Assembly: GCF_029871245.1 (NCBI RefSeq)
Contig: NZ_SSON01000075.1
Coordinates: forward strand, 262,943 to 326,942
Direction of reading: 5' to 3'
Length of the DNA: 64,000 bases
Origin: Pseudomonas sp. BN102
Lineage (GTDB): Bacteria; Pseudomonadota; Gammaproteobacteria; Pseudomonadales; Pseudomonadaceae
A program made the position numbers and the translations under genes. The notes below the pieces were generated by a model. The model was not told where the DNA came from. It made no database searches and saw only the letters and a program-made list of their open reading frames with translations. Below, piece by piece: positions 1 through 64,000 of this stretch (position 1 is the stretch's first letter; every line of letters starts with the position of its first letter).

Positions 1-1
1 G

Positions 2-2827
2 GACCAGTTTCGCGCCCGCGCAGAAGGTGTGGAACTCCTGAGCGACGAGGCCCGCGCCGCCCTGCAGCAGGAGGCCGCGGCGCTGGGGGGCGAGGAGCAG
101 CAATTGCAGGCGCGCCAGGCCGACCTGCAGCGCCAGCGGCAATGGCGCGACGAGCTGGACAAGGCCCTGGCCCGCCAGCAGGCCGCCGAACTGCAGGGCC
201 GGGCAGCGCGCGAAGCCCTGGAGCAGGCACGGCCGCAACTCGCGCGCCTGGCCGCTAGCGAGCCGGCCAGCCAGCTGCTGACCTTGCACCGCGACTGGCA
301 GCGGGCGCAGCAGCAACTGAACCAGGGCGAAAGCGAACTGCGGGTCACCCGTCACGACCTGCAGACCCTGGCTGAACGCATCCTCGACCAGCTCTGGCAG
401 GGCGCGCAGCTGGGCGAACAGTGGGTGCAGACCCGGCAAACGGCCCTGGACGGCCTCCAGGAGGCGCGGGAAGCCCTGCAACGGCGTCTGGCTGAACATC
501 CACAGCGGGCCCGCCTGGGCGAGCATCTGGGCGCCTGGCGGGCCGAATTCGGCGCGCTGGCCCGGCGCCAGGAAGACCTTGCCGGCCTGCGAAACGCCCA
601 GAGTGAGCTGAACCGCCAGGGTGTTGAACTGGAAGAGCGCCTGCGCCACGCCCGTAGCGCCCTGGACGACGCCAGGACCGAGCATGGCCAGGTCCGGCAG
701 ACGGAAGCCGAGGCTCAGGGCAAGCTCGATGAACTCTTGGCCGGGCAAGACGATGCCGCCCAACGCGAGCAGTGGCAGCAACTCCTGGAGCGCGGTCGCC
801 AGCTGGAGCGTCTGGAGCAGTTGTCCCAGCAGCGCCGGCAACTGGCCGAGCGGCAGGCGCACGCTCGCAAACAGCTGCAGCCACTGCAGGACGAACAGAA
901 GGTGCTCACCGAGCAGCGCGATGCCCTGCGCCGCCGCTTCAGTGAGCTCAAGCAGCAGATCGCCGACAAGGAAAAGCTCCTCGAACAGGAGCAGCGCATC
1001 CAGCAGCTGGAGGCCTACCGTGCCGCCCTGCAGCCGGGCGAAGCCTGCCCCCTGTGCGGCTCCCACGAACACCCGGCGATCGCCGAATACCAGGCGCTCA
1101 ACCTCTCGGCCACCCAGCAGGCCCTGCAGGACTGCAAGGCGGCCCAGGACGAAGTGCGCATCCAGGGCGAGACCCTGAGCAGCCGCCTGGCTACCCTGGA
1201 GGCGCAGGTCAAACAGCTCGACGAGGCCTTGCAGCTCGCTGAAACCGAGCAACGGGAGTACGTCGAGCGCTGGCGCCAGCTGTGCCAAGCCCTTGATCTG
1301 CAATTGCCGGACCTCGCCGCCTTGCAGGCCGAGCTGCAGGACCATGCCGGGCGCCTGCAGGCGCTGCAGGAGCGACTGGCCCGGCTGGATGGGCTCAAGG
1401 CCGCCCTGGTCGCCGCCCGCGAGCTGCGCCAGCAGCGCGACAAGGCGCTGCACGACTGCGGCAGCCAGCTCGCCCTGCTGGAGAAGGACCAGGCCAGCTT
1501 GCGCCAGCAGGAACAGGCCAATGCCCAGCGCTACGAGCAGATGGGCCGCCAGCAACAGGAGGCCCGCGAACAGCTGGCCGCCAGCCTGGAACAGCTGGGC
1601 CATGCCCTGCCGGATGCCGGCGATGCCTGGCTGGCCGAGCGCGAAGCCGAATGGCAGCAATGGCAGCAGGACCAGTCCGCCAGCCAGCAACTGGACGGTC
1701 AGTTGCGCGATCAGCAGCACGCACTGGGCCTCGCTCGCGAGCAGTCCCGTCTCTGGCAGGGACGCTGGCAGGCCTCCGGTCACACCGGACAGGCGCCGCT
1801 GGCGCTGGTGAACGATCCGCAGGCCGCGCTGGCGGCCGTGCAGGCCGAACTGGACGCCGCCCAGCAGCGGCTGAACCGCCTCAAGGGCAGCGAGCAGAGT
1901 CAGCACCAGCGGGTGCAGGAAGCCCAGCACCAGCTGCATGTGCAGCAGGACGCCTGGCGCCGGGGCCTGGCGGCCAGTCCCTTCGCGGACGAGGCGGCCT
2001 TTCTTGGCGCGCTGCTGGAAGAAACCGAGCGCGCCGCCCTGCAGGACCTGCAGCAGCGCCTGGCCCGCGAGCTGGGCGATGCCGAGGCATTGCTGGCCGA
2101 CGCTCGCAACCAGGCGGATCGGCTCCAGGCCACGCCCCAGGGCGAACTGGACCGCGAACGCCTGGCGGCGGAGTGGCAGGCCCTGGCCGAGCGGATGCGC
2201 GAGCTGAGCCAGCGCCAGGGTGAAATCCGTGCCCAGCTCGCCGGTGACGAACAACGCCGGCAGAGCCAGCAGGCGCTGTTCGCCGAGATTGCCCGCCAGG
2301 AGGCCGAATGCGATCTCTGGCAGCGCCTCAACGCACTGCTGGGCTCAGCCGATGGCGCCAAGTACCGCAAATTCGCCCAGGGCCTGACCCTGGACCACCT
2401 GGTGCACCTGGCCAACCTGCAACTGCAGCGCCTGCACAGCCGCTACCAACTGGCCCGGCGCCAGGGCGGCGAGCTGGAGCTGGAAGTGGTAGACACCTGG
2501 CAGGCAGACGTGGCCCGCGACTGCAAGACCCTGTCCGGCGGCGAAAGCTTCCTGGTCAGCCTGGCGCTGGCCCTGGCGCTGTCCGACCTGGTCAGCCACA
2601 AGACCAGCATCGACTCGCTGTTCCTCGACGAAGGATTCGGCACCCTGGACGGCGAGACCCTGGAAGTCGCCCTGGACGCCCTGGATGCGCTGAATGCCAG
2701 CGGCAAGATGATCGGCGTGATCAGTCACGTCGAAGCCCTGAAGGAACGCATCCCGGTGCAGCTCAAGGTGCACAAGGGCGTGGGGATGGGCTACAGCCGG
2801 CTGGATGGGTGTTTTGCGGTGGGCTAG
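2..2827 (+). CDS. sbcC: Exonuclease SbcC, large ATPase subunit (5' end outside window)
   Basis: SbcC is the SMC/Rad50-like ATPase of the SbcCD nuclease, which cleaves hairpins and processes DNA ends in the cytoplasm. The frame is open from base 2, so the N-terminal Walker A region lies upstream of the window and 941 residues are visible. Long Gln/Leu/Ala/Glu-rich coiled coils flank a zinc-hook CPLC (codons at 1046-1057). The C-terminal ATPase lobe carries the ABC signature LSGGES (from 2531) and a Walker B LFLDEGFGTLD (from 2618). The partner sbcD would be expected just upstream. The gene converges on rlmF. The GTG at 29 is not the true start because the frame continues to the edge. Confidence 0.95.
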   Translation, partial: DQFRARAEGVELLSDEARAALQQEAAALGGEEQQLQARQADLQRQRQWRDELDKALARQQAAELQGRAAREALEQARPQLARLAASEPASQLLTLHRDWQRAQQQLNQGESELRVTRHDLQTLAERILDQLWQGAQLGEQWVQTRQTALDGLQEAREALQRRLAEHPQRARLGEHLGAWRAEFGALARRQEDLAGLRNAQSELNRQGVELEERLRHARSALDDARTEHGQVRQTEAEAQGKLDELLAGQDDAAQREQWQQLLERGRQLERLEQLSQQRRQLAERQAHARKQLQPLQDEQKVLTEQRDALRRRFSELKQQIADKEKLLEQEQRIQQLEAYRAALQPGEACPLCGSHEHPAIAEYQALNLSATQQALQDCKAAQDEVRIQGETLSSRLATLEAQVKQLDEALQLAETEQREYVERWRQLCQALDLQLPDLAALQAELQDHAGRLQALQERLARLDGLKAALVAARELRQQRDKALHDCGSQLALLEKDQASLRQQEQANAQRYEQMGRQQQEAREQLAASLEQLGHALPDAGDAWLAEREAEWQQWQQDQSASQQLDGQLRDQQHALGLAREQSRLWQGRWQASGHTGQAPLALVNDPQAALAAVQAELDAAQQRLNRLKGSEQSQHQRVQEAQHQLHVQQDAWRRGLAASPFADEAAFLGALLEETERAALQDLQQRLARELGDAEALLADARNQADRLQATPQGELDRERLAAEWQALAERMRELSQRQGEIRAQLAGDEQRRQSQQALFAEIARQEAECDLWQRLNALLGSADGAKYRKFAQGLTLDHLVHLANLQLQRLHSRYQLARRQGGELELEVVDTWQADVARDCKTLSGGESFLVSLALALALSDLVSHKTSIDSLFLDEGFGTLDGETLEVALDALDALNASGKMIGVISHVEALKERIPVQLKVHKGVGMGYSRLDGCFAVG

Positions 2828-2924
2828 TCGGGGTTGGGCAACCTCCGGGAGAGGGAGGAGAGAAATCGAGCCCCGCTCGGACTCTTAATGGGATAGTCAG
2901 ATCGGTAGGTTGTGGCTGAGCTAT

Positions 2925-2968
2925 GCGAAGCCCAACGATTCCCGGGCAGCTCCCCTGTTGGGCTTCGC
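2925..2968. repeat. Intergenic inverted repeat between convergent genes
   Basis: Twelve-base arms GCGAAGCCCAAC (2925-2936) and GTTGGGCTTCGC (2957-2968) form a perfect inverted repeat with a 20-base loop. There is no T-run, so it is not a typical intrinsic terminator. The GTTGGGCTTCGC core looks like one of the dispersed intergenic palindromes of Pseudomonas, but only one copy is seen here. Confidence 0.55.
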
Positions 2969-3037
2969 TTCGCTACGGCAGGCCTGCGGTCTGCTTTCGC
3001 GATTGAATTCGCTCTTACAGGGTTTCCCGGCGGCGGT

Positions 3038-4033
3038 TCACACCCAGCGAGCCTTGCGCCAGGCGTCGCGTTGACCCCGATCGAGAAAGGTCCAGGCGAC
3101 GAAGCGGCTCTGCTTCTGGCCCTGGGCCATTTCCACCACCTGCATCTCGACGGCGCCGGTGCGTTTCAGGCGTGCTTCCATGCCGGGGAGGTTGCCGCCC
3201 TTGGATACCAGGCTGCTGAACCAGAGCACCTGCTCCTTGACCTGCGCACTTTCGTCGACCATCCGTTGCAGGAAGCCGGCTTCGCCGCCTTCGCACCAGA
3301 GTTCGGCGCCCTGGCCGCCGAAATTCAGCACCGGCAGCTTGCGCTTGGGGTCGAGCTTGCCGAGGTTCTTCCACTTGCGCCGGCTGCCACTGGTGGCTTC
3401 CTCCAGAGAGCTGTGGAAGGGCGGGTTACACAGGGTGATATCGAAGCGTTCCCCTGGCCCGATCAGGCCCTTGAAGATATTGCGCGGCTCGGCTTGCTGA
3501 CGCAGGTCGATGGCGCTGCCGAGCTGGTTCGACTGGACGATGGCGCGGGCAGAACCGAGGGCGGTGCCGTCGATATCGGCGCCGGTGAAGTGCCAGCCGT
3601 ATTCGCTATGGCCGATCAGCGGGTAGATGCAGTTCGCGCCGACCCCTACGTCCAGCGCCTGGATGCCCTTGCCGCGGGGTATCTGTCCGCCGTTGTCCTC
3701 GGCCAGCAGGTCCGCCAGGCCGTGCAGGTAGTCGGCGCGGCCGGGAATCGGCGGGCAGAGGTAACCGGCGGGGATGTCCCAATGGCGGATCCCGTAGAAC
3801 TGCCGCAGCAGGGCGCGGTTGAACACCTTCACCGCCTCCGGGTCGGCGAAGTCGATGCTCTCCTTGCCGTAGGGATTGGTGATGACGAAGCGCGCCAGCT
3901 CCGGGCTGCCCTGGATCAGCTTGGCAAAGTCGTAGCGGCCCTGGTGGCGGTTGCGCGGGTGCAGCAGCCCCTTTGTGGGCGCGGCGGGCGGTTTGGCGGA
4001 GGCGGGGCGGGGGCGCTTGGGTGGTTGCGGCAT
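3038..4033 (-). CDS. rlmF: 23S rRNA (adenine(1618)-N(6))-methyltransferase RlmF
   Basis: RlmF transfers a methyl group from S-adenosylmethionine to N6 of A1618 in 23S rRNA. The protein has a basic Pro/Lys/Arg-rich N-terminus, an SAM-binding glycine-rich stretch ([14 protein letters not shown]) and the catalytic NPPFHSS motif typical of N6-adenine methyltransferases. It ends with the family's conserved region before [13 protein letters not shown] chose the ATG at 4033 (331 aa, [10 protein letters not shown]...) because the 14 residues ahead of it from the upstream ATG (4075) do not look like family sequence. No strong Shine-Dalgarno sequence is seen for either start. It lies downstream of, and on the same strand as, the TVP38-type gene. 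Confidence 0.93.
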
Positions 4034-4101
4034 GGTGGCGGGCGTCGGCAGGTGTAAGGCGCGGCATTTTCCCACAGCCAGGGCATCCGGTGCGCATCTC
4101 C

Positions 4102-4662
4102 CTACGAGATGTGCAGGGCGCGACCGAGGTAATCGAAGAGCACGCAGTAGAGCGCAATCGGCAGCGGCAGCCCGAGCAGGGTGCCGATGAGGTAGTGGCG
4201 AAAGCGTACCCCGCTGAGGCTCAGGGCGTAGTTGAGGGCCGGCACGGTCTGGAACAGCACCCGCAATGCGGCGATGACCAGTACCGGGCGCTCGTCGAGG
4301 TGGGCGAGGATGCGCCTGGCCAGCTTGCTGTCCAGTTCGCGCAGGGCGCTACCGCCCAACAGGCGGATCAGCAGGAAGGTGCAGCAGCAGGAGAAGGTAG
4401 CCGCCAGGTAGGTGGCCAACCCGCCCCAGACGCGGCCCAGGGCCAGCACTGCGGCAGCGAGGAAGATCCAGCCGGGGATCTGGATCAGGTTGCCCAGGGC
4501 GAACAGCAGGGCGAACAACGCCAGGCCCCAACCCTTGTGGGCCAGCAGGGTGTCGCGCAGGTACTCCAGGCTCAGGTGTTCGCGCAGTCCGCTGAGCTGG
4601 AACGCCGCCAGCAGCAGGCCGAGGAACAGAGCCACCAGCAGCAGGCGGCGGTACTTGTGCAT
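4102..4662 (-). CDS. TVP38/TMEM64 (DedA/VTT) family membrane protein
   Basis: This is a 186-residue integral membrane protein with an N-terminal transmembrane helix ([17 protein letters not shown]) and several further hydrophobic segments. The central [20 protein letters not shown] and a C-terminal [19 protein letters not shown] region fit the VTT/SNARE-associated domain of TVP38/TMEM64 proteins. DedA-superfamily members are linked to lipid scrambling or membrane homeostasis, but this member's role is unknown. The open frame extends to 4815, but residue 52 (ATG 4662, MHKYRRLL) is the sensible start because the preceding residues are encoded by a repeat element. Confidence 0.85.
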
Positions 4663-4705
4663 GGTAAGGGCTCCGACGCTGTCCCCAACATTTAAGCCCA
4701 ATGGG

Positions 4706-4760
4706 GTAGGGTGCGCCGTGCGCACCGGGCAAGAGCGTTGGTGCACACAGCGCACCTTAC
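4706..4760. repeat. GTAGGGTGCGC-type intergenic inverted repeat
   Basis: GTAGGGTGCGC (4706-4716) pairs with GCGCACCTTAC (4750-4760) with one mismatch, and nested GTGCGCAC-like bases lie inside. The same core recurs at 42730-42786, so this is a dispersed palindromic repeat. It sits between the SLC13 permease gene and the TVP38-type gene. Confidence 0.7.
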
Positions 4761-4774
4761 GTGAATCGCTCGGC

Positions 4775-6604
4775 TCAGAGCGGGAACACCAGCGGCACCA
4801 GCAACACGCTGACAATCATCACCAGCAGGGTGAAAGGCACCCCCACTTTCACGAAGTCGCCAAAGCGGTACTGCCCGGGGCCCAGCACCAGGGTATTCAC
4901 CGGCGAGGATATGGGCGTCATGAAGGCCGCCGAGGCCGCCAGGGCGACGATCATGGCGAAGGGGTAGGGCGACATCCCCAACTGCTGGGCGGTGGCGATG
5001 GCCACCGGAGCCATGAGCACGGCGGTGGCGGTGTTGGAGATGAACAGGCCGATCAGCGCAGTGACGATGAACAGGCTGGCGAGCATGGCGTAGGGCCCTG
5101 CATTGCCCAGCACCGCCACCAGCCCCTTCACTGCCAGGTCGATCCCGCCGGTCTGTTGCAGGGCGTGGGCGAAGGGCAGCATGCCGACGATGAGAATCAG
5201 GGTGGGCCAGTGAATGGCGCGGTAGGCGCTGTCCAGGTCGATGCAGCGGAAGGCGCCCATCAGCAGGCAGCCGATCAGTGCGGCCATCACGTTGGGCACA
5301 AGCCCGCTGACCATCAGCACGATCATCACCGCCAGGCTGAGCAGGGCGTAGGGAGCCTTGCGTGCGGTGGGCGCCACTTCGTCCACCTCGGCGGGCAGGC
5401 TCAGTACCAGGAAGTCCCGGCTCTGGCCCTGCAATTGGTGGATGCACTTCCACTCGCCGGCTACCAGCAGGGTGTCGGAGGGCCTGAGCTTTTCATCAAC
5501 CAGTACCCCTTCCAGCGCCTGGCCCTGGCGGCGCAAACCGACCACGTTGAGCTTGTGCCGGGTGCGGAAGCCCAGCTCCTGGATGGTCTTGCCCGGCAGC
5601 TTGGATTCCGGCGGCAGCGCCACTTCGGCCAGCCCCAACTGGTGGGCGTGCAGGCTGTAGTAGGAATCGGCCAGGGGCAGGGGCTCCAGCCCCAACTCGT
5701 CGTAGGCACCGAGCAGTCCGATCGCCGGGCTGACCAGGTCCACCAGCAGCACGTCGTCGGGTTCCAGCAGGGTGTTTCCAGTGGCCATCAGCAGCAGGGT
5801 GCGAAAGCGCCGCTGGCGTTCGACGGCAATCACGTTGATGCCGTACTGCGTGCGCAGTTCCAGCTCATTGAGTGTCTGCCGGGCAAGGCGCGAGTCAGCG
5901 CGTACCTTGAGGCGCCGTTCGCGCTCGTTGAGGCGGTAGGCCGCGGCCAGGTCGGCCAGGGTCAGGCGCGGAGCGGCGTTCGCGCCGTCGCCGTTGCGGG
6001 GAGTCAACCAATGCCGGGTCGACAGCATGTAGATGATGCCCAGGGCCAGCACCGCCAAGCCCACCGGGGTCAGGCTGAAGAAGCCGAAACCTTCCAGCCC
6101 GGCGCGGCGCAGTTCGCTGTGCACCACCAGGTTGGGCGCGGTGGCGACCAGGGTGAGCATACCGCTGATCAGCCCGGCGAACGCGAGCGGCATCATCAGC
6201 CGTGCCGGGGCGATCTTCAGCCGTGCGGCAACGCCCAGGGCCACGGGGATGAAGATGGCGACCACGCCCGTGGAGCTCATCACCGAGCCCAGGCCCGCGG
6301 CGGCCAGCATCAGCAACACCAGCAGCCGCGTTTCGCTGCTGCCGGCCTTCGCCACCAGCCAGTCGCCCAGGCGATAGGCGATGCCGGTGCGCACCAGGCC
6401 GTCACCGATGACGAAGAGGGCAGCGATCAGCAGCACGCTCGGGTCGCTGAATCCGGCCAGGGTGTGCTCGATGTCGAGTACGCCGGTCAGCGGCAGGGCG
6501 ACTATGACCAGCAGGGCGACCACGTCCATGCGTGGCTTGTTGAGAACGAACAGAGTAATGGCGGCCACGAGCAGGCCTAGCACCATCAGTAGATCGGCGT
6601 TCAA
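4775..6604 (-). CDS. SLC13-family permease with two TrkA-C (RCK_C) domains
   Basis: A 609-residue predicted inner-membrane anion/sodium symporter. An N-terminal block of transmembrane helices (roughly residues 1-190) is followed by a soluble insert (about 200-380) with two RCK_C/TrkA-C-like repeats, each containing TLLxAxDxLLV-like strands. A second hydrophobic block runs from about 390 to 609 and includes the conserved SSPVNTLVLGPGQYRFGDF near the C-terminus. Family members move sulfate, dicarboxylates or citrate; the substrate cannot be read here. The start is TTG at 6604, preceded by GGGAG six bases upstream; the next in-frame Met is six codons later. It lies leftward, upstream of the TVP38-type gene. 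Confidence 0.88.
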   Translation of the reverse strand: MNADLLMVLGLLVAAITLFVLNKPRMDVVALLVIVALPLTGVLDIEHTLAGFSDPSVLLIAALFVIGDGLVRTGIAYRLGDWLVAKAGSSETRLLVLLMLAAAGLGSVMSSTGVVAIFIPVALGVAARLKIAPARLMMPLAFAGLISGMLTLVATAPNLVVHSELRRAGLEGFGFFSLTPVGLAVLALGIIYMLSTRHWLTPRNGDGANAAPRLTLADLAAAYRLNERERRLKVRADSRLARQTLNELELRTQYGINVIAVERQRRFRTLLLMATGNTLLEPDDVLLVDLVSPAIGLLGAYDELGLEPLPLADSYYSLHAHQLGLAEVALPPESKLPGKTIQELGFRTRHKLNVVGLRRQGQALEGVLVDEKLRPSDTLLVAGEWKCIHQLQGQSRDFLVLSLPAEVDEVAPTARKAPYALLSLAVMIVLMVSGLVPNVMAALIGCLLMGAFRCIDLDSAYRAIHWPTLILIVGMLPFAHALQQTGGIDLAVKGLVAVLGNAGPYAMLASLFIVTALIGLFISNTATAVLMAPVAIATAQQLGMSPYPFAMIVALAASAAFMTPISSPVNTLVLGPGQYRFGDFVKVGVPFTLLVMIVSVLLVPLVFPL

Positions 6605-6643
6605 ACGCGACTCCCGGGGGTTCCTGGCGGGGGTGGCAGTCTG

Positions 6644-6940
6644 TCAGGGATAACCCAGCACAGCCTTGATCTGATGCAGGTTAGCGGCGATCCAGCGCCT
6701 GTCGATGGCGCCCCAATCGCGGATCAGGTAGTGGCCGGCGTTGTTGCGCTCGCCGGCCTGCTGCTCGAAGTGGCAGTCGATATCCAGGTCAGCGAGGGCC
6801 AGCAGGGTGTCCTGGGCGGTCCGGCGGGGCATGCCGGTGGCGTCCATCAGCGCCGGGACGCTGGTGGCGGTGCCGCTGTCGATCAGCCAGGCGACATAGA
6901 GGCGGCGGTAGAAGCTGGTCTTGGTCTTGCTGATTTCCAT
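6644..6940 (-). CDS. Small winged helix-turn-helix domain protein
   Basis: A 98-residue protein with the look of a compact winged-helix DNA-binding domain: residues about 25-50 (TSVPALMDATGMPRRTAQDTL) fit a helix-turn-helix, followed by a beta-wing-like stretch around HFEQQAGERNNAGHYLIRDWG. It has no sensor domain. A strong AAGGAG lies seven bases before the ATG. It is leftward between the valS terminator and the SLC13 permease (39-base gap), so it could regulate or be co-transcribed with the permease. Its target is unknown; I do not recognise a named ortholog. Confidence 0.75.
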   Translation of the reverse strand: MEISKTKTSFYRRLYVAWLIDSGTATSVPALMDATGMPRRTAQDTLLALADLDIDCHFEQQAGERNNAGHYLIRDWGAIDRRWIAANLHQIKAVLGYP

Positions 6941-6975
6941 GGGCGCTCCTTGCGGCGGGCGATCGGTACAAAGAA

Positions 6976-6999
6976 CAAGGCCCGCATTCGCGGGCCTTG
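6976..6999 (-). terminator. Intrinsic terminator of valS
   Basis: A perfect 10-bp stem (CAAGGCCCGC/GCGGGCCTTG) with a 4-base loop lies five bases past the valS stop. On the minus strand it is followed by TTCTTTG, so it terminates leftward transcription. Confidence 0.85.
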
Positions 7000-7004
7000 T
7001 GGGG

Positions 7005-9854
7005 TTACAGCTTGGCGATCTTCTCGCGCTGTTCGGTCAGGTTGGCCAGGGCCTGTTCGGCTTCGGCCAGCTTGGCGCGCTCCTTGTCGATCACGTCGGC
7101 CGGTGCCTTGGCGACGAAGCCTTCGTTGGCCAGCTTGCCGCCAACACGCTTCACTTCGCCGTCCAGGCGCTGGATTTCCTTGTCCAGGCGGGCCAGTTCG
7201 GCGCCCTTGTCGATCAGGCCGGCCATGGGCACCAGTACCTGCATGTCGCCCACCAGGGCGGTGGCGGACATGGGCGCTTCTTCGCCGGAAGCCAGGATGC
7301 GGACGCTTTCCAGCTTGGCCAGCTTCTTCAGCAGCGGCTCGTTGTCGGCCAGGCGGCGGCGGTCTTCGTCGTTCGCGTTGGCGAGGATGATGTCGATGCG
7401 CTTGGCCATGGAAATATTCATCTCGCCACGGATCTGCCGCACGCCGAGCATGAACGCCTTGACCCACTCGATGTCGCCCTCGGCGGCGGCGTCGATGCGG
7501 GCTTCATTGGCGATCGGCCAGGGTTGCAGCATCAGGGTGTCGCCGGCCTTGCCGGCCTGGGCCTTGATGCGCTGCCAGATTTCCTCGGTGATGAACGGCA
7601 TGAAGGGGTGCGCCAGGCGCAGGGCCACTTCCAGCACGCGGATCAGGGTGCGGCGGGTGCCGCGTTGGCGCTCGATGGGGGCGTTCTCGTCCCACAGCAC
7701 CGGCTTGACCAGCTCGAGGTACCAGGCGCAGTACTCGTCCCAGATGAACTCGTAGAGGGCCTGGGTGGCGAGGTCGAAGCGGAACTGTTCGAGGTGGCGG
7801 GTGACCTCCGCCTCGGTGCGCTGCAGGGCAGAGATGATCCAGCGGTCCACCGAGGACAGCTCGACCGGCTCGTCATTGACGCCGGTGTCCTGGCCATCGG
7901 TGTTCTCGATGACGAAGTTGGCGGCGTTCCACAGCTTGTTGCAGAAGTTGCGGTAACCCTCGACGCGGCCCATGTCGAACTTGACGTCGCGGCCGGTGGA
8001 GGCCAGCGAACAGAAGGTGAAGCGCAGGGCGTCGGTGCCGTAGCTGTTGATGCCTTCGGGGAACTCCGCCTTGGTCTGCTTGGCGATCTTCTCGGCCAGC
8101 TTGGGCTGCATCATGCCGCTGGTGCGTTTCTCCAGCAGGGTGTCGAGGTCGATGCCGTCGACGATGTCCAGCGGGTCCAGGACGTTGCCCTTGGACTTGG
8201 ACATCTTGTGACCCTGGGAGTCGCGCACCAGGCCGTGGACGTAGACGGTCTTGAACGGAACCTGCGCCGTGCCGTCCTCGTTCTTCACCAGGTGCATGGT
8301 CAGCATGATCATCCGGGCGACCCAGAAGAAGATGATGTCGAAGCCGGTGACCAGCACGTCGGTGGGGTGGAAGGTCTTGAGGAACTCGGTCTGTTCCGGC
8401 CAGCCCAGGGTGGAGAAGGTCCACAGGCCAGAGCTGAACCAGGTGTCCAGCACGTCCTCGTCCTGTTCCAGGGCGATATCGCCCAGGTTGTGCTTGGCGC
8501 GGACCTCGGCTTCGTTGCGGCCGACGTAGACATTGCCTTCTTCGTCGTACCAGGCCGGAATGCGGTGGCCCCACCAGAGCTGACGGCTGATGCACCAGTC
8601 CTGGATATCGCGCATCCAGGAGAAGTACATGTTCTCGTACTGCTTGGGCACGAACTGGATACGGCCGTCTTCCACGGCGGCGATGGCCTGCTCGGCCAGG
8701 GGCTTGGTGGAGACGTACCACTGGTCGGTCAGCCAGGGCTCGATGACGGTGCCGGAACGGTCGCCCCTGGGCACTTTCAGCGCGTGGTCCTCGATTTTTT
8801 CCAGCAGGCCCAAGGCGTCGAAGGCTTCGACTATGCGCTTGCGCGCGTCGAAACGGTCGAGGCCGGCGTATTCGGCCGGCAGGCTGGCGTCGACTTCGTG
8901 ATTGACGTCGCCGTCCAGGTTGAAGACGTGGGCGTGGGCCAGCACGGCGGCGTTCTTGTCGAAGATATTGATCAGCGGCAGGTTGTGGCGCTTGCCGACT
9001 TCGTAGTCGTTGAAGTCGTGGGCCGGGGTGATCTTCACGCAGCCGGTGCCGAACTCGGGGTCGCAGTACTCGTCGGCGACGATCGGGATACGGCGGCCAA
9101 CCAGGGGCAGCTCGACGAAGGTGCCGATCAGGCTCTTGTAGCGCTCGTCCTCCGGGTGCACGGCGACGGCGCTGTCACCCAGCATGGTTTCCGGACGGGT
9201 GGTGGCGACTATCAGGTAGCCCTTGCCGTCGGCGGTCTTGTGGCCGTCGGCCAGGGGGTAGCGCAGGTTCCACAGGCTGCCCTTCTCGTCGTGGTTCTCC
9301 ACTTCGAGGTCGGAGATGGCGGTGTGGAACTTGGTGTCCCAGTTGACCAGGCGCTTGCCGCGGTAGATCAGGCCGTCTTCATGCAGGCGCACGAAGGCTT
9401 CCTTGACCGCGTTGGACAGGCCCTCGTCCATGGTGAAACGCTCGCGCGACCAGTCCACGGACGAGCCGAGGCGCCGAATCTGGCGGGTGATGGTGCCGCC
9501 GGACTGTTCCTTCCACTCCCAGACCTTGTCCAGGAAGGTGTCGCGACCGAGGTCGTGGCGGCTGACGCCCTGGGCGGCCAGCTGGCGCTCCACCACCATC
9601 TGGGTGGCGATGCCGGCGTGGTCGGTGCCCGGCTGCCACAGGGTGTTGCGGCCTTGCATGCGGCGGAAGCGGATCAGGGCGTCCATGATGGCGTTGTTGA
9701 AGCCATGGCCCATGTGCAGGCTGCCGGTCACGTTCGGCGGCGGGATCATGATGGTGTACGGGTCGCCGGAACCTTGCGGGGCGAAGTAGTTGTTCTTCTC
9801 CCAGGTCTGGTACCAGGAAGTTTCGATGGCGTGGGGCTGGTAGGTCTTGTCCAT
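7005..9854 (-). CDS. valS: Valine--tRNA ligase
   Basis: Cytoplasmic class I aminoacyl-tRNA synthetase that charges tRNA-Val. At 949 residues it matches the usual bacterial length. The HIGH-type signature is HMGH (residues 47-50, in [13 protein letters not shown]) and the KMSKS loop appears as HKMSKSKGN near residue 552. The central CP1 editing domain, an anticodon-binding region, and a C-terminal Lys/Glu/Ala-rich tRNA-binding coiled coil (about 885-949) are all present. It is the last gene of a leftward pepA-holC-hypothetical-valS set but is separated from the hypothetical gene by about 190 bases with a REP pair. An intrinsic terminator follows the stop. Confidence 0.98.
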
Positions 9855-9964
9855 GGTTCGGCGGGGACCCTAGAGGCAACTGAACGGGAAAACGGAGGAG
9901 TATAGCGGTATCGGGCCGGCGAAAGAATTGGCGCGCATTCAGGCCGATAGCGGAGGTAACACCT

Positions 9965-10022
9965 GCAGGAGCCAGCTTGCTGGCGAAAAAATGGCCCCGT
10001 TCGCGAGCAAGCTCGCTCCTAC
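9965..10022. repeat. REP-like inverted pair
   Basis: GCAGGAGCCAGCTTGCTGGCGAA (9965-9987) faces TTCGCGAGCAAGCTCGCTCCTAC (10000-10022), an imperfect inverted pair of the Pseudomonas REP type. It lies between valS and the upstream hypothetical gene. Compare the perfect pair at 40257-40321. Confidence 0.8.
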
Positions 10023-10042
10023 AGGTTGGAAGCGGATTGGTC

Positions 10043-10492
10043 CTACTGCCGACGCGGCGGCAGCAGGCGGGCCAGGCGGGCGTCGAGGCGGCGCTTGAGT
10101 TCGGCTTCGATCTGCGGCACGAAATCGTCGATCACATCCTGCAGGATCAACTGGGCTGCGGCGCGCAGTTCGCTGTCCAGGCGTGCCAGTTCGGGATTGC
10201 CTTCGGACGTCATGCGCTGGCGAATGGCCTCGGCCACGGGCTGGCTGGAGGAGGGCGAAGGCGCGGGTGCCGGAGTGGCGGGCGCAGCCTGGGGCTGCGC
10301 CTGTGCGGACGACTCCGGCTGCGTCGGGGCTGGCTCGACTATCTCGGAGAGCAACGGAATGCCGTCGGCGTCCAGGCTGTCGGTGAGCAGGGGCGGCTCA
10401 TTGCCGCTGGGTTCGTCATCGAGCAGGGCGCGGATGGATTCGAGGTCGTCCAGCAGGTGTGCCGGCTTGGGGGGAGGCTTGGGAGTATCCAT
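10043..10492 (-). CDS. Conserved hypothetical protein between holC and valS
   Basis: A 149-residue acidic protein without signal peptide or membrane segment. The N-terminal part (DTPKPPPKPAHLLDDLESIR) and the middle (about 55-85) are rich in Pro, Ala, Ser and Gln and probably disordered. The C-terminal third (about 95-149, ELARLDSELRAAAQLILQDV onward) is predicted helical and ends in an Arg-rich tail. The ATG lies 12 bases after the holC stop, which suggests translational coupling, and no clear Shine-Dalgarno sequence is visible. From memory the same position is occupied by a hypothetical gene in other Pseudomonas, so a link to DNA polymerase III chi is possible but unproven. Confidence 0.8.
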   Translation of the reverse strand: MDTPKPPPKPAHLLDDLESIRALLDDEPSGNEPPLLTDSLDADGIPLLSEIVEPAPTQPESSAQAQPQAAPATPAPAPSPSSSQPVAEAIRQRMTSEGNPELARLDSELRAAAQLILQDVIDDFVPQIEAELKRRLDARLARLLPPRRQ

Positions 10493-10504
10493 GGGGCAAT
10501 ACGG

Positions 10505-12471
<1,967 letters not shown>

Positions 12472-12548
12472 TCATCACGGCGGGCTGGCCATAAAGCGGC
12501 TAGTTTGAGCGTAGCCGCCCGAGCCTGACAACCCTGGAGTGTCTGGTT

Positions 12549-13670
12549 TTGATTGTCTTCCGTTATCTCTCCCGCGAGGTTCTGGTCACCCTCAGTGCGG
12601 TCAGCGCCGTGCTGCTGGTGATCATCATGAGCGGCCGTTTCATCAAGTACCTGGCCCAGGCTGCGCAAGGGGTGCTGGACCCCAGCGTGCTGTTCATGAT
12701 CATGGGCTTCCGGATTCCGGGTTTTCTCCAGTTGATCCTGCCCCTGGGGCTGTTCCTCGGTTTCCTGCTGGCGTATGGCCGGCTCTACCTCGACAGCGAA
12801 ATGACCGTGCTCACCGCCACCGGCATGAGCCAGCAGCGGCTGATGGCCTACAGCCTGGCGCCGGCGCTGCTGGTCGCGCTGGCCGTGGCCTGGCTGAGCC
12901 TGGGCCTGGCGCCCCAGGGGGTGTCGCAGGTAGCGCGCATCCTCAATGAGCAGGATGCCCTGACCGAGTTCGATACCCTGGTGCCCGGCCGCTTCCAGGC
13001 CATGAAGGGTGGTGACCGGGTGACCTATTCCGAGGCCCTTTCCTCCGATCGTGGCGAACTGGGCGGCGTGTTCATTTCCGAGCGGCGAATCTCGCGCCAG
13101 GACGGCAAAGACCGCGGTGTCGGCGTGCTGGTGGCCGAGAAGGGGCGTCAGCACATCCAGGCGGACGGCAGCCGCTACCTGATTCTGCAGAACGGCTACC
13201 GCTATGATGGCAACCCCGGCAAGGCCGATTACCGCATCATCCACTACGAGACCTACGGCGTGCTGCTGCCCAAGCCGGAGATCAGTTCGGAGATCGGCGA
13301 GCGCGAGGCGGTGCCGACCTCCGAGCTGATCGGCAGCACGGACCCGCGCTACCAGGCCGAACTGCAATGGCGCCTGTCGATTCCGTTGCTGGTGTTCATC
13401 GTCACCCTGCTGGCGGTGCCACTATCCAGGGTCAATCCGCGCCAGGGCCGCTTCCTCAAGCTGCTGCCGGCGATCCTCCTGTACATGGCCTACCTGTCCA
13501 TGCTGATCGCCGCCCGCGGCCAGCTGGACAAGGGCCGCATCCCCATGGCCGTGGGCCTGTGGTGGGTGCATGGGCTGTTTCTCGCGGTCGGTCTGCTGTT
13601 GTTGTACTGGGAGCCTCTGCGCCTGAAGTGGGCGGCTCGTCGTGAAGCCCGTGAGGTGGCCCATGGTTAG
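12549..13670 (+). CDS. lptF: LPS export ABC transporter permease LptF
   Basis: LptF is one of two inner-membrane permeases of the LptB2FG transporter, which extracts lipopolysaccharide from the inner membrane and passes it to LptC/A. The 373-residue protein has three N-terminal transmembrane helices (from LVTLSAVSAVLLVIIMSG), a large periplasmic beta-jellyroll domain (about 130-260) and three C-terminal helices. Translation starts at TTG 12549 (MIVFRYLSREVL), with TGGAG about 11 bases upstream; no better start is near. The stop overlaps the lptG start by eight bases (ATGGTTAG). Confidence 0.96.
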   Translation: MIVFRYLSREVLVTLSAVSAVLLVIIMSGRFIKYLAQAAQGVLDPSVLFMIMGFRIPGFLQLILPLGLFLGFLLAYGRLYLDSEMTVLTATGMSQQRLMAYSLAPALLVALAVAWLSLGLAPQGVSQVARILNEQDALTEFDTLVPGRFQAMKGGDRVTYSEALSSDRGELGGVFISERRISRQDGKDRGVGVLVAEKGRQHIQADGSRYLILQNGYRYDGNPGKADYRIIHYETYGVLLPKPEISSEIGEREAVPTSELIGSTDPRYQAELQWRLSIPLLVFIVTLLAVPLSRVNPRQGRFLKLLPAILLYMAYLSMLIAARGQLDKGRIPMAVGLWWVHGLFLAVGLLLLYWEPLRLKWAARREAREVAHG

Positions 13671-14724
13671 GTTGGATCGCTACATCGGCACCAGTGTGTT
13701 CTTCGCCATCCTCGCGGTGCTCGGGGTGATCGTCAGCCTCGCGGCGCTTTTTGCCTTCATCGATGAGCTGGGCGACGTGGGCGGCGACTACGGCGTGTTC
13801 GCTGCCGCCTGGTACGTCTTCCTTACCTTGCCGCGGCGGATCTACGACATGTTGCCGATGGCGGCGTTGATCGGCAGCCTGATCGGCCTCGGCGCCCTGG
13901 CCAGCAGCAGCGAGCTGACGGTGATGCGTGCCGCCGGCGTGTCCATCGGCCGTATCGTCTGGGCGGTAATGAAGCCGATCCTCGTGCTCATGGTGGTGGG
14001 CCTGCTGATTGGCGAATATGCCGCGCCCTGGAGTGAGAATATCGCCCAGGCCAACCGCTCCCTGGCCCAGGGCGGCGGCGATGCGCAAAGCTCCAAGCGT
14101 GGTCTCTGGCACCGCCAGGGCGAGGAGTTCGTGCATATCAACGCCGTGCAGCCCAATGGCGTGCTCTACGGTGTGACCCGTTACCGCTTCGATGGCGAGC
14201 GGCACATGCAGTCCGCCAGTTTCGCCCGTCGCGCGCTGTACCAGGGCGAACACTGGCAACTGGAAAACGTGGCTACCACCCATTTCCGTGGCGACCACAC
14301 CGAGGTGGTGAATGCCGTCAGCGAGCGCTGGGACATCGAGCTCAACCCGCAACTGCTCGGCACTGTGGTGATGGAGCCGGAAGCGCTGTCCATCACCGGC
14401 CTGTGGAGCTACACCCACTACCTGGCCGAGCAGGGACTGAACAACGGCAGCTACTGGCTGGCGTTCTGGACCAAGGTGCTGCAGCCGCTGGTCACCGCGG
14501 CCCTGGTGCTGATGGCCATATCCTTCATCTTCGGCCCTCTGCGTTCCGTGACCCTGGGCCAACGGGTGTTCACCGGTGTGGTGATTGGCTTCGTGGTGCG
14601 CATCAGCCAGGACCTGCTCGGGCCCTCGAGCCTGGTGTTCGGCTTCTCGCCGCTGTTCGCCGTGCTGGTGCCGGCGGGCATCTGCGCCCTGGCCGGCATC
14701 TGGCTGCTGAGGCGGGCGGGCTGA
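13663..14724 (+). CDS. lptG: LPS export ABC transporter permease LptG
   Basis: The partner permease of LptF in the Lpt lipopolysaccharide transporter. The 353-residue protein has the same layout: N-terminal transmembrane helices (SVFFAILAVLGVIVSLAALF and following), a periplasmic beta-rich domain (about 135-255) and three C-terminal helices, with conserved MAISFIFGPLRSVTLGQRV in the coupling region. The start ATG 13663 lies inside the end of lptF. A terminator follows at once, so lptFG forms a two-gene operon. Confidence 0.96.
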   Translation: MVRLDRYIGTSVFFAILAVLGVIVSLAALFAFIDELGDVGGDYGVFAAAWYVFLTLPRRIYDMLPMAALIGSLIGLGALASSSELTVMRAAGVSIGRIVWAVMKPILVLMVVGLLIGEYAAPWSENIAQANRSLAQGGGDAQSSKRGLWHRQGEEFVHINAVQPNGVLYGVTRYRFDGERHMQSASFARRALYQGEHWQLENVATTHFRGDHTEVVNAVSERWDIELNPQLLGTVVMEPEALSITGLWSYTHYLAEQGLNNGSYWLAFWTKVLQPLVTAALVLMAISFIFGPLRSVTLGQRVFTGVVIGFVVRISQDLLGPSSLVFGFSPLFAVLVPAGICALAGIWLLRRAG

Positions 14725-14738
14725 TCCTTCGGAGCAAT

Positions 14739-14767
14739 GAAAAAGCCGGCTATATGCCGGCTTTTTC
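14739..14767 (+). terminator. Intrinsic terminator of lptFG
   Basis: GAAAAAGCCGGC (14739-14750) and GCCGGCTTTTTC (14756-14767) form a 12-bp stem ending in a T-run, 14 bases after the lptG stop. The A-run on the other side could let it work for leftward transcripts too. Confidence 0.88.
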
Positions 14768-15032
14768 ATGGGTTCATTTGAACTTGGGAAATCACGCCTT
14801 AAACACAGGGTCATGAGTGACCGGCTCTGCCCGATATGACTCAGCGGTTTGGATAGAGTGACAAGGTCGGCCGGTAGGTTGCGCCCCGCGCGCCGGCGGT
14901 CGGGCGAGGCGCATGGGCTGATCCAGGGCGGGCGGTGCGCATGACGTACCCAGCGGTAGGTCAGGTGCCGGCGTGATGATCGCCCTCATCCAAGGGAGCA
15001 AGCGCAAGTTCACCTTCTTCGAACGTGGATCT
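14768..15032. other. Gene-free intergenic stretch
   Basis: About 265 bases between the lptG terminator and the stop of the leftward RDD gene. I see no open frame with coding character, no tRNA and no clear terminator for the RDD gene. A GTAGGTTGCGCC at about 14875 looks like a decayed half of the GTAGGGTGCGC repeat. Confidence 0.5.
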
Positions 15033-15530
15033 TTACTTCTTGTGGGCGCTCTTGGGCAGGCGCACCACCTGGGTCTCGGAGTAGATGTCGTGCCAGGTGC
15101 GCTTCTGCTTGTCCCAGAGGCTCCAGAAGAAGCCCATGCCCAGCGGCAGCCAGGAGCCGATGGCGATGACGAAGCGCAGCAGCGCCTGCCACAGGCTGAT
15201 GGCCGAGCCGTCCTTGTTCTGCACGCGAATACCCCAGACCTGCATGCCGAGGGTCTGGCCATTGTGGGTCCAGAACTTGGCGAAGAAGCCGAACAGGCTG
15301 AACACCAGCAGGGTGGAGAGCACCGGGTCGCCGGCCAGGGCGCCCTGGTCGGCCAGTTCGCGCAGGCGCTCACCGCCGAGGATCAGGCGCAATATCACCT
15401 GTTGGTAGAAGAGGGTGACCACCATGAGCATGGCGACGCACAGCAGGAAGTCGTAGAAGATCGCCGCGAAACGGCGGATCAGCCCGGCGGCGGGGAAGTC
15501 ACCCTGGGGGCGCAGCTGGTGTTTCGGCAT
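15033..15530 (-). CDS. RDD family membrane protein
   Basis: A 165-residue inner-membrane protein. The RDD-type opening appears as LIRRFAAIFYDFLLCVAMLM (residues about 18-37), with the conserved Arg before the helix and an Asp within it. Two more hydrophobic segments follow, and the typical C-terminal GMQVWGIRVQNKDGSAISLWQALLR region and Trp-rich tail (FFWSLWDKQKRTWHDI) are present. Family function is poorly known; some RDD proteins act as Na+/H+ antiporters or transport-related factors. AAGAG lies a few bases before the ATG. It is downstream of the cold-shock gene but separated by that gene's terminator. Confidence 0.88.
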   Translation of the reverse strand: MPKHQLRPQGDFPAAGLIRRFAAIFYDFLLCVAMLMVVTLFYQQVILRLILGGERLRELADQGALAGDPVLSTLLVFSLFGFFAKFWTHNGQTLGMQVWGIRVQNKDGSAISLWQALLRFVIAIGSWLPLGMGFFWSLWDKQKRTWHDIYSETQVVRLPKSAHKK

Positions 15531-15587
15531 TGCGAGCTCTTGGCAAAGTGGAGGCGCGCCATTCTAGCAGCCGATCCGCGGGCATAA

Positions 15588-15619
15588 AAAAGCCCCTGAT
15601 GTTTCCATCAGGGGCTTTT
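15588..15619 (-). terminator. Intrinsic terminator of the cold-shock gene
   Basis: A 14-bp stem (AAAAGCCCCTGATG/CATCAGGGGCTTTT) with loop TTTC, running into a T-run in the leftward direction. It lies 16 bases past the cold-shock stop. Confidence 0.9.
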
Positions 15620-15635
15620 CGGCGAAGCTCAGATA

Positions 15636-15848
15636 TCAGGCAACAACCTGAACCTGGTCAGCCTGCATGCCTTTCTGGCCTTGCACGGCGACGAAGGTGA
15701 CCTTTTGGCCTTCCTTCAGGCTACGGAAGCCGGAGCCTTCGATCGCACGGAAGTGAACGAACAGATCCGGGCCGCTTTCCGGGGTGATGAAACCAAAACC
15801 TTTCTCGTCGTTGAACCATTTGACGGTGCCGGTTTGACGATTCGACAT
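15636..15848 (-). CDS. Cold-shock domain protein (CspA family)
   Basis: A 70-residue single cold-shock domain that binds single-stranded nucleic acid, acting as an RNA chaperone or transcription antiterminator. RNP1 is KGFGFI (residues 16-21) and RNP2 is LFVHF. The opening [19 protein letters not shown] resembles the CapB/CspA group of Pseudomonas. AAGGA lies about seven bases before the ATG. A long upstream stretch to the tRNA gene (about 290 bases) leaves room for the extended 5' leader typical of cold-induced csp genes, but I cannot show one. Monocistronic, with its own terminator. Confidence 0.95.
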
Positions 15849-16109
15849 ATCTTTTTCCTTGAAACTGAAGTTGATGACAGCCTGCTGTTCACGAACGCGC
15901 CAGAAGGGCTGGAACTGGTTGCAAAGAGGTAAGAGAAGTCGAGCGGGATGTAGCGGATCTGGTGATCTACCGCATCAGGTCACGATTCAACAGCGACCCA
16001 TGCAAACACAGTTGGCCAACTCTACGCTAAGTTTTGCGGGTTTGCCAATCCCCGGAATGCCAATCTTTACGGGCGGATGAGCTGTCCGGACCGGCGGGGG
16101 AAAGCTGTG

Positions 16110-16131
16110 AAAAATGCACCCTGGAAAGGGT
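16110..16131 (-). terminator. Possible terminator downstream of tRNA-Leu
   Basis: On the minus strand ACCCT-TTCC-AGGGT (16118-16131) forms a short 5-bp stem followed by GCATTTTTC. The stem is weak, but the position just after the tRNA and the T-run support a termination role. Confidence 0.45.
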
Positions 16132-16142
16132 TGGAAATATCG

Positions 16143-16228
16143 TGGTGCCCCGGGAGAGACTCGAACTCTCACTCTGTCGCCAGAAACGGATTTTGAATCC
16201 GCCGCGTCTACCATTCCGCCACCGAGGC
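16143..16228 (-). tRNA. tRNA-Leu (anticodon CAA)
   Basis: An 86-base class II tRNA on the minus strand. The acceptor stem GCCTCGG pairs with CCGGGGC (one G-U) followed by A and an encoded CCA. The anticodon arm is GCGGA-TTCAAAA-TCCGT, giving CAA for the UUG codon. A long variable arm and a T-arm GAGAG-TTCGAGT-CTCTC are visible. It reads leftward, divergent from queA. Confidence 0.97.
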
Positions 16229-16241
16229 ACGATGGCCGCGC

Positions 16242-16270
16242 AGTATAGGGAGGCGCTCTGGGGCGGTCAA
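16242..16270 (-). promoter_or_regulatory. Sigma-70 promoter of tRNA-Leu
   Basis: On the minus strand, -35 TTGACC (16265-16270) and -10 TATACT (16242-16247) are separated by exactly 17 bases. The expected transcript start is a few bases before the mature tRNA 5' end at 16228. Confidence 0.8.
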
Positions 16271-16280
16271 TCCGTCTTCG

Positions 16281-16309
16281 TGGTCAGGATCGAGCATTTC
16301 CTGTACTAT
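16281..16309 (+). promoter_or_regulatory. Possible promoter of queA-tgt
   Basis: TGGTCA (16281-16286) and TACTAT (16304-16309) lie 17 bases apart, about 30 bases before the queA ATG. The match to sigma-70 consensus is moderate. Confidence 0.4.
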
Positions 16310-16337
16310 CTGCGCCCCTGCGACACGACCCCCCACC

Positions 16338-18517
<2,180 letters not shown>

Positions 18518-18575
18518 GTCAGAGCAAGTTAATTTCAAGACCTGGACTTTCAAATCCTTGTAACAGGAGTGCTAC

Positions 18576-18914
18576 ATGAGCTTTCTGATCCCCGCCGCAT
18601 ATGCCGATGCCGCTCCGGCCGCCGCCGCCGGCCCTGCCGGCACTGGTTTCGAGTGGGTTTTCCTGATCGGTTTCCTGGTCATCTTCTATCTGATGATCTG
18701 GCGCCCCCAGGCCAAGCGCGCCAAGGAGCACAAGAATCTCCTGGGCAACCTGCAGAAGGGTGACGAAGTGGTCACCTCCGGCGGCATCGCCGGCAAGGTC
18801 ACCAAGGTTACCGATGACTTCGTGGTCATCGAGGTGTCCGACACCGTGGAGCTGAAGTTCCAGAAGGCGGCCATCGCGGCGACCCTGCCGAAGGGTACGC
18901 TGAAAGCCATCTAA
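18576..18914 (+). CDS. yajC: Preprotein translocase subunit YajC
   Basis: YajC is a small inner-membrane protein that associates with SecDF. The 112-residue product has an Ala/Gly/Pro-rich N-terminus, one transmembrane helix (FEWVFLIGFLVIFYLMIW, about residues 26-43), the conserved RPQAKRAKEHKNLL cytoplasmic start and a YajC domain with GDEVVTSGGIAGKV. ACAGGAG lies just upstream of the ATG. It is followed by secD after a hairpin-containing 62-base gap. Confidence 0.97.
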   Translation: MSFLIPAAYADAAPAAAAGPAGTGFEWVFLIGFLVIFYLMIWRPQAKRAKEHKNLLGNLQKGDEVVTSGGIAGKVTKVTDDFVVIEVSDTVELKFQKAAIAATLPKGTLKAI

Positions 18915-18935
18915 GGATCCTTGGATCAACACCGA

Positions 18936-18957
18936 CGGGGCGCCATCAGGCGCCCCG
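18936..18957 (+). other. Hairpin between yajC and secD
   Basis: CGGGGCGCC (18936-18944), loop ATCA, then GGCGCCCCG (18949-18957): a 9-bp GC-rich stem without a T-run. It probably stabilises or tunes the message rather than ends it, because secD follows 19 bases later. Confidence 0.5.
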
Positions 18958-18976
18958 CGTCATAACGGGCGGAGTC

Positions 18977-20839
18977 ATGCTCAACAAGTACCCTCTGTGG
19001 AAATATCTGCTGATCCTGGCGGTGCTGGCGATCGGCCTGGTCTATTCCGCACCCAATCTCTATCCGGACGATCCGGCGATCCAGATCAGTGGCACCAGTA
19101 CGGCGCTGAAGATCCAGCAAGCCGACCTGGACAAGGCCGCTGAAGCCCTCAAGCTGGCCGGTATCGAAATCAAGGCGGCTAGCGTCAGCGAACGTGGCGG
19201 CCTGCTGCGCCTGACCAAGCTGGGCGACCAGCTGCCGGCGAAGGACGTGGTGCGCAAGGCCCTTGGCGACGACTACGTGGTTGCCCTGAACCTGGCCCCG
19301 ACCACTCCGGACTGGCTGCGCAAGCTCGGCGCCGCGCCGATGAAACTGGGCCTGGACCTTTCCGGTGGTGTGCACTTCCTACTGGAAGTGGACATGGAGA
19401 AGGCGGTCACTGCGCGCCTGAAGATCTACGAAGGCGAAGTCCGCACCCTGCTGCGCAAGGAGCGTGTCCGTTACCGCAGCCTGCCGTCCCAGGAGAACGG
19501 GTTCCAGCTGGGCTTCACCGACCAGGAATCCCTGGGCAAGGCCCAGTCGCTGATCCGCAAGAGCTTCACCGACTTCGACATGACCACCACCGAGCGTGGC
19601 GGCCAGCAGGTCCTGCAGCTGACCCTGACCCAGGCCAAGCTGGCGGAGATCCGCGAATATTCCATCAAGCAGAACCTGACCACTGTTCGTAACCGCGTCA
19701 ACGAACTGGGCGTGGCCGAGCCCATCGTGCAGCGCCAGGGCGCCAACCGCATCGTGGTCGAGTTGCCGGGCGTGCAGGACACCGCCGAAGCCAAGCGTAT
19801 CCTCGGCAAGACCGCCAACCTGGAGTTCCGCCTGGCCGCCGAGGCGACCGCCAGCAAGGCGTCCACCGAATCCTTCGAGTTCCGCGAGCCCGGTCGTCCG
19901 CCGGTGCCGCTGGAGCGTAGCCTGATCATCACCGGTGACCAGGTCACCGACGCCCAGGCCAGCTACGACGAGAACGGCCGCCCGCAGGTGAACATTCGTC
20001 TCGATGGCCATGGTGGCGAGCTGATGAGCCGCGCTACTCGCAACAACGTGGGTCGCAGCATGGCGGTGATCTTCATCGAGCAGCGCCCGATCACCCGATA
20101 CGTGACCCAGGATGTCGACGGCGTTCAGAAGGAAGTGGCGGTACAGAGCTTCAAGGAAGAGAAGAAGATCATCAGCCTGGCGACCATCCAGTCGCCGCTG
20201 GGCAGCCAGTTCCGCATCACCGGCCTGGACGGGCAGGGCGAGTCCTCCGAGCTAGCGCTGCTGCTGCGAGCCGGCGGCCTGGCCGCACCGATGTATTTCG
20301 CTGAAGAGCGCACCATCGGCCCGAGCCTGGGTGCCGAGAACATCGTCAAGGGCATCGAATCCACCGAGTGGGCGATGGTCTTCGTCTCGCTGTTCATCAT
20401 CGCCATCTACCGCTTCTTCGGTTTCCTGGCCACCATCGCCCTGGCGTTTAACCTGGTGCTGCTGGTGGGTCTGATGTCGGTGATAGGCGCGACCCTGACC
20501 CTGCCGGGTATCGCTGGTATCGTGCTGACCCTCGGCATGGCGGTGGACGCCAACGTGTTGATCTACTCGCGGATCCGCGAGGAACTGAACAATGGCCTGT
20601 CCGTACAGCGGGCGATCCACGAGGGTTTCGACCGCGCCTATACCGCGATCGTCGACAGTAACCTCACCACATTGCTGGTGGGCGGCATCCTGTTCGCCCT
20701 CGGCACCGGTCCGATCAAGGGCTTTGCCGTGACCATGTCGCTGGGGATCATCACCTCGATGTTCACCGCCATCATGTTCACCCGTGGCATGGTCAACCTG
20801 ATCTTCGGTGGTCGCAACTTCAAGAAACTGTGGATTTGA
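18977..20839 (+). CDS. secD: Protein translocase subunit SecD
   Basis: SecD works with SecF in the inner membrane, using the proton motive force to pull exported proteins through after SecYEG. The 620-residue protein has an N-terminal helix (LWKYLLILAVLAIGLVYS), a large periplasmic region with the P1 domain opening MKLGLDLSGGVHFLLEVD, and five C-terminal helices with GMAVDANVLIYSRIREEL, the conserved RND-type Asp segment. secF starts nine bases after the stop. Confidence 0.98.
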   Translation: MLNKYPLWKYLLILAVLAIGLVYSAPNLYPDDPAIQISGTSTALKIQQADLDKAAEALKLAGIEIKAASVSERGGLLRLTKLGDQLPAKDVVRKALGDDYVVALNLAPTTPDWLRKLGAAPMKLGLDLSGGVHFLLEVDMEKAVTARLKIYEGEVRTLLRKERVRYRSLPSQENGFQLGFTDQESLGKAQSLIRKSFTDFDMTTTERGGQQVLQLTLTQAKLAEIREYSIKQNLTTVRNRVNELGVAEPIVQRQGANRIVVELPGVQDTAEAKRILGKTANLEFRLAAEATASKASTESFEFREPGRPPVPLERSLIITGDQVTDAQASYDENGRPQVNIRLDGHGGELMSRATRNNVGRSMAVIFIEQRPITRYVTQDVDGVQKEVAVQSFKEEKKIISLATIQSPLGSQFRITGLDGQGESSELALLLRAGGLAAPMYFAEERTIGPSLGAENIVKGIESTEWAMVFVSLFIIAIYRFFGFLATIALAFNLVLLVGLMSVIGATLTLPGIAGIVLTLGMAVDANVLIYSRIREELNNGLSVQRAIHEGFDRAYTAIVDSNLTTLLVGGILFALGTGPIKGFAVTMSLGIITSMFTAIMFTRGMVNLIFGGRNFKKLWI

Positions 20840-20847
20840 GGCCTGCC

Positions 20848-21762
20848 ATGATCAAGTCAACCATCCGTTTCATGGCGATACGCAACATTGCGTTCGCCAT
20901 CACCCTGATCATCAGCCTGATCGGCATCGGCAGCCTGTTCGTCAAGGGCCTGAACTTTGGCCTGGACTTCACCGGCGGCACCCTGATCGAGCTGTCCTAC
21001 GAGAAGCCGGCGAACCTCGAACTGATCAAGCGGGAGCTGGGTCAGGTGGGTTACGAGGATGCTGTGGTGCAGAGCTTCGGCGCGTCCACCGACGTGCTGG
21101 TGCGCCTGGCCGGCGACGATCCGCAGCTGGGTAACCAGGTGGCCGATGCCCTGCGCAAGGTCGACGCCGAGAGCAAGTTCGAGCTCAAGCGCGTGGAATT
21201 CGTTGGTCCCCAGGTGGGCGAGGAACTGCGTGACCAGGGTGGCCTGGCCATGCTGCTGGCGCTCGGCGGCGTCCTGCTGTACCTGGCTTTCCGCTTCCAG
21301 TGGAAGTTCGGCCTCGGTGCCATCGCTTCCCTGATCCATGACGTGATCGTCACCTTGGGTATCCTGGCGTTCTTCCAGATTCCCTTCGATCTCACCGTGC
21401 TGGCCGCGGTCCTGGCGATGATCGGTTACTCGCTGAACGACACCATCATCATTTTCGACCGTATCCGCGAGAACTTCCGGGTACTGCGCCGGGCGGACCT
21501 GATCGAGAACATCGACGTGTCCTGCACCCAGACCCTGCTGCGGACCATCGCTACCTCGGTGTCCACCGCGCTGGCGCTGTTCGCGCTGCTGCTGTTCGGC
21601 GGCGACAGCCTGAACGGCTTCGCGCTGTCGCTGCTGGTGGGTGTGGTGGTGGGTACCTACTCCTCCATCTACATCAGCGCCCCGGTGCTGATCTGGCTGA
21701 GGCTGACCTCCGAGGACCTGATTCCGACGGCGAACACCGCCGAAGCGGACGATCGTCCCTGA
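20848..21762 (+). CDS. secF: Protein translocase subunit SecF
   Basis: The partner of SecD. The 304-residue protein has an N-terminal helix (FAITLIISLIGIGSLFV), a small periplasmic domain beginning with GLNFGLDFTGGTLIE, and five C-terminal helices with GYSLNDTIIIFDRIRENFR, the conserved SecF signature. ATG 20848 is the right start; the frame also opens at 20830 inside secD's end, but that adds only six non-family residues. Last gene of yajC-secDF, with a terminator 22 bases later. Confidence 0.98.
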   Translation: MIKSTIRFMAIRNIAFAITLIISLIGIGSLFVKGLNFGLDFTGGTLIELSYEKPANLELIKRELGQVGYEDAVVQSFGASTDVLVRLAGDDPQLGNQVADALRKVDAESKFELKRVEFVGPQVGEELRDQGGLAMLLALGGVLLYLAFRFQWKFGLGAIASLIHDVIVTLGILAFFQIPFDLTVLAAVLAMIGYSLNDTIIIFDRIRENFRVLRRADLIENIDVSCTQTLLRTIATSVSTALALFALLLFGGDSLNGFALSLLVGVVVGTYSSIYISAPVLIWLRLTSEDLIPTANTAEADDRP

Positions 21763-21783
21763 AGCTAGGCGTCACCGCTCTAC

Positions 21784-21811
21784 GCAAGGCCCGGCAATTG
21801 CCGGGCCTTGC
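21784..21811 (+). terminator. Terminator after secF
   Basis: GCAAGGCCCGGCAA/TTGCCGGGCCTTGC is a perfect 28-base palindrome, followed by CGTTTTCGG. The T-run is short but the stem is strong. Confidence 0.75.
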
Positions 21812-21946
21812 CGTTTTCGGCGGGTGAGACTGCCGTCCCATTTGTCGGAATATTCCTTCAGGTTTGGGAACTTGGCCTTTTTCCTTCTATCCAAGGCAGG
21901 GAGTAGGGCATGCAAGCCCGCCAAGGAAGCGAATCAGGAGGTTCAT

Positions 21947-22531
21947 GTGAACAAGTCGATGCTCGTCGGTGCTGTTTTGGGTGCGGTTGGCGTGACTGCC
22001 GGCGGCGCCGTGGCCACCTACAACCTGGTAGGCAATAAAGGCCCGGAATATGCCGAAGTGCTCGCTGTCCAGCCGATCAGTGAAACCATCAAGACGCCTC
22101 GCGAGGTTTGCAATGATGTGGCGGTGACCCGTCAGCGTCCGGTCAAGGACCAGCACCAGATCGCCGGTACCGTGCTGGGCGCGGTAGCAGGTGGCCTGCT
22201 GGGCAACCAGGTCGGCGGCGGCACCGGCAAGAAGATCGCGACTGTCGCCGGTGCGGTGGGTGGCGGTTATGCCGGCAACAAGGTGCAGGAGCATATGCAG
22301 TCCAGTGACACCTACACCACCACCGAGACTCGCTGCAAAACCGTCACCGACACTAGCGAGAAGCTGGTGGGTTATGACGTGAAGTACCAGTTGGACGGCA
22401 AGGTCGGCCAAGTCCGCATGGATCATGATCCGGGTCGGCAGATCCCGGTCACCAAGGAAGGCCAGTTGGTGCTGACCCAGCAGCAGGCAGGCATCGAGTC
22501 GCAGGGCGGCGGTGCTGGAGTCCAGCAATAA
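21947..22531 (+). CDS. Glycine-zipper 2TM domain protein (SlyB / 17 kDa antigen-like)
   Basis: A 194-residue envelope protein. The N-terminus (MNKSMLVGAVLGAVGVTAGG) is a hydrophobic signal/anchor without a lipobox Cys, so it differs from lipoprotein SlyB. The middle (about 65-105, IAGTVLGAVAGGLLGNQVGG and following) is a glycine-zipper 2TM motif. A conserved Cys pair (VCNDVAVT, RCKTVT) flanks it, and the C-terminal beta-rich part has YDVKYQLDGKVGQVRMDHDPG. The start is GTG 21947, five bases after AGGAGG; the ATG two bases earlier is out of frame. It stands alone between terminators. Confidence 0.85.
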   Translation: MNKSMLVGAVLGAVGVTAGGAVATYNLVGNKGPEYAEVLAVQPISETIKTPREVCNDVAVTRQRPVKDQHQIAGTVLGAVAGGLLGNQVGGGTGKKIATVAGAVGGGYAGNKVQEHMQSSDTYTTTETRCKTVTDTSEKLVGYDVKYQLDGKVGQVRMDHDPGRQIPVTKEGQLVLTQQQAGIESQGGGAGVQQ

Positions 22532-22548
22532 GCTGGCGCCAAGGTATT

Positions 22549-22576
22549 AAAAAACCCGGCCTAGGCCGGGTTTTTT
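22549..22576. terminator. Bidirectional terminator
   Basis: A perfect 28-base palindrome (AAAAAACCCGGCCTAGGCCGGGTTTTTT) lies between the convergent glycine-zipper gene and suhB. With A- and T-runs on both sides it should stop transcription both ways. Confidence 0.92.
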
Positions 22577-22590
22577 ATTGTTCGACGCAA

Positions 22591-23406
22591 TCAGCGCTTC
22601 AGCGACGGCGGCAGGTGCGGCTGGATGGCAGTCAGGACTGCCTTGAAGCACTTGGTGTTGCCCGCCACCACATGGCCCTTCTCGAGGAAGTCGTGGCCGC
22701 CGGTGAAGTCGCTCACCAGGCCGCCGGCTTCCTGGACCAGCAGGGCGCCTGCGGCCATGTCCCATTCGGACAGGCCGAATTCCCAGAAGGCATCGAAGCG
22801 GCCGGCCGCTACATAGGCCAGGTCCAGGCTGGCGGAGCCGGCGCGGCGGATGCCGGCGGTCTGGCCCACCAGGCTGCGGAACATGCCCAGGTAGTTGTCG
22901 AGGTTGTCCAGCTGGGCGTCACGGAAGGGGAAGCCTGTGCCGAGCAGGGCGCCTTCCAGGCTCTTGCGCGGGCTGACGCGCAGGCGGCGACCGTTGAGGG
23001 CGGCGCCGCGGCCGCGGCTGGCGGTGAATTCTTCCTGGCGTACCGGATCAAGGACTACGGCGTGCTCCAGGCGGCCCTTGTATTTGCAGGCAATGCTCAC
23101 GGCGTAGTGCGGAACGCCGCGGATGAAGTTGGTGGTGCCATCCAGCGGATCGATGATCCACAGGTAATCGGCGCCTTCGCCCTTACCTTCCAGCAGACCG
23201 CCTTCTTCGCCGAGAATGCCGTGGTTCGGGTAGGCCTTGCGCAGGGCCTGGACGATGGAGAGCTCGGCAGCGCGGTCGACCTCGGTGACGTAATCCTTGG
23301 CGTCCTTCTCGTTGATGGAGATAACGTCCAGGCGCTCGATCGAGCGGAAAATCAGTTCACCGGCGCTGCGAGCGGCGCGCAGGGCGATATTCAGCATAGG
23401 CTGCAT
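22591..23406 (-). CDS. suhB: Inositol-1-monophosphatase SuhB
   Basis: SuhB is a Mg-dependent inositol monophosphatase and also joins rRNA antitermination complexes. In Pseudomonas it affects virulence gene regulation. The 271-residue protein has the metal-binding signatures ILGEEGG, WIIDPLDGTTNF (about residues 81-92) and WEFGLSEWDMAAGALLVQEAGG near residue 210. The ATG at 23406 (MQPMLNIALRAARSAGE) is the family start; the longer open frame to 24198 lies antisense to trmJ and is a shadow. Divergent from trmJ, with 150 bases between. Confidence 0.97.
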   Translation of the reverse strand: MQPMLNIALRAARSAGELIFRSIERLDVISINEKDAKDYVTEVDRAAELSIVQALRKAYPNHGILGEEGGLLEGKGEGADYLWIIDPLDGTTNFIRGVPHYAVSIACKYKGRLEHAVVLDPVRQEEFTASRGRGAALNGRRLRVSPRKSLEGALLGTGFPFRDAQLDNLDNYLGMFRSLVGQTAGIRRAGSASLDLAYVAAGRFDAFWEFGLSEWDMAAGALLVQEAGGLVSDFTGGHDFLEKGHVVAGNTKCFKAVLTAIQPHLPPSLKR

Positions 23407-23556
23407 GGGGAATTCACCTGGGTCGTTAAAGAAGAAAGCCGCGCATGGTAGCAGAAAACGCCAAACGCAGGCAGGGGAGGCTGTGCGATTCGTGGCGTTG
23501 AGGCGGGGCGTCCGGTAATATTTCGCTCCCTTGAGGTTCCGCTGAGAGACAAAGCG

Positions 23557-24330
23557 TTGCTGCAGAACATTCGCGTGGTGCTGGTCAATACCAGCCATCC
23601 CGGCAATATCGGTGGTGCCGCCCGCGCCATGAAGAACATGGGCCTGTCGCGGCTGGTGCTGGTCGACCCTGAGGACTTCCCCAGCGTCGAGGCGTTGGCG
23701 CGTGCCTCCGGCGCCGATGACATCCTGGAAAGTGCCCAGGTGGTCGGGACCCTGGAAGAAGCCCTGGTGGGCTGCAGCCTGGTGCTCGGCACCAGCGCTC
23801 GTGATCGGCGCATTCCCTGGCCGCTGCTCGATCCGCGCGAGTGCGGCAAGACCTCGGTCGAGCAGGTGCAGGCTGGGGGCGAAGTGGCGCTGGTGTTCGG
23901 TCGCGAATATGCGGGGCTGACCAACGAGGAACTGCAGCGTTGCCAGTTCCACGTGCACATCCCCTCCAATCCGGACTTTTCCTCGCTGAACCTGGCCGCT
24001 GCGGTGCAGGTTCTGACCTATGAGGTGCGCATGGCCTGGCTTGCCGCCGAAGGCTTGCCGAGCAAGGTGGAGAAGGTGGAAACCACCGCCATGCTCAACG
24101 CCCAGCCCGTGACCATGGATGAGCTGGAGCTTTTCTTTGGGCACCTGGAAAGCACCCTGGTGGAGATCGGCTTCCTCGATCCGGAGAAGCCGCGGCACCT
24201 GATGTCCAGGCTGCGCCGGCTCTATGGCCGCAGCGGCATCAGCAAGCTCGAGATGAATATCCTGCGCGGCATCCTGACGGAAACCCAGAAGGCCGCGCGG
24301 GGCGAAATACAGAAGCGGAGAGACAAGTGA
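23557..24330 (+). CDS. trmJ: tRNA (cytidine/uridine-2'-O-)-methyltransferase TrmJ
   Basis: TrmJ is a SPOUT methyltransferase that 2'-O-methylates position 32 in tRNAs. The 257-residue protein shows the three knot motifs: [36 protein letters not shown] and [19 protein letters not shown]. The C-terminal helical tail ends [10 protein letters not shown]. Translation begins at TTG 23557 ([11 protein letters not shown]). The stop TGA shares a base with the cysE ATG (TGATG), so the two genes are coupled. Confidence 0.95.
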
Positions 24331-25106
24331 TGTTCGAGCGCATGCGAGAAGACATTCAGAGCGTATTCCATCGTGACCCGGCTGCGCGCAATGCCTTCGA
24401 GGTGCTCACTTGTTATCCGGGGCTCCATGCCATCTGGTTGCATCGTGTGGCCAATGCCCTGTGGGTGGCCGGCTGGAAGTGGCTGGCACGCCTGGTGTCC
24501 AACTTCGGGCGCTGGCTCACCGGCATCGAGATCCATCCGGGGGCTAAGATCGGTCGGCGCTTCTTCATCGACCATGGCATGGGCATTGTCGTGGGTGAAA
24601 CCGCGGAGATCGGCAACGACGTCACTCTCTACCAGGGCGTGACCCTTGGCGGCACCAGTTGGAACAAGGGCAAGCGCCATCCAACCCTGGAAGATGGCGT
24701 GGTGGTGGGGGCGGGTGCCAAGGTACTCGGGCCTTTCACCGTGGGTGCTGGCGCCAAGATCGGCTCGAACGCGGTGGTGACCAAGGCGGTGCCGGCGGGA
24801 GCCACTGCAGTGGGCATCCCTGGTCGGATCATCGTCAAGGCTGACCCCGAACAGGAGGCCAAGCGGCAGGCCATCGCCGAGCGTTTCGGCTTCGATGCCT
24901 ACGGCGTCGGTCAGGACATGCCCGACCCGGTGGCGCGCGCCATCGGCCAACTGCTGGACCACGTGCAGGCGGTGGATGAGCGCCTGGATGGCATGTGCAA
25001 GGCGCTGACCGCCCTGGGCAGCGACTACTGTGCGAAGGCGCTGCCGGAACTGCGTGACGAGGACTTCGCCGGGGTCAAGGACGAAGAGCGCAAGCCGGTG
25101 GCCTGA
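24330..25106 (+). CDS. cysE: Serine O-acetyltransferase
   Basis: CysE makes O-acetylserine from serine and acetyl-CoA, the committed step of cysteine synthesis. The 258-residue protein has an N-terminal helical domain ([20 protein letters not shown]) and a left-handed beta-helix of hexapeptide repeats with [15 protein letters not shown] and [20 protein letters not shown]. The C-terminal tail is longer than that of E. coli CysE. I use ATG 24330; GTG 24327 would add one residue. The isc operon directly downstream is a sensible neighbour, because cysteine is the sulfur donor for IscS. Confidence 0.97.
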
Positions 25107-25113
25107 GTCCCTG

Positions 25114-25146
25114 ATCCGACCTTGGCCTGAGGAGGTTTGGTCGGAT
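25114..25146 (+). terminator. Possible terminator after cysE
   Basis: ATCCGACC (25114-25121) pairs with GGTCGGAT (25139-25146) and further internal pairing is possible. The following TCTT is a poor T-run. It lies between cysE and the isc promoter. Confidence 0.45.
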
Positions 25147-25201
25147 TCTTAGGGTGCTAACGGGATATGCATCTGATATCATTCGCGCCCCTGCAAGGTG
25201 T

Positions 25202-25226
25202 AATTCCGACTATTTTGATCGGACTT
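25202..25226. promoter_or_regulatory. Candidate upstream IscR (type 1) site
   Basis: Aligning to the E. coli type 1 IscR consensus (ATASYYGACTRWWWYAGTCRRSTAT), this 25-base stretch keeps CCGACT, the RWWWY core (ATTTT) and CGG, but has GATC in place of AGTC. It abuts the stronger site at 25227. Confidence 0.45.
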
Positions 25227-25251
25227 ATAGTTGACTTAAATAGTCGGGAAT
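25227..25251. promoter_or_regulatory. IscR (type 1) binding site in the isc promoter
   Basis: The stretch ATAGTTGACT-TAAAT-AGTCGGGAAT matches the E. coli type 1 IscR consensus at all but a few positions, including both GACT/AGTC half sites with the correct 5-base spacer. It covers the -35 box, so [2Fe-2S]-IscR would block RNA polymerase and repress its own operon when clusters are plentiful. Confidence 0.75.
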
Positions 25252-25259
25252 TGCATACT
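25231..25259 (+). promoter_or_regulatory. Sigma-70 promoter of the isc operon
   Basis: -35 TTGACT (25231-25236) and -10 CATACT (25254-25259) are 17 bases apart, with iscR starting at 25292. The -35 lies inside the IscR site. Confidence 0.75.
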
Positions 25260-25291
25260 CGCTGCACTCCAGCGACTCCGTGGTACTCACC

Positions 25292-25789
25292 ATGCGACTG
25301 ACCACCAAAGGCCGATACGCCGTCACCGCCATGCTTGACCTGGCGCTGCATGCTCAGCAAGGTCCGGTGTCTCTGGCTGATATTTCCGAGCGGCAGGGCA
25401 TTTCCCTGTCTTACCTCGAACAGCTTTTCGCAAAGCTCCGCCGCGGCAATCTGGTCAGCAGCGTGCGCGGTCCCGGCGGCGGTTACCAGCTTTCCCGAGA
25501 CATGCATGGCATCCATGTCGCCCAGGTGATAGATGCGGTCAACGAGTCGGTGGATGCCACCCGTTGCCAGGGCCTGGGTGATTGCCATTCCGGCGATACC
25601 TGCCTGACCCACCACCTCTGGTGCGACCTGAGCCTGCAGATTCACGAATTCCTCAGTGGCATCAGCCTGGCCGATCTGGTCAACCGGCGTGAGGTCCAGG
25701 AGGTCGCTCAGCGGCAGGATCAACGCCGCTGTGGAAGCAATGGCAGGACGCCGCATCTCGATAAGATTGAAGCGTCCGCCATCGATTGA
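25292..25789 (+). CDS. iscR: Fe-S cluster-responsive regulator IscR
   Basis: IscR is an Rrf2-family winged-helix regulator. With a [2Fe-2S] cluster it represses the isc operon; apo-IscR controls other promoters. The 165-residue protein has an N-terminal HTH ([20 protein letters not shown]...[20 protein letters not shown]) and the wing [12 protein letters not shown]. The three cluster cysteines occur as C-x5-C-x5-C in [14 protein letters not shown], with the nearby conserved His following. I use ATG 25292; the upstream in-frame ATG (25280) adds MVLT. First gene of the operon, 49 bases before iscS. Confidence 0.97.
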
Positions 25790-25838
25790 GCAGGGCGCCG
25801 GCCCGTGATTGGCCCCGATACCTGATAGGAGAGCCCCG

Positions 25839-27053
25839 ATGAAATTGCCGATTTACCTCGACTACTCCGCCACTACGCCAGTGGACCCGCGCGTCGCTCA
25901 GAAAATGAGCGAGTGCCTGCTGGTGGATGGCAACTTCGGCAACCCGGCCTCGCGTTCCCACGTGTTCGGCTGGAAAGCTGAAGAAGCGGTGGAGAATGCA
26001 CGTCGTCAGGTGGCAGAACTGATCAACGCCGACCCGCGTGAAATCGTCTGGACTTCCGGTGCAACCGAATCCGACAACCTCGCCATCAAGGGCGTGGCGC
26101 ATTTCTACAGCGGCAAGGGCAAGCACATCATCACCTCGAAGATCGAGCACAAGGCGGTGCTGGATACCACCCGCCAGTTGGAGCGCGAAGGCTTCGAGGT
26201 CACCTACCTGGAGCCGGGCGAAGACGGCCTGATCACTCCGGCCATGGTCGAGGCTGCGCTGCGTGAGGACACCATCCTGGTGTCGGTCATGCACGTGAAC
26301 AACGAAATCGGCACCGTCAACGACATCGCCACCATCGGCGAGCTGACCCGTGCCCGCGGCATCCTCTTCCACGTCGACGCCGCCCAGTCCACCGGCAAGG
26401 TGGATATCGACCTGGAGAAGCTGAAGGTCGACCTGATGTCCTTCTCCGCCCACAAGACCTACGGCCCGAAAGGCATCGGCGCGCTCTACGTGCGCCGCAA
26501 GCCGCGCGTGCGTCTGGAAGCCATGATGCACGGTGGCGGCCACGAGCGCGGCATGCGCTCCGGCACCCTGGCCACCCACCAGATCGTCGGCATGGGTGAG
26601 GCCTTCCACATCGCCAAGCAGGAGATGGCCACCGAGCGCGTGCGCATCAAGGCTCTGGCCGAGCGTTTCTGGGCGCAGATCGACGGCATGGAAGAGCTCT
26701 ACCTGAACGGCAGCGCCACCTCTCGCGTGCCGCACAACCTGAACGTCAGCTTCAACTACGTCGAAGGCGAGTCGCTGATCATGGCGCTCAAGGACCTCGC
26801 GGTGTCCTCGGGTTCCGCCTGCACCTCGGCCTCCCTGGAGCCTTCGTACGTGCTGCGCGCCCTGGGTCGTAACGACGAGCTGGCGCACAGTTCCATCCGC
26901 TTCACCTTCGGTCGATTCACCACCGCGGACGAAGTGGACTACGCCGCCGGCAAGGTCCGCGAAGCGGTGAGCAAGCTCCGTGAACTGTCCCCGTTGTGGG
27001 ATATGTATAAAGAGGGCGTCGACCTTTCCCAGGTCGAATGGCAGGCGCACTGA
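25839..27053 (+). CDS. iscS: Cysteine desulfurase IscS
   Basis: IscS is a PLP enzyme that takes sulfur from cysteine as a persulfide and hands it to IscU and other acceptors (tRNA thiolation, cofactors). The 404-residue protein has the PLP-lysine motif [12 protein letters not shown], a His-rich [15 protein letters not shown] segment and the mobile active-site Cys in [17 protein letters not shown] near residue 328. Start ATG 25839 ([16 protein letters not shown]) follows AGGAGAG; the frame opens ten codons earlier without family match. Confidence 0.98.
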
Positions 27054-27083
27054 CGCCCCCCTGATGAGTGAGGAATAGAGATC

Positions 27084-27470
27084 ATGTCGTACAGCGAAAA
27101 GGTCATCGACCACTACGAAAACCCGCGTAACGTCGGCAAGCTCGACGCCCAGGACCCCAATGTGGGCACTGGCATGGTCGGCGCCCCGGCCTGCGGTGAC
27201 GTGATGCGTCTGCAGATCAAGGTCAACGAACAGGGTGTCATCGAAGACGCCAAGTTCAAGACCTACGGCTGCGGCTCCGCCATCGCCTCCAGCTCCCTGG
27301 CCACTGAGTGGATGAAGGGCAAGACGCTGGACGAAGCGGCTTCCATCAAGAACACCACCATCGCCGAAGAGCTGGCTCTTCCACCCGTGAAGATCCACTG
27401 CTCGGTCCTGGCTGAAGACGCCATCAAGGCGGCCGTCCACGACTACAAGCAGAAGAAGGGTCTGCTCTAA
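27084..27470 (+). CDS. iscU: Fe-S cluster scaffold protein IscU
   Basis: IscU is the scaffold on which new [2Fe-2S] clusters form before HscA/HscB-driven transfer. The 128-residue protein keeps the three cluster cysteines (in GAPACGDVM, KTYGCGSAIASS and KIHCSVLAEDA) and the Asp next to the first. The HscA-recognition motif LPPVK directly precedes the third Cys. 30 bases after iscS. Confidence 0.98.
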   Translation: MSYSEKVIDHYENPRNVGKLDAQDPNVGTGMVGAPACGDVMRLQIKVNEQGVIEDAKFKTYGCGSAIASSSLATEWMKGKTLDEAASIKNTTIAEELALPPVKIHCSVLAEDAIKAAVHDYKQKKGLL

Positions 27471-27495
27471 GCGCTCGAACGAGTAAGGAGTTGCA

Positions 27496-27819
27496 ATGGC
27501 CATCAGCATGACCGAATCCGCCGCCCGTCACGTGCAGCGTTCCCTCGAGGGGCGCGGCAAGGGCGAGGGTATCCGTCTGGGGGTGCGTACGACTGGCTGC
27601 TCCGGTCTCGCCTATGTGCTGGAGTTTGTCGACGAGGTGACCTCGGATGACCTGGTCTTCGAGAGCTACGGCGTGAAGGTGATCATCGATCCCAAGAGCC
27701 TGAGCTACCTCGACGGCACCGAGTTGGACTTCGTTCGCGAAGGACTCAACGAGGGCTTCAAGTTCAATAACCCGAACGTGCGCGGCGAATGCGGCTGCGG
27801 CGAGAGCTTCAACGTCTGA
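27496..27819 (+). CDS. iscA: Fe-S assembly protein IscA
   Basis: An A-type carrier that binds iron or clusters and passes them to targets, especially [4Fe-4S] proteins. The 107-residue protein has the HesB/IscA fold and the three conserved cysteines: one in [10 protein letters not shown] (about residue 36) and the pair GECGCGESF at the C-terminus. AAGGAG lies seven bases before the ATG. Between iscU and hscB. Confidence 0.97.
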
Positions 27820-27826
27820 GGCGTTT

Positions 27827-28348
27827 GTGGGAACTCCCTGTCATTTCGCCCTGTTCGACATGAAGCCGGGTTATCGGCTGGATCTCGATCAGCTCGCAAC
27901 GCGTTATCGCGAGCTGGCGCGTACCGTCCATCCCGACCGCTTCGCCGATGCCTCCGAGCGTGAGCAGCGCCTGGCGTTGGAGCGTGCGGCGCAGCTGAAC
28001 GACGCCTACCAGACGCTGAAATGCGCGCCGCGGCGGGCGCTGTACCTGCTGGCCCTCAAGGGGCGGGAGTTGCCGCTCGAGGTGACGGTGCAGGATTCGC
28101 AGTTCCTGCTGCAGCAGATGCAGTGGCGCGAAGAGTTGGAAGAGTTGCAGGACAGCGCCGACTTGGCCGGTGTCGACGTCTTCAAGCGTCGGCTCAAGGG
28201 AGCCCAGGCCGAGTTGGATGGTGATTTCGCCGATTGCTGGGACGACCCCGAGCGCCGGGAGGAAGCCGAGCGCCTGGTACGTCGGATGCAGTTCATCGAC
28301 AAGCTGACCCACGAAGTGCGCCAACTGGAAGAGCGCCTCGACGATTAA
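27827..28348 (+). CDS. hscB: Fe-S co-chaperone HscB
   Basis: A J-domain co-chaperone that brings IscU to HscA and stimulates its ATPase. The 173-residue protein has an N-terminal J domain with the HPD tripeptide ([12 protein letters not shown], about residue 32-34) and a C-terminal three-helix bundle for IscU binding (about 90-173). Translation starts at GTG 27827 ([11 protein letters not shown]), seven bases after iscA. Confidence 0.96.
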
Positions 28349-28395
28349 CCCGCGATGCCGACCTGGTTGCCGGTACGCCTGATAAATAGACAAGC

Positions 28396-30255
28396 ATGGC
28401 CTTACTGCAGATCGCTGAACCCGGGCAGAGCCCCCAGCCGCACCAGCGCCGTCTGGCGGTGGGTATCGACCTGGGTACCACCAATTCGCTGGTCGCCGCC
28501 GTGCGCAGCGGCGTCGCCGAACCCCTGCCGGATGCCGAGGGCCAGGTCATCCTGCCGTCCGCCGTCCGCTACCACGCCGACCGCGTCGAAGTGGGCGGTA
28601 GCGCCAAGCAGGCCGCCTCCAGCGATCCGCTGAACACCATTCTCTCGGTCAAGCGCTTCATGGGCCGCGGCCTGGAGGACGTCAAGCTGCTGGGCGAGCA
28701 ACTGCCATATCGCTTCGTCGGTGGCGAATCCCACATGCCGTTCATCGAGACGGTGCAGGGAGCCAAGAGCCCGGTGGAAGTTTCGGCCGACATCCTCAAG
28801 ACCCTGCGTCAGCGTGCCGAAGAAACCCTCGGTGGCGAACTGGTCGGCGCGGTGATCACGGTGCCGGCCTACTTCGACGAAGCCCAGCGCCAGGCCACCA
28901 AGGACGCCGCGCGTCTCGCCGGCCTGAATGTCCTGCGCTTGCTCAACGAGCCCACCGCCGCCGCTGTCGCCTATGGGCTGGACAAGCAGGCCGAGGGCGT
29001 GGTCGCCATCTATGACCTGGGCGGCGGTACTTTCGATATTTCCATTCTCCGTCTCACCCGCGGCGTCTTCGAAGTCATGGCTACCGGCGGCGACAGCGCC
29101 CTGGGCGGCGACGACTTCGATCACGCCATCGCCGGCTGGATGGTCCAGCAGGCCGGTCTCTCGGCCAACCTCGATCCGGGCGCCCAGCGCAGCCTGCTGC
29201 GCGCCGCCTGTGACGCCAAGGAAGCCCTGACCGCGAGCGACAGCGTCGAACTGGTCCATGGCGACTGGCGCGGCATGCTGACGCGCGAGCAGTTCGATGC
29301 GCTGATCGAGCCCATGGTGGCCCGCAGCCTGAAGGCCTGCCGCCGCGCCGTGCGTGACGCCGGCATCGAGCTGGGCGAGGTCGAGGCCGTGGTCATGGTG
29401 GGTGGTTCCACCCGGGTGCCGCGTGTGCGCGAGGTCGTCGCCGAAATGTTCGGCCGCCAGCCCCTCACCGATATCGACCCTGACCAGGTGGTGGCCATCG
29501 GTGCCGCGGTGCAGGCCGATACCCTGGCCGGCAACAAGCGCGGCGAAGAGCTGCTGCTGCTGGACGTGATTCCCCTGTCGCTCGGCCTGGAAACCATGGG
29601 CGGGCTGATGGAACGGGTGATTCCGCGCAACACCACCATTCCGGTGGCTCGCGCCCAGGACTTCACCACCTACAAGGATGGCCAGACGGCCATGATGATC
29701 CACGTGCTCCAGGGCGAGCGCGAGCTGATCAAGGATTGCCGCTCCCTGGCGCGTTTCGAGCTGCGTGGCATTCCGCCCATGGTGGCGGGTGCGGCGAAGA
29801 TCCGCGTGACCTTCCAGGTGGATGCCGACGGCCTGCTGGGCGTGACCGCCCGTGAGCTGGGCTCGGGTGTCGAGGCGAGCATACAGGTCAAGCCGTCCTA
29901 CGGCCTGACCGATGGTGAAATCTCGCGCATGCTGCGGGATTCGTTCCAGTACGCCGGTGAAGACAAGAACGCCCGCGCCTTGCGCGAACAGCAGGTCGAG
30001 GCCGAGCGTCTACTGGAGGCCGTGCAGGCGGCGCTGGAGGCGGATGGCGAACGTCTGCTGGACGACACCGAGCGCGCCGCCATCGCCGATAGCATGCAAA
30101 CCCTGCGTGAACTGGCTGCCGGCAGCGATGTCGCCGCCATCGAGACGCAGATCAAGCGCCTGTCCCAGGTGACCGATGCCTTCGCCGCGCGTCGTATGGA
30201 TGCTGCCGTGAAAGCGGCCCTGTCCGGTCGCCGACTCAACGAAATCGAGGATTGA
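28396..30255 (+). CDS. hscA: Fe-S protein assembly chaperone HscA
   Basis: A specialised Hsp70 that binds the LPPVK loop of IscU and uses ATP to release clusters. At 619 residues it is the expected length. The ATPase domain opens with [14 protein letters not shown] and has [14 protein letters not shown] and [14 protein letters not shown]. The substrate-binding domain begins around [19 protein letters not shown], and a helical lid ends the protein. It lacks the EEVD tail of cytosolic Hsp70. The gap to hscB is 47 bases and to fdx seven. Confidence 0.97.
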
Positions 30256-30262
30256 CCCAGAA

Positions 30263-30601
30263 ATGCCGCAGATCATCTTCCTGCCCCATGCCGAGCATTG
30301 CCCCGAGGGCGCTGTGGTCGAGGCGCAGCCGGGCGAAAGCATCCTGAAGGCCGCCCTGCGCAACGGCCTCGACATCGAGCACGCCTGTGAAATGTCCTGC
30401 GCCTGCACCACCTGCCACGTAGTGGTGCGCGAAGGTTTCAATTCCATGGAGCCTTCCGACGAGCTGGAAGACGACATGCTCGACAAAGCCTGGGGCCTGG
30501 AGCCTAATTCGCGCCTGTCCTGCCAGGCGAAAGTGGCGGACGAGGACCTGGTGGTGGAGATCCCTAAATACACCATCAACCAGGTATCCGAAGGGCACTG
30601 A
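30263..30601 (+). CDS. fdx: [2Fe-2S] ferredoxin of the isc operon
   Basis: An adrenodoxin-type ferredoxin that supplies electrons for cluster assembly. The 112-residue protein carries the four cluster cysteines as C-x5-C-x2-C (HACEMSCACTTCHVVV, about residues 42-51) and a distal Cys in RLSCQAKV (about residue 88). Typical acidic surface (EPSDELEDDMLD). Seven bases after hscA and ten before iscX. Confidence 0.97.
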   Translation: MPQIIFLPHAEHCPEGAVVEAQPGESILKAALRNGLDIEHACEMSCACTTCHVVVREGFNSMEPSDELEDDMLDKAWGLEPNSRLSCQAKVADEDLVVEIPKYTINQVSEGH

Positions 30602-30611
30602 GGAGCGCGAT

Positions 30612-30812
30612 ATGAGCCTGAAATGGACCGATGTGCTGGAAATCGCGATCCAGCTCGCTGAAGTCAAACCGGATGTCGATCCGCGCTACGTCAATTTCGT
30701 CGACCTGCACAACTGGGTCCTGGCCCTGCCAGAGTTTTCCGACGACCCGCAGCGCGGTGGCGAGAAGGTTCTGGAGGCCATCCAGGCCGCCTGGATCGAA
30801 GAAGCCGACTGA
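30612..30812 (+). CDS. iscX: Fe-S assembly protein IscX
   Basis: A 66-residue acidic protein that binds IscS and iron and tunes the rate of cluster synthesis. The sequence has the family landmarks KWTDVLEIAIQL, DVDPRYVNFVDLHNWV and PEFSDDPQRGGEKVLEAIQ. GGAG lies just before the ATG. It is the last gene of the isc operon. Confidence 0.96.
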   Translation: MSLKWTDVLEIAIQLAEVKPDVDPRYVNFVDLHNWVLALPEFSDDPQRGGEKVLEAIQAAWIEEAD

Positions 30813-30854
30813 CCGGCGTCTCACTCTGGGCCCCGGCCCTACGCATTTCCCCCT

Positions 30855-30877
30855 AACCCGCGTATAATTCGCGGGTT
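30855..30877 (+). promoter_or_regulatory. Hairpin with TATAAT loop before ndk
   Basis: AACCCGCG (30855-30862) and CGCGGGTT (30870-30877) enclose a 7-base loop TATAATT that contains a perfect -10 hexamer (30863-30868). TAATTTTTCGCTTT follows. It can be read as the isc operon terminator, as the ndk promoter, or both. The -35 region (TACGCA at 30840) is weak. Confidence 0.55.
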
Positions 30878-30914
30878 TAATTTTTCGCTTTAATCCTTGT
30901 TTCTGGAGTTTTCC

Positions 30915-31346
30915 ATGGCTGTCGAACGTACTCTCTCCATCATCAAGCCGGACGCCGTTGCCAAGAACGTAGTCGGTGAGATCGTCACCCGCTTCGAAAA
31001 AGCCGGTCTGCGCGTCGTTGCCGCCAAGATGGCTCAACTGTCCGAGCGCGAAGCCGGTGGTTTCTACGCCGAGCACAAAGAGCGCGGTTTCTTCAAGGAT
31101 CTGGTTGCCTTCATGACTTCCGGTCCGGTTGTCGTACAGGTCCTGGAAGGCGAGAACGCCATCGCCAAGAACCGTGAACTGATGGGCGCTACCGATCCGA
31201 AGAAAGCTGACGCCGGCACCATCCGCGCCGACTTCGCCGTTTCCATCGACGAAAACGCCGTACACGGTTCGGACTCCGAGGCTTCCGCGGCTCGCGAAAT
31301 CGCCTACTTCTTCGCCTCCACCGAGGTGTGCGCTCGCACTCGCTGA
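30915..31346 (+). CDS. ndk: Nucleoside diphosphate kinase
   Basis: Ndk balances nucleoside triphosphate pools by phosphate transfer through a phospho-histidine. The 143-residue protein matches bacterial Ndk. The opening is [20 protein letters not shown] and the catalytic His lies in [16 protein letters not shown] (about residue 118). I use ATG 30915, with CTGGAG upstream; the frame opens six codons earlier. First gene of a long rightward run to hisS and bamB. Confidence 0.98.
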
Positions 31347-31371
31347 TAGCGACGGCGCGAGGGGTGAAGCC

Positions 31372-32520
31372 ATGACTGAATCGACCGGTAAAGTGAACCT
31401 GCTGGGCCTGACCCAGCAACAACTGGAAAGCTTCTTCGAGTCCATCGGGGAGAAGCGCTTCCGCGCCGGTCAGGTGATGAAATGGATTCACCACTTTGGC
31501 GTCGATGATTTCGACGCCATGAGCAACATCGGCAAGGCCTTGCGCGACAAGCTCAAGGCCTCCGCCGAGATTCGCGGCCCGGAAGTGGTCAGCCAGGACA
31601 TTTCCAGCGATGGCACCCGCAAGTGGGTGGTCCGCGTCGCCTCCGGCAGCTGTGTTGAAACCGTGTACATCCCGCAAGGCGGTCGCGGCACTCTCTGCGT
31701 CTCGTCCCAGGCCGGCTGCGCGCTGGATTGCAGCTTCTGCTCCACCGGCAAGCAAGGTTTCAACAGCGACCTCACCGCCGCCGAAGTGATCGGCCAGGTG
31801 TGGATCGCCAACAAGTCCTTCGGGACGGTTCCAGCGAAGATCGACCGTGCCGTCACCAACGTGGTGATGATGGGCATGGGCGAGCCGCTGCTGAATTTCG
31901 ACAACGTGGTCGCCGCCATGAACATCATGATGGACGACCTCGGTTACGGCATTTCCAAGCGCAAGGTGACCCTTTCCACCTCCGGCGTGGCGCCCATGAT
32001 CGACAAACTGGGCGAGGTCATCGACGTCTCCCTGGCGCTGTCTCTGCATGCGCCGAACGACCCATTGCGCAACCAGTTGGTGCCGATCAACAAGAAGTAC
32101 CCCCTGGCCGTGGTGCTGGATGCCTGCCGCCGCTACATTTCCCGTCTGGGCGAGAAGCGCGTGTTGACCATCGAGTACACCCTGCTCAAGGACGTCAACG
32201 ACCAGCCCGAACACGCTTCGCAGATGATCGAGCTGCTCAAGGAATTCCCCTGCAAGATCAACCTGATTCCGTTCAACCCCTTCCCGCACTCCGGCTACGA
32301 GCGGCCGAGCAACAATTCCATCCGTCGCTTCCAGGATCTGTTGCACAAGGCCGGACACAATGTCACCGTCCGCACCACTCGCGGCGACGACATCGATGCC
32401 GCCTGCGGCCAGCTGGTCGGACAGGTCATGGACCGCACCCGCCGCAGCGAGCGCTATATCGCCGTGCGCCAGCTGAACGCCGAGGCGGAGGCGTCCCGCG
32501 ACGCCACGAATCGGAACTAG
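31372..32520 (+). CDS. rlmN: 23S rRNA (A2503)/tRNA (A37) C2-methyltransferase RlmN
   Basis: A radical-SAM enzyme that methylates C2 of A2503 in 23S rRNA and A37 in some tRNAs. The 382-residue protein has the CxxxCxxC cluster motif as [15 protein letters not shown] (about residues 121-128). The second mechanistic Cys lies in [13 protein letters not shown] near residue 345. [11 protein letters not shown] segment fits SAM binding. It needs an iron-sulfur cluster, supplied by the isc system just upstream. Confidence 0.97.
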
Positions 32521-32533
32521 AGAAGGACCACCC

Positions 32534-33289
32534 ATGACCCTGCGCGCTGCGCTGCTCCTCGTTTCCACCGCATTGCTCGCCGCCTGCGTATCGACCGGTC
32601 ACCTCGACCCGATGAAGACCGACAAGGGCCGCGACGCGGCGCGTGACGCCTATATCGAACTGGGCATCGGCTACCTGAAGGAGGGTTCCACCGAGAACGC
32701 CAAGGTGCCGCTGAAACAGGCCCTGGAGCTGGACCCTTCCAATGCCGACGCCCACGCGGCCCTGGCCCTGGTGTTCCAGACCGAGAGGGAGCCGGAACTG
32801 GCCGACCAGCATTACCGCAAGGCCCTTTCCTCCCGCAGCGACTCGCGAATCCTCAATAACTACGGCGGCTTCCTGTACGAGCAGGGACGCTACAAGGATG
32901 CCTACGAGCGTTTTCTGCAGGCCGCCGAAGACAACCTCTATCCCGAGCGTTCCCGGGTCTTCGAGAACCTGGGACTGACTGCCCTGAAGCTGAACAATCC
33001 AGCCCTGGCCAAGCAGCAGTTCGACAAGTCGTTGCGCCTCGAGCGCCGGCAGCCGCGGGCGCTGCTGGAGATGGCCCAGCTGTCCTTCGATGAGAAGCAG
33101 TACGTGCCGGCTCGCGACTACTACGACCGCTTCAGCAAGATATCCCCGCAGAATGCCCGCAGCCTGCTGCTCGGCTCGCGCCTGGCGACCATATTCGAAG
33201 ACCGCGACCAGGCCGCCAGCTTGGGTCTGCAACTCAAACGCCTCTATCCCGGCACGCCGGAATATCAGCAATACCTGTCGGAGCAATGA
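32534..33289 (+). CDS. pilF: Type IV pilus biogenesis lipoprotein PilF (PilW)
   Basis: An outer-membrane pilotin that helps the PilQ secretin assemble, needed for type IV pili. The 251-residue precursor has a lipoprotein signal (MTLRAALLLVSTALLAAC) with lipobox LLAAC and six tandem TPR-like repeats covering the rest (for example AYIELGIGYLKEGSTENAKV and NAHAA-type helices). The stop overlaps the start of the rodZ-like gene (ATGATG). Confidence 0.95.
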   Translation: MTLRAALLLVSTALLAACVSTGHLDPMKTDKGRDAARDAYIELGIGYLKEGSTENAKVPLKQALELDPSNADAHAALALVFQTEREPELADQHYRKALSSRSDSRILNNYGGFLYEQGRYKDAYERFLQAAEDNLYPERSRVFENLGLTALKLNNPALAKQQFDKSLRLERRQPRALLEMAQLSFDEKQYVPARDYYDRFSKISPQNARSLLLGSRLATIFEDRDQAASLGLQLKRLYPGTPEYQQYLSEQ

Positions 33290-34383
33290 TGAAAGCGTCG
33301 CATCCAGAAGCTGTAGCGGCGACTCGCGCCAACCCAGGCGAGACCCTGCGTAAGGCACGTGAGAGCAAGGGATTCGCTCTGGGCGAAGTCGCCCGTCACC
33401 TCAACCTGACCGAGCTGGCGCTGCGCCAACTCGAGGCTGGCGACTTCGACCGGTTGCCGGGGCACACCTTCGCCCGTGGTTACGTCCGCGCCTATGCCAA
33501 GCTCATGGGCATGGACCAGGCTACCCTGGTCAACGAGTTCGACCATTACACCGGCACCGATGCCAAGGGCAGCAGCGTGCACAGCCTGGGCCGCATCGAA
33601 GAGCCGGTGCGCCTGTCGCATAGCATCCTGCGCATTGTCAGCTTCGTCATCCTGGTCGCCCTCGGCGGCATCGGCTTCTACTGGTGGCAGGAACATTCGC
33701 AGCGCAACGACGACGGCGCCGCCAACGTCAACCTGGAGCACGTGGAAGTGGAGAGCGCCGATGGCACTACCCAGATCCACCCACTCGACGAACCGGAAGA
33801 CCAGGCCGTAGCCGAAGCCCAGGAAGGCCAGTCGCCGACCCCGGCCGAAGTCTCTCCGGAGACGGCCGCGCAGCCTGAGCAGCAACCCGTCGACGGTGCC
33901 CCGGCGGCGCCTGCTGGCGAAGCCGCGCCTACTGCACCGACCCCAATCGCCCAGGCTCCGGCCGTGGCCGCCGTGCCGAACACCGCACCGGCCCAGCCCG
34001 CGGCACCTGCGGTTGCTGCGCCGAGCGCGCCGGCAGTGGCACCGACCGCTCCCGCCACTCCCGCTGTACCCACTGCGCCCGCCGCAGCCCCGGTCCCCGC
34101 CGCTGAAAGCCCGGCACCGGCTCCGGTGGTTGCCCAGCAGGGCCAGGGCGTGGTGCGCATTCAGTTCACTGCCAATTGCTGGACCCAGGTCACCGACGCC
34201 AACGGCAAGGTGCTGGTCAGCGCCCTCAAGCGCACCGGCGACAACCTGGAGCTGGCCGGCAAGGCCCCGCTGGAAGTACGCCTGGGCTTCGCCCGCGGTG
34301 CCCAGCTCAGCTACAACGGCCAGTCGGTCGACGTGGCGCCTTATGTTCGTGGCGAAACCGCACGCCTGAAGTTGGGGCAATAA
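33286..34383 (+). CDS. rodZ: RodZ-like helix-turn-helix membrane protein
   Basis: RodZ links MreB to the membrane in rod-shape maintenance. The 365-residue protein has an N-terminal HTH_25 domain (ETLRKARESKGFALGEVARH through FARGYVRAYAKLMG), a single transmembrane helix (ILRIVSFVILVALGGIGFYWW, about 110-130) and a long Ala/Pro-rich periplasmic linker (about 200-290). A C-terminal DUF4115 domain ends it (VRIQFTANCWTQVTDANGKV). Start ATG 33286 overlaps the pilF stop; ATG 33289 is an equal alternative. The linker may vary between strains. Confidence 0.88.
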   Translation: MMKASHPEAVAATRANPGETLRKARESKGFALGEVARHLNLTELALRQLEAGDFDRLPGHTFARGYVRAYAKLMGMDQATLVNEFDHYTGTDAKGSSVHSLGRIEEPVRLSHSILRIVSFVILVALGGIGFYWWQEHSQRNDDGAANVNLEHVEVESADGTTQIHPLDEPEDQAVAEAQEGQSPTPAEVSPETAAQPEQQPVDGAPAAPAGEAAPTAPTPIAQAPAVAAVPNTAPAQPAAPAVAAPSAPAVAPTAPATPAVPTAPAAAPVPAAESPAPAPVVAQQGQGVVRIQFTANCWTQVTDANGKVLVSALKRTGDNLELAGKAPLEVRLGFARGAQLSYNGQSVDVAPYVRGETARLKLGQ

Positions 34384-34386
34384 GCC

Positions 34387-35499
34387 ATGCATTGTGAATC
34401 TCCGATCAAACGCCGCCCGTCGCGGAAAATCTGGGTGGGCTCCGTACCGGTGGGCGGTGATGCGCCCATCGCCGTGCAGAGCATGACCAATACCAATACC
34501 TGCGACGTGGCCGCCACCGTGGGCCAGATCCAGCGCCTGGTGGACGCCGGCGTCGATATCGTCCGCGTCTCCGTGCCCGACATGGACGCCGCCGAGGCGT
34601 TCGGCCGGATCAAGCAGCAAGTCCAGGTACCGCTGGTGGCTGATATCCACTTCGACTACAAGATTGCCCTGCGCGTCGCCGAGCTGGGCGTCGACTGCCT
34701 GCGCATCAACCCGGGCAACATCGGCCGCGAAGATCGCGTCAGGGCCGTGGTCGACGCTGCCCGTGACAAGGGCATCCCGATCCGCATCGGCGTCAACGCC
34801 GGCTCCCTGGAGAAGGACCTGCAGAAGAAGTATGGCGAGCCGACTCCGCAGGCCCTGGTCGAATCCGCCCTGCGCCATGTCGAGCATCTCGACCGCCTGG
34901 ATTTCCAGGACTTCAAGGTCAGCGTCAAGGCTTCCGACGTGTTCATGGCCGTCGAAGCCTATCGCCTGCTGGCCAAGCAGATCGAACAGCCGCTGCACTT
35001 GGGCATCACCGAGGCCGGTGGCCTGCGCTCCGGCACCGTGAAGTCGGCGGTGGGCCTCGGCATGCTGCTGGCCGAGGGCATCGGCGACACCATCCGTATC
35101 TCCCTCGCGGCGGACCCGGTGGAAGAGGTCAAGGTCGGCTTCGATATCCTCAAGTCGCTGCACCTGCGTTCCCGCGGGATCAACTTCATCGCCTGCCCGA
35201 GCTGCTCGCGGCAGAACTTCGATGTGGTCAAGACCATGAACGAGCTGGAAGGCCGCCTCGAGGACCTGCTGGTCCCGCTGGATGTGGCCGTGATCGGCTG
35301 CGTGGTCAACGGACCGGGCGAAGCCAAGGAAGCCCATATCGGCCTGACCGGTGGCAGCCCCAACAACCTGGTCTACATCGACGGCAAGCCGGCGCAGAAG
35401 CTGAACAACGACAACCTGGTGGATGAGCTGGAACGGCTCATCCGCGAAAAGGCGGCCGAGAAGGCCGAAGCTGACGCGGCTGTGATCGCCCGTAGCTGA
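34387..35499 (+). CDS. ispG: 4-hydroxy-3-methylbut-2-enyl diphosphate synthase (flavodoxin)
   Basis: IspG (GcpE) carries out the penultimate step of the MEP isoprenoid pathway using a [4Fe-4S] cluster. The 370-residue protein has the TIM-barrel opening [20 protein letters not shown] and cluster cysteines in [10 protein letters not shown] (about 270 and 273) and [16 protein letters not shown] (about 305), with the conserved Glu. It lies three bases after the rodZ-like gene. Confidence 0.97.
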
Positions 35500-35514
35500 A
35501 TTTAAGGAACCTTC

Positions 35515-36804
35515 GTGAGCAAGACTCTGCAAGCCATTCGTGGCATGAACGACATCCTGCCGGAACAGACGCCTACCTGGCGCTACCTGGAAAACACCCT
35601 GGCAGGGCTGCTGGATGGCTACGGCTACCAGGAAATCCGCCTGCCGATCCTCGAGTTCACCGAGCTCTTCGCCCGCGGCATCGGCGAAGGCACCGACGTG
35701 GTCGACAAGGAGATGTACACCTTCCTCGACCGCAACGAAGAGTCCCTGACCCTGCGTCCAGAAGGCACTGCGAGCTGCGTGCGCGCCATGCTCGAGCATG
35801 GCCTGATCGGCGGTGGCCAGGTGCAGAAGCTCTGGTATGCCGGCCCGATGTTCCGCTACGAGAAGCCGCAGAAGGGCCGCTACCGCCAGTTCCACCAGAT
35901 CGGTGTGGAAGTCTTCAACCTGCCGGGGCCGGACATCGACGCCGAGCTGATCGTGCTCACCTGGCGCCTGTGGCAGAAGCTCGGCCTGGCCGACGCGGTC
36001 ACCCTGCAACTGAACAGCCTGGGCTCCAGCGAGGCGCGTGCCCGCTATCGTGACGCCCTGGTGGCCTATCTGCAGGAGCGTTACGACCTGCTCGACGAAG
36101 ACAGCCAGCGCCGCCTGACCACCAACCCGCTGCGCATCCTCGACAGCAAGAACGGTGGCACCCAGGCCCTGCTGGTGGATGCGCCGACCCTGCACGATTA
36201 CCTCGACGACGAGTCTCGCGCCCATTTCGAGGGGCTCAAGGCACGCCTGGATGCCGTCGGCATCCGTTACGAGATCAATCCGAAACTGGTGCGTGGCCTG
36301 GACTACTACGGCCGCACCGTATTCGAGTGGGTCACCGACAAGCTCGGCGCCCAGGGCACCGTCTGCGCCGGTGGCCGCTATGACGGCCTGGTCAGTCAGT
36401 TCGGCGGCAAGCCGACCCCGGGCGTGGGTTTTGCCATGGGTGTCGAGCGCCTGGTGCTGCTGCTGGAAACCCTCGGTCTGGTGCCGGAAGAATTGAACAA
36501 CCCCGCCGACCTCTTTATCTGTGCCTTCGGCGAGCCGGCCGAACTGGCTGCCCTGGGCCTGGCCGAGCGACTGCGTGACGCCCTGCCGGGGCTGCGCCTG
36601 CTGGTCAACGCCGGCGCCGGCAGTTTCAAGAGCCAGTTCAAGAAAGCCGACAAGAGCGGTGCCCGTTACGCACTGATCCTGGGGGACGACGAACTGGCCA
36701 AGCGCGTGGTAGGTTTCAAGCCGCTTCGCGACGACAGCGAACAACAAAGCATTGCCTGGGATGCTCTCGCCGAGCATCTCGCTACCTGCCTGGCGCGGGT
36801 TTGA
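35515..36804 (+). CDS. hisS: Histidine--tRNA ligase
   Basis: A class II aminoacyl-tRNA synthetase that charges tRNA-His. The 429-residue protein shows motif 2 ([20 protein letters not shown]), the histidine-A motif ([15 protein letters not shown]), motif 3 ([16 protein letters not shown]) and a C-terminal anticodon-binding domain from about residue 330. Translation starts at GTG 35515 ([17 protein letters not shown]) after AAGGAA. 15 bases after ispG. Confidence 0.97.
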
Positions 36805-36834
36805 GCATTCAAAGATCAGGAGTACGGGGTAAGC

Positions 36835-37473
36835 ATGCAGACTGAAGAAGAACAGATTGCGCAGTTCAGGGACTGGTGGCAGCGCAACGGTAAACCCATG
36901 CTCACGGGTGGCGCACTTGCGCTGGCGGTGGTTTTCGGCTGGCAGGCCTGGCAGAAGTACCAGAACAACCAGTCGCAGGGCGCGTCCATCGTTTACCAGC
37001 AACTGCTGGAAACCGCGCTCAACCCCAGCGGCACCCCGGACTCCGCCAAGGTGGCCGAACTGGCCGGCAAGCTGAAGAGCGATTTCGGCGGTAGCCACTA
37101 CGCCCAATACGGCAGCCTGTTCGTGGCCAAGGTCGCGGTCGAGGCCGGCAAGCTGGATGATGCCGCCGCCGAACTCAAGGCCGTGCTGGACAAGCCCGCC
37201 GACGGCACTCTGGGCGAATTGGCCCGCCAGCGCCTGGCCCGTGTCCTCGCCGCCCAGGGCAAGGCCGAAGACGCCCTCAAGCTGCTCGAGGGCGATGCCG
37301 ACAAGGCCTACCTCGCCAGCCGTGAAGAACTCAAGGGCGACCTGCTGGTCCAGCTGGGGCGTACCGACGATGCGCACGCCGCCTACCAGAAGGCCAAGGC
37401 CGCGCTGTCCGAAGACGCCGCTGTGGGCGGCCTGCAGATGAAGCTCGACGATCTGGCAAAAGGGGATGCGTGA
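36835..37473 (+). CDS. yfgM: YfgM-type ancillary Sec translocon subunit (TPR protein)
   Basis: A 212-residue inner-membrane protein with a short cytoplasmic N-terminus (MQTEEEQIAQFRDWWQRNGK), one transmembrane helix (PMLTGGALALAVVFGWQAW, about 21-39) and a periplasmic TPR domain. In E. coli YfgM contacts SecYEG and periplasmic chaperones and modulates the Rcs response. It sits between hisS and bamB, the usual order, and the end of the gene carries the bamB ribosome-binding site. Confidence 0.9.
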   Translation: MQTEEEQIAQFRDWWQRNGKPMLTGGALALAVVFGWQAWQKYQNNQSQGASIVYQQLLETALNPSGTPDSAKVAELAGKLKSDFGGSHYAQYGSLFVAKVAVEAGKLDDAAAELKAVLDKPADGTLGELARQRLARVLAAQGKAEDALKLLEGDADKAYLASREELKGDLLVQLGRTDDAHAAYQKAKAALSEDAAVGGLQMKLDDLAKGDA

Positions 37474-37474
37474 C

Positions 37475-38617
37475 GTGATGCGCTGGAAGAATGCCGCAGT
37501 GCTGACCCTCGCCGTCCTGGCCGTGGGCTGCAGCAGCAACAGCAAGAAGGAACTGCCGCCGGCCGAGCTACCTGATTTCACTGAAGAGGTGAAACTGGAC
37601 AAGGGCTGGAGCCGCTCGGTCGGCGACGGCCAGGGCGAGACCTACAATCTGCTGGTGCCCGCCGTCGACGGCGACACCATTTATGCCTCCGACGTCAATG
37701 GCGAGGTCATGGCGATCAACCGCTTCAATGGCGACGTGATCTGGGAACAGGACCTCGAACTGCAGGTCTCCGGCGCCGTGGGCGTGGGTTACGGCCTGGT
37801 CATGCTGGGTACCCTGAAGGGCGAGATTGTCGCTCTGGATGCCACCAACGGCGAGGAAAAATGGCGTGCCCGCGTCAACGGTGAAGTGCTCGCCCCGCCG
37901 GCCAACAATGGCGACGTGGTGGTGGTGCAGACCCAGAACGACACCCTGTTCGGCTTCGACGCCGCCACCGGCAACCAGCGCTGGATCTACGAGAACACTC
38001 CGGCCGTGCTGACCCTGCGTGGCACCGGCGCGCCGATCGTGACCAATAACCTGGCCGTGGCCGGCCTTTCCACCGGCAAGGTGCTCGCCCTGGACATCCA
38101 GCGCGGCATCCCGGTGTGGGAACAGCGCGTAGCTGTGCCCCAAGGCCGCTCCGAGCTGGACCGTGTAGTGGACATCGACGGCGGCTTGCTGCTGTCCGGC
38201 GGCATCGTTTACGTTGCCACCTATCAGGGCCGCGTAGCCGCCCTGGACCTGGAAAGCGGCCGTGTGCTCTGGCAGCGCGAGGCGTCCAGCTACGCCGGTC
38301 TGGCGCAGGGCTTCGGCAACGTCTACGTGAGCCTGGCCAATGGCACCGTGGAAGGCGTGGACGAGCGCTCGGCCTCGGCTCTGTGGAGCAACGACGCCCT
38401 GGCCCGTCGCCAGCTGTCCGCTCCGGAAGTCTTCTCCAGCTATGTGGCTGTGGGTGACTTCGAGGGTTACCTGCACCTGCTGAGCCAGGTGGATGGCCAC
38501 TTCGTCGGCCGGGAGAAGATCGACGGCGACGGACTGCGTGCCCGTCCGCTGGTCGTTGGCGAATGGATGTATGCCTATGGCAACGGCGGCAAGCTGGTCG
38601 GCCTGACCATCCGCTAA
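37475..38617 (+). CDS. bamB: Outer membrane protein assembly factor BamB
   Basis: BamB is a lipoprotein of the BAM complex that inserts beta-barrel proteins in the outer membrane. The precursor has a signal peptide with lipobox LAVGC (about residues 18-22) and an eight-bladed PQQ-like beta-propeller (repeats such as GEIVALDATNGEEKWRARVN and GRVAALDLESGRVLWQRE). I choose GTG 37475 (MMRWKNAAVLTL, 380 aa), nine bases after AGGGG. ATG 37478 is one codon shorter and ATG 37466 lies directly on the Shine-Dalgarno sequence. Confidence 0.93.
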   Translation: MMRWKNAAVLTLAVLAVGCSSNSKKELPPAELPDFTEEVKLDKGWSRSVGDGQGETYNLLVPAVDGDTIYASDVNGEVMAINRFNGDVIWEQDLELQVSGAVGVGYGLVMLGTLKGEIVALDATNGEEKWRARVNGEVLAPPANNGDVVVVQTQNDTLFGFDAATGNQRWIYENTPAVLTLRGTGAPIVTNNLAVAGLSTGKVLALDIQRGIPVWEQRVAVPQGRSELDRVVDIDGGLLLSGGIVYVATYQGRVAALDLESGRVLWQREASSYAGLAQGFGNVYVSLANGTVEGVDERSASALWSNDALARRQLSAPEVFSSYVAVGDFEGYLHLLSQVDGHFVGREKIDGDGLRARPLVVGEWMYAYGNGGKLVGLTIR

Positions 38618-38634
38618 GCTGAAGCCAGATGTTT

Positions 38635-38674
38635 GGCCGCTGCCGTCGAGACGGCAGCGGCCTTTGTGTTTTTT
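38635..38674 (+). terminator. Intrinsic terminator after bamB
   Basis: A 12-bp stem GGCCGCTGCCGT/ACGGCAGCGGCC with loop CGAG, followed by TTTGTGTTTTTT. It separates bamB from der, which therefore needs its own promoter or read-through. Confidence 0.9.
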
Positions 38675-38696
38675 GAAATAACCAGTGGAGAGCCTC

Positions 38697-40175
38697 ATGG
38701 TTCCCGTAATCGCCCTGGTGGGTCGGCCCAACGTCGGCAAGTCCACCCTGTTCAACCGCCTGACCAAGACTCGCAACGCGATAGTCGCGGAATATGCAGG
38801 TCTAACCCGTGACCGCCAGTACGGCGAGGCGAAGTGGCAGGGTCGCACCTACATCGTCATCGACACCGGGGGTATCTCCGGCGACGAGGAAGGCATCGAT
38901 GCGAAAATGGCCGAGCAGTCCCTGCAAGCCATCGAGGAAGCCGATGCGGTGCTGTTCATGGTCGACTCCCGCGCCGGCATGACCGCTGCTGACCAGATGA
39001 TCGCCGAGCACCTGCGCAAGCGGAACAAGCGCAGCTTCCTGGTGGCGAACAAGGTCGACACCGTCGACCCGGACATCGCCCGTGCCGAGTTCAGCCCCCT
39101 GGGCCTGGGCGACGCGCTGCCGATCGCCGCCGCCCACGGCCGTGGCATCAGCCAGATGCTGCAGGAAGCGCTGGGCGTGTTTCCGCGCGACCAGGATGCC
39201 GACGAGCTCGAGGCCTCCGAGTCCGAGGAAGTCGCCGAAGGCGCCGAGCCGAGCCGCATCCCCGGCCCGAGCGAGAAGGATGGCATCAAGATCGCCATCA
39301 TCGGTCGCCCCAACGTCGGCAAGTCCACCCTGGTCAACCGCATGCTCGGTGAAGAGCGGGTAATCGTCTACGACCAAGCCGGCACCACCCGCGACAGCAT
39401 CTACATCCCCTTCGAGCGCAATGAAGAGAAGTACACCCTGATCGACACCGCCGGCGTGCGCCGCCGCGGCAAGATCTTCGAGGCGGTGGAAAAGTTCTCG
39501 GTGGTGAAAACCCTGCAGGCCATCCAGGACGCCAACGTGGTGATCTTCGTGATGGACGCCCGCGAGGGTGTGGTCGAACACGACCTCAACCTGCTTGGCT
39601 TCGTGCTGGAAACCGGCCGCGCGCTGGTCATCGCCCTGAACAAGTGGGACGGCATGGAGCCCAGCGAGCGCGACTATGTGAAGACCGAGCTGGAGCGCCG
39701 GCTGTTCTTCGTCGACTTCGCCGATATCCACTTCATTTCTGCGCTGCATGGCACTGGCGTCGGCCACCTGTACAAGTCCGTGCAGGAGTCCTTCCGCTCC
39801 GCTATCACCCGCTGGCCCACCAGCCGCCTGACGCAGATCCTCGAAGACGCGGTGCAGGAGCACCAGCCGCCACTGGTCAATGGCCGCCGCATCAAGCTGC
39901 GCTACGCGCACCTGGGTGGCGCCAACCCGCCGTTGATCGTGATCCACGGCAACCAGGTGGAGTCGGTGCCCAAGTCCTACTCGCGCTACCTGGAGAACAC
40001 CTACCGGCGCGTGCTCAAGCTCGTTGGCACGCCGATCCGCATCGAGTACAAGGGTGGCGAGAACCCTTACGAGGGCAAGAAGAACACCCTGACCGAGCGC
40101 CAGGTGAACAAGAAGCGCCGCCTCATGTCGCACCACAAGAAGGCCGAGAAAAAGCGCCGCGACAAGAAGCGCTGA
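38697..40175 (+). CDS. der: Ribosome biogenesis GTPase Der (EngA)
   Basis: Der has two GTPase domains in tandem and is essential for 50S subunit assembly. The 492-residue protein has G1 motifs GRPNVGKST in both domains (residues about 8-16 and 203-211), NKVD and NKWD G4 motifs, an acidic linker ([18 protein letters not shown]) and a C-terminal KH-like domain. It ends in a Lys/Arg-rich tail. I use ATG 38697 ([12 protein letters not shown]); the frame opens four codons earlier. Confidence 0.98.
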
Positions 40176-40194
40176 TATCGGCTGGAATGGAGGA

Positions 40195-40217
40195 GGGCGC
40201 CTGCGGGCGCCCTTTTT
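40195..40217 (+). terminator. Intrinsic terminator of der
   Basis: GGGCGCC-TGCG-GGCGCCC stem directly followed by TTTTT, 20 bases after the der stop. Confidence 0.9.
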
Positions 40218-40256
40218 CGTTCCCAAGGCCTCACTTTGGGCGGAAATCATTCTTTC

Positions 40257-40321
40257 GTAGGAGCGAGCTCTGCTCGCGAATTGGGCAGGCACAACGTTTC
40301 GCGAGCAGAGCTCGCTCCTAC
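40257..40321. repeat. Perfect REP inverted pair
   Basis: Two 24-base arms, GTAGGAGCGAGCTCTGCTCG with CGAA (40257-40280) and its exact complement (40298-40321), flank a 17-base spacer. It is a typical Pseudomonas REP doublet between der and the aminotransferase gene. Confidence 0.9.
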
Positions 40322-40398
40322 AGGGGCATCCCTGTGGTCGCGAAGACCCCCAGGCCTTAAGCTATGCGTCACTTCCCAGTCGCCAGCAGCCTGATGAA

Positions 40399-41547
40399 AT
40401 GATCGCCAGCAAGTTGCCCAATGTCGGCACCACCATCTTCACCCGCATGTCCCAGCTCGCCGCGGAAGCCGGCGCCATCAACCTGTCCCAGGGCTTCCCG
40501 GACTTCTCGGCGCCTGCCGCCCTCTGCGACGCAGTGGTCCGGCACATCGCCGCCGGGCATAACCAGTACGCCCCGATGACCGGCCTGCCGGCCCTGCGTG
40601 AGCAGGTGGCAGCCAAGGTCGCGACTTTCTATGGCCGCGCGGTCAGTGCCGATGCCGAGGTGACCATCACCCCCGGTGCCACCGAGGCGATCTTCTGCGC
40701 CATCCAGGCGGTCGTTCGCGCCGGTGATGAGGTGATAGTCCTCGACCCCTGCTACGACAGCTATGAGCCCTCGGTGGAGCTGGCCGGCGGCCGCTGCGTA
40801 CATGTGCCCCTCGCGTTGCCGGGCTTCTCCATCGACTGGCAGCGCATGCAGGATGCCCTCAGCCCGCGCACCCGCATGGTCATCCTCAACAGCCCGCACA
40901 ACCCCAGCGGTGCCCTGATCAGTCGCGCCGAACTGGACCAACTGGCCGAGCTGATCCGCGGCCGCGACATCTACCTGGTGTCGGACGAGGTCTACGAGCA
41001 CCTGGTGTTCGATGGCGTCGGCCACGTCAGTGTGCTGGCCCACGATGAGCTGTATGCCCGCTCCTTCGTGGTCAGTTCCTTCGGCAAGACCTACCACGTC
41101 ACCGGCTGGAAGACCGGTTACGTCGTGGCGCCGCCGGCACTGTCCGCCGAACTGCGCAAGGTCCACCAGTACGTCAACTTCTGCGGTGTCACGCCGCTGC
41201 AGTGGGCGCTGGCCGACTTCATGGCCGCGCACCCCGAGCACCTCGCCGAGCTGCCGGGCTTCTACCAGGCCAAGCGCGACCTGTTCTGCAACCTGCTGGC
41301 CGGCTCGCGCTTCAGCTTCACCCGCGCGCCGGGCACCTACTTCCAGCTGGTCGACTACAGCGCCATCCGTGACGACCTGGACGACGTGGCCATGTCCGAA
41401 TGGCTGACTCGCGAACACGGCGTGGCGGCAATCCCGGTGTCGGTGTTCTATCAGCAGGCGCCCAAGGATCTGCGCCTGGTGCGCTTCTGCTTCGCCAAAC
41501 GGGAGGAGACGCTGCGTCAGGCAGCGGAAAAACTATGCGCGATCTGA
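40399..41547 (+). CDS. PLP-dependent aminotransferase (methionine aminotransferase type)
   Basis: A 382-residue fold-type I aminotransferase resembling YbdL/MtnE-like methionine-glutamine transaminases. The PLP lysine lies in SSFGKTYHVTGWKTGY (about residue 236). Other marks are NQYAPMTGLPALRE, NSPHNPSGALIS, SDEVYEHLVFDG and a C-terminal LRLVRFCFAK with the carboxylate-binding Arg. It overlaps the next gene, an omega-amidase, by 13 bases. Glutamine transaminase plus omega-amidase is a known metabolic pair that removes alpha-ketoglutaramate, which supports this reading. Confidence 0.9.
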   Translation: MIASKLPNVGTTIFTRMSQLAAEAGAINLSQGFPDFSAPAALCDAVVRHIAAGHNQYAPMTGLPALREQVAAKVATFYGRAVSADAEVTITPGATEAIFCAIQAVVRAGDEVIVLDPCYDSYEPSVELAGGRCVHVPLALPGFSIDWQRMQDALSPRTRMVILNSPHNPSGALISRAELDQLAELIRGRDIYLVSDEVYEHLVFDGVGHVSVLAHDELYARSFVVSSFGKTYHVTGWKTGYVVAPPALSAELRKVHQYVNFCGVTPLQWALADFMAAHPEHLAELPGFYQAKRDLFCNLLAGSRFSFTRAPGTYFQLVDYSAIRDDLDDVAMSEWLTREHGVAAIPVSVFYQQAPKDLRLVRFCFAKREETLRQAAEKLCAI

Positions 41548-42329
41548 CCATGCTGCCCGATCTCGAACTGGCCCTGGTGCAGACCACCCTGGCCTGGCAC
41601 GACTGCGCCGCCAACCACGCGCACTTCGAAACCCTGCTGGAGCAGGCCAAGGGCGCCGACCTGATCGTCCTGCCGGAAATGTTCACCACCGGTTTCTCCA
41701 TGGATTCGGCGACGCTCGCCGAGCCCGAGCAGGGCCCGACCCACGCCTGGCTGCGCGAGCAGGCCAGGCGCCTGGATGCGGTGATCACCGGCAGCCTGAT
41801 AGTTGAAGCCGCCGATGGCAGCCACCGCAACCGCCTGCTCTGGGCGCGCCCGGATGGTGAAGTCTTGCACTACGACAAGCGGCACCTGTTCCGCATGGCG
41901 GGCGAGCACAAGCACTACACGCCGGGCGAAACCCAGGCGCTGTTCGAGCTCAAGGGCTGGCGGGTGCGCCCGCTGATCTGCTACGACCTGCGCTTCCCGG
42001 TGTGGAGCCGCGACCCCCATGACACCGACCTGCTGCTCTACACCGCCAACTGGCCGGCTGCCCGCCGCCATCACTGGAACCGCCTGCTGCCGGCACGCGC
42101 CATCGAGAACCTCTGCTATGTCGCTGCGGTGAACCGGGTGGGCGCGGACGGCAAGGGCCACGGCTACAGCGGCGACAGCCAGGTGCTGGATTTCCAGGGT
42201 GAAAGCCTGCTGGATGCCGGCGACGCCGACGGTGTCTTCCGCGTGAGCCTGCCCGCCGCAGCACTGGCCGCCTACCGTGAACGCTTCCCTGCGATGCGCG
42301 ATGCGGATGGCTTCGACCTGCACCTCTGA
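41535..42329 (+). CDS. Omega-amidase YafV type (carbon-nitrogen hydrolase)
   Basis: A 264-residue nitrilase-superfamily enzyme that would hydrolyse alpha-ketoglutaramate or alpha-ketosuccinamate to the keto acid and ammonia. The catalytic triad is visible as Glu in LIVLPEMFTTGFSM, Lys in HYDKRHLFRMAGEH and Cys in RPLICYDLRFPVWSR. ATG 41535 (MRDLTMLPDLELALVQ) lies inside the end of the aminotransferase gene, so translation is probably coupled. ATG 41550 is a shorter alternative. Confidence 0.9.
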   Translation: MRDLTMLPDLELALVQTTLAWHDCAANHAHFETLLEQAKGADLIVLPEMFTTGFSMDSATLAEPEQGPTHAWLREQARRLDAVITGSLIVEAADGSHRNRLLWARPDGEVLHYDKRHLFRMAGEHKHYTPGETQALFELKGWRVRPLICYDLRFPVWSRDPHDTDLLLYTANWPAARRHHWNRLLPARAIENLCYVAAVNRVGADGKGHGYSGDSQVLDFQGESLLDAGDADGVFRVSLPAAALAAYRERFPAMRDADGFDLHL

Positions 42330-42344
42330 GTCCGGGGTAGAACC

Positions 42345-42710
42345 ATGAGCGAACACAAGGCGCTACCGGCCGCGGGCAACCTGCTCGTGGCCGGGGACAA
42401 GGTCTACAACACGCCGGTGGAAGTCACCTTGGCGGTGATTGGCGGCAAGTGGAAGTCCTTGCTGGTCTATCACCTGATCCCGCAGGCCCGGCGTTTTTCC
42501 GAGCTCAAGCGCCTGGTGCCTGGCATTACCGAGAAGATGCTGACCCAGCAGCTGCGCGAGCTGGAGCGCGACGGCATCGTCTCGCGCACCGTGTTCGCCG
42601 AGGTGCCGCCGCGGGTGGAATATCGCCTGACTGAGCACGGCTTCAGTCTCAAGCCGGTGCTCGATTCCATGTGTGCCTGGGGCAAGTGCCACTGGCAGCA
42701 GCAGGGATAG
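42345..42710 (+). CDS. HxlR-family winged-helix regulator
   Basis: A 121-residue MarR-like winged-helix protein. The HxlR core is clear: VIGGKWKSLLVYHL, RRFSELKRLVPGITEKMLTQ and LRELERDGIVSRTVFAEVPP, then VEYRLTEHGFSLKPVLDSM. The N-terminal Cys that many HxlR proteins use for redox or aldehyde sensing (CPVE) is replaced by Thr here (NTPVEVTL). Two Cys occur at the C-terminus (MCAWGKCHW). It lies 15 bases after the omega-amidase, so it may be co-transcribed and regulate that pair. Target unknown. Confidence 0.9.
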   Translation: MSEHKALPAAGNLLVAGDKVYNTPVEVTLAVIGGKWKSLLVYHLIPQARRFSELKRLVPGITEKMLTQQLRELERDGIVSRTVFAEVPPRVEYRLTEHGFSLKPVLDSMCAWGKCHWQQQG

Positions 42711-42729
42711 CCGGGCTGGTCCGGATGGC

Positions 42730-42786
42730 GGTGCGCACGGCGCACCCTACCGGCCGGGCTTCTGCGTAGGGTGCGCTGAGCGCACC
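42730..42786. repeat. GTAGGGTGCGC-type inverted repeat, second copy
   Basis: GGTGCGC-ACG-GCGCACCCTAC faces GTAGGGTGCGC-TGA-GCGCACC across a 14-base centre. Nearly perfect, and it shares its core with the element at 4706-4760. It lies between the HxlR gene and the terminator. Confidence 0.8.
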
Positions 42787-42809
42787 GGCGTTTCTCCCCC
42801 CCATAAACG

Positions 42810-42835
42810 AAAACCCCGCCGGATGGCGGGGTTTT
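42810..42835. terminator. Bidirectional terminator between HxlR gene and leuA
   Basis: An 11-bp stem AAAACCCCGCC/GGCGGGGTTTT with loop GGAT. T-runs occur in both directions, and it serves convergent genes. Confidence 0.9.
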
Positions 42836-42852
42836 TCATTGCGGCATCGGTT

Positions 42853-44523
42853 TCAGGCCGCTTCGGCCTCGGCCTGGCTCAGGGCGCGGTTGAGGGCGCT
42901 GAACAGGGCGCGGAAGCTGGCGGTGGTCAGGTTCTCGTCGATGCCGATACCGTGCAGGGCACGGCCGCCGTTGACGCGCAATTCGATGTAGGCGGCGGCC
43001 TTGGCGTTGGTACCGGCGCCGATGGCGTGCTCGGAGTAGTCCATGATCTCCACCTTCACCGGCAGGCTGGCTACCAGGGCTTCCAGTGGTCCCTTGCCGA
43101 TGCCGCGCAGGTGCTGGGTTTCGCCCTTGACCTGCACTTCGATGTCCACGGCGCTGGTGCCGTTCTCTTCCTGCAGGCGATGGCCTTTCAGGGTGAAGGG
43201 CGTGGTTGCCTGCAGGTACTCGCTGTCCAGCAGCTGGTAGATCTGCTGGGCGGTCATTTCCAGTCCCAGGCGATCGGTTTCCTTCTGTACCACCTGGCTG
43301 AACTCGATCTGCATGCGGCGCGGCAGGCTGACACCGTACTCCTGCTCCAGCAGGAAGGTGATGCCGCCCTTGCCGGACTGGCTGTTGACGCGGATCACCG
43401 CTTCGTAGCTGCGGCCGATGTCGGCCGGGTCGATCGGCAGGTAGGGCACCTCCCACAGGGCGTCTTCCTGCTGCTGGGCGAAGCCCTTGCGGATGGCGTC
43501 CTGGTGGGAGCCTGAGAAGGCGGTGTGGACCAGGTCCCCGACATAGGGATGGCGCGGATGCACCGGCAGCTGGTTGCACTCCTCGACCACCTTGCGCACG
43601 GCGTCGATGTCGGAGAAGTCCAGTTCGGGGTGCAGGCCCTGGGTGTACATGTTCAGCGCCAGGGTCACCAGGTCGACGTTGCCGGTGCGCTCGCCGTTGC
43701 CGAACAGGCAGCCTTCGACGCGGTCGGCGCCGGCCATCAGGCCCAGCTCCGTGGCGGCGACGCCGGTGCCACGGTCGTTATGGGTGTGCAGGCTGATGAG
43801 CACCGAGTCGCGGCGACTGATATGGCGGCCGAACCACTCGATCTGGTCGGCGTAGACGTTGGGCGTGGCGCACTCAACGGTAGCCGGCAGGTTGAGGATG
43901 ATCTTGTTGTTCGGGGCCGGTTGCCAGACGTCGATCACCGCGTCGCAGACCTGTACGGCGAATTCCAGCTCGGTGGAGCTGAAGATCTCGGGCGAGTACT
44001 GGAAGGTCCACTGGGTTTCCGGCTGCTCGGCGGCCAGTTTCTTGATCAGCCTGGCGGCGTTGGTGGCGATGTCGATCACGCCTTGCTTGTCCTGGTTGAA
44101 GACGATGCGGCGGAAGGACGGGGCAGTGGCGTTGTAGACGTGGACGATGGCCTTCTTGGCCCCGCGCAGGGACTCGAAGGTGCGGGTGATCAGGTCGTCG
44201 CGGGCCTGGGTCAGCACCTGGATGGTCACGTCATCGGGAATATGGTTGTGCTCGATCAGCTCGCGCACGAAGTTGAAGTCGGTGTCGGAGGCCGACGGGA
44301 AAGCCACTTCGATTTCCTTCAGTCCGACCTGGACCAGTGTCTTGAAGAAACGCATCTTCTTCGCAGCGTCCATCGGCTCGATCAGCGACTGGTTGCCGTC
44401 GCGCAAGTCGGAGCTGCACCAGATCGGCACTTCGGTGATGGTTTTCGACGGCCAGGTGCGGTCCGGCAGGTCGATGGCGGGGAAGGCGCGGTACTTGCGG
44501 GACGGGTCTTTCAGCATGCTCAT
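42853..44523 (-). CDS. leuA: 2-isopropylmalate synthase
   Basis: LeuA condenses acetyl-CoA with 2-ketoisovalerate, the first committed step of leucine synthesis, and is feedback-inhibited by leucine. The 556-residue protein is the long form typical of Pseudomonas. The TIM-barrel domain opens with [17 protein letters not shown] and has the metal-binding [16 protein letters not shown]. The C-terminal allosteric domain (about 430-556) includes [17 protein letters not shown] candidate leader peptide lies upstream. It is transcribed leftward to a strong terminator. Confidence 0.97.
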
Positions 44524-44600
44524 GGGGCAATCCTTGTTCTGCGGGCCGGTCTGGTGGCGGCCTTGGCGATAATCAAACGGCGTTTCGGCGGAGGTCGGTT

Positions 44601-44678
44601 TCAGCCACGCAGTCGTGGGCTGACCAGTCGCAGGCAGGCGTGTTGGCGCAGAAGTATGAGGGTGTGTGCGGTTTTCAT
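44601..44678 (-). CDS. Candidate leuA leader peptide (attenuator)
   Basis: A 25-codon open frame ending 77 bases before leuA. It starts [10 protein letters not shown] and has six leucines, at residues 7, 9, 10, 16, 18 and 23. The end of the frame, including its TGA, folds into a hairpin on the minus strand (TCAGCC-C-ACG, loop ACTG, CGTGGCTGA; nine pairs with one bulge). Leucine-rich leaders ahead of leu genes are established attenuation devices. No U-run follows this hairpin, so the mechanism is not the textbook one or involves other folds. The Shine-Dalgarno sequence is weak (AGGG). Confidence 0.6.
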
Positions 44679-44815
44679 GGAGCTAACCCTATTCATCGTG
44701 AGTGAATATGGCAAGCATCGGCGGGAAAATGGTGAAAAAGAGCGCAAGAATTTGCAATGGGGGAAATTCTTGCGCTTGCTGTTGGGTTTTCTTGATTGGA
44801 TTGCGCAGTGGACTT

Positions 44816-46069
44816 CTATTGGGCCTCGTCCTGCATCGGCACGCGCAATTCGCGCATATCCGCGCCGCTGGGATGCTGGAACACGCGCAGGCCGAATTCC
44901 GGAAGGATCGCCAGCAGGTGGTCGAAGATATCGGACTGGATGGCCTCGTATGGCGACCAGGCAGTGGTAGCGGTGAAGCAGTAGAGCTCCAGCGGCAGGC
45001 CGTTGGCGCTGGGAGCCAGCTGACGTACCAGCAGGGTCATGTCCTTGCGGATCTCGTTGTTCTCCCGCAGGTAGTTCTCCACATAGGCGCGGAAGGTGCC
45101 GAGGTTGGTCAACTGGCGAGTGTTGATCGGCAGGCGGCAGGACTCGTCCAGTTGGCTGTTCCAGCTGAGCAGCTCGCTTTCCTTGGCCTTGAGGTAGCTG
45201 TCCAGCAGGCGGAAGCGATGCAGCCGGGCGATGTCCTCATCGGCGAGGAAATGCACGCTGTTCTGGTCCAGGTAGAGACAGCGCTTGATCCGCCGCCCGC
45301 CGGATTCCTGCATGCCGCGCCAGTTCTTGAACGAATCGGTGATGAAACGCTTGGTAGGGATGGTGGTGATGGTCTTGTCCCAGTTCTGCACCTTGACGGT
45401 GTGCAGGGCGATATCGATCACGTCGCCGTCGGCGTTCAGCTGCGGCATCTCCACCCAATCGCCGACACGGATGATGTCGCTGGAAGTGATCTGTACGCTG
45501 GCCACCAGCGACAGCAGGGTGTCCTGGAAGATCAGCATCAGCACCGCGGCCATGGCGCCGAGGCCCGAGAGCAGAATCAGCGGCGAGCGGTCGATCAGGC
45601 TGGCGATCATGAGGATGGCGGCGATCGCGAAGATGGCGATCTTCAGCACCTGCAGGTAGCCCTTGATGGGTCGCAGGTGGGCGTCTTCGCGGCGCTGGTA
45701 GAGGTCGTTGGCGATGGTCAGCGCGGCACTCAGCGCCAGGGCGATGGTGAGGATGATGAAGGCGGCGCAGACGTTGGTCACCACTTCCACCAGGGGGCCC
45801 GGCATGTTGGGGACCACCTTCACTCCCCAGGCCAGCACCAGCGCCGGCACGACATTGGCCAGGCGCTTGATCAGGCCGTGGTCCTGGAGCTGGGTGGGGC
45901 GGCCGTGGACGATGGCGCCGACGGCATGGAACAGGCCGCGGACCAGGATGCGCCTGACCATCCAGTTGGACAGCCAGGCGAGCAGGATGAGGGCGGCGGA
46001 GGCGACAAAGGTGTGCAGCTCATGGTGCTGCCTCAGCCACTCCAGCCATTGGGTGGTTTCGTTCTGCAT
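44816..46069 (-). CDS. YbdG/MscM-type mechanosensitive ion channel
   Basis: A 417-residue inner-membrane channel of the MscS superfamily. About five N-terminal transmembrane helices (from FVASAALILLAWLSNWMV) are followed by the pore-lining and beta-domain region GLGAMAAVLMLIFQDTLLSL and VQITSSDIIRVGDWVEMPQL. The C-terminal cytoplasmic part (MTLLVRQLAPSANGLPLELY, IQSDIFDHLLAILPEFGLRVFQ) closely resembles E. coli YbdG, a miniconductance channel. Start ATG 46069 (MQNETTQWLEWL) follows GGGAGCAG; the frame opens 21 codons earlier. Confidence 0.9.
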   Translation of the reverse strand: MQNETTQWLEWLRQHHELHTFVASAALILLAWLSNWMVRRILVRGLFHAVGAIVHGRPTQLQDHGLIKRLANVVPALVLAWGVKVVPNMPGPLVEVVTNVCAAFIILTIALALSAALTIANDLYQRREDAHLRPIKGYLQVLKIAIFAIAAILMIASLIDRSPLILLSGLGAMAAVLMLIFQDTLLSLVASVQITSSDIIRVGDWVEMPQLNADGDVIDIALHTVKVQNWDKTITTIPTKRFITDSFKNWRGMQESGGRRIKRCLYLDQNSVHFLADEDIARLHRFRLLDSYLKAKESELLSWNSQLDESCRLPINTRQLTNLGTFRAYVENYLRENNEIRKDMTLLVRQLAPSANGLPLELYCFTATTAWSPYEAIQSDIFDHLLAILPEFGLRVFQHPSGADMRELRVPMQDEAQ

Positions 46070-46168
46070 GGGCTGCTCCCTGTGACTATGCGGTAGGCGG
46101 GCGGTGACCCCGGAACCGGCGGACCTTAGCAAATCAGTTGCCGCCGGTCTGTAAGCGCAGGTGTCGGA

Positions 46169-46990
46169 TCAGGGCTTGTAGGCACCGATGAAAATGGCCG
46201 GGTCGACCCGCACGTCATTGAGGCTGATGTTCCAGTGCATGTGCGGGCCGGTGGCGCGGCCAGTGGCGCCGACCCGTCCGACCACGCCGCCGCGGGATAA
46301 CTGCTGGCCGAGTTTCACGTCCACCTTTGACATGTGGCAGAACATGCTGATCAAGCCCTGGCCGTGGTCGACGAAGACTGTCTTGCCATTGAAGAAGTAG
46401 TTGCCGATGAGGACCACCTTGCCTGCCGCCGGGGCCTTGATCGGTGTGCCGGCGCCCACGGCGAAGTCCAGGCCGGAGTGTGGGTTGCGCTCTTCGCCAT
46501 TGAAGAAGCGGCGCAGGCCGAAGGGGCTGGAGAGCGGCCCGTTCACCGGCTTGTCGAACAGCAGGTTGCTCGGCGTGCCGGGGCTGAAGTTACGGTAGGC
46601 GCGGGTCTGTTCGGCCAACTCGCGGTCGATGCGCTTGAGGTCTTCCGGCAGCGGGTTCACCTGGCGGGTATTGGCCAGCTTGATGTGCTGCTCGCGGTAG
46701 GTGCGCGGGCCCACGTTGAAGGCCAGCTTGCGTCCATCGCTCACTTCGATCTGCTGCCGACCCAACTGGGTGCCCAGCGGGATGCCGACTATGGCGATCC
46801 AGTCGCGGCCTTCTTCCTTCACCACCAGCACCGGCTTGCCTTGGTAGCGGGCGGTGGGCGCCTGCGCCCCGCTGCCCAGCTGGACCACGGCCACGCCGCC
46901 GGGGACCGGCTTGTTCAGGAGCCGGCTGATGAAGCCGTCGGCGTGGGCGGGGAGGGCGAGGCAGAGGAGGAGGGCGGCAAACAGGCGCAT
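46169..46990 (-). CDS. M23-family periplasmic metallopeptidase
   Basis: A 273-residue exported endopeptidase likely acting on peptidoglycan cross-links. It has a cleavable signal peptide (MRLFAALLLCLALPAHA), an N-terminal beta domain (about 25-105) and a C-terminal LytM/M23 domain with zinc ligands in NPHSGLDFAV and GPHMHWNISL. The HxxxD and HxH motifs are intact, so it should be active. It lies two bases after xseA, on the same strand. Confidence 0.93.
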   Translation of the reverse strand: MRLFAALLLCLALPAHADGFISRLLNKPVPGGVAVVQLGSGAQAPTARYQGKPVLVVKEEGRDWIAIVGIPLGTQLGRQQIEVSDGRKLAFNVGPRTYREQHIKLANTRQVNPLPEDLKRIDRELAEQTRAYRNFSPGTPSNLLFDKPVNGPLSSPFGLRRFFNGEERNPHSGLDFAVGAGTPIKAPAAGKVVLIGNYFFNGKTVFVDHGQGLISMFCHMSKVDVKLGQQLSRGGVVGRVGATGRATGPHMHWNISLNDVRVDPAIFIGAYKP

Positions 46991-46992
46991 GG

Positions 46993-48372
46993 TCAGTCCA
47001 GCAGGGAGAGGTTCACGGGGGTGAGATGATTGTCTTCGACGCGCACGTCCAGTTCGCCTTCACCCAGGCGGGCCTTGAGGCGCTGGCCGGGGCGGGTCTG
47101 GCTGGCAGCGCGGATGGCCTGGCCACGTTCGTCGAGGAGGATGCTGTAGCCACGGCCGAGGGTGGCCAGCGGACTGACCACGTGCAGGGTCTGGGCCAGG
47201 GCGTCCAGGCGCCGGCGGCGGTCCTTGAGGGCCTCGCGGGTGGCGCGGGGCAGGCGCGCGGCCAGGCTGTCGAGCTTCTGCCGCAGCAGGGCCAGGGTTC
47301 GCCCCGGGTGCTGCGCGGCCAGGCGGGTGTCCAGACGCGCCAGGCGCTCGTGGCGAATCTGCAACTGGCGCTCGAAGGCGCGGCGCAGGCGCATGTCGAG
47401 GTCGTCCAGGCGTTGGGCCTGCTGGCGCAGGCGCTCGCCCGGGTGGCGCAGGCGCCGGAACAGGCCATCCAGTCGCAGGTGCTCACGGGTCAGGCGCTCC
47501 TGCAGGCGCAGGATCAGGCGGCGGTGCAGGCTGTCGAGACGCAACTGCAGGTCGCCGGCGTCCGGCGCCAGCAATTCGGCGGCCGCCGAGGGCGTCGGGG
47601 CGCGCACATCGGCGACGAAGTCACTGATGGAGACATCCGTCTCGTGGCCCACGGCGCTGACGATGGGGGTGCGGCAGGCGGCCACGGCACGGGCCACGGT
47701 CTCCTCGTTGAAGCACCAGAGATCTTCCAGCGAGCCTCCACCACGGGCCAGGATCAGGGCGTCGAAGCCCTGGGCGTCGGCCAGGGCCAGGGCGCGGACG
47801 ATCTGCGCGGTGGCCTCGCGCCCTTGCACGGCGGTGGGGACCAGGGTCAGCCGCACCTGCGGTGCTCGACGGCGGAACACGCTGATGATGTCGCGGATCA
47901 CCGCCCCGGTGGGCGAACTGATGATGCCGATGTGCTGCGGGTGGGCCGGCAGCGGGCGCTTGCGGTCGGTGGCGAACAGGCCTTCGGCGGCGAGCTTTTC
48001 CTTCAGGGCTTCGAAGGCCAGGCGCAGGGCGCCGTCGCCGGCCGGTTCCACCGCATCGGCGATCAGTTGGTAGTCGCCGCGACCCTCGAACAACGAGACC
48101 TTGCCGCGCACCCGCACCGCCAGGCCATCGCGCAGGGCTTGGCGCACGCGCTGGGCGTTCTGCCGGAACAGCGCGCAGCGCACCTGGGCCTGGGCGTCCT
48201 TGAGGGTGAAATACAGGTGGCCGGAAGCGGGGCGGGCGAGGTTGGAAATCTCGCCCTCCACCCAGACCTGCGGGAACACGTCCTCCAGCAAGTGGCGGGC
48301 GCGCTGGTTGAGTTGGCTGACGGTCAGCACCTCGCGGTCGAGGCCGAGCCGTTGGAAGGGATCGTTGATCAT
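46993..48372 (-). CDS. xseA: Exodeoxyribonuclease VII large subunit
   Basis: The large subunit of the nuclease that degrades single-stranded DNA to oligonucleotides. The 459-residue protein has an N-terminal OB fold (VSQLNQRARHLLEDVFPQVW, VRGKVSLFEGRGDYQL), the catalytic domain (GAVIRDIISVFRRRAPQ, LARGGGSLEDLWCFNEE, GHETDVSISDFVAD) and a long Arg/Leu/Gln-rich coiled coil. The C-terminal end contains LGRGYSILLDERGQAI. I use ATG 48372 (MINDPFQRLGLDREV); the frame opens nine codons upstream. Confidence 0.96.
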   Translation of the reverse strand: MINDPFQRLGLDREVLTVSQLNQRARHLLEDVFPQVWVEGEISNLARPASGHLYFTLKDAQAQVRCALFRQNAQRVRQALRDGLAVRVRGKVSLFEGRGDYQLIADAVEPAGDGALRLAFEALKEKLAAEGLFATDRKRPLPAHPQHIGIISSPTGAVIRDIISVFRRRAPQVRLTLVPTAVQGREATAQIVRALALADAQGFDALILARGGGSLEDLWCFNEETVARAVAACRTPIVSAVGHETDVSISDFVADVRAPTPSAAAELLAPDAGDLQLRLDSLHRRLILRLQERLTREHLRLDGLFRRLRHPGERLRQQAQRLDDLDMRLRRAFERQLQIRHERLARLDTRLAAQHPGRTLALLRQKLDSLAARLPRATREALKDRRRRLDALAQTLHVVSPLATLGRGYSILLDERGQAIRAASQTRPGQRLKARLGEGELDVRVEDNHLTPVNLSLLD

Positions 48373-48471
48373 GGGCGGGGATGATAATGGCTTTGGCATC
48401 TTGCGCCATAGTTGACGGTAGTGGGCCGGCGGTTAAGCTGCGCGCCCTTCCCATTGCCGCAGGAGCCTGAG

Positions 48472-49023
48472 ATGGAGCAGAGCCAGCTGATAATAGTGCC
48501 GCAGATATCCAGCGTGCCCGGGCACCAGGCCCTGGCCGGGCGCATGTTGCGCTGGCTGGCCCAGCGCGAGGTGGTCGAGGCGCTGCCGAGCACCTGCGGC
48601 CTGCGCGGCAATCGCATGGCCTACGCCATTGCCGCGGGGGCGCGGCAGGTGGTGGAGCAGCCGCAGCTGTTGCCCTTCGGCCAGCCGGTGAACGGGCTGG
48701 AGCTGGTGGACAAGCGCTGCATCTATACACCCACGCGTGGGTTCCTCAATGAAGCGGGCTGCCCGAAATGCCGCCAGGAAGTGGGCGAGCCGCTGTTCGA
48801 CAGCCTGGAAGACTGGTGGCCGGGCCACACGGACAACTTCACCTGCCCGGAATGCGGCTTCGAAGATGACATCAACGGCTTCCTGTTCCTGCAACCCTGC
48901 GGATTCTCCAACCTGGGATTCATTTTCAATGGCTGGGGCGAAACGGCCTTCACACCGGCCTTTCTCGACGTATTTGCCGAGCGGCTGGGCTTCGCCGTAC
49001 GTCAGGTGCGGGTGGATGGCTGA
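48472..49023 (+). CDS. Conserved hypothetical zinc-ribbon protein
   Basis: A 183-residue cytoplasmic protein with a two-part zinc ribbon: GCPKCRQEVG (CxxC, about residue 97) and FTCPECGFEDDINGF (CxxC, about residue 124). The N-terminal half (IIVPQISSVPGHQALAGRML) and the C-terminal half (FIFNGWGETAFTPAFLDVFA) are conserved-looking but match nothing I know. Related Pseudomonas proteins have, from memory, been labelled 'sugar ABC transporter ATPase'; nothing here supports that, as there is no Walker A or ABC signature. CAGGAG lies nine bases before the ATG. It is divergent from xseA. Confidence 0.82.
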   Translation: MEQSQLIIVPQISSVPGHQALAGRMLRWLAQREVVEALPSTCGLRGNRMAYAIAAGARQVVEQPQLLPFGQPVNGLELVDKRCIYTPTRGFLNEAGCPKCRQEVGEPLFDSLEDWWPGHTDNFTCPECGFEDDINGFLFLQPCGFSNLGFIFNGWGETAFTPAFLDVFAERLGFAVRQVRVDG

Positions 49024-49033
49024 CGACCGTTGA

Positions 49034-50620
<1,587 letters not shown>

Positions 50621-50643
50621 GCCAGCCCCGTTCCCGGCACCAC

Positions 50644-50666
50644 GCGGCAGGCTTCAAGCTTGCCGC
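50644..50666 (+). other. Inverted repeat between guaB and guaA
   Basis: GCGGCA...TTGCCGC arms with an internal CTTCAAG can fold into a hairpin. It has no T-run after it and may reflect RNA processing or partial attenuation within guaBA. Weak evidence only. Confidence 0.35.
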
Positions 50667-50745
50667 ATTGGTTTTGAGACGTTGCTTTTCCTGAGGTTCG
50701 CAGCCTGACGCTGCAGCCATTTCGAAGCTGTTTCCGAGGCCCCCT

Positions 50746-52326
<1,581 letters not shown>

Positions 52327-52356
52327 TGCGAGTGCTTCGGCGCTAGCGGTATCCGA

Positions 52357-52394
52357 CCGGCCAGGCCCTGAAAAGCCTGGCCGGTTTCGTTTTT
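52357..52394 (+). terminator. Intrinsic terminator of guaBA
   Basis: A 10-bp stem CCGGCCAGGC/GCCTGGCCGG with an 8-base loop, followed by TTTCGTTTTT. Confidence 0.9.
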
Positions 52395-52414
52395 GGGAGC
52401 TTGCGTCTTTCCTG

Positions 52415-52491
52415 GTGGGGGCGAATTCATTCGCTAAGGGCAGCGCAGCTGCCCCTCCGCTCCGCCTGTTCAGCGACTGAAGTCGCCCCCA
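52415..52491. repeat. Imperfect REP-like inverted repeat
   Basis: TGGGGGCGAATTCATTCGCT (52415-52434) faces AGCGACTGAAGTCGCCCCCA (52472-52491); each arm also has internal dyad symmetry, and GGGCAGC/GCTGCCC lies between. It looks like a second REP class, located between guaA and the dioxygenase gene. Confidence 0.7.
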
Positions 52492-52507
52492 CAGCCATCG
52501 CATCCGG

Positions 52508-53161
52508 TCATGCGTTGGCGTGGGTATCGACCACCAGCGTCAGCCGTGCGATGAAACCATCGCCGTCCTCGAACAGTTCGGCGACGGTCTGCTCGCCCTG
52601 CTGCCTGCGGTATACGTAGTCCTGTGCCAGGGGCGTCCATTCCTCGCCTGAATGAAGGTAAGGCGACCGGGTCATGGCGGGGCGGATGAGCGCCTCGGGG
52701 AAGTACAACTGGCCGGTGTGGATATCCCGCTCGGACAAGTGCACCTTGAGGTGGATGTGATTGGTGCGGCCCGGGTAGTAACCGGGAAGGATGCTGCGGA
52801 ATTCCGCGCGGCCTGCGGCATCGGTGATTTGCACGCCGCGCAGGAAGCGGCTGTTCTCGTTGGCTCCGACGCCGGAATAGGCGCCCTGGGCGTCGCAGTG
52901 CCAGACCTCCAGCGCGGCATCGCCCAGGGGTTGGCAGCCGTCCAGCTGCAGCACGTCGAACTGAAGTTTCAGCGCGATGCCCGGCTTGCCATCGGTGATG
53001 TCCTGTCGCAGCAGCGCATCTTCCAGGTAGAAAGGTCCGGCAGTCTGTACCGGGCTGAGGCGGCAGGCCCTGGTGGCGCCAGCCTGGCCGAACCGCGGCC
53101 AGTGCAGCGCCACCAGGCCGCCCAGGCAGAGCTGCACGATCTGGCGGCGGGTGGGGTACAT
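52508..53161 (-). CDS. Tat-exported intradiol ring-cleavage dioxygenase-like protein
   Basis: A 217-residue protein related to the protocatechuate 3,4-dioxygenase/catechol 1,2-dioxygenase fold. The N-terminus (MYPTRRQIVQLCLGGLVALH) looks like a twin-arginine signal, so the enzyme would act in the periplasm. Candidate Fe(III) ligands are visible: Tyr in AQGAYSGVG, Tyr in LPGYYPGRTNHIHLKV and the two His of NHIH. AALEVWHCDAQG is the typical preceding strand. The substrate is unknown. It is divergent from a Tat-exported multicopper oxidase, with about 200 bases between. Confidence 0.82.
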   Translation of the reverse strand: MYPTRRQIVQLCLGGLVALHWPRFGQAGATRACRLSPVQTAGPFYLEDALLRQDITDGKPGIALKLQFDVLQLDGCQPLGDAALEVWHCDAQGAYSGVGANENSRFLRGVQITDAAGRAEFRSILPGYYPGRTNHIHLKVHLSERDIHTGQLYFPEALIRPAMTRSPYLHSGEEWTPLAQDYVYRRQQGEQTVAELFEDGDGFIARLTLVVDTHANA

Positions 53162-53363
53162 GAAGGCACTCCTCTGCTGGAAAGCGGGAAGGCCCCTACA
53201 TCCTACGCCTCGCTGCGCCGATCGGTCGCGGGCAATGCGGATGCTTTCCCTTATCTTTCTCGGTTGCCGGGTGTATCTTGTGCGCCCCGTAAGCCGGCCC
53301 GACAGAGGCCGGTTCGATTAGCCGATGGGACAGCCCCGTTCTTCCCCAGAGGAGCCTGACCCG

Positions 53364-55228
<1,865 letters not shown>

Positions 55229-55503
55229 GGCGTTCGACATCCAACTGCCATGCGACCAAGGTCGCATGCCCTTCGCCTGGACCTTCGAGCTTGCTGTGTT
55301 AAGGTGCGCGGCCGCCCGAGAAGGGCGTTCCAGAGCGGTTCCTTCGAGGGACGTCTGGGCCGGTCCCGAATCCGGGATCAATGCCAGGAGGCGCCCGCAG
55401 TCCCGTAGTCCCGCAGTGCCCGTTTCATCGTCTGACGGAAAGGCCATGGCAGCTCAGGTCCGGGCCTCTCCTGAAACATGAATGCGTTGTCGAGGGTGCT
55501 GTT

Positions 55504-56760
55504 ATGAGTGAAACCCGGGTCCAGTCGTATCAGGATCAGGCTGGGGCGGAGTCCGTCGATTCGTCGGGGTTGGCGGTCCATCGGCTGAGCTTCCTGGAAG
55601 CCGTGGCCATGATCGTGGGCACCAATATCGGCGCCGGCGTGCTGTCCATGGCCTACGCCAGCCGCAAGGCCGGTTTCCTGCCATTGCTGCTGTGGCTGGC
55701 GGTGGCGGGGGTGTTCACCACCATCTCCATGCTCTACGTGTCGGAAACCGCGCTGCGCACCCGCACCCACAGCCAACTGAGCGGTCTCGCCCAACGCTAC
55801 GTGGGTTCATTCGGTGCCTGGGCGATCTTCCTGTCGGTGGCGGTGAACAGCATCGGCGCGCTGATCGCCTACATGAGCGGCAGCGGCAAGATCCTCAGCG
55901 CCTTCCTCGGCATCAGCCCGGCGCTGGGCAGCCTGCTGTTCTTCCTTCCGGCCGCGCTGGTGCTCTACCTTGGCCTCGGCGCCATCGGCAAGGGCGAGAA
56001 GTTCATCAGCATCGGCATGGTGAGCATGATCGTCCTGCTGGTGATCGCCACCCTGGTGAACGAGAACACCGATGTCGCGCGGTTGCTGGAAGGCGACTGG
56101 ATCTACATGGTGCCAGTGTTCAATATCGCGGTGTTCTGCTTCTCCGCGCAGTACATAGTCCCGGAGATGGCCCGTGGTTTCAGCCATGCGCCGGCGCAGC
56201 TGCCCAAGGCGGTGATCACCGGCATGCTGGTGACTTTCTGCCTGCTGGCCATAGTGCCGATGTCGGTGATCTCCCTCACCGGCCTGGAGAACCAGACGGA
56301 AGTCGCCACCCTGGCCTGGGGCCAGGCCCTGGGCCAGTGGGCCTTCTACACGGCCAACACCTTCGCCCTCTGCGCCATGCTGACCTCCTACTGGGGCCTC
56401 GGCGGCAGTTTCCTGACCAACATCTTCGACAAGTTCCACAAGCTCGGCCCGGAAAGCCAGCCGAAGACCCGCCTGCTGGTGCTCGGCATCGTTTGCGTGC
56501 CGCCCTTCGTGCTGGCCTACAGCGGCATGGTCGGCTTCGTCAACGCGCTGTACTTCGCCGGCGCCTTCAGCGGCGTGATCCTGTCCATCATGCCGATCCT
56601 CATGCTGCGCTCCGCCCGTCGCCACGGCGACCTGCAGCCAGCCTGGCAGTGTGGCTGGATCGCCCATCCGGCCATCCAGGCGGTCATCGTGGTGATCTAC
56701 CTGGCCAGTGCCGTCTACGCCATCTGCAGCGCGCTGAGCCTGCTGCCGTCAGGGTGGTGA
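55504..56760 (+). CDS. Aromatic amino acid transport family permease (TyrP/Mtr-like)
   Basis: A 418-residue inner-membrane permease of the HAAAP/AAAP group. The first helix contains FLEAVAMIVGTNIGAGVLSM, the glycine-rich signature of this superfamily, followed by about ten more hydrophobic helices. Candidate substrates are tryptophan, tyrosine or related amino acids; the sequence alone does not decide. I use ATG 55504 (MSETRVQSYQDQAG); the frame is open for 41 codons upstream, which lack family features. A terminator follows. Confidence 0.88.
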   Translation: MSETRVQSYQDQAGAESVDSSGLAVHRLSFLEAVAMIVGTNIGAGVLSMAYASRKAGFLPLLLWLAVAGVFTTISMLYVSETALRTRTHSQLSGLAQRYVGSFGAWAIFLSVAVNSIGALIAYMSGSGKILSAFLGISPALGSLLFFLPAALVLYLGLGAIGKGEKFISIGMVSMIVLLVIATLVNENTDVARLLEGDWIYMVPVFNIAVFCFSAQYIVPEMARGFSHAPAQLPKAVITGMLVTFCLLAIVPMSVISLTGLENQTEVATLAWGQALGQWAFYTANTFALCAMLTSYWGLGGSFLTNIFDKFHKLGPESQPKTRLLVLGIVCVPPFVLAYSGMVGFVNALYFAGAFSGVILSIMPILMLRSARRHGDLQPAWQCGWIAHPAIQAVIVVIYLASAVYAICSALSLLPSGW

Positions 56761-56775
56761 TGGCCTGAAGACGAG

Positions 56776-56801
56776 AAAGCCCGCTTGATGCGGGCTTTTT
56801 T
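56776..56801 (+). terminator. Intrinsic terminator after the permease gene
   Basis: AAAGCCCGC/GCGGGCTTT stem with loop TTGAT, continuing into a T-run; 16 bases after the permease stop. Confidence 0.88.
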
Positions 56802-56904
56802 CTGGATTGCTGGGGGCAAATGGACGCGGATCTCAGTGGGACGGATGAGTTGCCGGCGCGAGCCACGCCTTGATCTCTGGAGGAGGGGAAAGGGGCCGGG
56901 GCCT

Positions 56905-58428
<1,524 letters not shown>

Positions 58429-58444
58429 CTATCGGGCGACGCGA

Positions 58445-58462
58445 GGCACCTTCAGAGGTGCC
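58445..58462. other. Small hairpin in the mltF-purL divergent region
   Basis: GGCACC-TTCAGA-GGTGCC, a 6-bp dyad about 70 bases upstream of purL. A -10-like TAGAAT lies at 58482-58487, but no good -35 is seen at the right distance. It could be a regulator-binding dyad; the evidence is weak. Confidence 0.3.
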
Positions 58463-58531
58463 GGAAAGCGGCGCTTTGCGCTAGAATGCACGGCCTCCCA
58501 GCACACCCCTTCCCCAGAGGCTGTCCCGAAG

Positions 58532-61500
58532 ATGTTGATCCTGCGCGGTGCTCCCGCCCTTTCCGCTTTTCGCCACGGCAAACTGCTCGAGCAACTGACC
58601 CAGAAGGTCCCCGCTGTCAGCGGACTCTATGCCGAGTTCACCCACTTTGCCGAAGTGACTGGCGTGCTCGGAGGCGAGGAGGAGCAAGTCCTGGCCCGTC
58701 TGCTCAAGTACGGCCCCAGTGTGCCGGTGCAGGAGCCCAGCGGCCGGATGTTCCTGGTGGTGCCGCGCTTCGGCACCATCTCGCCCTGGTCGAGCAAGGC
58801 CACCGACATCGCCCGCAACTGCGGCCTGGCCAAGGTCGAGCGCCTCGAGCGCGGTATTGCCTACTACGTGGCCGGCGAGATCAGCGACGTCGACGCCCAG
58901 CTGATCGCCAGCAGCCTGCACGACCGCATGACCCAGCTGGTGCTGGCCGACATGGAAGAGGCCGCCGGCCTGTTCAGCCATGCCCAGCCCAAACCGCTGA
59001 CCGTGGTCGACATCCTCGGCGGCGGCCGTGCCGCGCTGGAAAAGGCCAACGTCGAGCTGGGCCTGGCGCTTGCCGAAGACGAGATCGACTACCTGGTGAA
59101 GAGCTTCGTCGAGATGGGGCGCAATCCCCATGACGTCGAGCTGATGATGTTCGCCCAGGCGAACTCCGAACACTGCCGCCACAAGATCTTCAACGCCAGC
59201 TGGGACATCGACGGCCAGGCGCAGGAGAAGAGCCTGTTCGGCATGATCAAGAACACCTACGAGATGCACCGCGAAGGCGTGCTGTCGGCCTACAAGGACA
59301 ACGCCTCGGTGATCGAGGGCTTCACCGCCGGCCGCTTCTTCCCGGACCCGGTGACCCGCCAGTACGGCGCCACCCAGGAGCCGGTGCACATCCTGATGAA
59401 GGTGGAGACCCACAACCACCCGACCGCCATCGCTCCCTTCCCCGGCGCCTCGACCGGCTCCGGCGGCGAGATCCGCGACGAAGGCGCTACCGGCCGCGGC
59501 GCCAAGCCCAAGGCCGGCCTGACCGGCTTCACCGTCTCCAACCTGCAGATCCCCGGTTTCGAGCAGCCCTGGGAGAAGCCCTACGGCAAGCCCGAGCGTA
59601 TCGTCACCCCGCTGGACATCATGATCGAAGGCCCGCTGGGCGGCGCCGCGTTCAACAACGAGTTCGGCCGTCCGGCCCTGACCGGCTACTTCCGAACCTT
59701 CGAGCAGGCTATCGACACCCCCCACGGTGAGGAAGTACGCGGCTACCACAAGCCGATCATGCTTGCCGGCGGCATGGGCAACATCCGCGCCGAACACGTT
59801 CAGAAGGGCGAAATCTCCATCGGCGCCAAGCTGATCGTCCTCGGCGGCCCGGCCATGCTCATCGGCCTGGGCGGCGGCGCGGCCTCCTCCATGGCCACCG
59901 GCGCCAGCTCCGCCGACCTGGACTTCGCCTCGGTGCAGCGCGACAACCCGGAAATGGAACGCCGTTGCCAGGAAGTGATCGACCGCTGCTGGCAGCTGGG
60001 CGCGGAAAACCCCATCAAGTTCATCCACGACGTCGGTGCCGGCGGTATCTCCAACGCCCTGCCCGAACTGATCAACGACGGTGGCCGCGGCGGCCGCTTC
60101 GAACTGCGCGCCGTGCCCAACGACGAGCCGGGCATGAGCCCGCTGGAAATCTGGTGCAACGAATCCCAGGAGCGCTACGTGCTCTCCGTGGACGCCGCCG
60201 ACTTCGAGCGCTTCAAGGCCATCTGCGAACGCGAGCGCTGCCCCTTCGCCGTGGTCGGCGAGGCCATCGAAGAACGTCACCTGACCGTGGCCGACAGCCA
60301 CTTCGGCAACAAACCGGTGGACATGCCGCTCGAAGTGCTGCTCGGCAAGCCGCCGCGCATGCACCGTTCGGTCAGCCGCGAGGCCGAGCTGGGCGATGAC
60401 TTCGCCGCCGCCGCGCTGGACATCGACGAAGCCGTCAGCCGCGTGCTGCGCCACCCGGCCGTGGCCAGCAAGAACTTCCTGATCACCATCGGCGACCGCA
60501 CCATCACCGGCCTGGTGGCCCGCGACCAGATGGTCGGCCCCTGGCAGGTGCCGGTGGCCGACTGCGCCGTGACCGCCACCAGCTTCGACGTCTACACCGG
60601 CGAAGCCATGGCCATGGGCGAACGCACCCCGCTGGCCCTGCTGAATGCCGCCGCCTCCGGGCGCATGGCCATCGGCGAGACCGTCACCAACCTGGCCGCG
60701 TCGAAGATCGAGAAGCTCTCCGACATCAAGCTCTCCGCCAACTGGATGGCCGCTGCCGGCCACCCGGGCGAGGACGCCCGCCTGTACGACACCGTCCGGG
60801 CCGTGGGCATGGAGCTGTGCCCGGCGCTGGGCATCACCATCCCGGTGGGCAAGGACTCCATGTCCATGAAGACCCGCTGGCAGGACGAGGGTGTGGACAA
60901 GTCCGTCACCTCGCCGCTGTCGCTGATCGTCACCGGCTTCGCGCCGGTCAGCGACATCCGCAAGACCCTGACCCCGCAACTGCGCCTGGACAAAGGCGAG
61001 ACCGACCTGATCCTGATCGACCTCGGCCGTGGTCAGAATCGCCTGGGCGGCTCGATCCTCGCCCAGGTCTACAGCAAGCTCGGCCAGCAGGTGCCTGACG
61101 TCGACGACGCCGAAGACCTCAAGGCCTACTTCGCCGTGATCCAGGGCCTGAACGCCGATGGCCACCTGCTGGCCTACCACGACCGTTCCGACGGTGGCCT
61201 GCTGGCCAGCGTCCTGGAAATGGCCTTCGCCGGCCACTGTGGCGTGGACCTCTACCTCGACGCCCTGGCCGACAGCCGCGACGGCGTGGCCGCCGTGCTC
61301 TTCAACGAAGAACTGGGTGCGGTCATCCAGGTCCGCCAGGACGCCACTCCGGAAGTGCTGGCACAATTCAGCGCTGCCGGCCTCGGCGACTGCGTGGCGG
61401 TGATCGGCCAGCCGGTCAACGGCGCCAATGTCGCCATCAGCTTCAACGGCGAGGCCGTGTTCGGCGGCGAGCGCCGCATGCTGCAGCGCCAGTGGTCGGA

Positions 61501-62428
61501 AACCAGCTACCAGATCCAGCGCCTGCGCGACAACGCCGACTGCGCCGATCAGGAATTCGATGGCCTGCTGGAAGAAGACAACCCCGGCCTGTCCGCCAAG
61601 CTGGCTTTCGACGTCAACCAGGATATCGCCGCGCCCTACATCAAGAAGGGTGTGCGTCCGCAGGTGGCGATCCTCCGCGAGCAGGGCGTCAACGGCCAGG
61701 TGGAAATGGCCGCCGCCTTCGACCGCGCCGGCTTCTCCGCCATCGACGTGCACATGAGCGACATCCTCGCCGGCCGCGTCAGCCTGGAGGCCTTCAAGGG
61801 CCTGGTGGCCTGCGGTGGCTTCTCCTATGGCGACGTGCTCGGCGCCGGTGAGGGCTGGGCCAAGTCGATCCTCTTCAACACCCGTGCCCGCGACGGCTTC
61901 CAGGCCTTCTTCGAGCGCAAGGACAGCTTCGCTCTCGGCGTGTGCAACGGTTGCCAGATGATGTCCAACCTGCACGAGCTGATCCCCGGCACCGAGTTCT
62001 GGCCGCACTTCGTACGTAACCGCTCGGAGCAGTTCGAAGCCCGCGTCGCCATGGTCCAGGTGCAGGAATCGGCCTCGATCTTCCTGCGCGGCATGGCCGG
62101 ATCGCGTATGCCCATCGCCATCGCCCACGGTGAAGGCCATGCCGAGTTCGAAAGCGAGGAAGCCCTGCTCGAAGCCGACCTGTCCGGCTGCGTGGCCATG
62201 CGCTTCGTCGACACCCACGGCAAGGTCACCGAGCGCTACCCGGCCAACCCCAACGGTTCGCCCCGTGGCATTACGGGCCTCACCAGCCGCGATGGTCGCG
62301 TGACCATCATGATGCCGCACCCGGAGCGGGTCTTCCGCGCCGTGCAGAACTCCTGGCGCCCGGACGAGTGGCAGGAAGACGCCGGCTGGATGCGTATGTT
62401 CCGCAACGCCCGCGTCTGGGTTGATTAA
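58532..62428 (+). CDS. purL: Phosphoribosylformylglycinamidine synthase (single-chain)
   Basis: PurL makes FGAM from FGAR, glutamine and ATP in purine synthesis. The 1298-residue protein is the large single-chain form of gammaproteobacteria: N-terminal PurS-like domain, two AIRS-type domain pairs ([56 protein letters not shown]) and a C-terminal class I glutaminase. The catalytic Cys is in [12 protein letters not shown], with His/Glu in [13 protein letters not shown] and [10 protein letters not shown]. Start ATG 58532 ([16 protein letters not shown]); the open frame extends upstream antisense to mltF. Confidence 0.98.
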
Positions 62429-62432
62429 AAGG

Positions 62433-62582
62433 CCGAAGGCCATCTGATGACCCTCTCCCTTTGGGAGAGGGTGCCCGAAGGGCGGGAGAGGGCCTTCCAT
62501 CCGGCTCCGACTTCCCACGCCGAAGGCCATCTGATGACCCTCTCCACTAGGGGAGAGGGTGCCCGCAGGGCGGGAGAGGGCC
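62433..62582. repeat. Two direct copies of a ~62-base palindromic repeat
   Basis: Copy 1 (62433-62494) and copy 2 (62520-62582) both run CCGAAGGCCATCTGATGACC, then CTCTCC, a short variable centre, GGAGAGGGTGCCCG and AGGGCGGGAGAGGGC. Each has an internal CCCTCTCC/GGAGAGGG dyad. A third partial copy of the GGCGGGAGAGGGC end forms part of the following terminator. Dispersed CCCTCTCC...GGAGAGGG repeats are common in proteobacterial intergenic regions. Confidence 0.85.
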
Positions 62583-62612
62583 GTTTTTTGGCCCGCTCAG
62601 ACATCGACAGCG

Positions 62613-62650
62613 AAAGGCGGGAGAGGGCAACCTTCTCCCGCCTTTTCGTT
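62613..62650 (+). terminator. Intrinsic terminator of purL
   Basis: A 12-bp stem AAAGGCGGGAGA/TCTCCCGCCTTT with a 9-base loop, followed by T and CGTTT. It lies about 185 bases past the stop, after the repeats, and just ahead of the CDGSH gene. Confidence 0.8.
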
Positions 62651-62664
62651 TCCGAGCCCTGCCC

Positions 62665-62925
62665 ATGCCGGACCCATTGCTTCCCGAAGTCCGCCTGCTC
62701 CAGCCCGGCGACCGCTGCCTGCTCTGCCGCTGCGGCCGTTCCGCGCAATTGCCCGATTGCCCCGCCGGCTGCGCCGAAGGCGTGCACCTGACCGCCCGAC
62801 GCGAGCAGCGCCTGTTGCTCTGCCGCTGTGGCCAGTCCGGTCGGCTGCCCTGGTGCGATGGCAGCCACAGCCCGCCTACCCCTGGCCTGGGCCAGCGCTG
62901 GCGGCGTTTCTGGAAAGGTGAGTAG
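62665..62925 (+). CDS. Tandem CDGSH-type iron-sulfur protein, first motif altered
   Basis: An 86-residue protein with two CDGSH-like units 32 residues apart. The second is canonical: Cys53, Cys55, Cys64 and His68 in CRCGQSGRLPWCDGSH, the three-Cys one-His ligand set of a [2Fe-2S] cluster. The first keeps the same spacing (Cys21, Cys23, Cys32) but has Cys36 in place of the His and PAGC in place of DGSH. It ends in a basic tail (GQRWRRFWKGE). The role is unknown; bacterial CDGSH proteins are linked to iron or redox homeostasis. ATG 62665 follows the purL terminator. Confidence 0.83.
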   Translation: MPDPLLPEVRLLQPGDRCLLCRCGRSAQLPDCPAGCAEGVHLTARREQRLLLCRCGQSGRLPWCDGSHSPPTPGLGQRWRRFWKGE

Positions 62926-63097
62926 GGCGTCGCACTTATCGCCACGTGCACTAGGTGAGCGCAGAACGCTTTTTCTCGGCATGGGTCCAACTCGCGGTAT
63001 GTGAACGACGCCTCGGCAATGAGTGAAATCAAAGTGCCACTATTGGTGGCATCGTTACCGGGCATGATCCAGCCATCCGACTCATGCGGAGAACCTG

Positions 63098-63124
63098 ATG
63101 TACAAGCTGTGTTTCTACGCTTAG
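63098..63124 (+). pseudogene. 5' remnant of a NIF3/YqfO-like gene, cut after eight codons
   Basis: GGAGA (63088-63092) precedes ATG 63098, which encodes MYKLCFYA and then stops (TAG 63122-63124). MYKLCF(F/Y)VP is, as I recall, the start of a ~100-residue NIF3/YqfO-like protein that is encoded next to purL in Pseudomonas. The match ends at the Tyr codon, and what follows is AT-richer and unlike the gene. I infer that an integrated element replaced the rest of the frame. The protein identity rests on seven residues plus context, so the call is tentative. Confidence 0.5.
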
Positions 63125-63196
63125 ATACATAAAGCCTTGTAAATCAATGGTTTGAAGCCTGTCGGGGTTTGCGATTCTACCCAGTTTTTCTACCCA
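63113..63196. repeat. Short direct repeats at the putative element boundary
   Basis: TTCTAC occurs at 63113-63118 (inside the gene remnant). TTCTACCCA occurs twice, at 63175-63183 and 63188-63196, 13 bases apart. This pattern resembles core and arm-type sites of a tyrosine-recombinase attachment site. The stretch 63125-63232 holds no gene that I can support. Confidence 0.4.
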
Positions 63197-63232
63197 ATCG
63201 AGACACCTGATACCCCGAATGCGAGGCATGAA

Positions 63233-63254
63233 AAAGCCCGCACTACGGCGGGCT
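63233..63254 (-). terminator. Leftward intrinsic terminator
   Basis: AAGCCCGC (63233-63240) pairs with GCGGGCTT (63247-63254). On the minus strand it runs into TTTTTCATG, so it ends leftward transcription from the small gene at 63318-63551. Confidence 0.8.
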
Positions 63255-63317
63255 TCGGGTGGAAGGGGGGTGTCCAACAGCGCTGGTATTCACCTGGGGC
63301 TAGCAATGTAGGGACTC

Positions 63318-63551
63318 TCAACCGAGTTTACGGCTCTCCAAAGCAGAGAACGTATCGCGACACTTCTGCTCAAACTCTGCCTGTGCTTCCTCAGCATCCT
63401 TCTTGGCATCCAGCCAAGGCTGGTAAACAGATGCATGGGGCCATCGGACCTCCTCAAGTATCTTGTTGAGTTTGACTCGCTCCTCCTGACAGATATCAGA
63501 AAGTTCATCAGCGCGATTACGGAGAGTTTCGAGAGTTACAGATGCGGCCAT
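63318..63551 (-). CDS. Small hypothetical protein in the AT-richer tail
   Basis: A 77-residue protein starting MAASVTLETLRNRADELSDI, without signal peptide or membrane helix. It is rich in Glu, Lys, Ala and Arg and mostly predicted helical, perhaps a short coiled coil (EVRWPHASVY in the middle breaks it). I do not recognise it. The Shine-Dalgarno sequence is weak. A leftward terminator 64 bases past the stop supports real transcription. Base composition is lower in GC than the housekeeping genes, so it likely belongs to the integrated element. Confidence 0.55.
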   Translation of the reverse strand: MAASVTLETLRNRADELSDICQEERVKLNKILEEVRWPHASVYQPWLDAKKDAEEAQAEFEQKCRDTFSALESRKLG

Positions 63552-63965
63552 AGAAGTTCACCATGAAGTTGTGGAGTTGCATGGTTGTTAATACTCCTGC
63601 TGCGGCGAGCGAACAAGCCTTTCGGTGTAAAGGAAATTTTCCACAAGGAAGATAGGGGCAATTACGGAGAACTTCCGTAGTTGGCAACTAGAGTATCAGA
63701 GGGGGGGTGCAGAGCAGGCCCCCAACCTTGGGGAGCAACTTCTAGCGGGAGAACTCCGAAAATTTTCTAAAACGGGAGTTGGGGCACTCGGCTAACTGCG
63801 GGAAATCACGCAGTAGGAGTATCGGCGGGGGATGACTCAGATTTGAGTCATGGAAAAACCGACTCAGTGTGGCTCAGGTCTTGATCTAGTCTCCGGCTGC
63901 CCCAGGGGCCTGCAAAGGTCCGTTTTGAATATCGACAGGCATGAAAAAGGCCACAGAAGTGTGGC
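63552..63965. other. AT-richer non-coding region with several dyads
   Basis: About 410 bases without a supportable gene. It contains several small inverted repeats: TACGGA/TCCGTA (63663-63679), AACTCC/GGAGTT (63752-63780) and ATGACTCA/TGAGTCAT (63832-63851). Runs of A/T (AAAATTTTCTAAAA) are unlike the rest of the window. It reads like a regulatory region of a mobile element, upstream of the leftward small gene. Confidence 0.5.
63832..63851. promoter_or_regulatory. Operator-like perfect palindrome
   Basis: ATGACTCA-GATT-TGAGTCAT has perfect 8-base arms. Further half-site-like GACTCA and GGCTCA follow within about 30 bases. This fits a dimeric repressor operator, as in prophage control regions, but no repressor gene is in view. 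Confidence 0.4.
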
Positions 63966-63967
63966 CT
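63948..63967 (-). terminator. Leftward intrinsic terminator near the window edge
   Basis: AGGCCACA-GAAG-TGTGGCCT forms an 8-bp stem with a 4-base loop; on the minus strand it is followed by TTTTTCAT. It should terminate a leftward gene that enters from beyond base 64000. Confidence 0.75.
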
Positions 63968-64000
63968 ATGTGTTGGTGCTGGGGATGTACTGACTTCTGA
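63966..64000 (-). CDS. Possible C-terminal end of a leftward gene
   Basis: On the minus strand one frame from the window edge reads SQYIPSTNT and then TAG (63966-63968), directly at the terminator stem. Only about ten codons are visible, so this is no more than a suggestion based on the terminator position. Confidence 0.25.
   Translation of the reverse strand, partial: RSQYIPSTNT

Follow-up and report, generated by a model that had tools for sequence, protein, structure and literature searches.

At the right end of the window (the whole stretch of 64,000 bp analysed here, G000:C75:262943-326942 of a 523,842-bp contig of Pseudomonas sp. BN102), a coding frame that opens 3' of GGAGAACCTG at position 63098 closes again after eight codons. 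This stub, ATGTACAAGCTGTGTTTCTACGCTTAG, reads MYKLCFYA followed by a stop, and its first 22 bases, ATGTACAAGCTGTGTTTCTACG (63098..63119, plus strand; MYKLCFY, then A-stop), form the attL core, the left copy of a direct repeat, and overlap the site found empty in a congener. From the stub to the edge of the window the GC fraction is 0.514 (63098-64000), against 0.649 over the window, and these 903 bases (63098..64000) are the in-window part of a putative integrative element that continues on the same contig (C75). The stretch between purL and the stub carries an 86-aa CDGSH-type iron-binding protein (62665-62925, plus strand; PF09360, E 6.2e-13, matched in two stretches). At 62430-62580, 3' of purL, lie two near-copies of a G+C-rich stretch (ccgaaggccatctgatgaccctctcc...), similar stretches of which occur on contigs C72 and C62 and which probably constitute a dispersed repeat family.

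Two copies of a short arm-type repeat, TTCTACCCA, follow the stub 13 bp apart on the plus strand (63175..63196; 63175-63183 and 63188-63196). Beyond them lie a perfect 8-bp hairpin resembling a leftward terminator (63234..63255, minus strand), a minus-strand ORF of 77 aa (63318..63551) that shows neither a clear ribosome-binding site nor a family match above cut-off, an operator-like palindrome, ATGACTCA-GATT-TGAGTCAT (63832..63851), and a second terminator-like hairpin (63948..63967, minus strand) 3' of a 188-aa recombinase gene beyond the window. The first-pass annotation, made from the letters of the window, had pointed to the truncated frame with its upstream GGAGAACCTG, to AT-richer DNA and to a near-absence of coding, all of which are borne out; among the several frames listed in 63098-64000, the 77-aa ORF is the one taken as possibly real. 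Its reading of leftward terminators and operator-like palindromes holds in part. The three perfect 8-bp hairpins in 63098-64000, two of them leftward and terminator-like and one the operator-like palindrome, stand against a mean of 0.084 in dinucleotide shuffles, at least three being reached in 0 of 500; however, a terminator scan of L007:500-7600 (window position = L007 position + 62,400), which lists the hairpin at 63948-63967 and not that at 63234-63255, found 4 where 5.4 were expected, so what rises above chance is hairpins as such and not terminators as a class. The leftward hairpin (window 63225-63256) is 97% identical to one on contig C70 (L005, G000:C70:41826-41856). Searches among phages returned no DNA relative of window 63090-64000 and no relative of the 77-aa protein.

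Past the edge of the window, 6,583 bp separate the two copies of the gene start, and the DNA between them has a GC fraction of 0.55, its flanks 0.65 and 0.67. All genes of the element lie on the minus strand, in the order 77-aa ORF, a 188-aa short tyrosine recombinase with little beyond its catalytic domain (L007:1666-2232), a 147-aa protein (L007:2838-3281), a 535-aa zinc-finger/HNH-like protein (L007:3355-4962), a 41-aa ribbon-helix-helix-like protein behind AGGAG (L007:4992-5117) and a 519-aa integrase (L007:5613-7172). The integrase, whose presence beyond the window had been anticipated in the first-pass annotation, lies at the far end in an intact frame without a stop, with DUF6538 and Phage_integrase (PF00589) domains both above their cut-offs and an HSFR motif. 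It is followed by three arm-type repeats (L007:7192-7226), the middle one imperfect, and then by a complete gene on the plus strand (L007:7281-7598), 105 codons from its ATG, with the product MYKLCFYVPESH... / MYKLCFYVPESHLEPVKKAVF..., whose first 22 bases are the right copy of the repeat, ATGTACAAGCTGTGCTTTTACG (attR).

The two copies thus flank the element as the predicted att repeat, imperfect at 20 of 22 identical positions, and both mismatches fall on third codon positions and are silent, which fits a left copy whose 3' part derives from the element and a right copy whose 3' part derives from the host gene. The proposed comparison with a related strain was made on a congener, G015, to which the left flank (L007:168-719) aligns at 9450-10000 and the right flank (7281-7599) at 9979-10297. 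Since these two colinear alignments overlap by exactly 22 bp, G015 is an empty site with a single copy of the repeat. It is virtually inconceivable that there is no element at all, and that the repeat arose by chance or by duplication of the start of the 105-aa gene in ordinary chromosome; nothing was found in favour of such a view, and it is contradicted by the empty site with its 22-bp overlap, the integrase, the arm repeats and the five further genomes in which the site is occupied. Instead, an integrative element of 6,583 bp very probably has its left end at the right end of the window, having recombined within the codons of its target gene and left that gene whole, and the element is perhaps a short member of a satellite family.

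The position of the crossover can be narrowed further. Identity of the two copies over bases 1-14 in the window's genome places strand exchange within those bases, and in three occupied relatives (G151, G194, G359) the right copy starts with T or G and the left with A, which would put the exchange 3' of the first base if these elements recombine at the same place. Either way, strand exchange would fall in codons 1-5, rather than in codons 7-8 where the insertion had earlier been placed. The sequence is consistent with a mechanism in which the integrase would bind the TTCTACCCA arm sites and a core copying the first codons of the gene, and attP x attB recombination would take place inside the first 14 bases. 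The host leader and start would then be left behind at the left end with the 8-codon stub, and at the right end an element leader with its own Shine-Dalgarno would come to precede the gene, the protein remaining unchanged. With less assurance, the six elements found at this site could be a family of small phage satellites, of which the window's copy would be a short and possibly reduced one lacking a tape-measure gene.

What, then, is the target? The first-pass annotation had proposed an interrupted NIF3/YqfO-like gene, and both parts of this proposal need qualification. Residues 1-101 of the 105-aa protein align with residues 161-261 of 2gx8, a NIF3-related solved protein (E 4.2e-21), the matches to 2nyd and 3lnl reach E 4.6e-14, and the protein aligns with SA1388 as well; the matched region is one that we take to be the insert domain of NIF3/YqfO-type proteins. 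A CutA1 match falls just under its Pfam cut-off (21.6 against 22.4 bits), and a P-II family match is weak and likewise below cut-off. The resemblance to NIF3/YqfO is thus to the PII/CutA-like insert domain, but membership of NIF3 proper (PF01784) is rejected: the protein gives no PF01784 hit, and the sole PF01784 place found in the genome lies elsewhere (C75:197776-198507). By these matches, the target is best described as a free-standing PII/CutA-like protein. The rest of the gene does lie at the far junction, as had been foreseen, but it is whole there, and only its leader has been exchanged.

How the restored gene fares with its new leader can be gauged from the sequence to some extent. Pairing of the element-supplied leader with the 16S tail amounts to -6.1 to -10.6 kcal/mol in all six elements, the native leader giving -6.6, and the figure for G359 does not change when the calculation is shifted by one base; background positions that score as well make up 9.4% of the window's element, 5.5% of that of G010 and 0.3-0.8% of the other four, and the putative Shine-Dalgarno of the window's copy is accordingly to be called modest. 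Three relatives owe a TTG or GTG start to the element. A promoter scan listed no sigma-70-like promoter before the restored gene. Plausibly, translation of the 105-aa gene is kept with the leader that the element provides.

The replacement of the 5' end of a gene by an integrating element is not without precedent. Most genomic islands in dusA swap the 5' end of their target for their own sequence (Farrugia et al., 2015; PMC4482086), and the dusA islands and prophages, as described there, share with the window's element an integrase, a conserved site in the 5' part of a gene, imperfect direct repeats and a replaced 5' end. The element at the window's right end differs from them in sitting in a 105-aa PII/CutA-like gene after purL, and not in dusA, and in a crossover so near the start that it leaves the protein as it was and swaps no more than the leader, together with the start codon in three relatives. 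The likeness is one of mechanism, 5'-end replacement. The window's element displays the marks of such 5'-end-replacing elements: an intact recombinase at one end, repeats at the ends, a single copy in the empty site and an open target frame. While the mechanism is known from other islands, neither the insertion site, the integrase clade and the DUF6538 integrases nor the element family were found described in the literature searched, which took in few subscription papers or bioRxiv preprints and, where the lists of results were long, a part of them. What the element adds is a defined chromosomal attachment site, within the opening codons of a PII/CutA-like gene after purL, together with the integrase clade that uses it; since the empty and the occupied allele are both available, excision and the consequences of the swapped leader are directly testable.

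For the first-pass annotation, absence of the full gene after purL from related genomes would have spoken against an insertion. The 105-aa gene is present in all 18 genomes of the genus, starting 450-755 bp past the purL stop in 15 of them, and in the window's genome 669 bp lie between purL and the left repeat. Judged by the spacing between purL and the gene, and for G015 by alignment, 15 of the 18 sites look empty and three are occupied (G000, the window's genome, with 6.6 kb; G010 with 12.5 kb; G013 with 7.5 kb); in these three, 108-118 bases lie between the end of the integrase match and the gene. A survey with a pattern of the first codons across 398 family genomes, themselves a sample of a larger group, gave at least one match in 227 and none in 171, in which occupancy could not be judged because the pattern gave no match there. 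Two matches were seen in seven genomes, of which six were kept: the three above and three further ones in two other genera (G151, G194, G359). The seventh, G230, was rejected as an occupied site, its other match lying about 200 kb away in an unrelated context and reading LYKFCF and then a stop. In G359 the ends of the element lie on two contigs, with parts present on both at 98-99% identity, and another ORF, read as a transposase, splits the integrase (L104, G359:C1:356001-374000; L105, C2:36001-54000).

The integrases at this site are close kin. Among 25 integrases from a family search at E 1e-60, the six form one clade with 100/100 support, a degree of clustering that shuffled labels reached in 0 of 500 trials, the G359 sequence occupying 45% of the columns. 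A tblastn search places the 105-aa gene in 5 of these 25 integrase loci, with that of G359 just outside its locus; in the remaining 19 no copy turned up within 1.5 kb of the integrase match, though an interrupted or farther one may exist. As far as seen, then, insertion site appears to follow integrase clade. Scans of genome contigs and viral contigs with six exact peptide patterns confirmed no integrase relative, and such scans are evidently too narrow, for the genome search did find relatives. The inferred role of the TTCTACCCA repeats as arm-type integrase sites draws on their number and placement: four exact copies occur in 20 kb, where 0.04 would be expected by chance, and all are at the ends of the element. 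In an alignment of four left and five right ends (G194 by its right end only, G359 left out), two such repeats recur on the left and up to three on the right, at the same offsets and 13 bp apart, some of them imperfect.

As to what kind of element this is, the first-pass suggestion of a prophage or genomic island stands in so far as an integrated element is present, but not as regards a prophage. PHROGs and Pfam searches of six proteins of the window's element gave integrase matches and a weak HNH match, and no capsid, terminase, portal or tail gene; an ordinary prophage is rejected for this copy on that ground. No replication gene was recognised among the proteins scanned. A defence island was also rejected, PADLOC giving nothing for the five element proteins scanned, as was an island at a tRNA site, since the four 20-kb stretches L007-L010 hold no tRNA and the repeat sits in a protein gene; nor did any known RNA reach Rfam gathering scores in L007:500-7700. 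Of the 398 family genomes, 22, the window's own among them, encode the 535-aa protein, and in eight of these (G000, G010, G076, G093, G155, G216, G217, G359) its gene is no more than about 6 kb away from an integrase of the family search. The protein has no match in 50,697 phage records, and none in viral contigs by six exact peptide patterns. In an alignment of 25 such proteins, one being the query and two coming from plasmids, C14, C17, C35, H123, N141 and N150 (numbered as in the query) are invariant and C39 is kept in 22. Because of these residues and the weak HNH matches, the protein is read as a putative zinc-finger plus HNH-like nuclease.

A compact element with so few recognisable genes could be what is left of a decaying prophage or genomic island, once large and now mostly ends and immobile. 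The window's element is smaller than the other four whose size could be read (6,583 bp, against 7,481 in G013, 11,174 in G151, 12,476 in G010 and about 13,272, or about 13.3 kb, in G194), there is little coding at its left end, and a tape-measure gene is absent. This possibility is nevertheless rather doubtful, given that the integrase has kept an open frame and its HSFR motif, that both att copies and the arm sites are present, and that the 188-aa recombinase shares 80% identity with a 184-aa protein encoded by the G010 element. Alternatively, the second recombinase might belong to a plasmid-like integrative element, in which it would resolve multimers beside the integrase and which would move by conjugation or transformation. 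All six site elements do have a second recombinase beside the integrase, a serine resolvase in G013, G151, G194 and G359 and a short tyrosine recombinase in G000 and G010; the best Pfam match of the 41-aa protein is NikA-like, though below cut-off, and a partial relative of the 535-aa protein (29% identity over 54%) is carried on pA6H2, a 6-kb plasmid with a recombinase, RelBE and RepB. Yet the scanned proteins of the window's copy include no relaxase or Rep match, four of the six site elements have tape-measure-like genes, and the other plasmid relative lies a few genes from tape-measure and spike genes. On balance, a plasmid-like nature is unlikely.

The integrative element favoured here, with its in-codon recombination, is better placed by its relatives, and it is with these that its main interest lies. 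Tape-measure-like genes are present in the site elements of G010, G151, G194 and G359. The 748-aa protein of G010 matches tape-measure PHROGs at E 8.5e-6 and 5.4e-5, its best PHROG (E 1.6e-7) being one of unknown function, and has no Pfam match, which makes for a weak tape-measure assignment. A tblastn search with this protein hit 70 of 50,697 phage records, of which 67 belong to Pseudomonas phages. Among the best 20 of these 70 records, 19 have genomes of 89-102 kb and 14 carry a tape-measure annotation, and among the 20 matches listed identity is 24-29% over 27-49% of the protein; such phages are probably Pakpunavirus-like myophages. The 554-aa protein of G151 approaches TMP_3 (E 6.6e-10; 39.5 bits, cut-off 41), and has relatives in G194 and G359 and, G151 included, in 12 of 298 genomes; used as query, it did not retrieve the G010 protein at E 1e-10, and the G010 protein in turn matches the G194 and G359 proteins at E 3e-7 and 2e-6. 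Five tape-measure-like queries (tblastn, E 1) gave nothing in the window's element and one chance-level match in that of G013, which has a DUF5906/VapE-like protein in common with the G151 element.

These contents suggest that the six elements at the site form a phage-satellite family, and the longer relatives of the window's element are probably satellites. The satellite reading leans on the relatives, as no tape-measure, capsid or replication gene was recognised in the window's copy. One could go further and picture an unnamed Pseudomonadaceae satellite family in which one integrase clade takes the start of the PII-like gene and the swapped leaders may give the element control over the host protein for as long as it is integrated; longer members would use a tape-measure protein of their own to form chimeric tails with Pakpunavirus-like or related myophages, and the compact copy of the window would rely on helper tails altogether. 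This picture is speculative, and we give it a low chance of being right.

Such satellites would have company among known ones. The Vibrio satellite PLE11 puts its own tape-measure protein into chimeric tails (PMC12987554), putative tmp genes are indicated in PLE-like elements and cf-PICIs in a figure legend of the same source, and putative E. coli satellites with tape-measure genes have been reported (PMC10448857). As there described, PLE and the E. coli satellites resemble four of the six site elements in being small and integrated, with few structural genes and a tape-measure gene of their own (PMC12987554; PMC10448857). The likening of the site elements to PLE is one of description, and the window's own copy departs from PLE in lacking the tape-measure gene. 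Within Pseudomonas, the satellites I23, I44 and I55, reported to be widespread (PMC12595487), likewise have a tyrosine integrase, direct repeats (14-bp in their case) and one conserved site; unlike the window's element, in the account given they target tmRNA and each carry AlpA, and I55 was shown to be transduced by a jumbo phage (PMC12595487). The satellite prophage AH14b of Pseudomonas sp. ANT_H14 is similar by description in its host genus and integrase, and an AH14b-like region in strain TKP has duplicated 18-bp sequences on both sides; it is unlike the window's element in its 16.8 kb, its AlpA and an integrase set beside those of phages S1, F116 and P4 (PMC4936722). The relatives suggest that tape-measure-carrying satellites, as shown for Vibrio PLE, may occur in Pseudomonadaceae too, where they may prey on phages with resembling tape-measure proteins.

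Related elements are also seen away from this site. Loci L107 (G216) and L108 (G076) hold a DUF6538-type integrase together with a relative of the 535-aa protein near a gene read as purC, possibly at a tRNA, and the G216 element (L107) has a tape-measure relative as well. Finally, the G010 element at the present site encodes a 124-aa protein (L065:16344-16718) with matches to HNH endonuclease families of phages (PHROG 953, E 3.1e-21) and a weak one to AP2.
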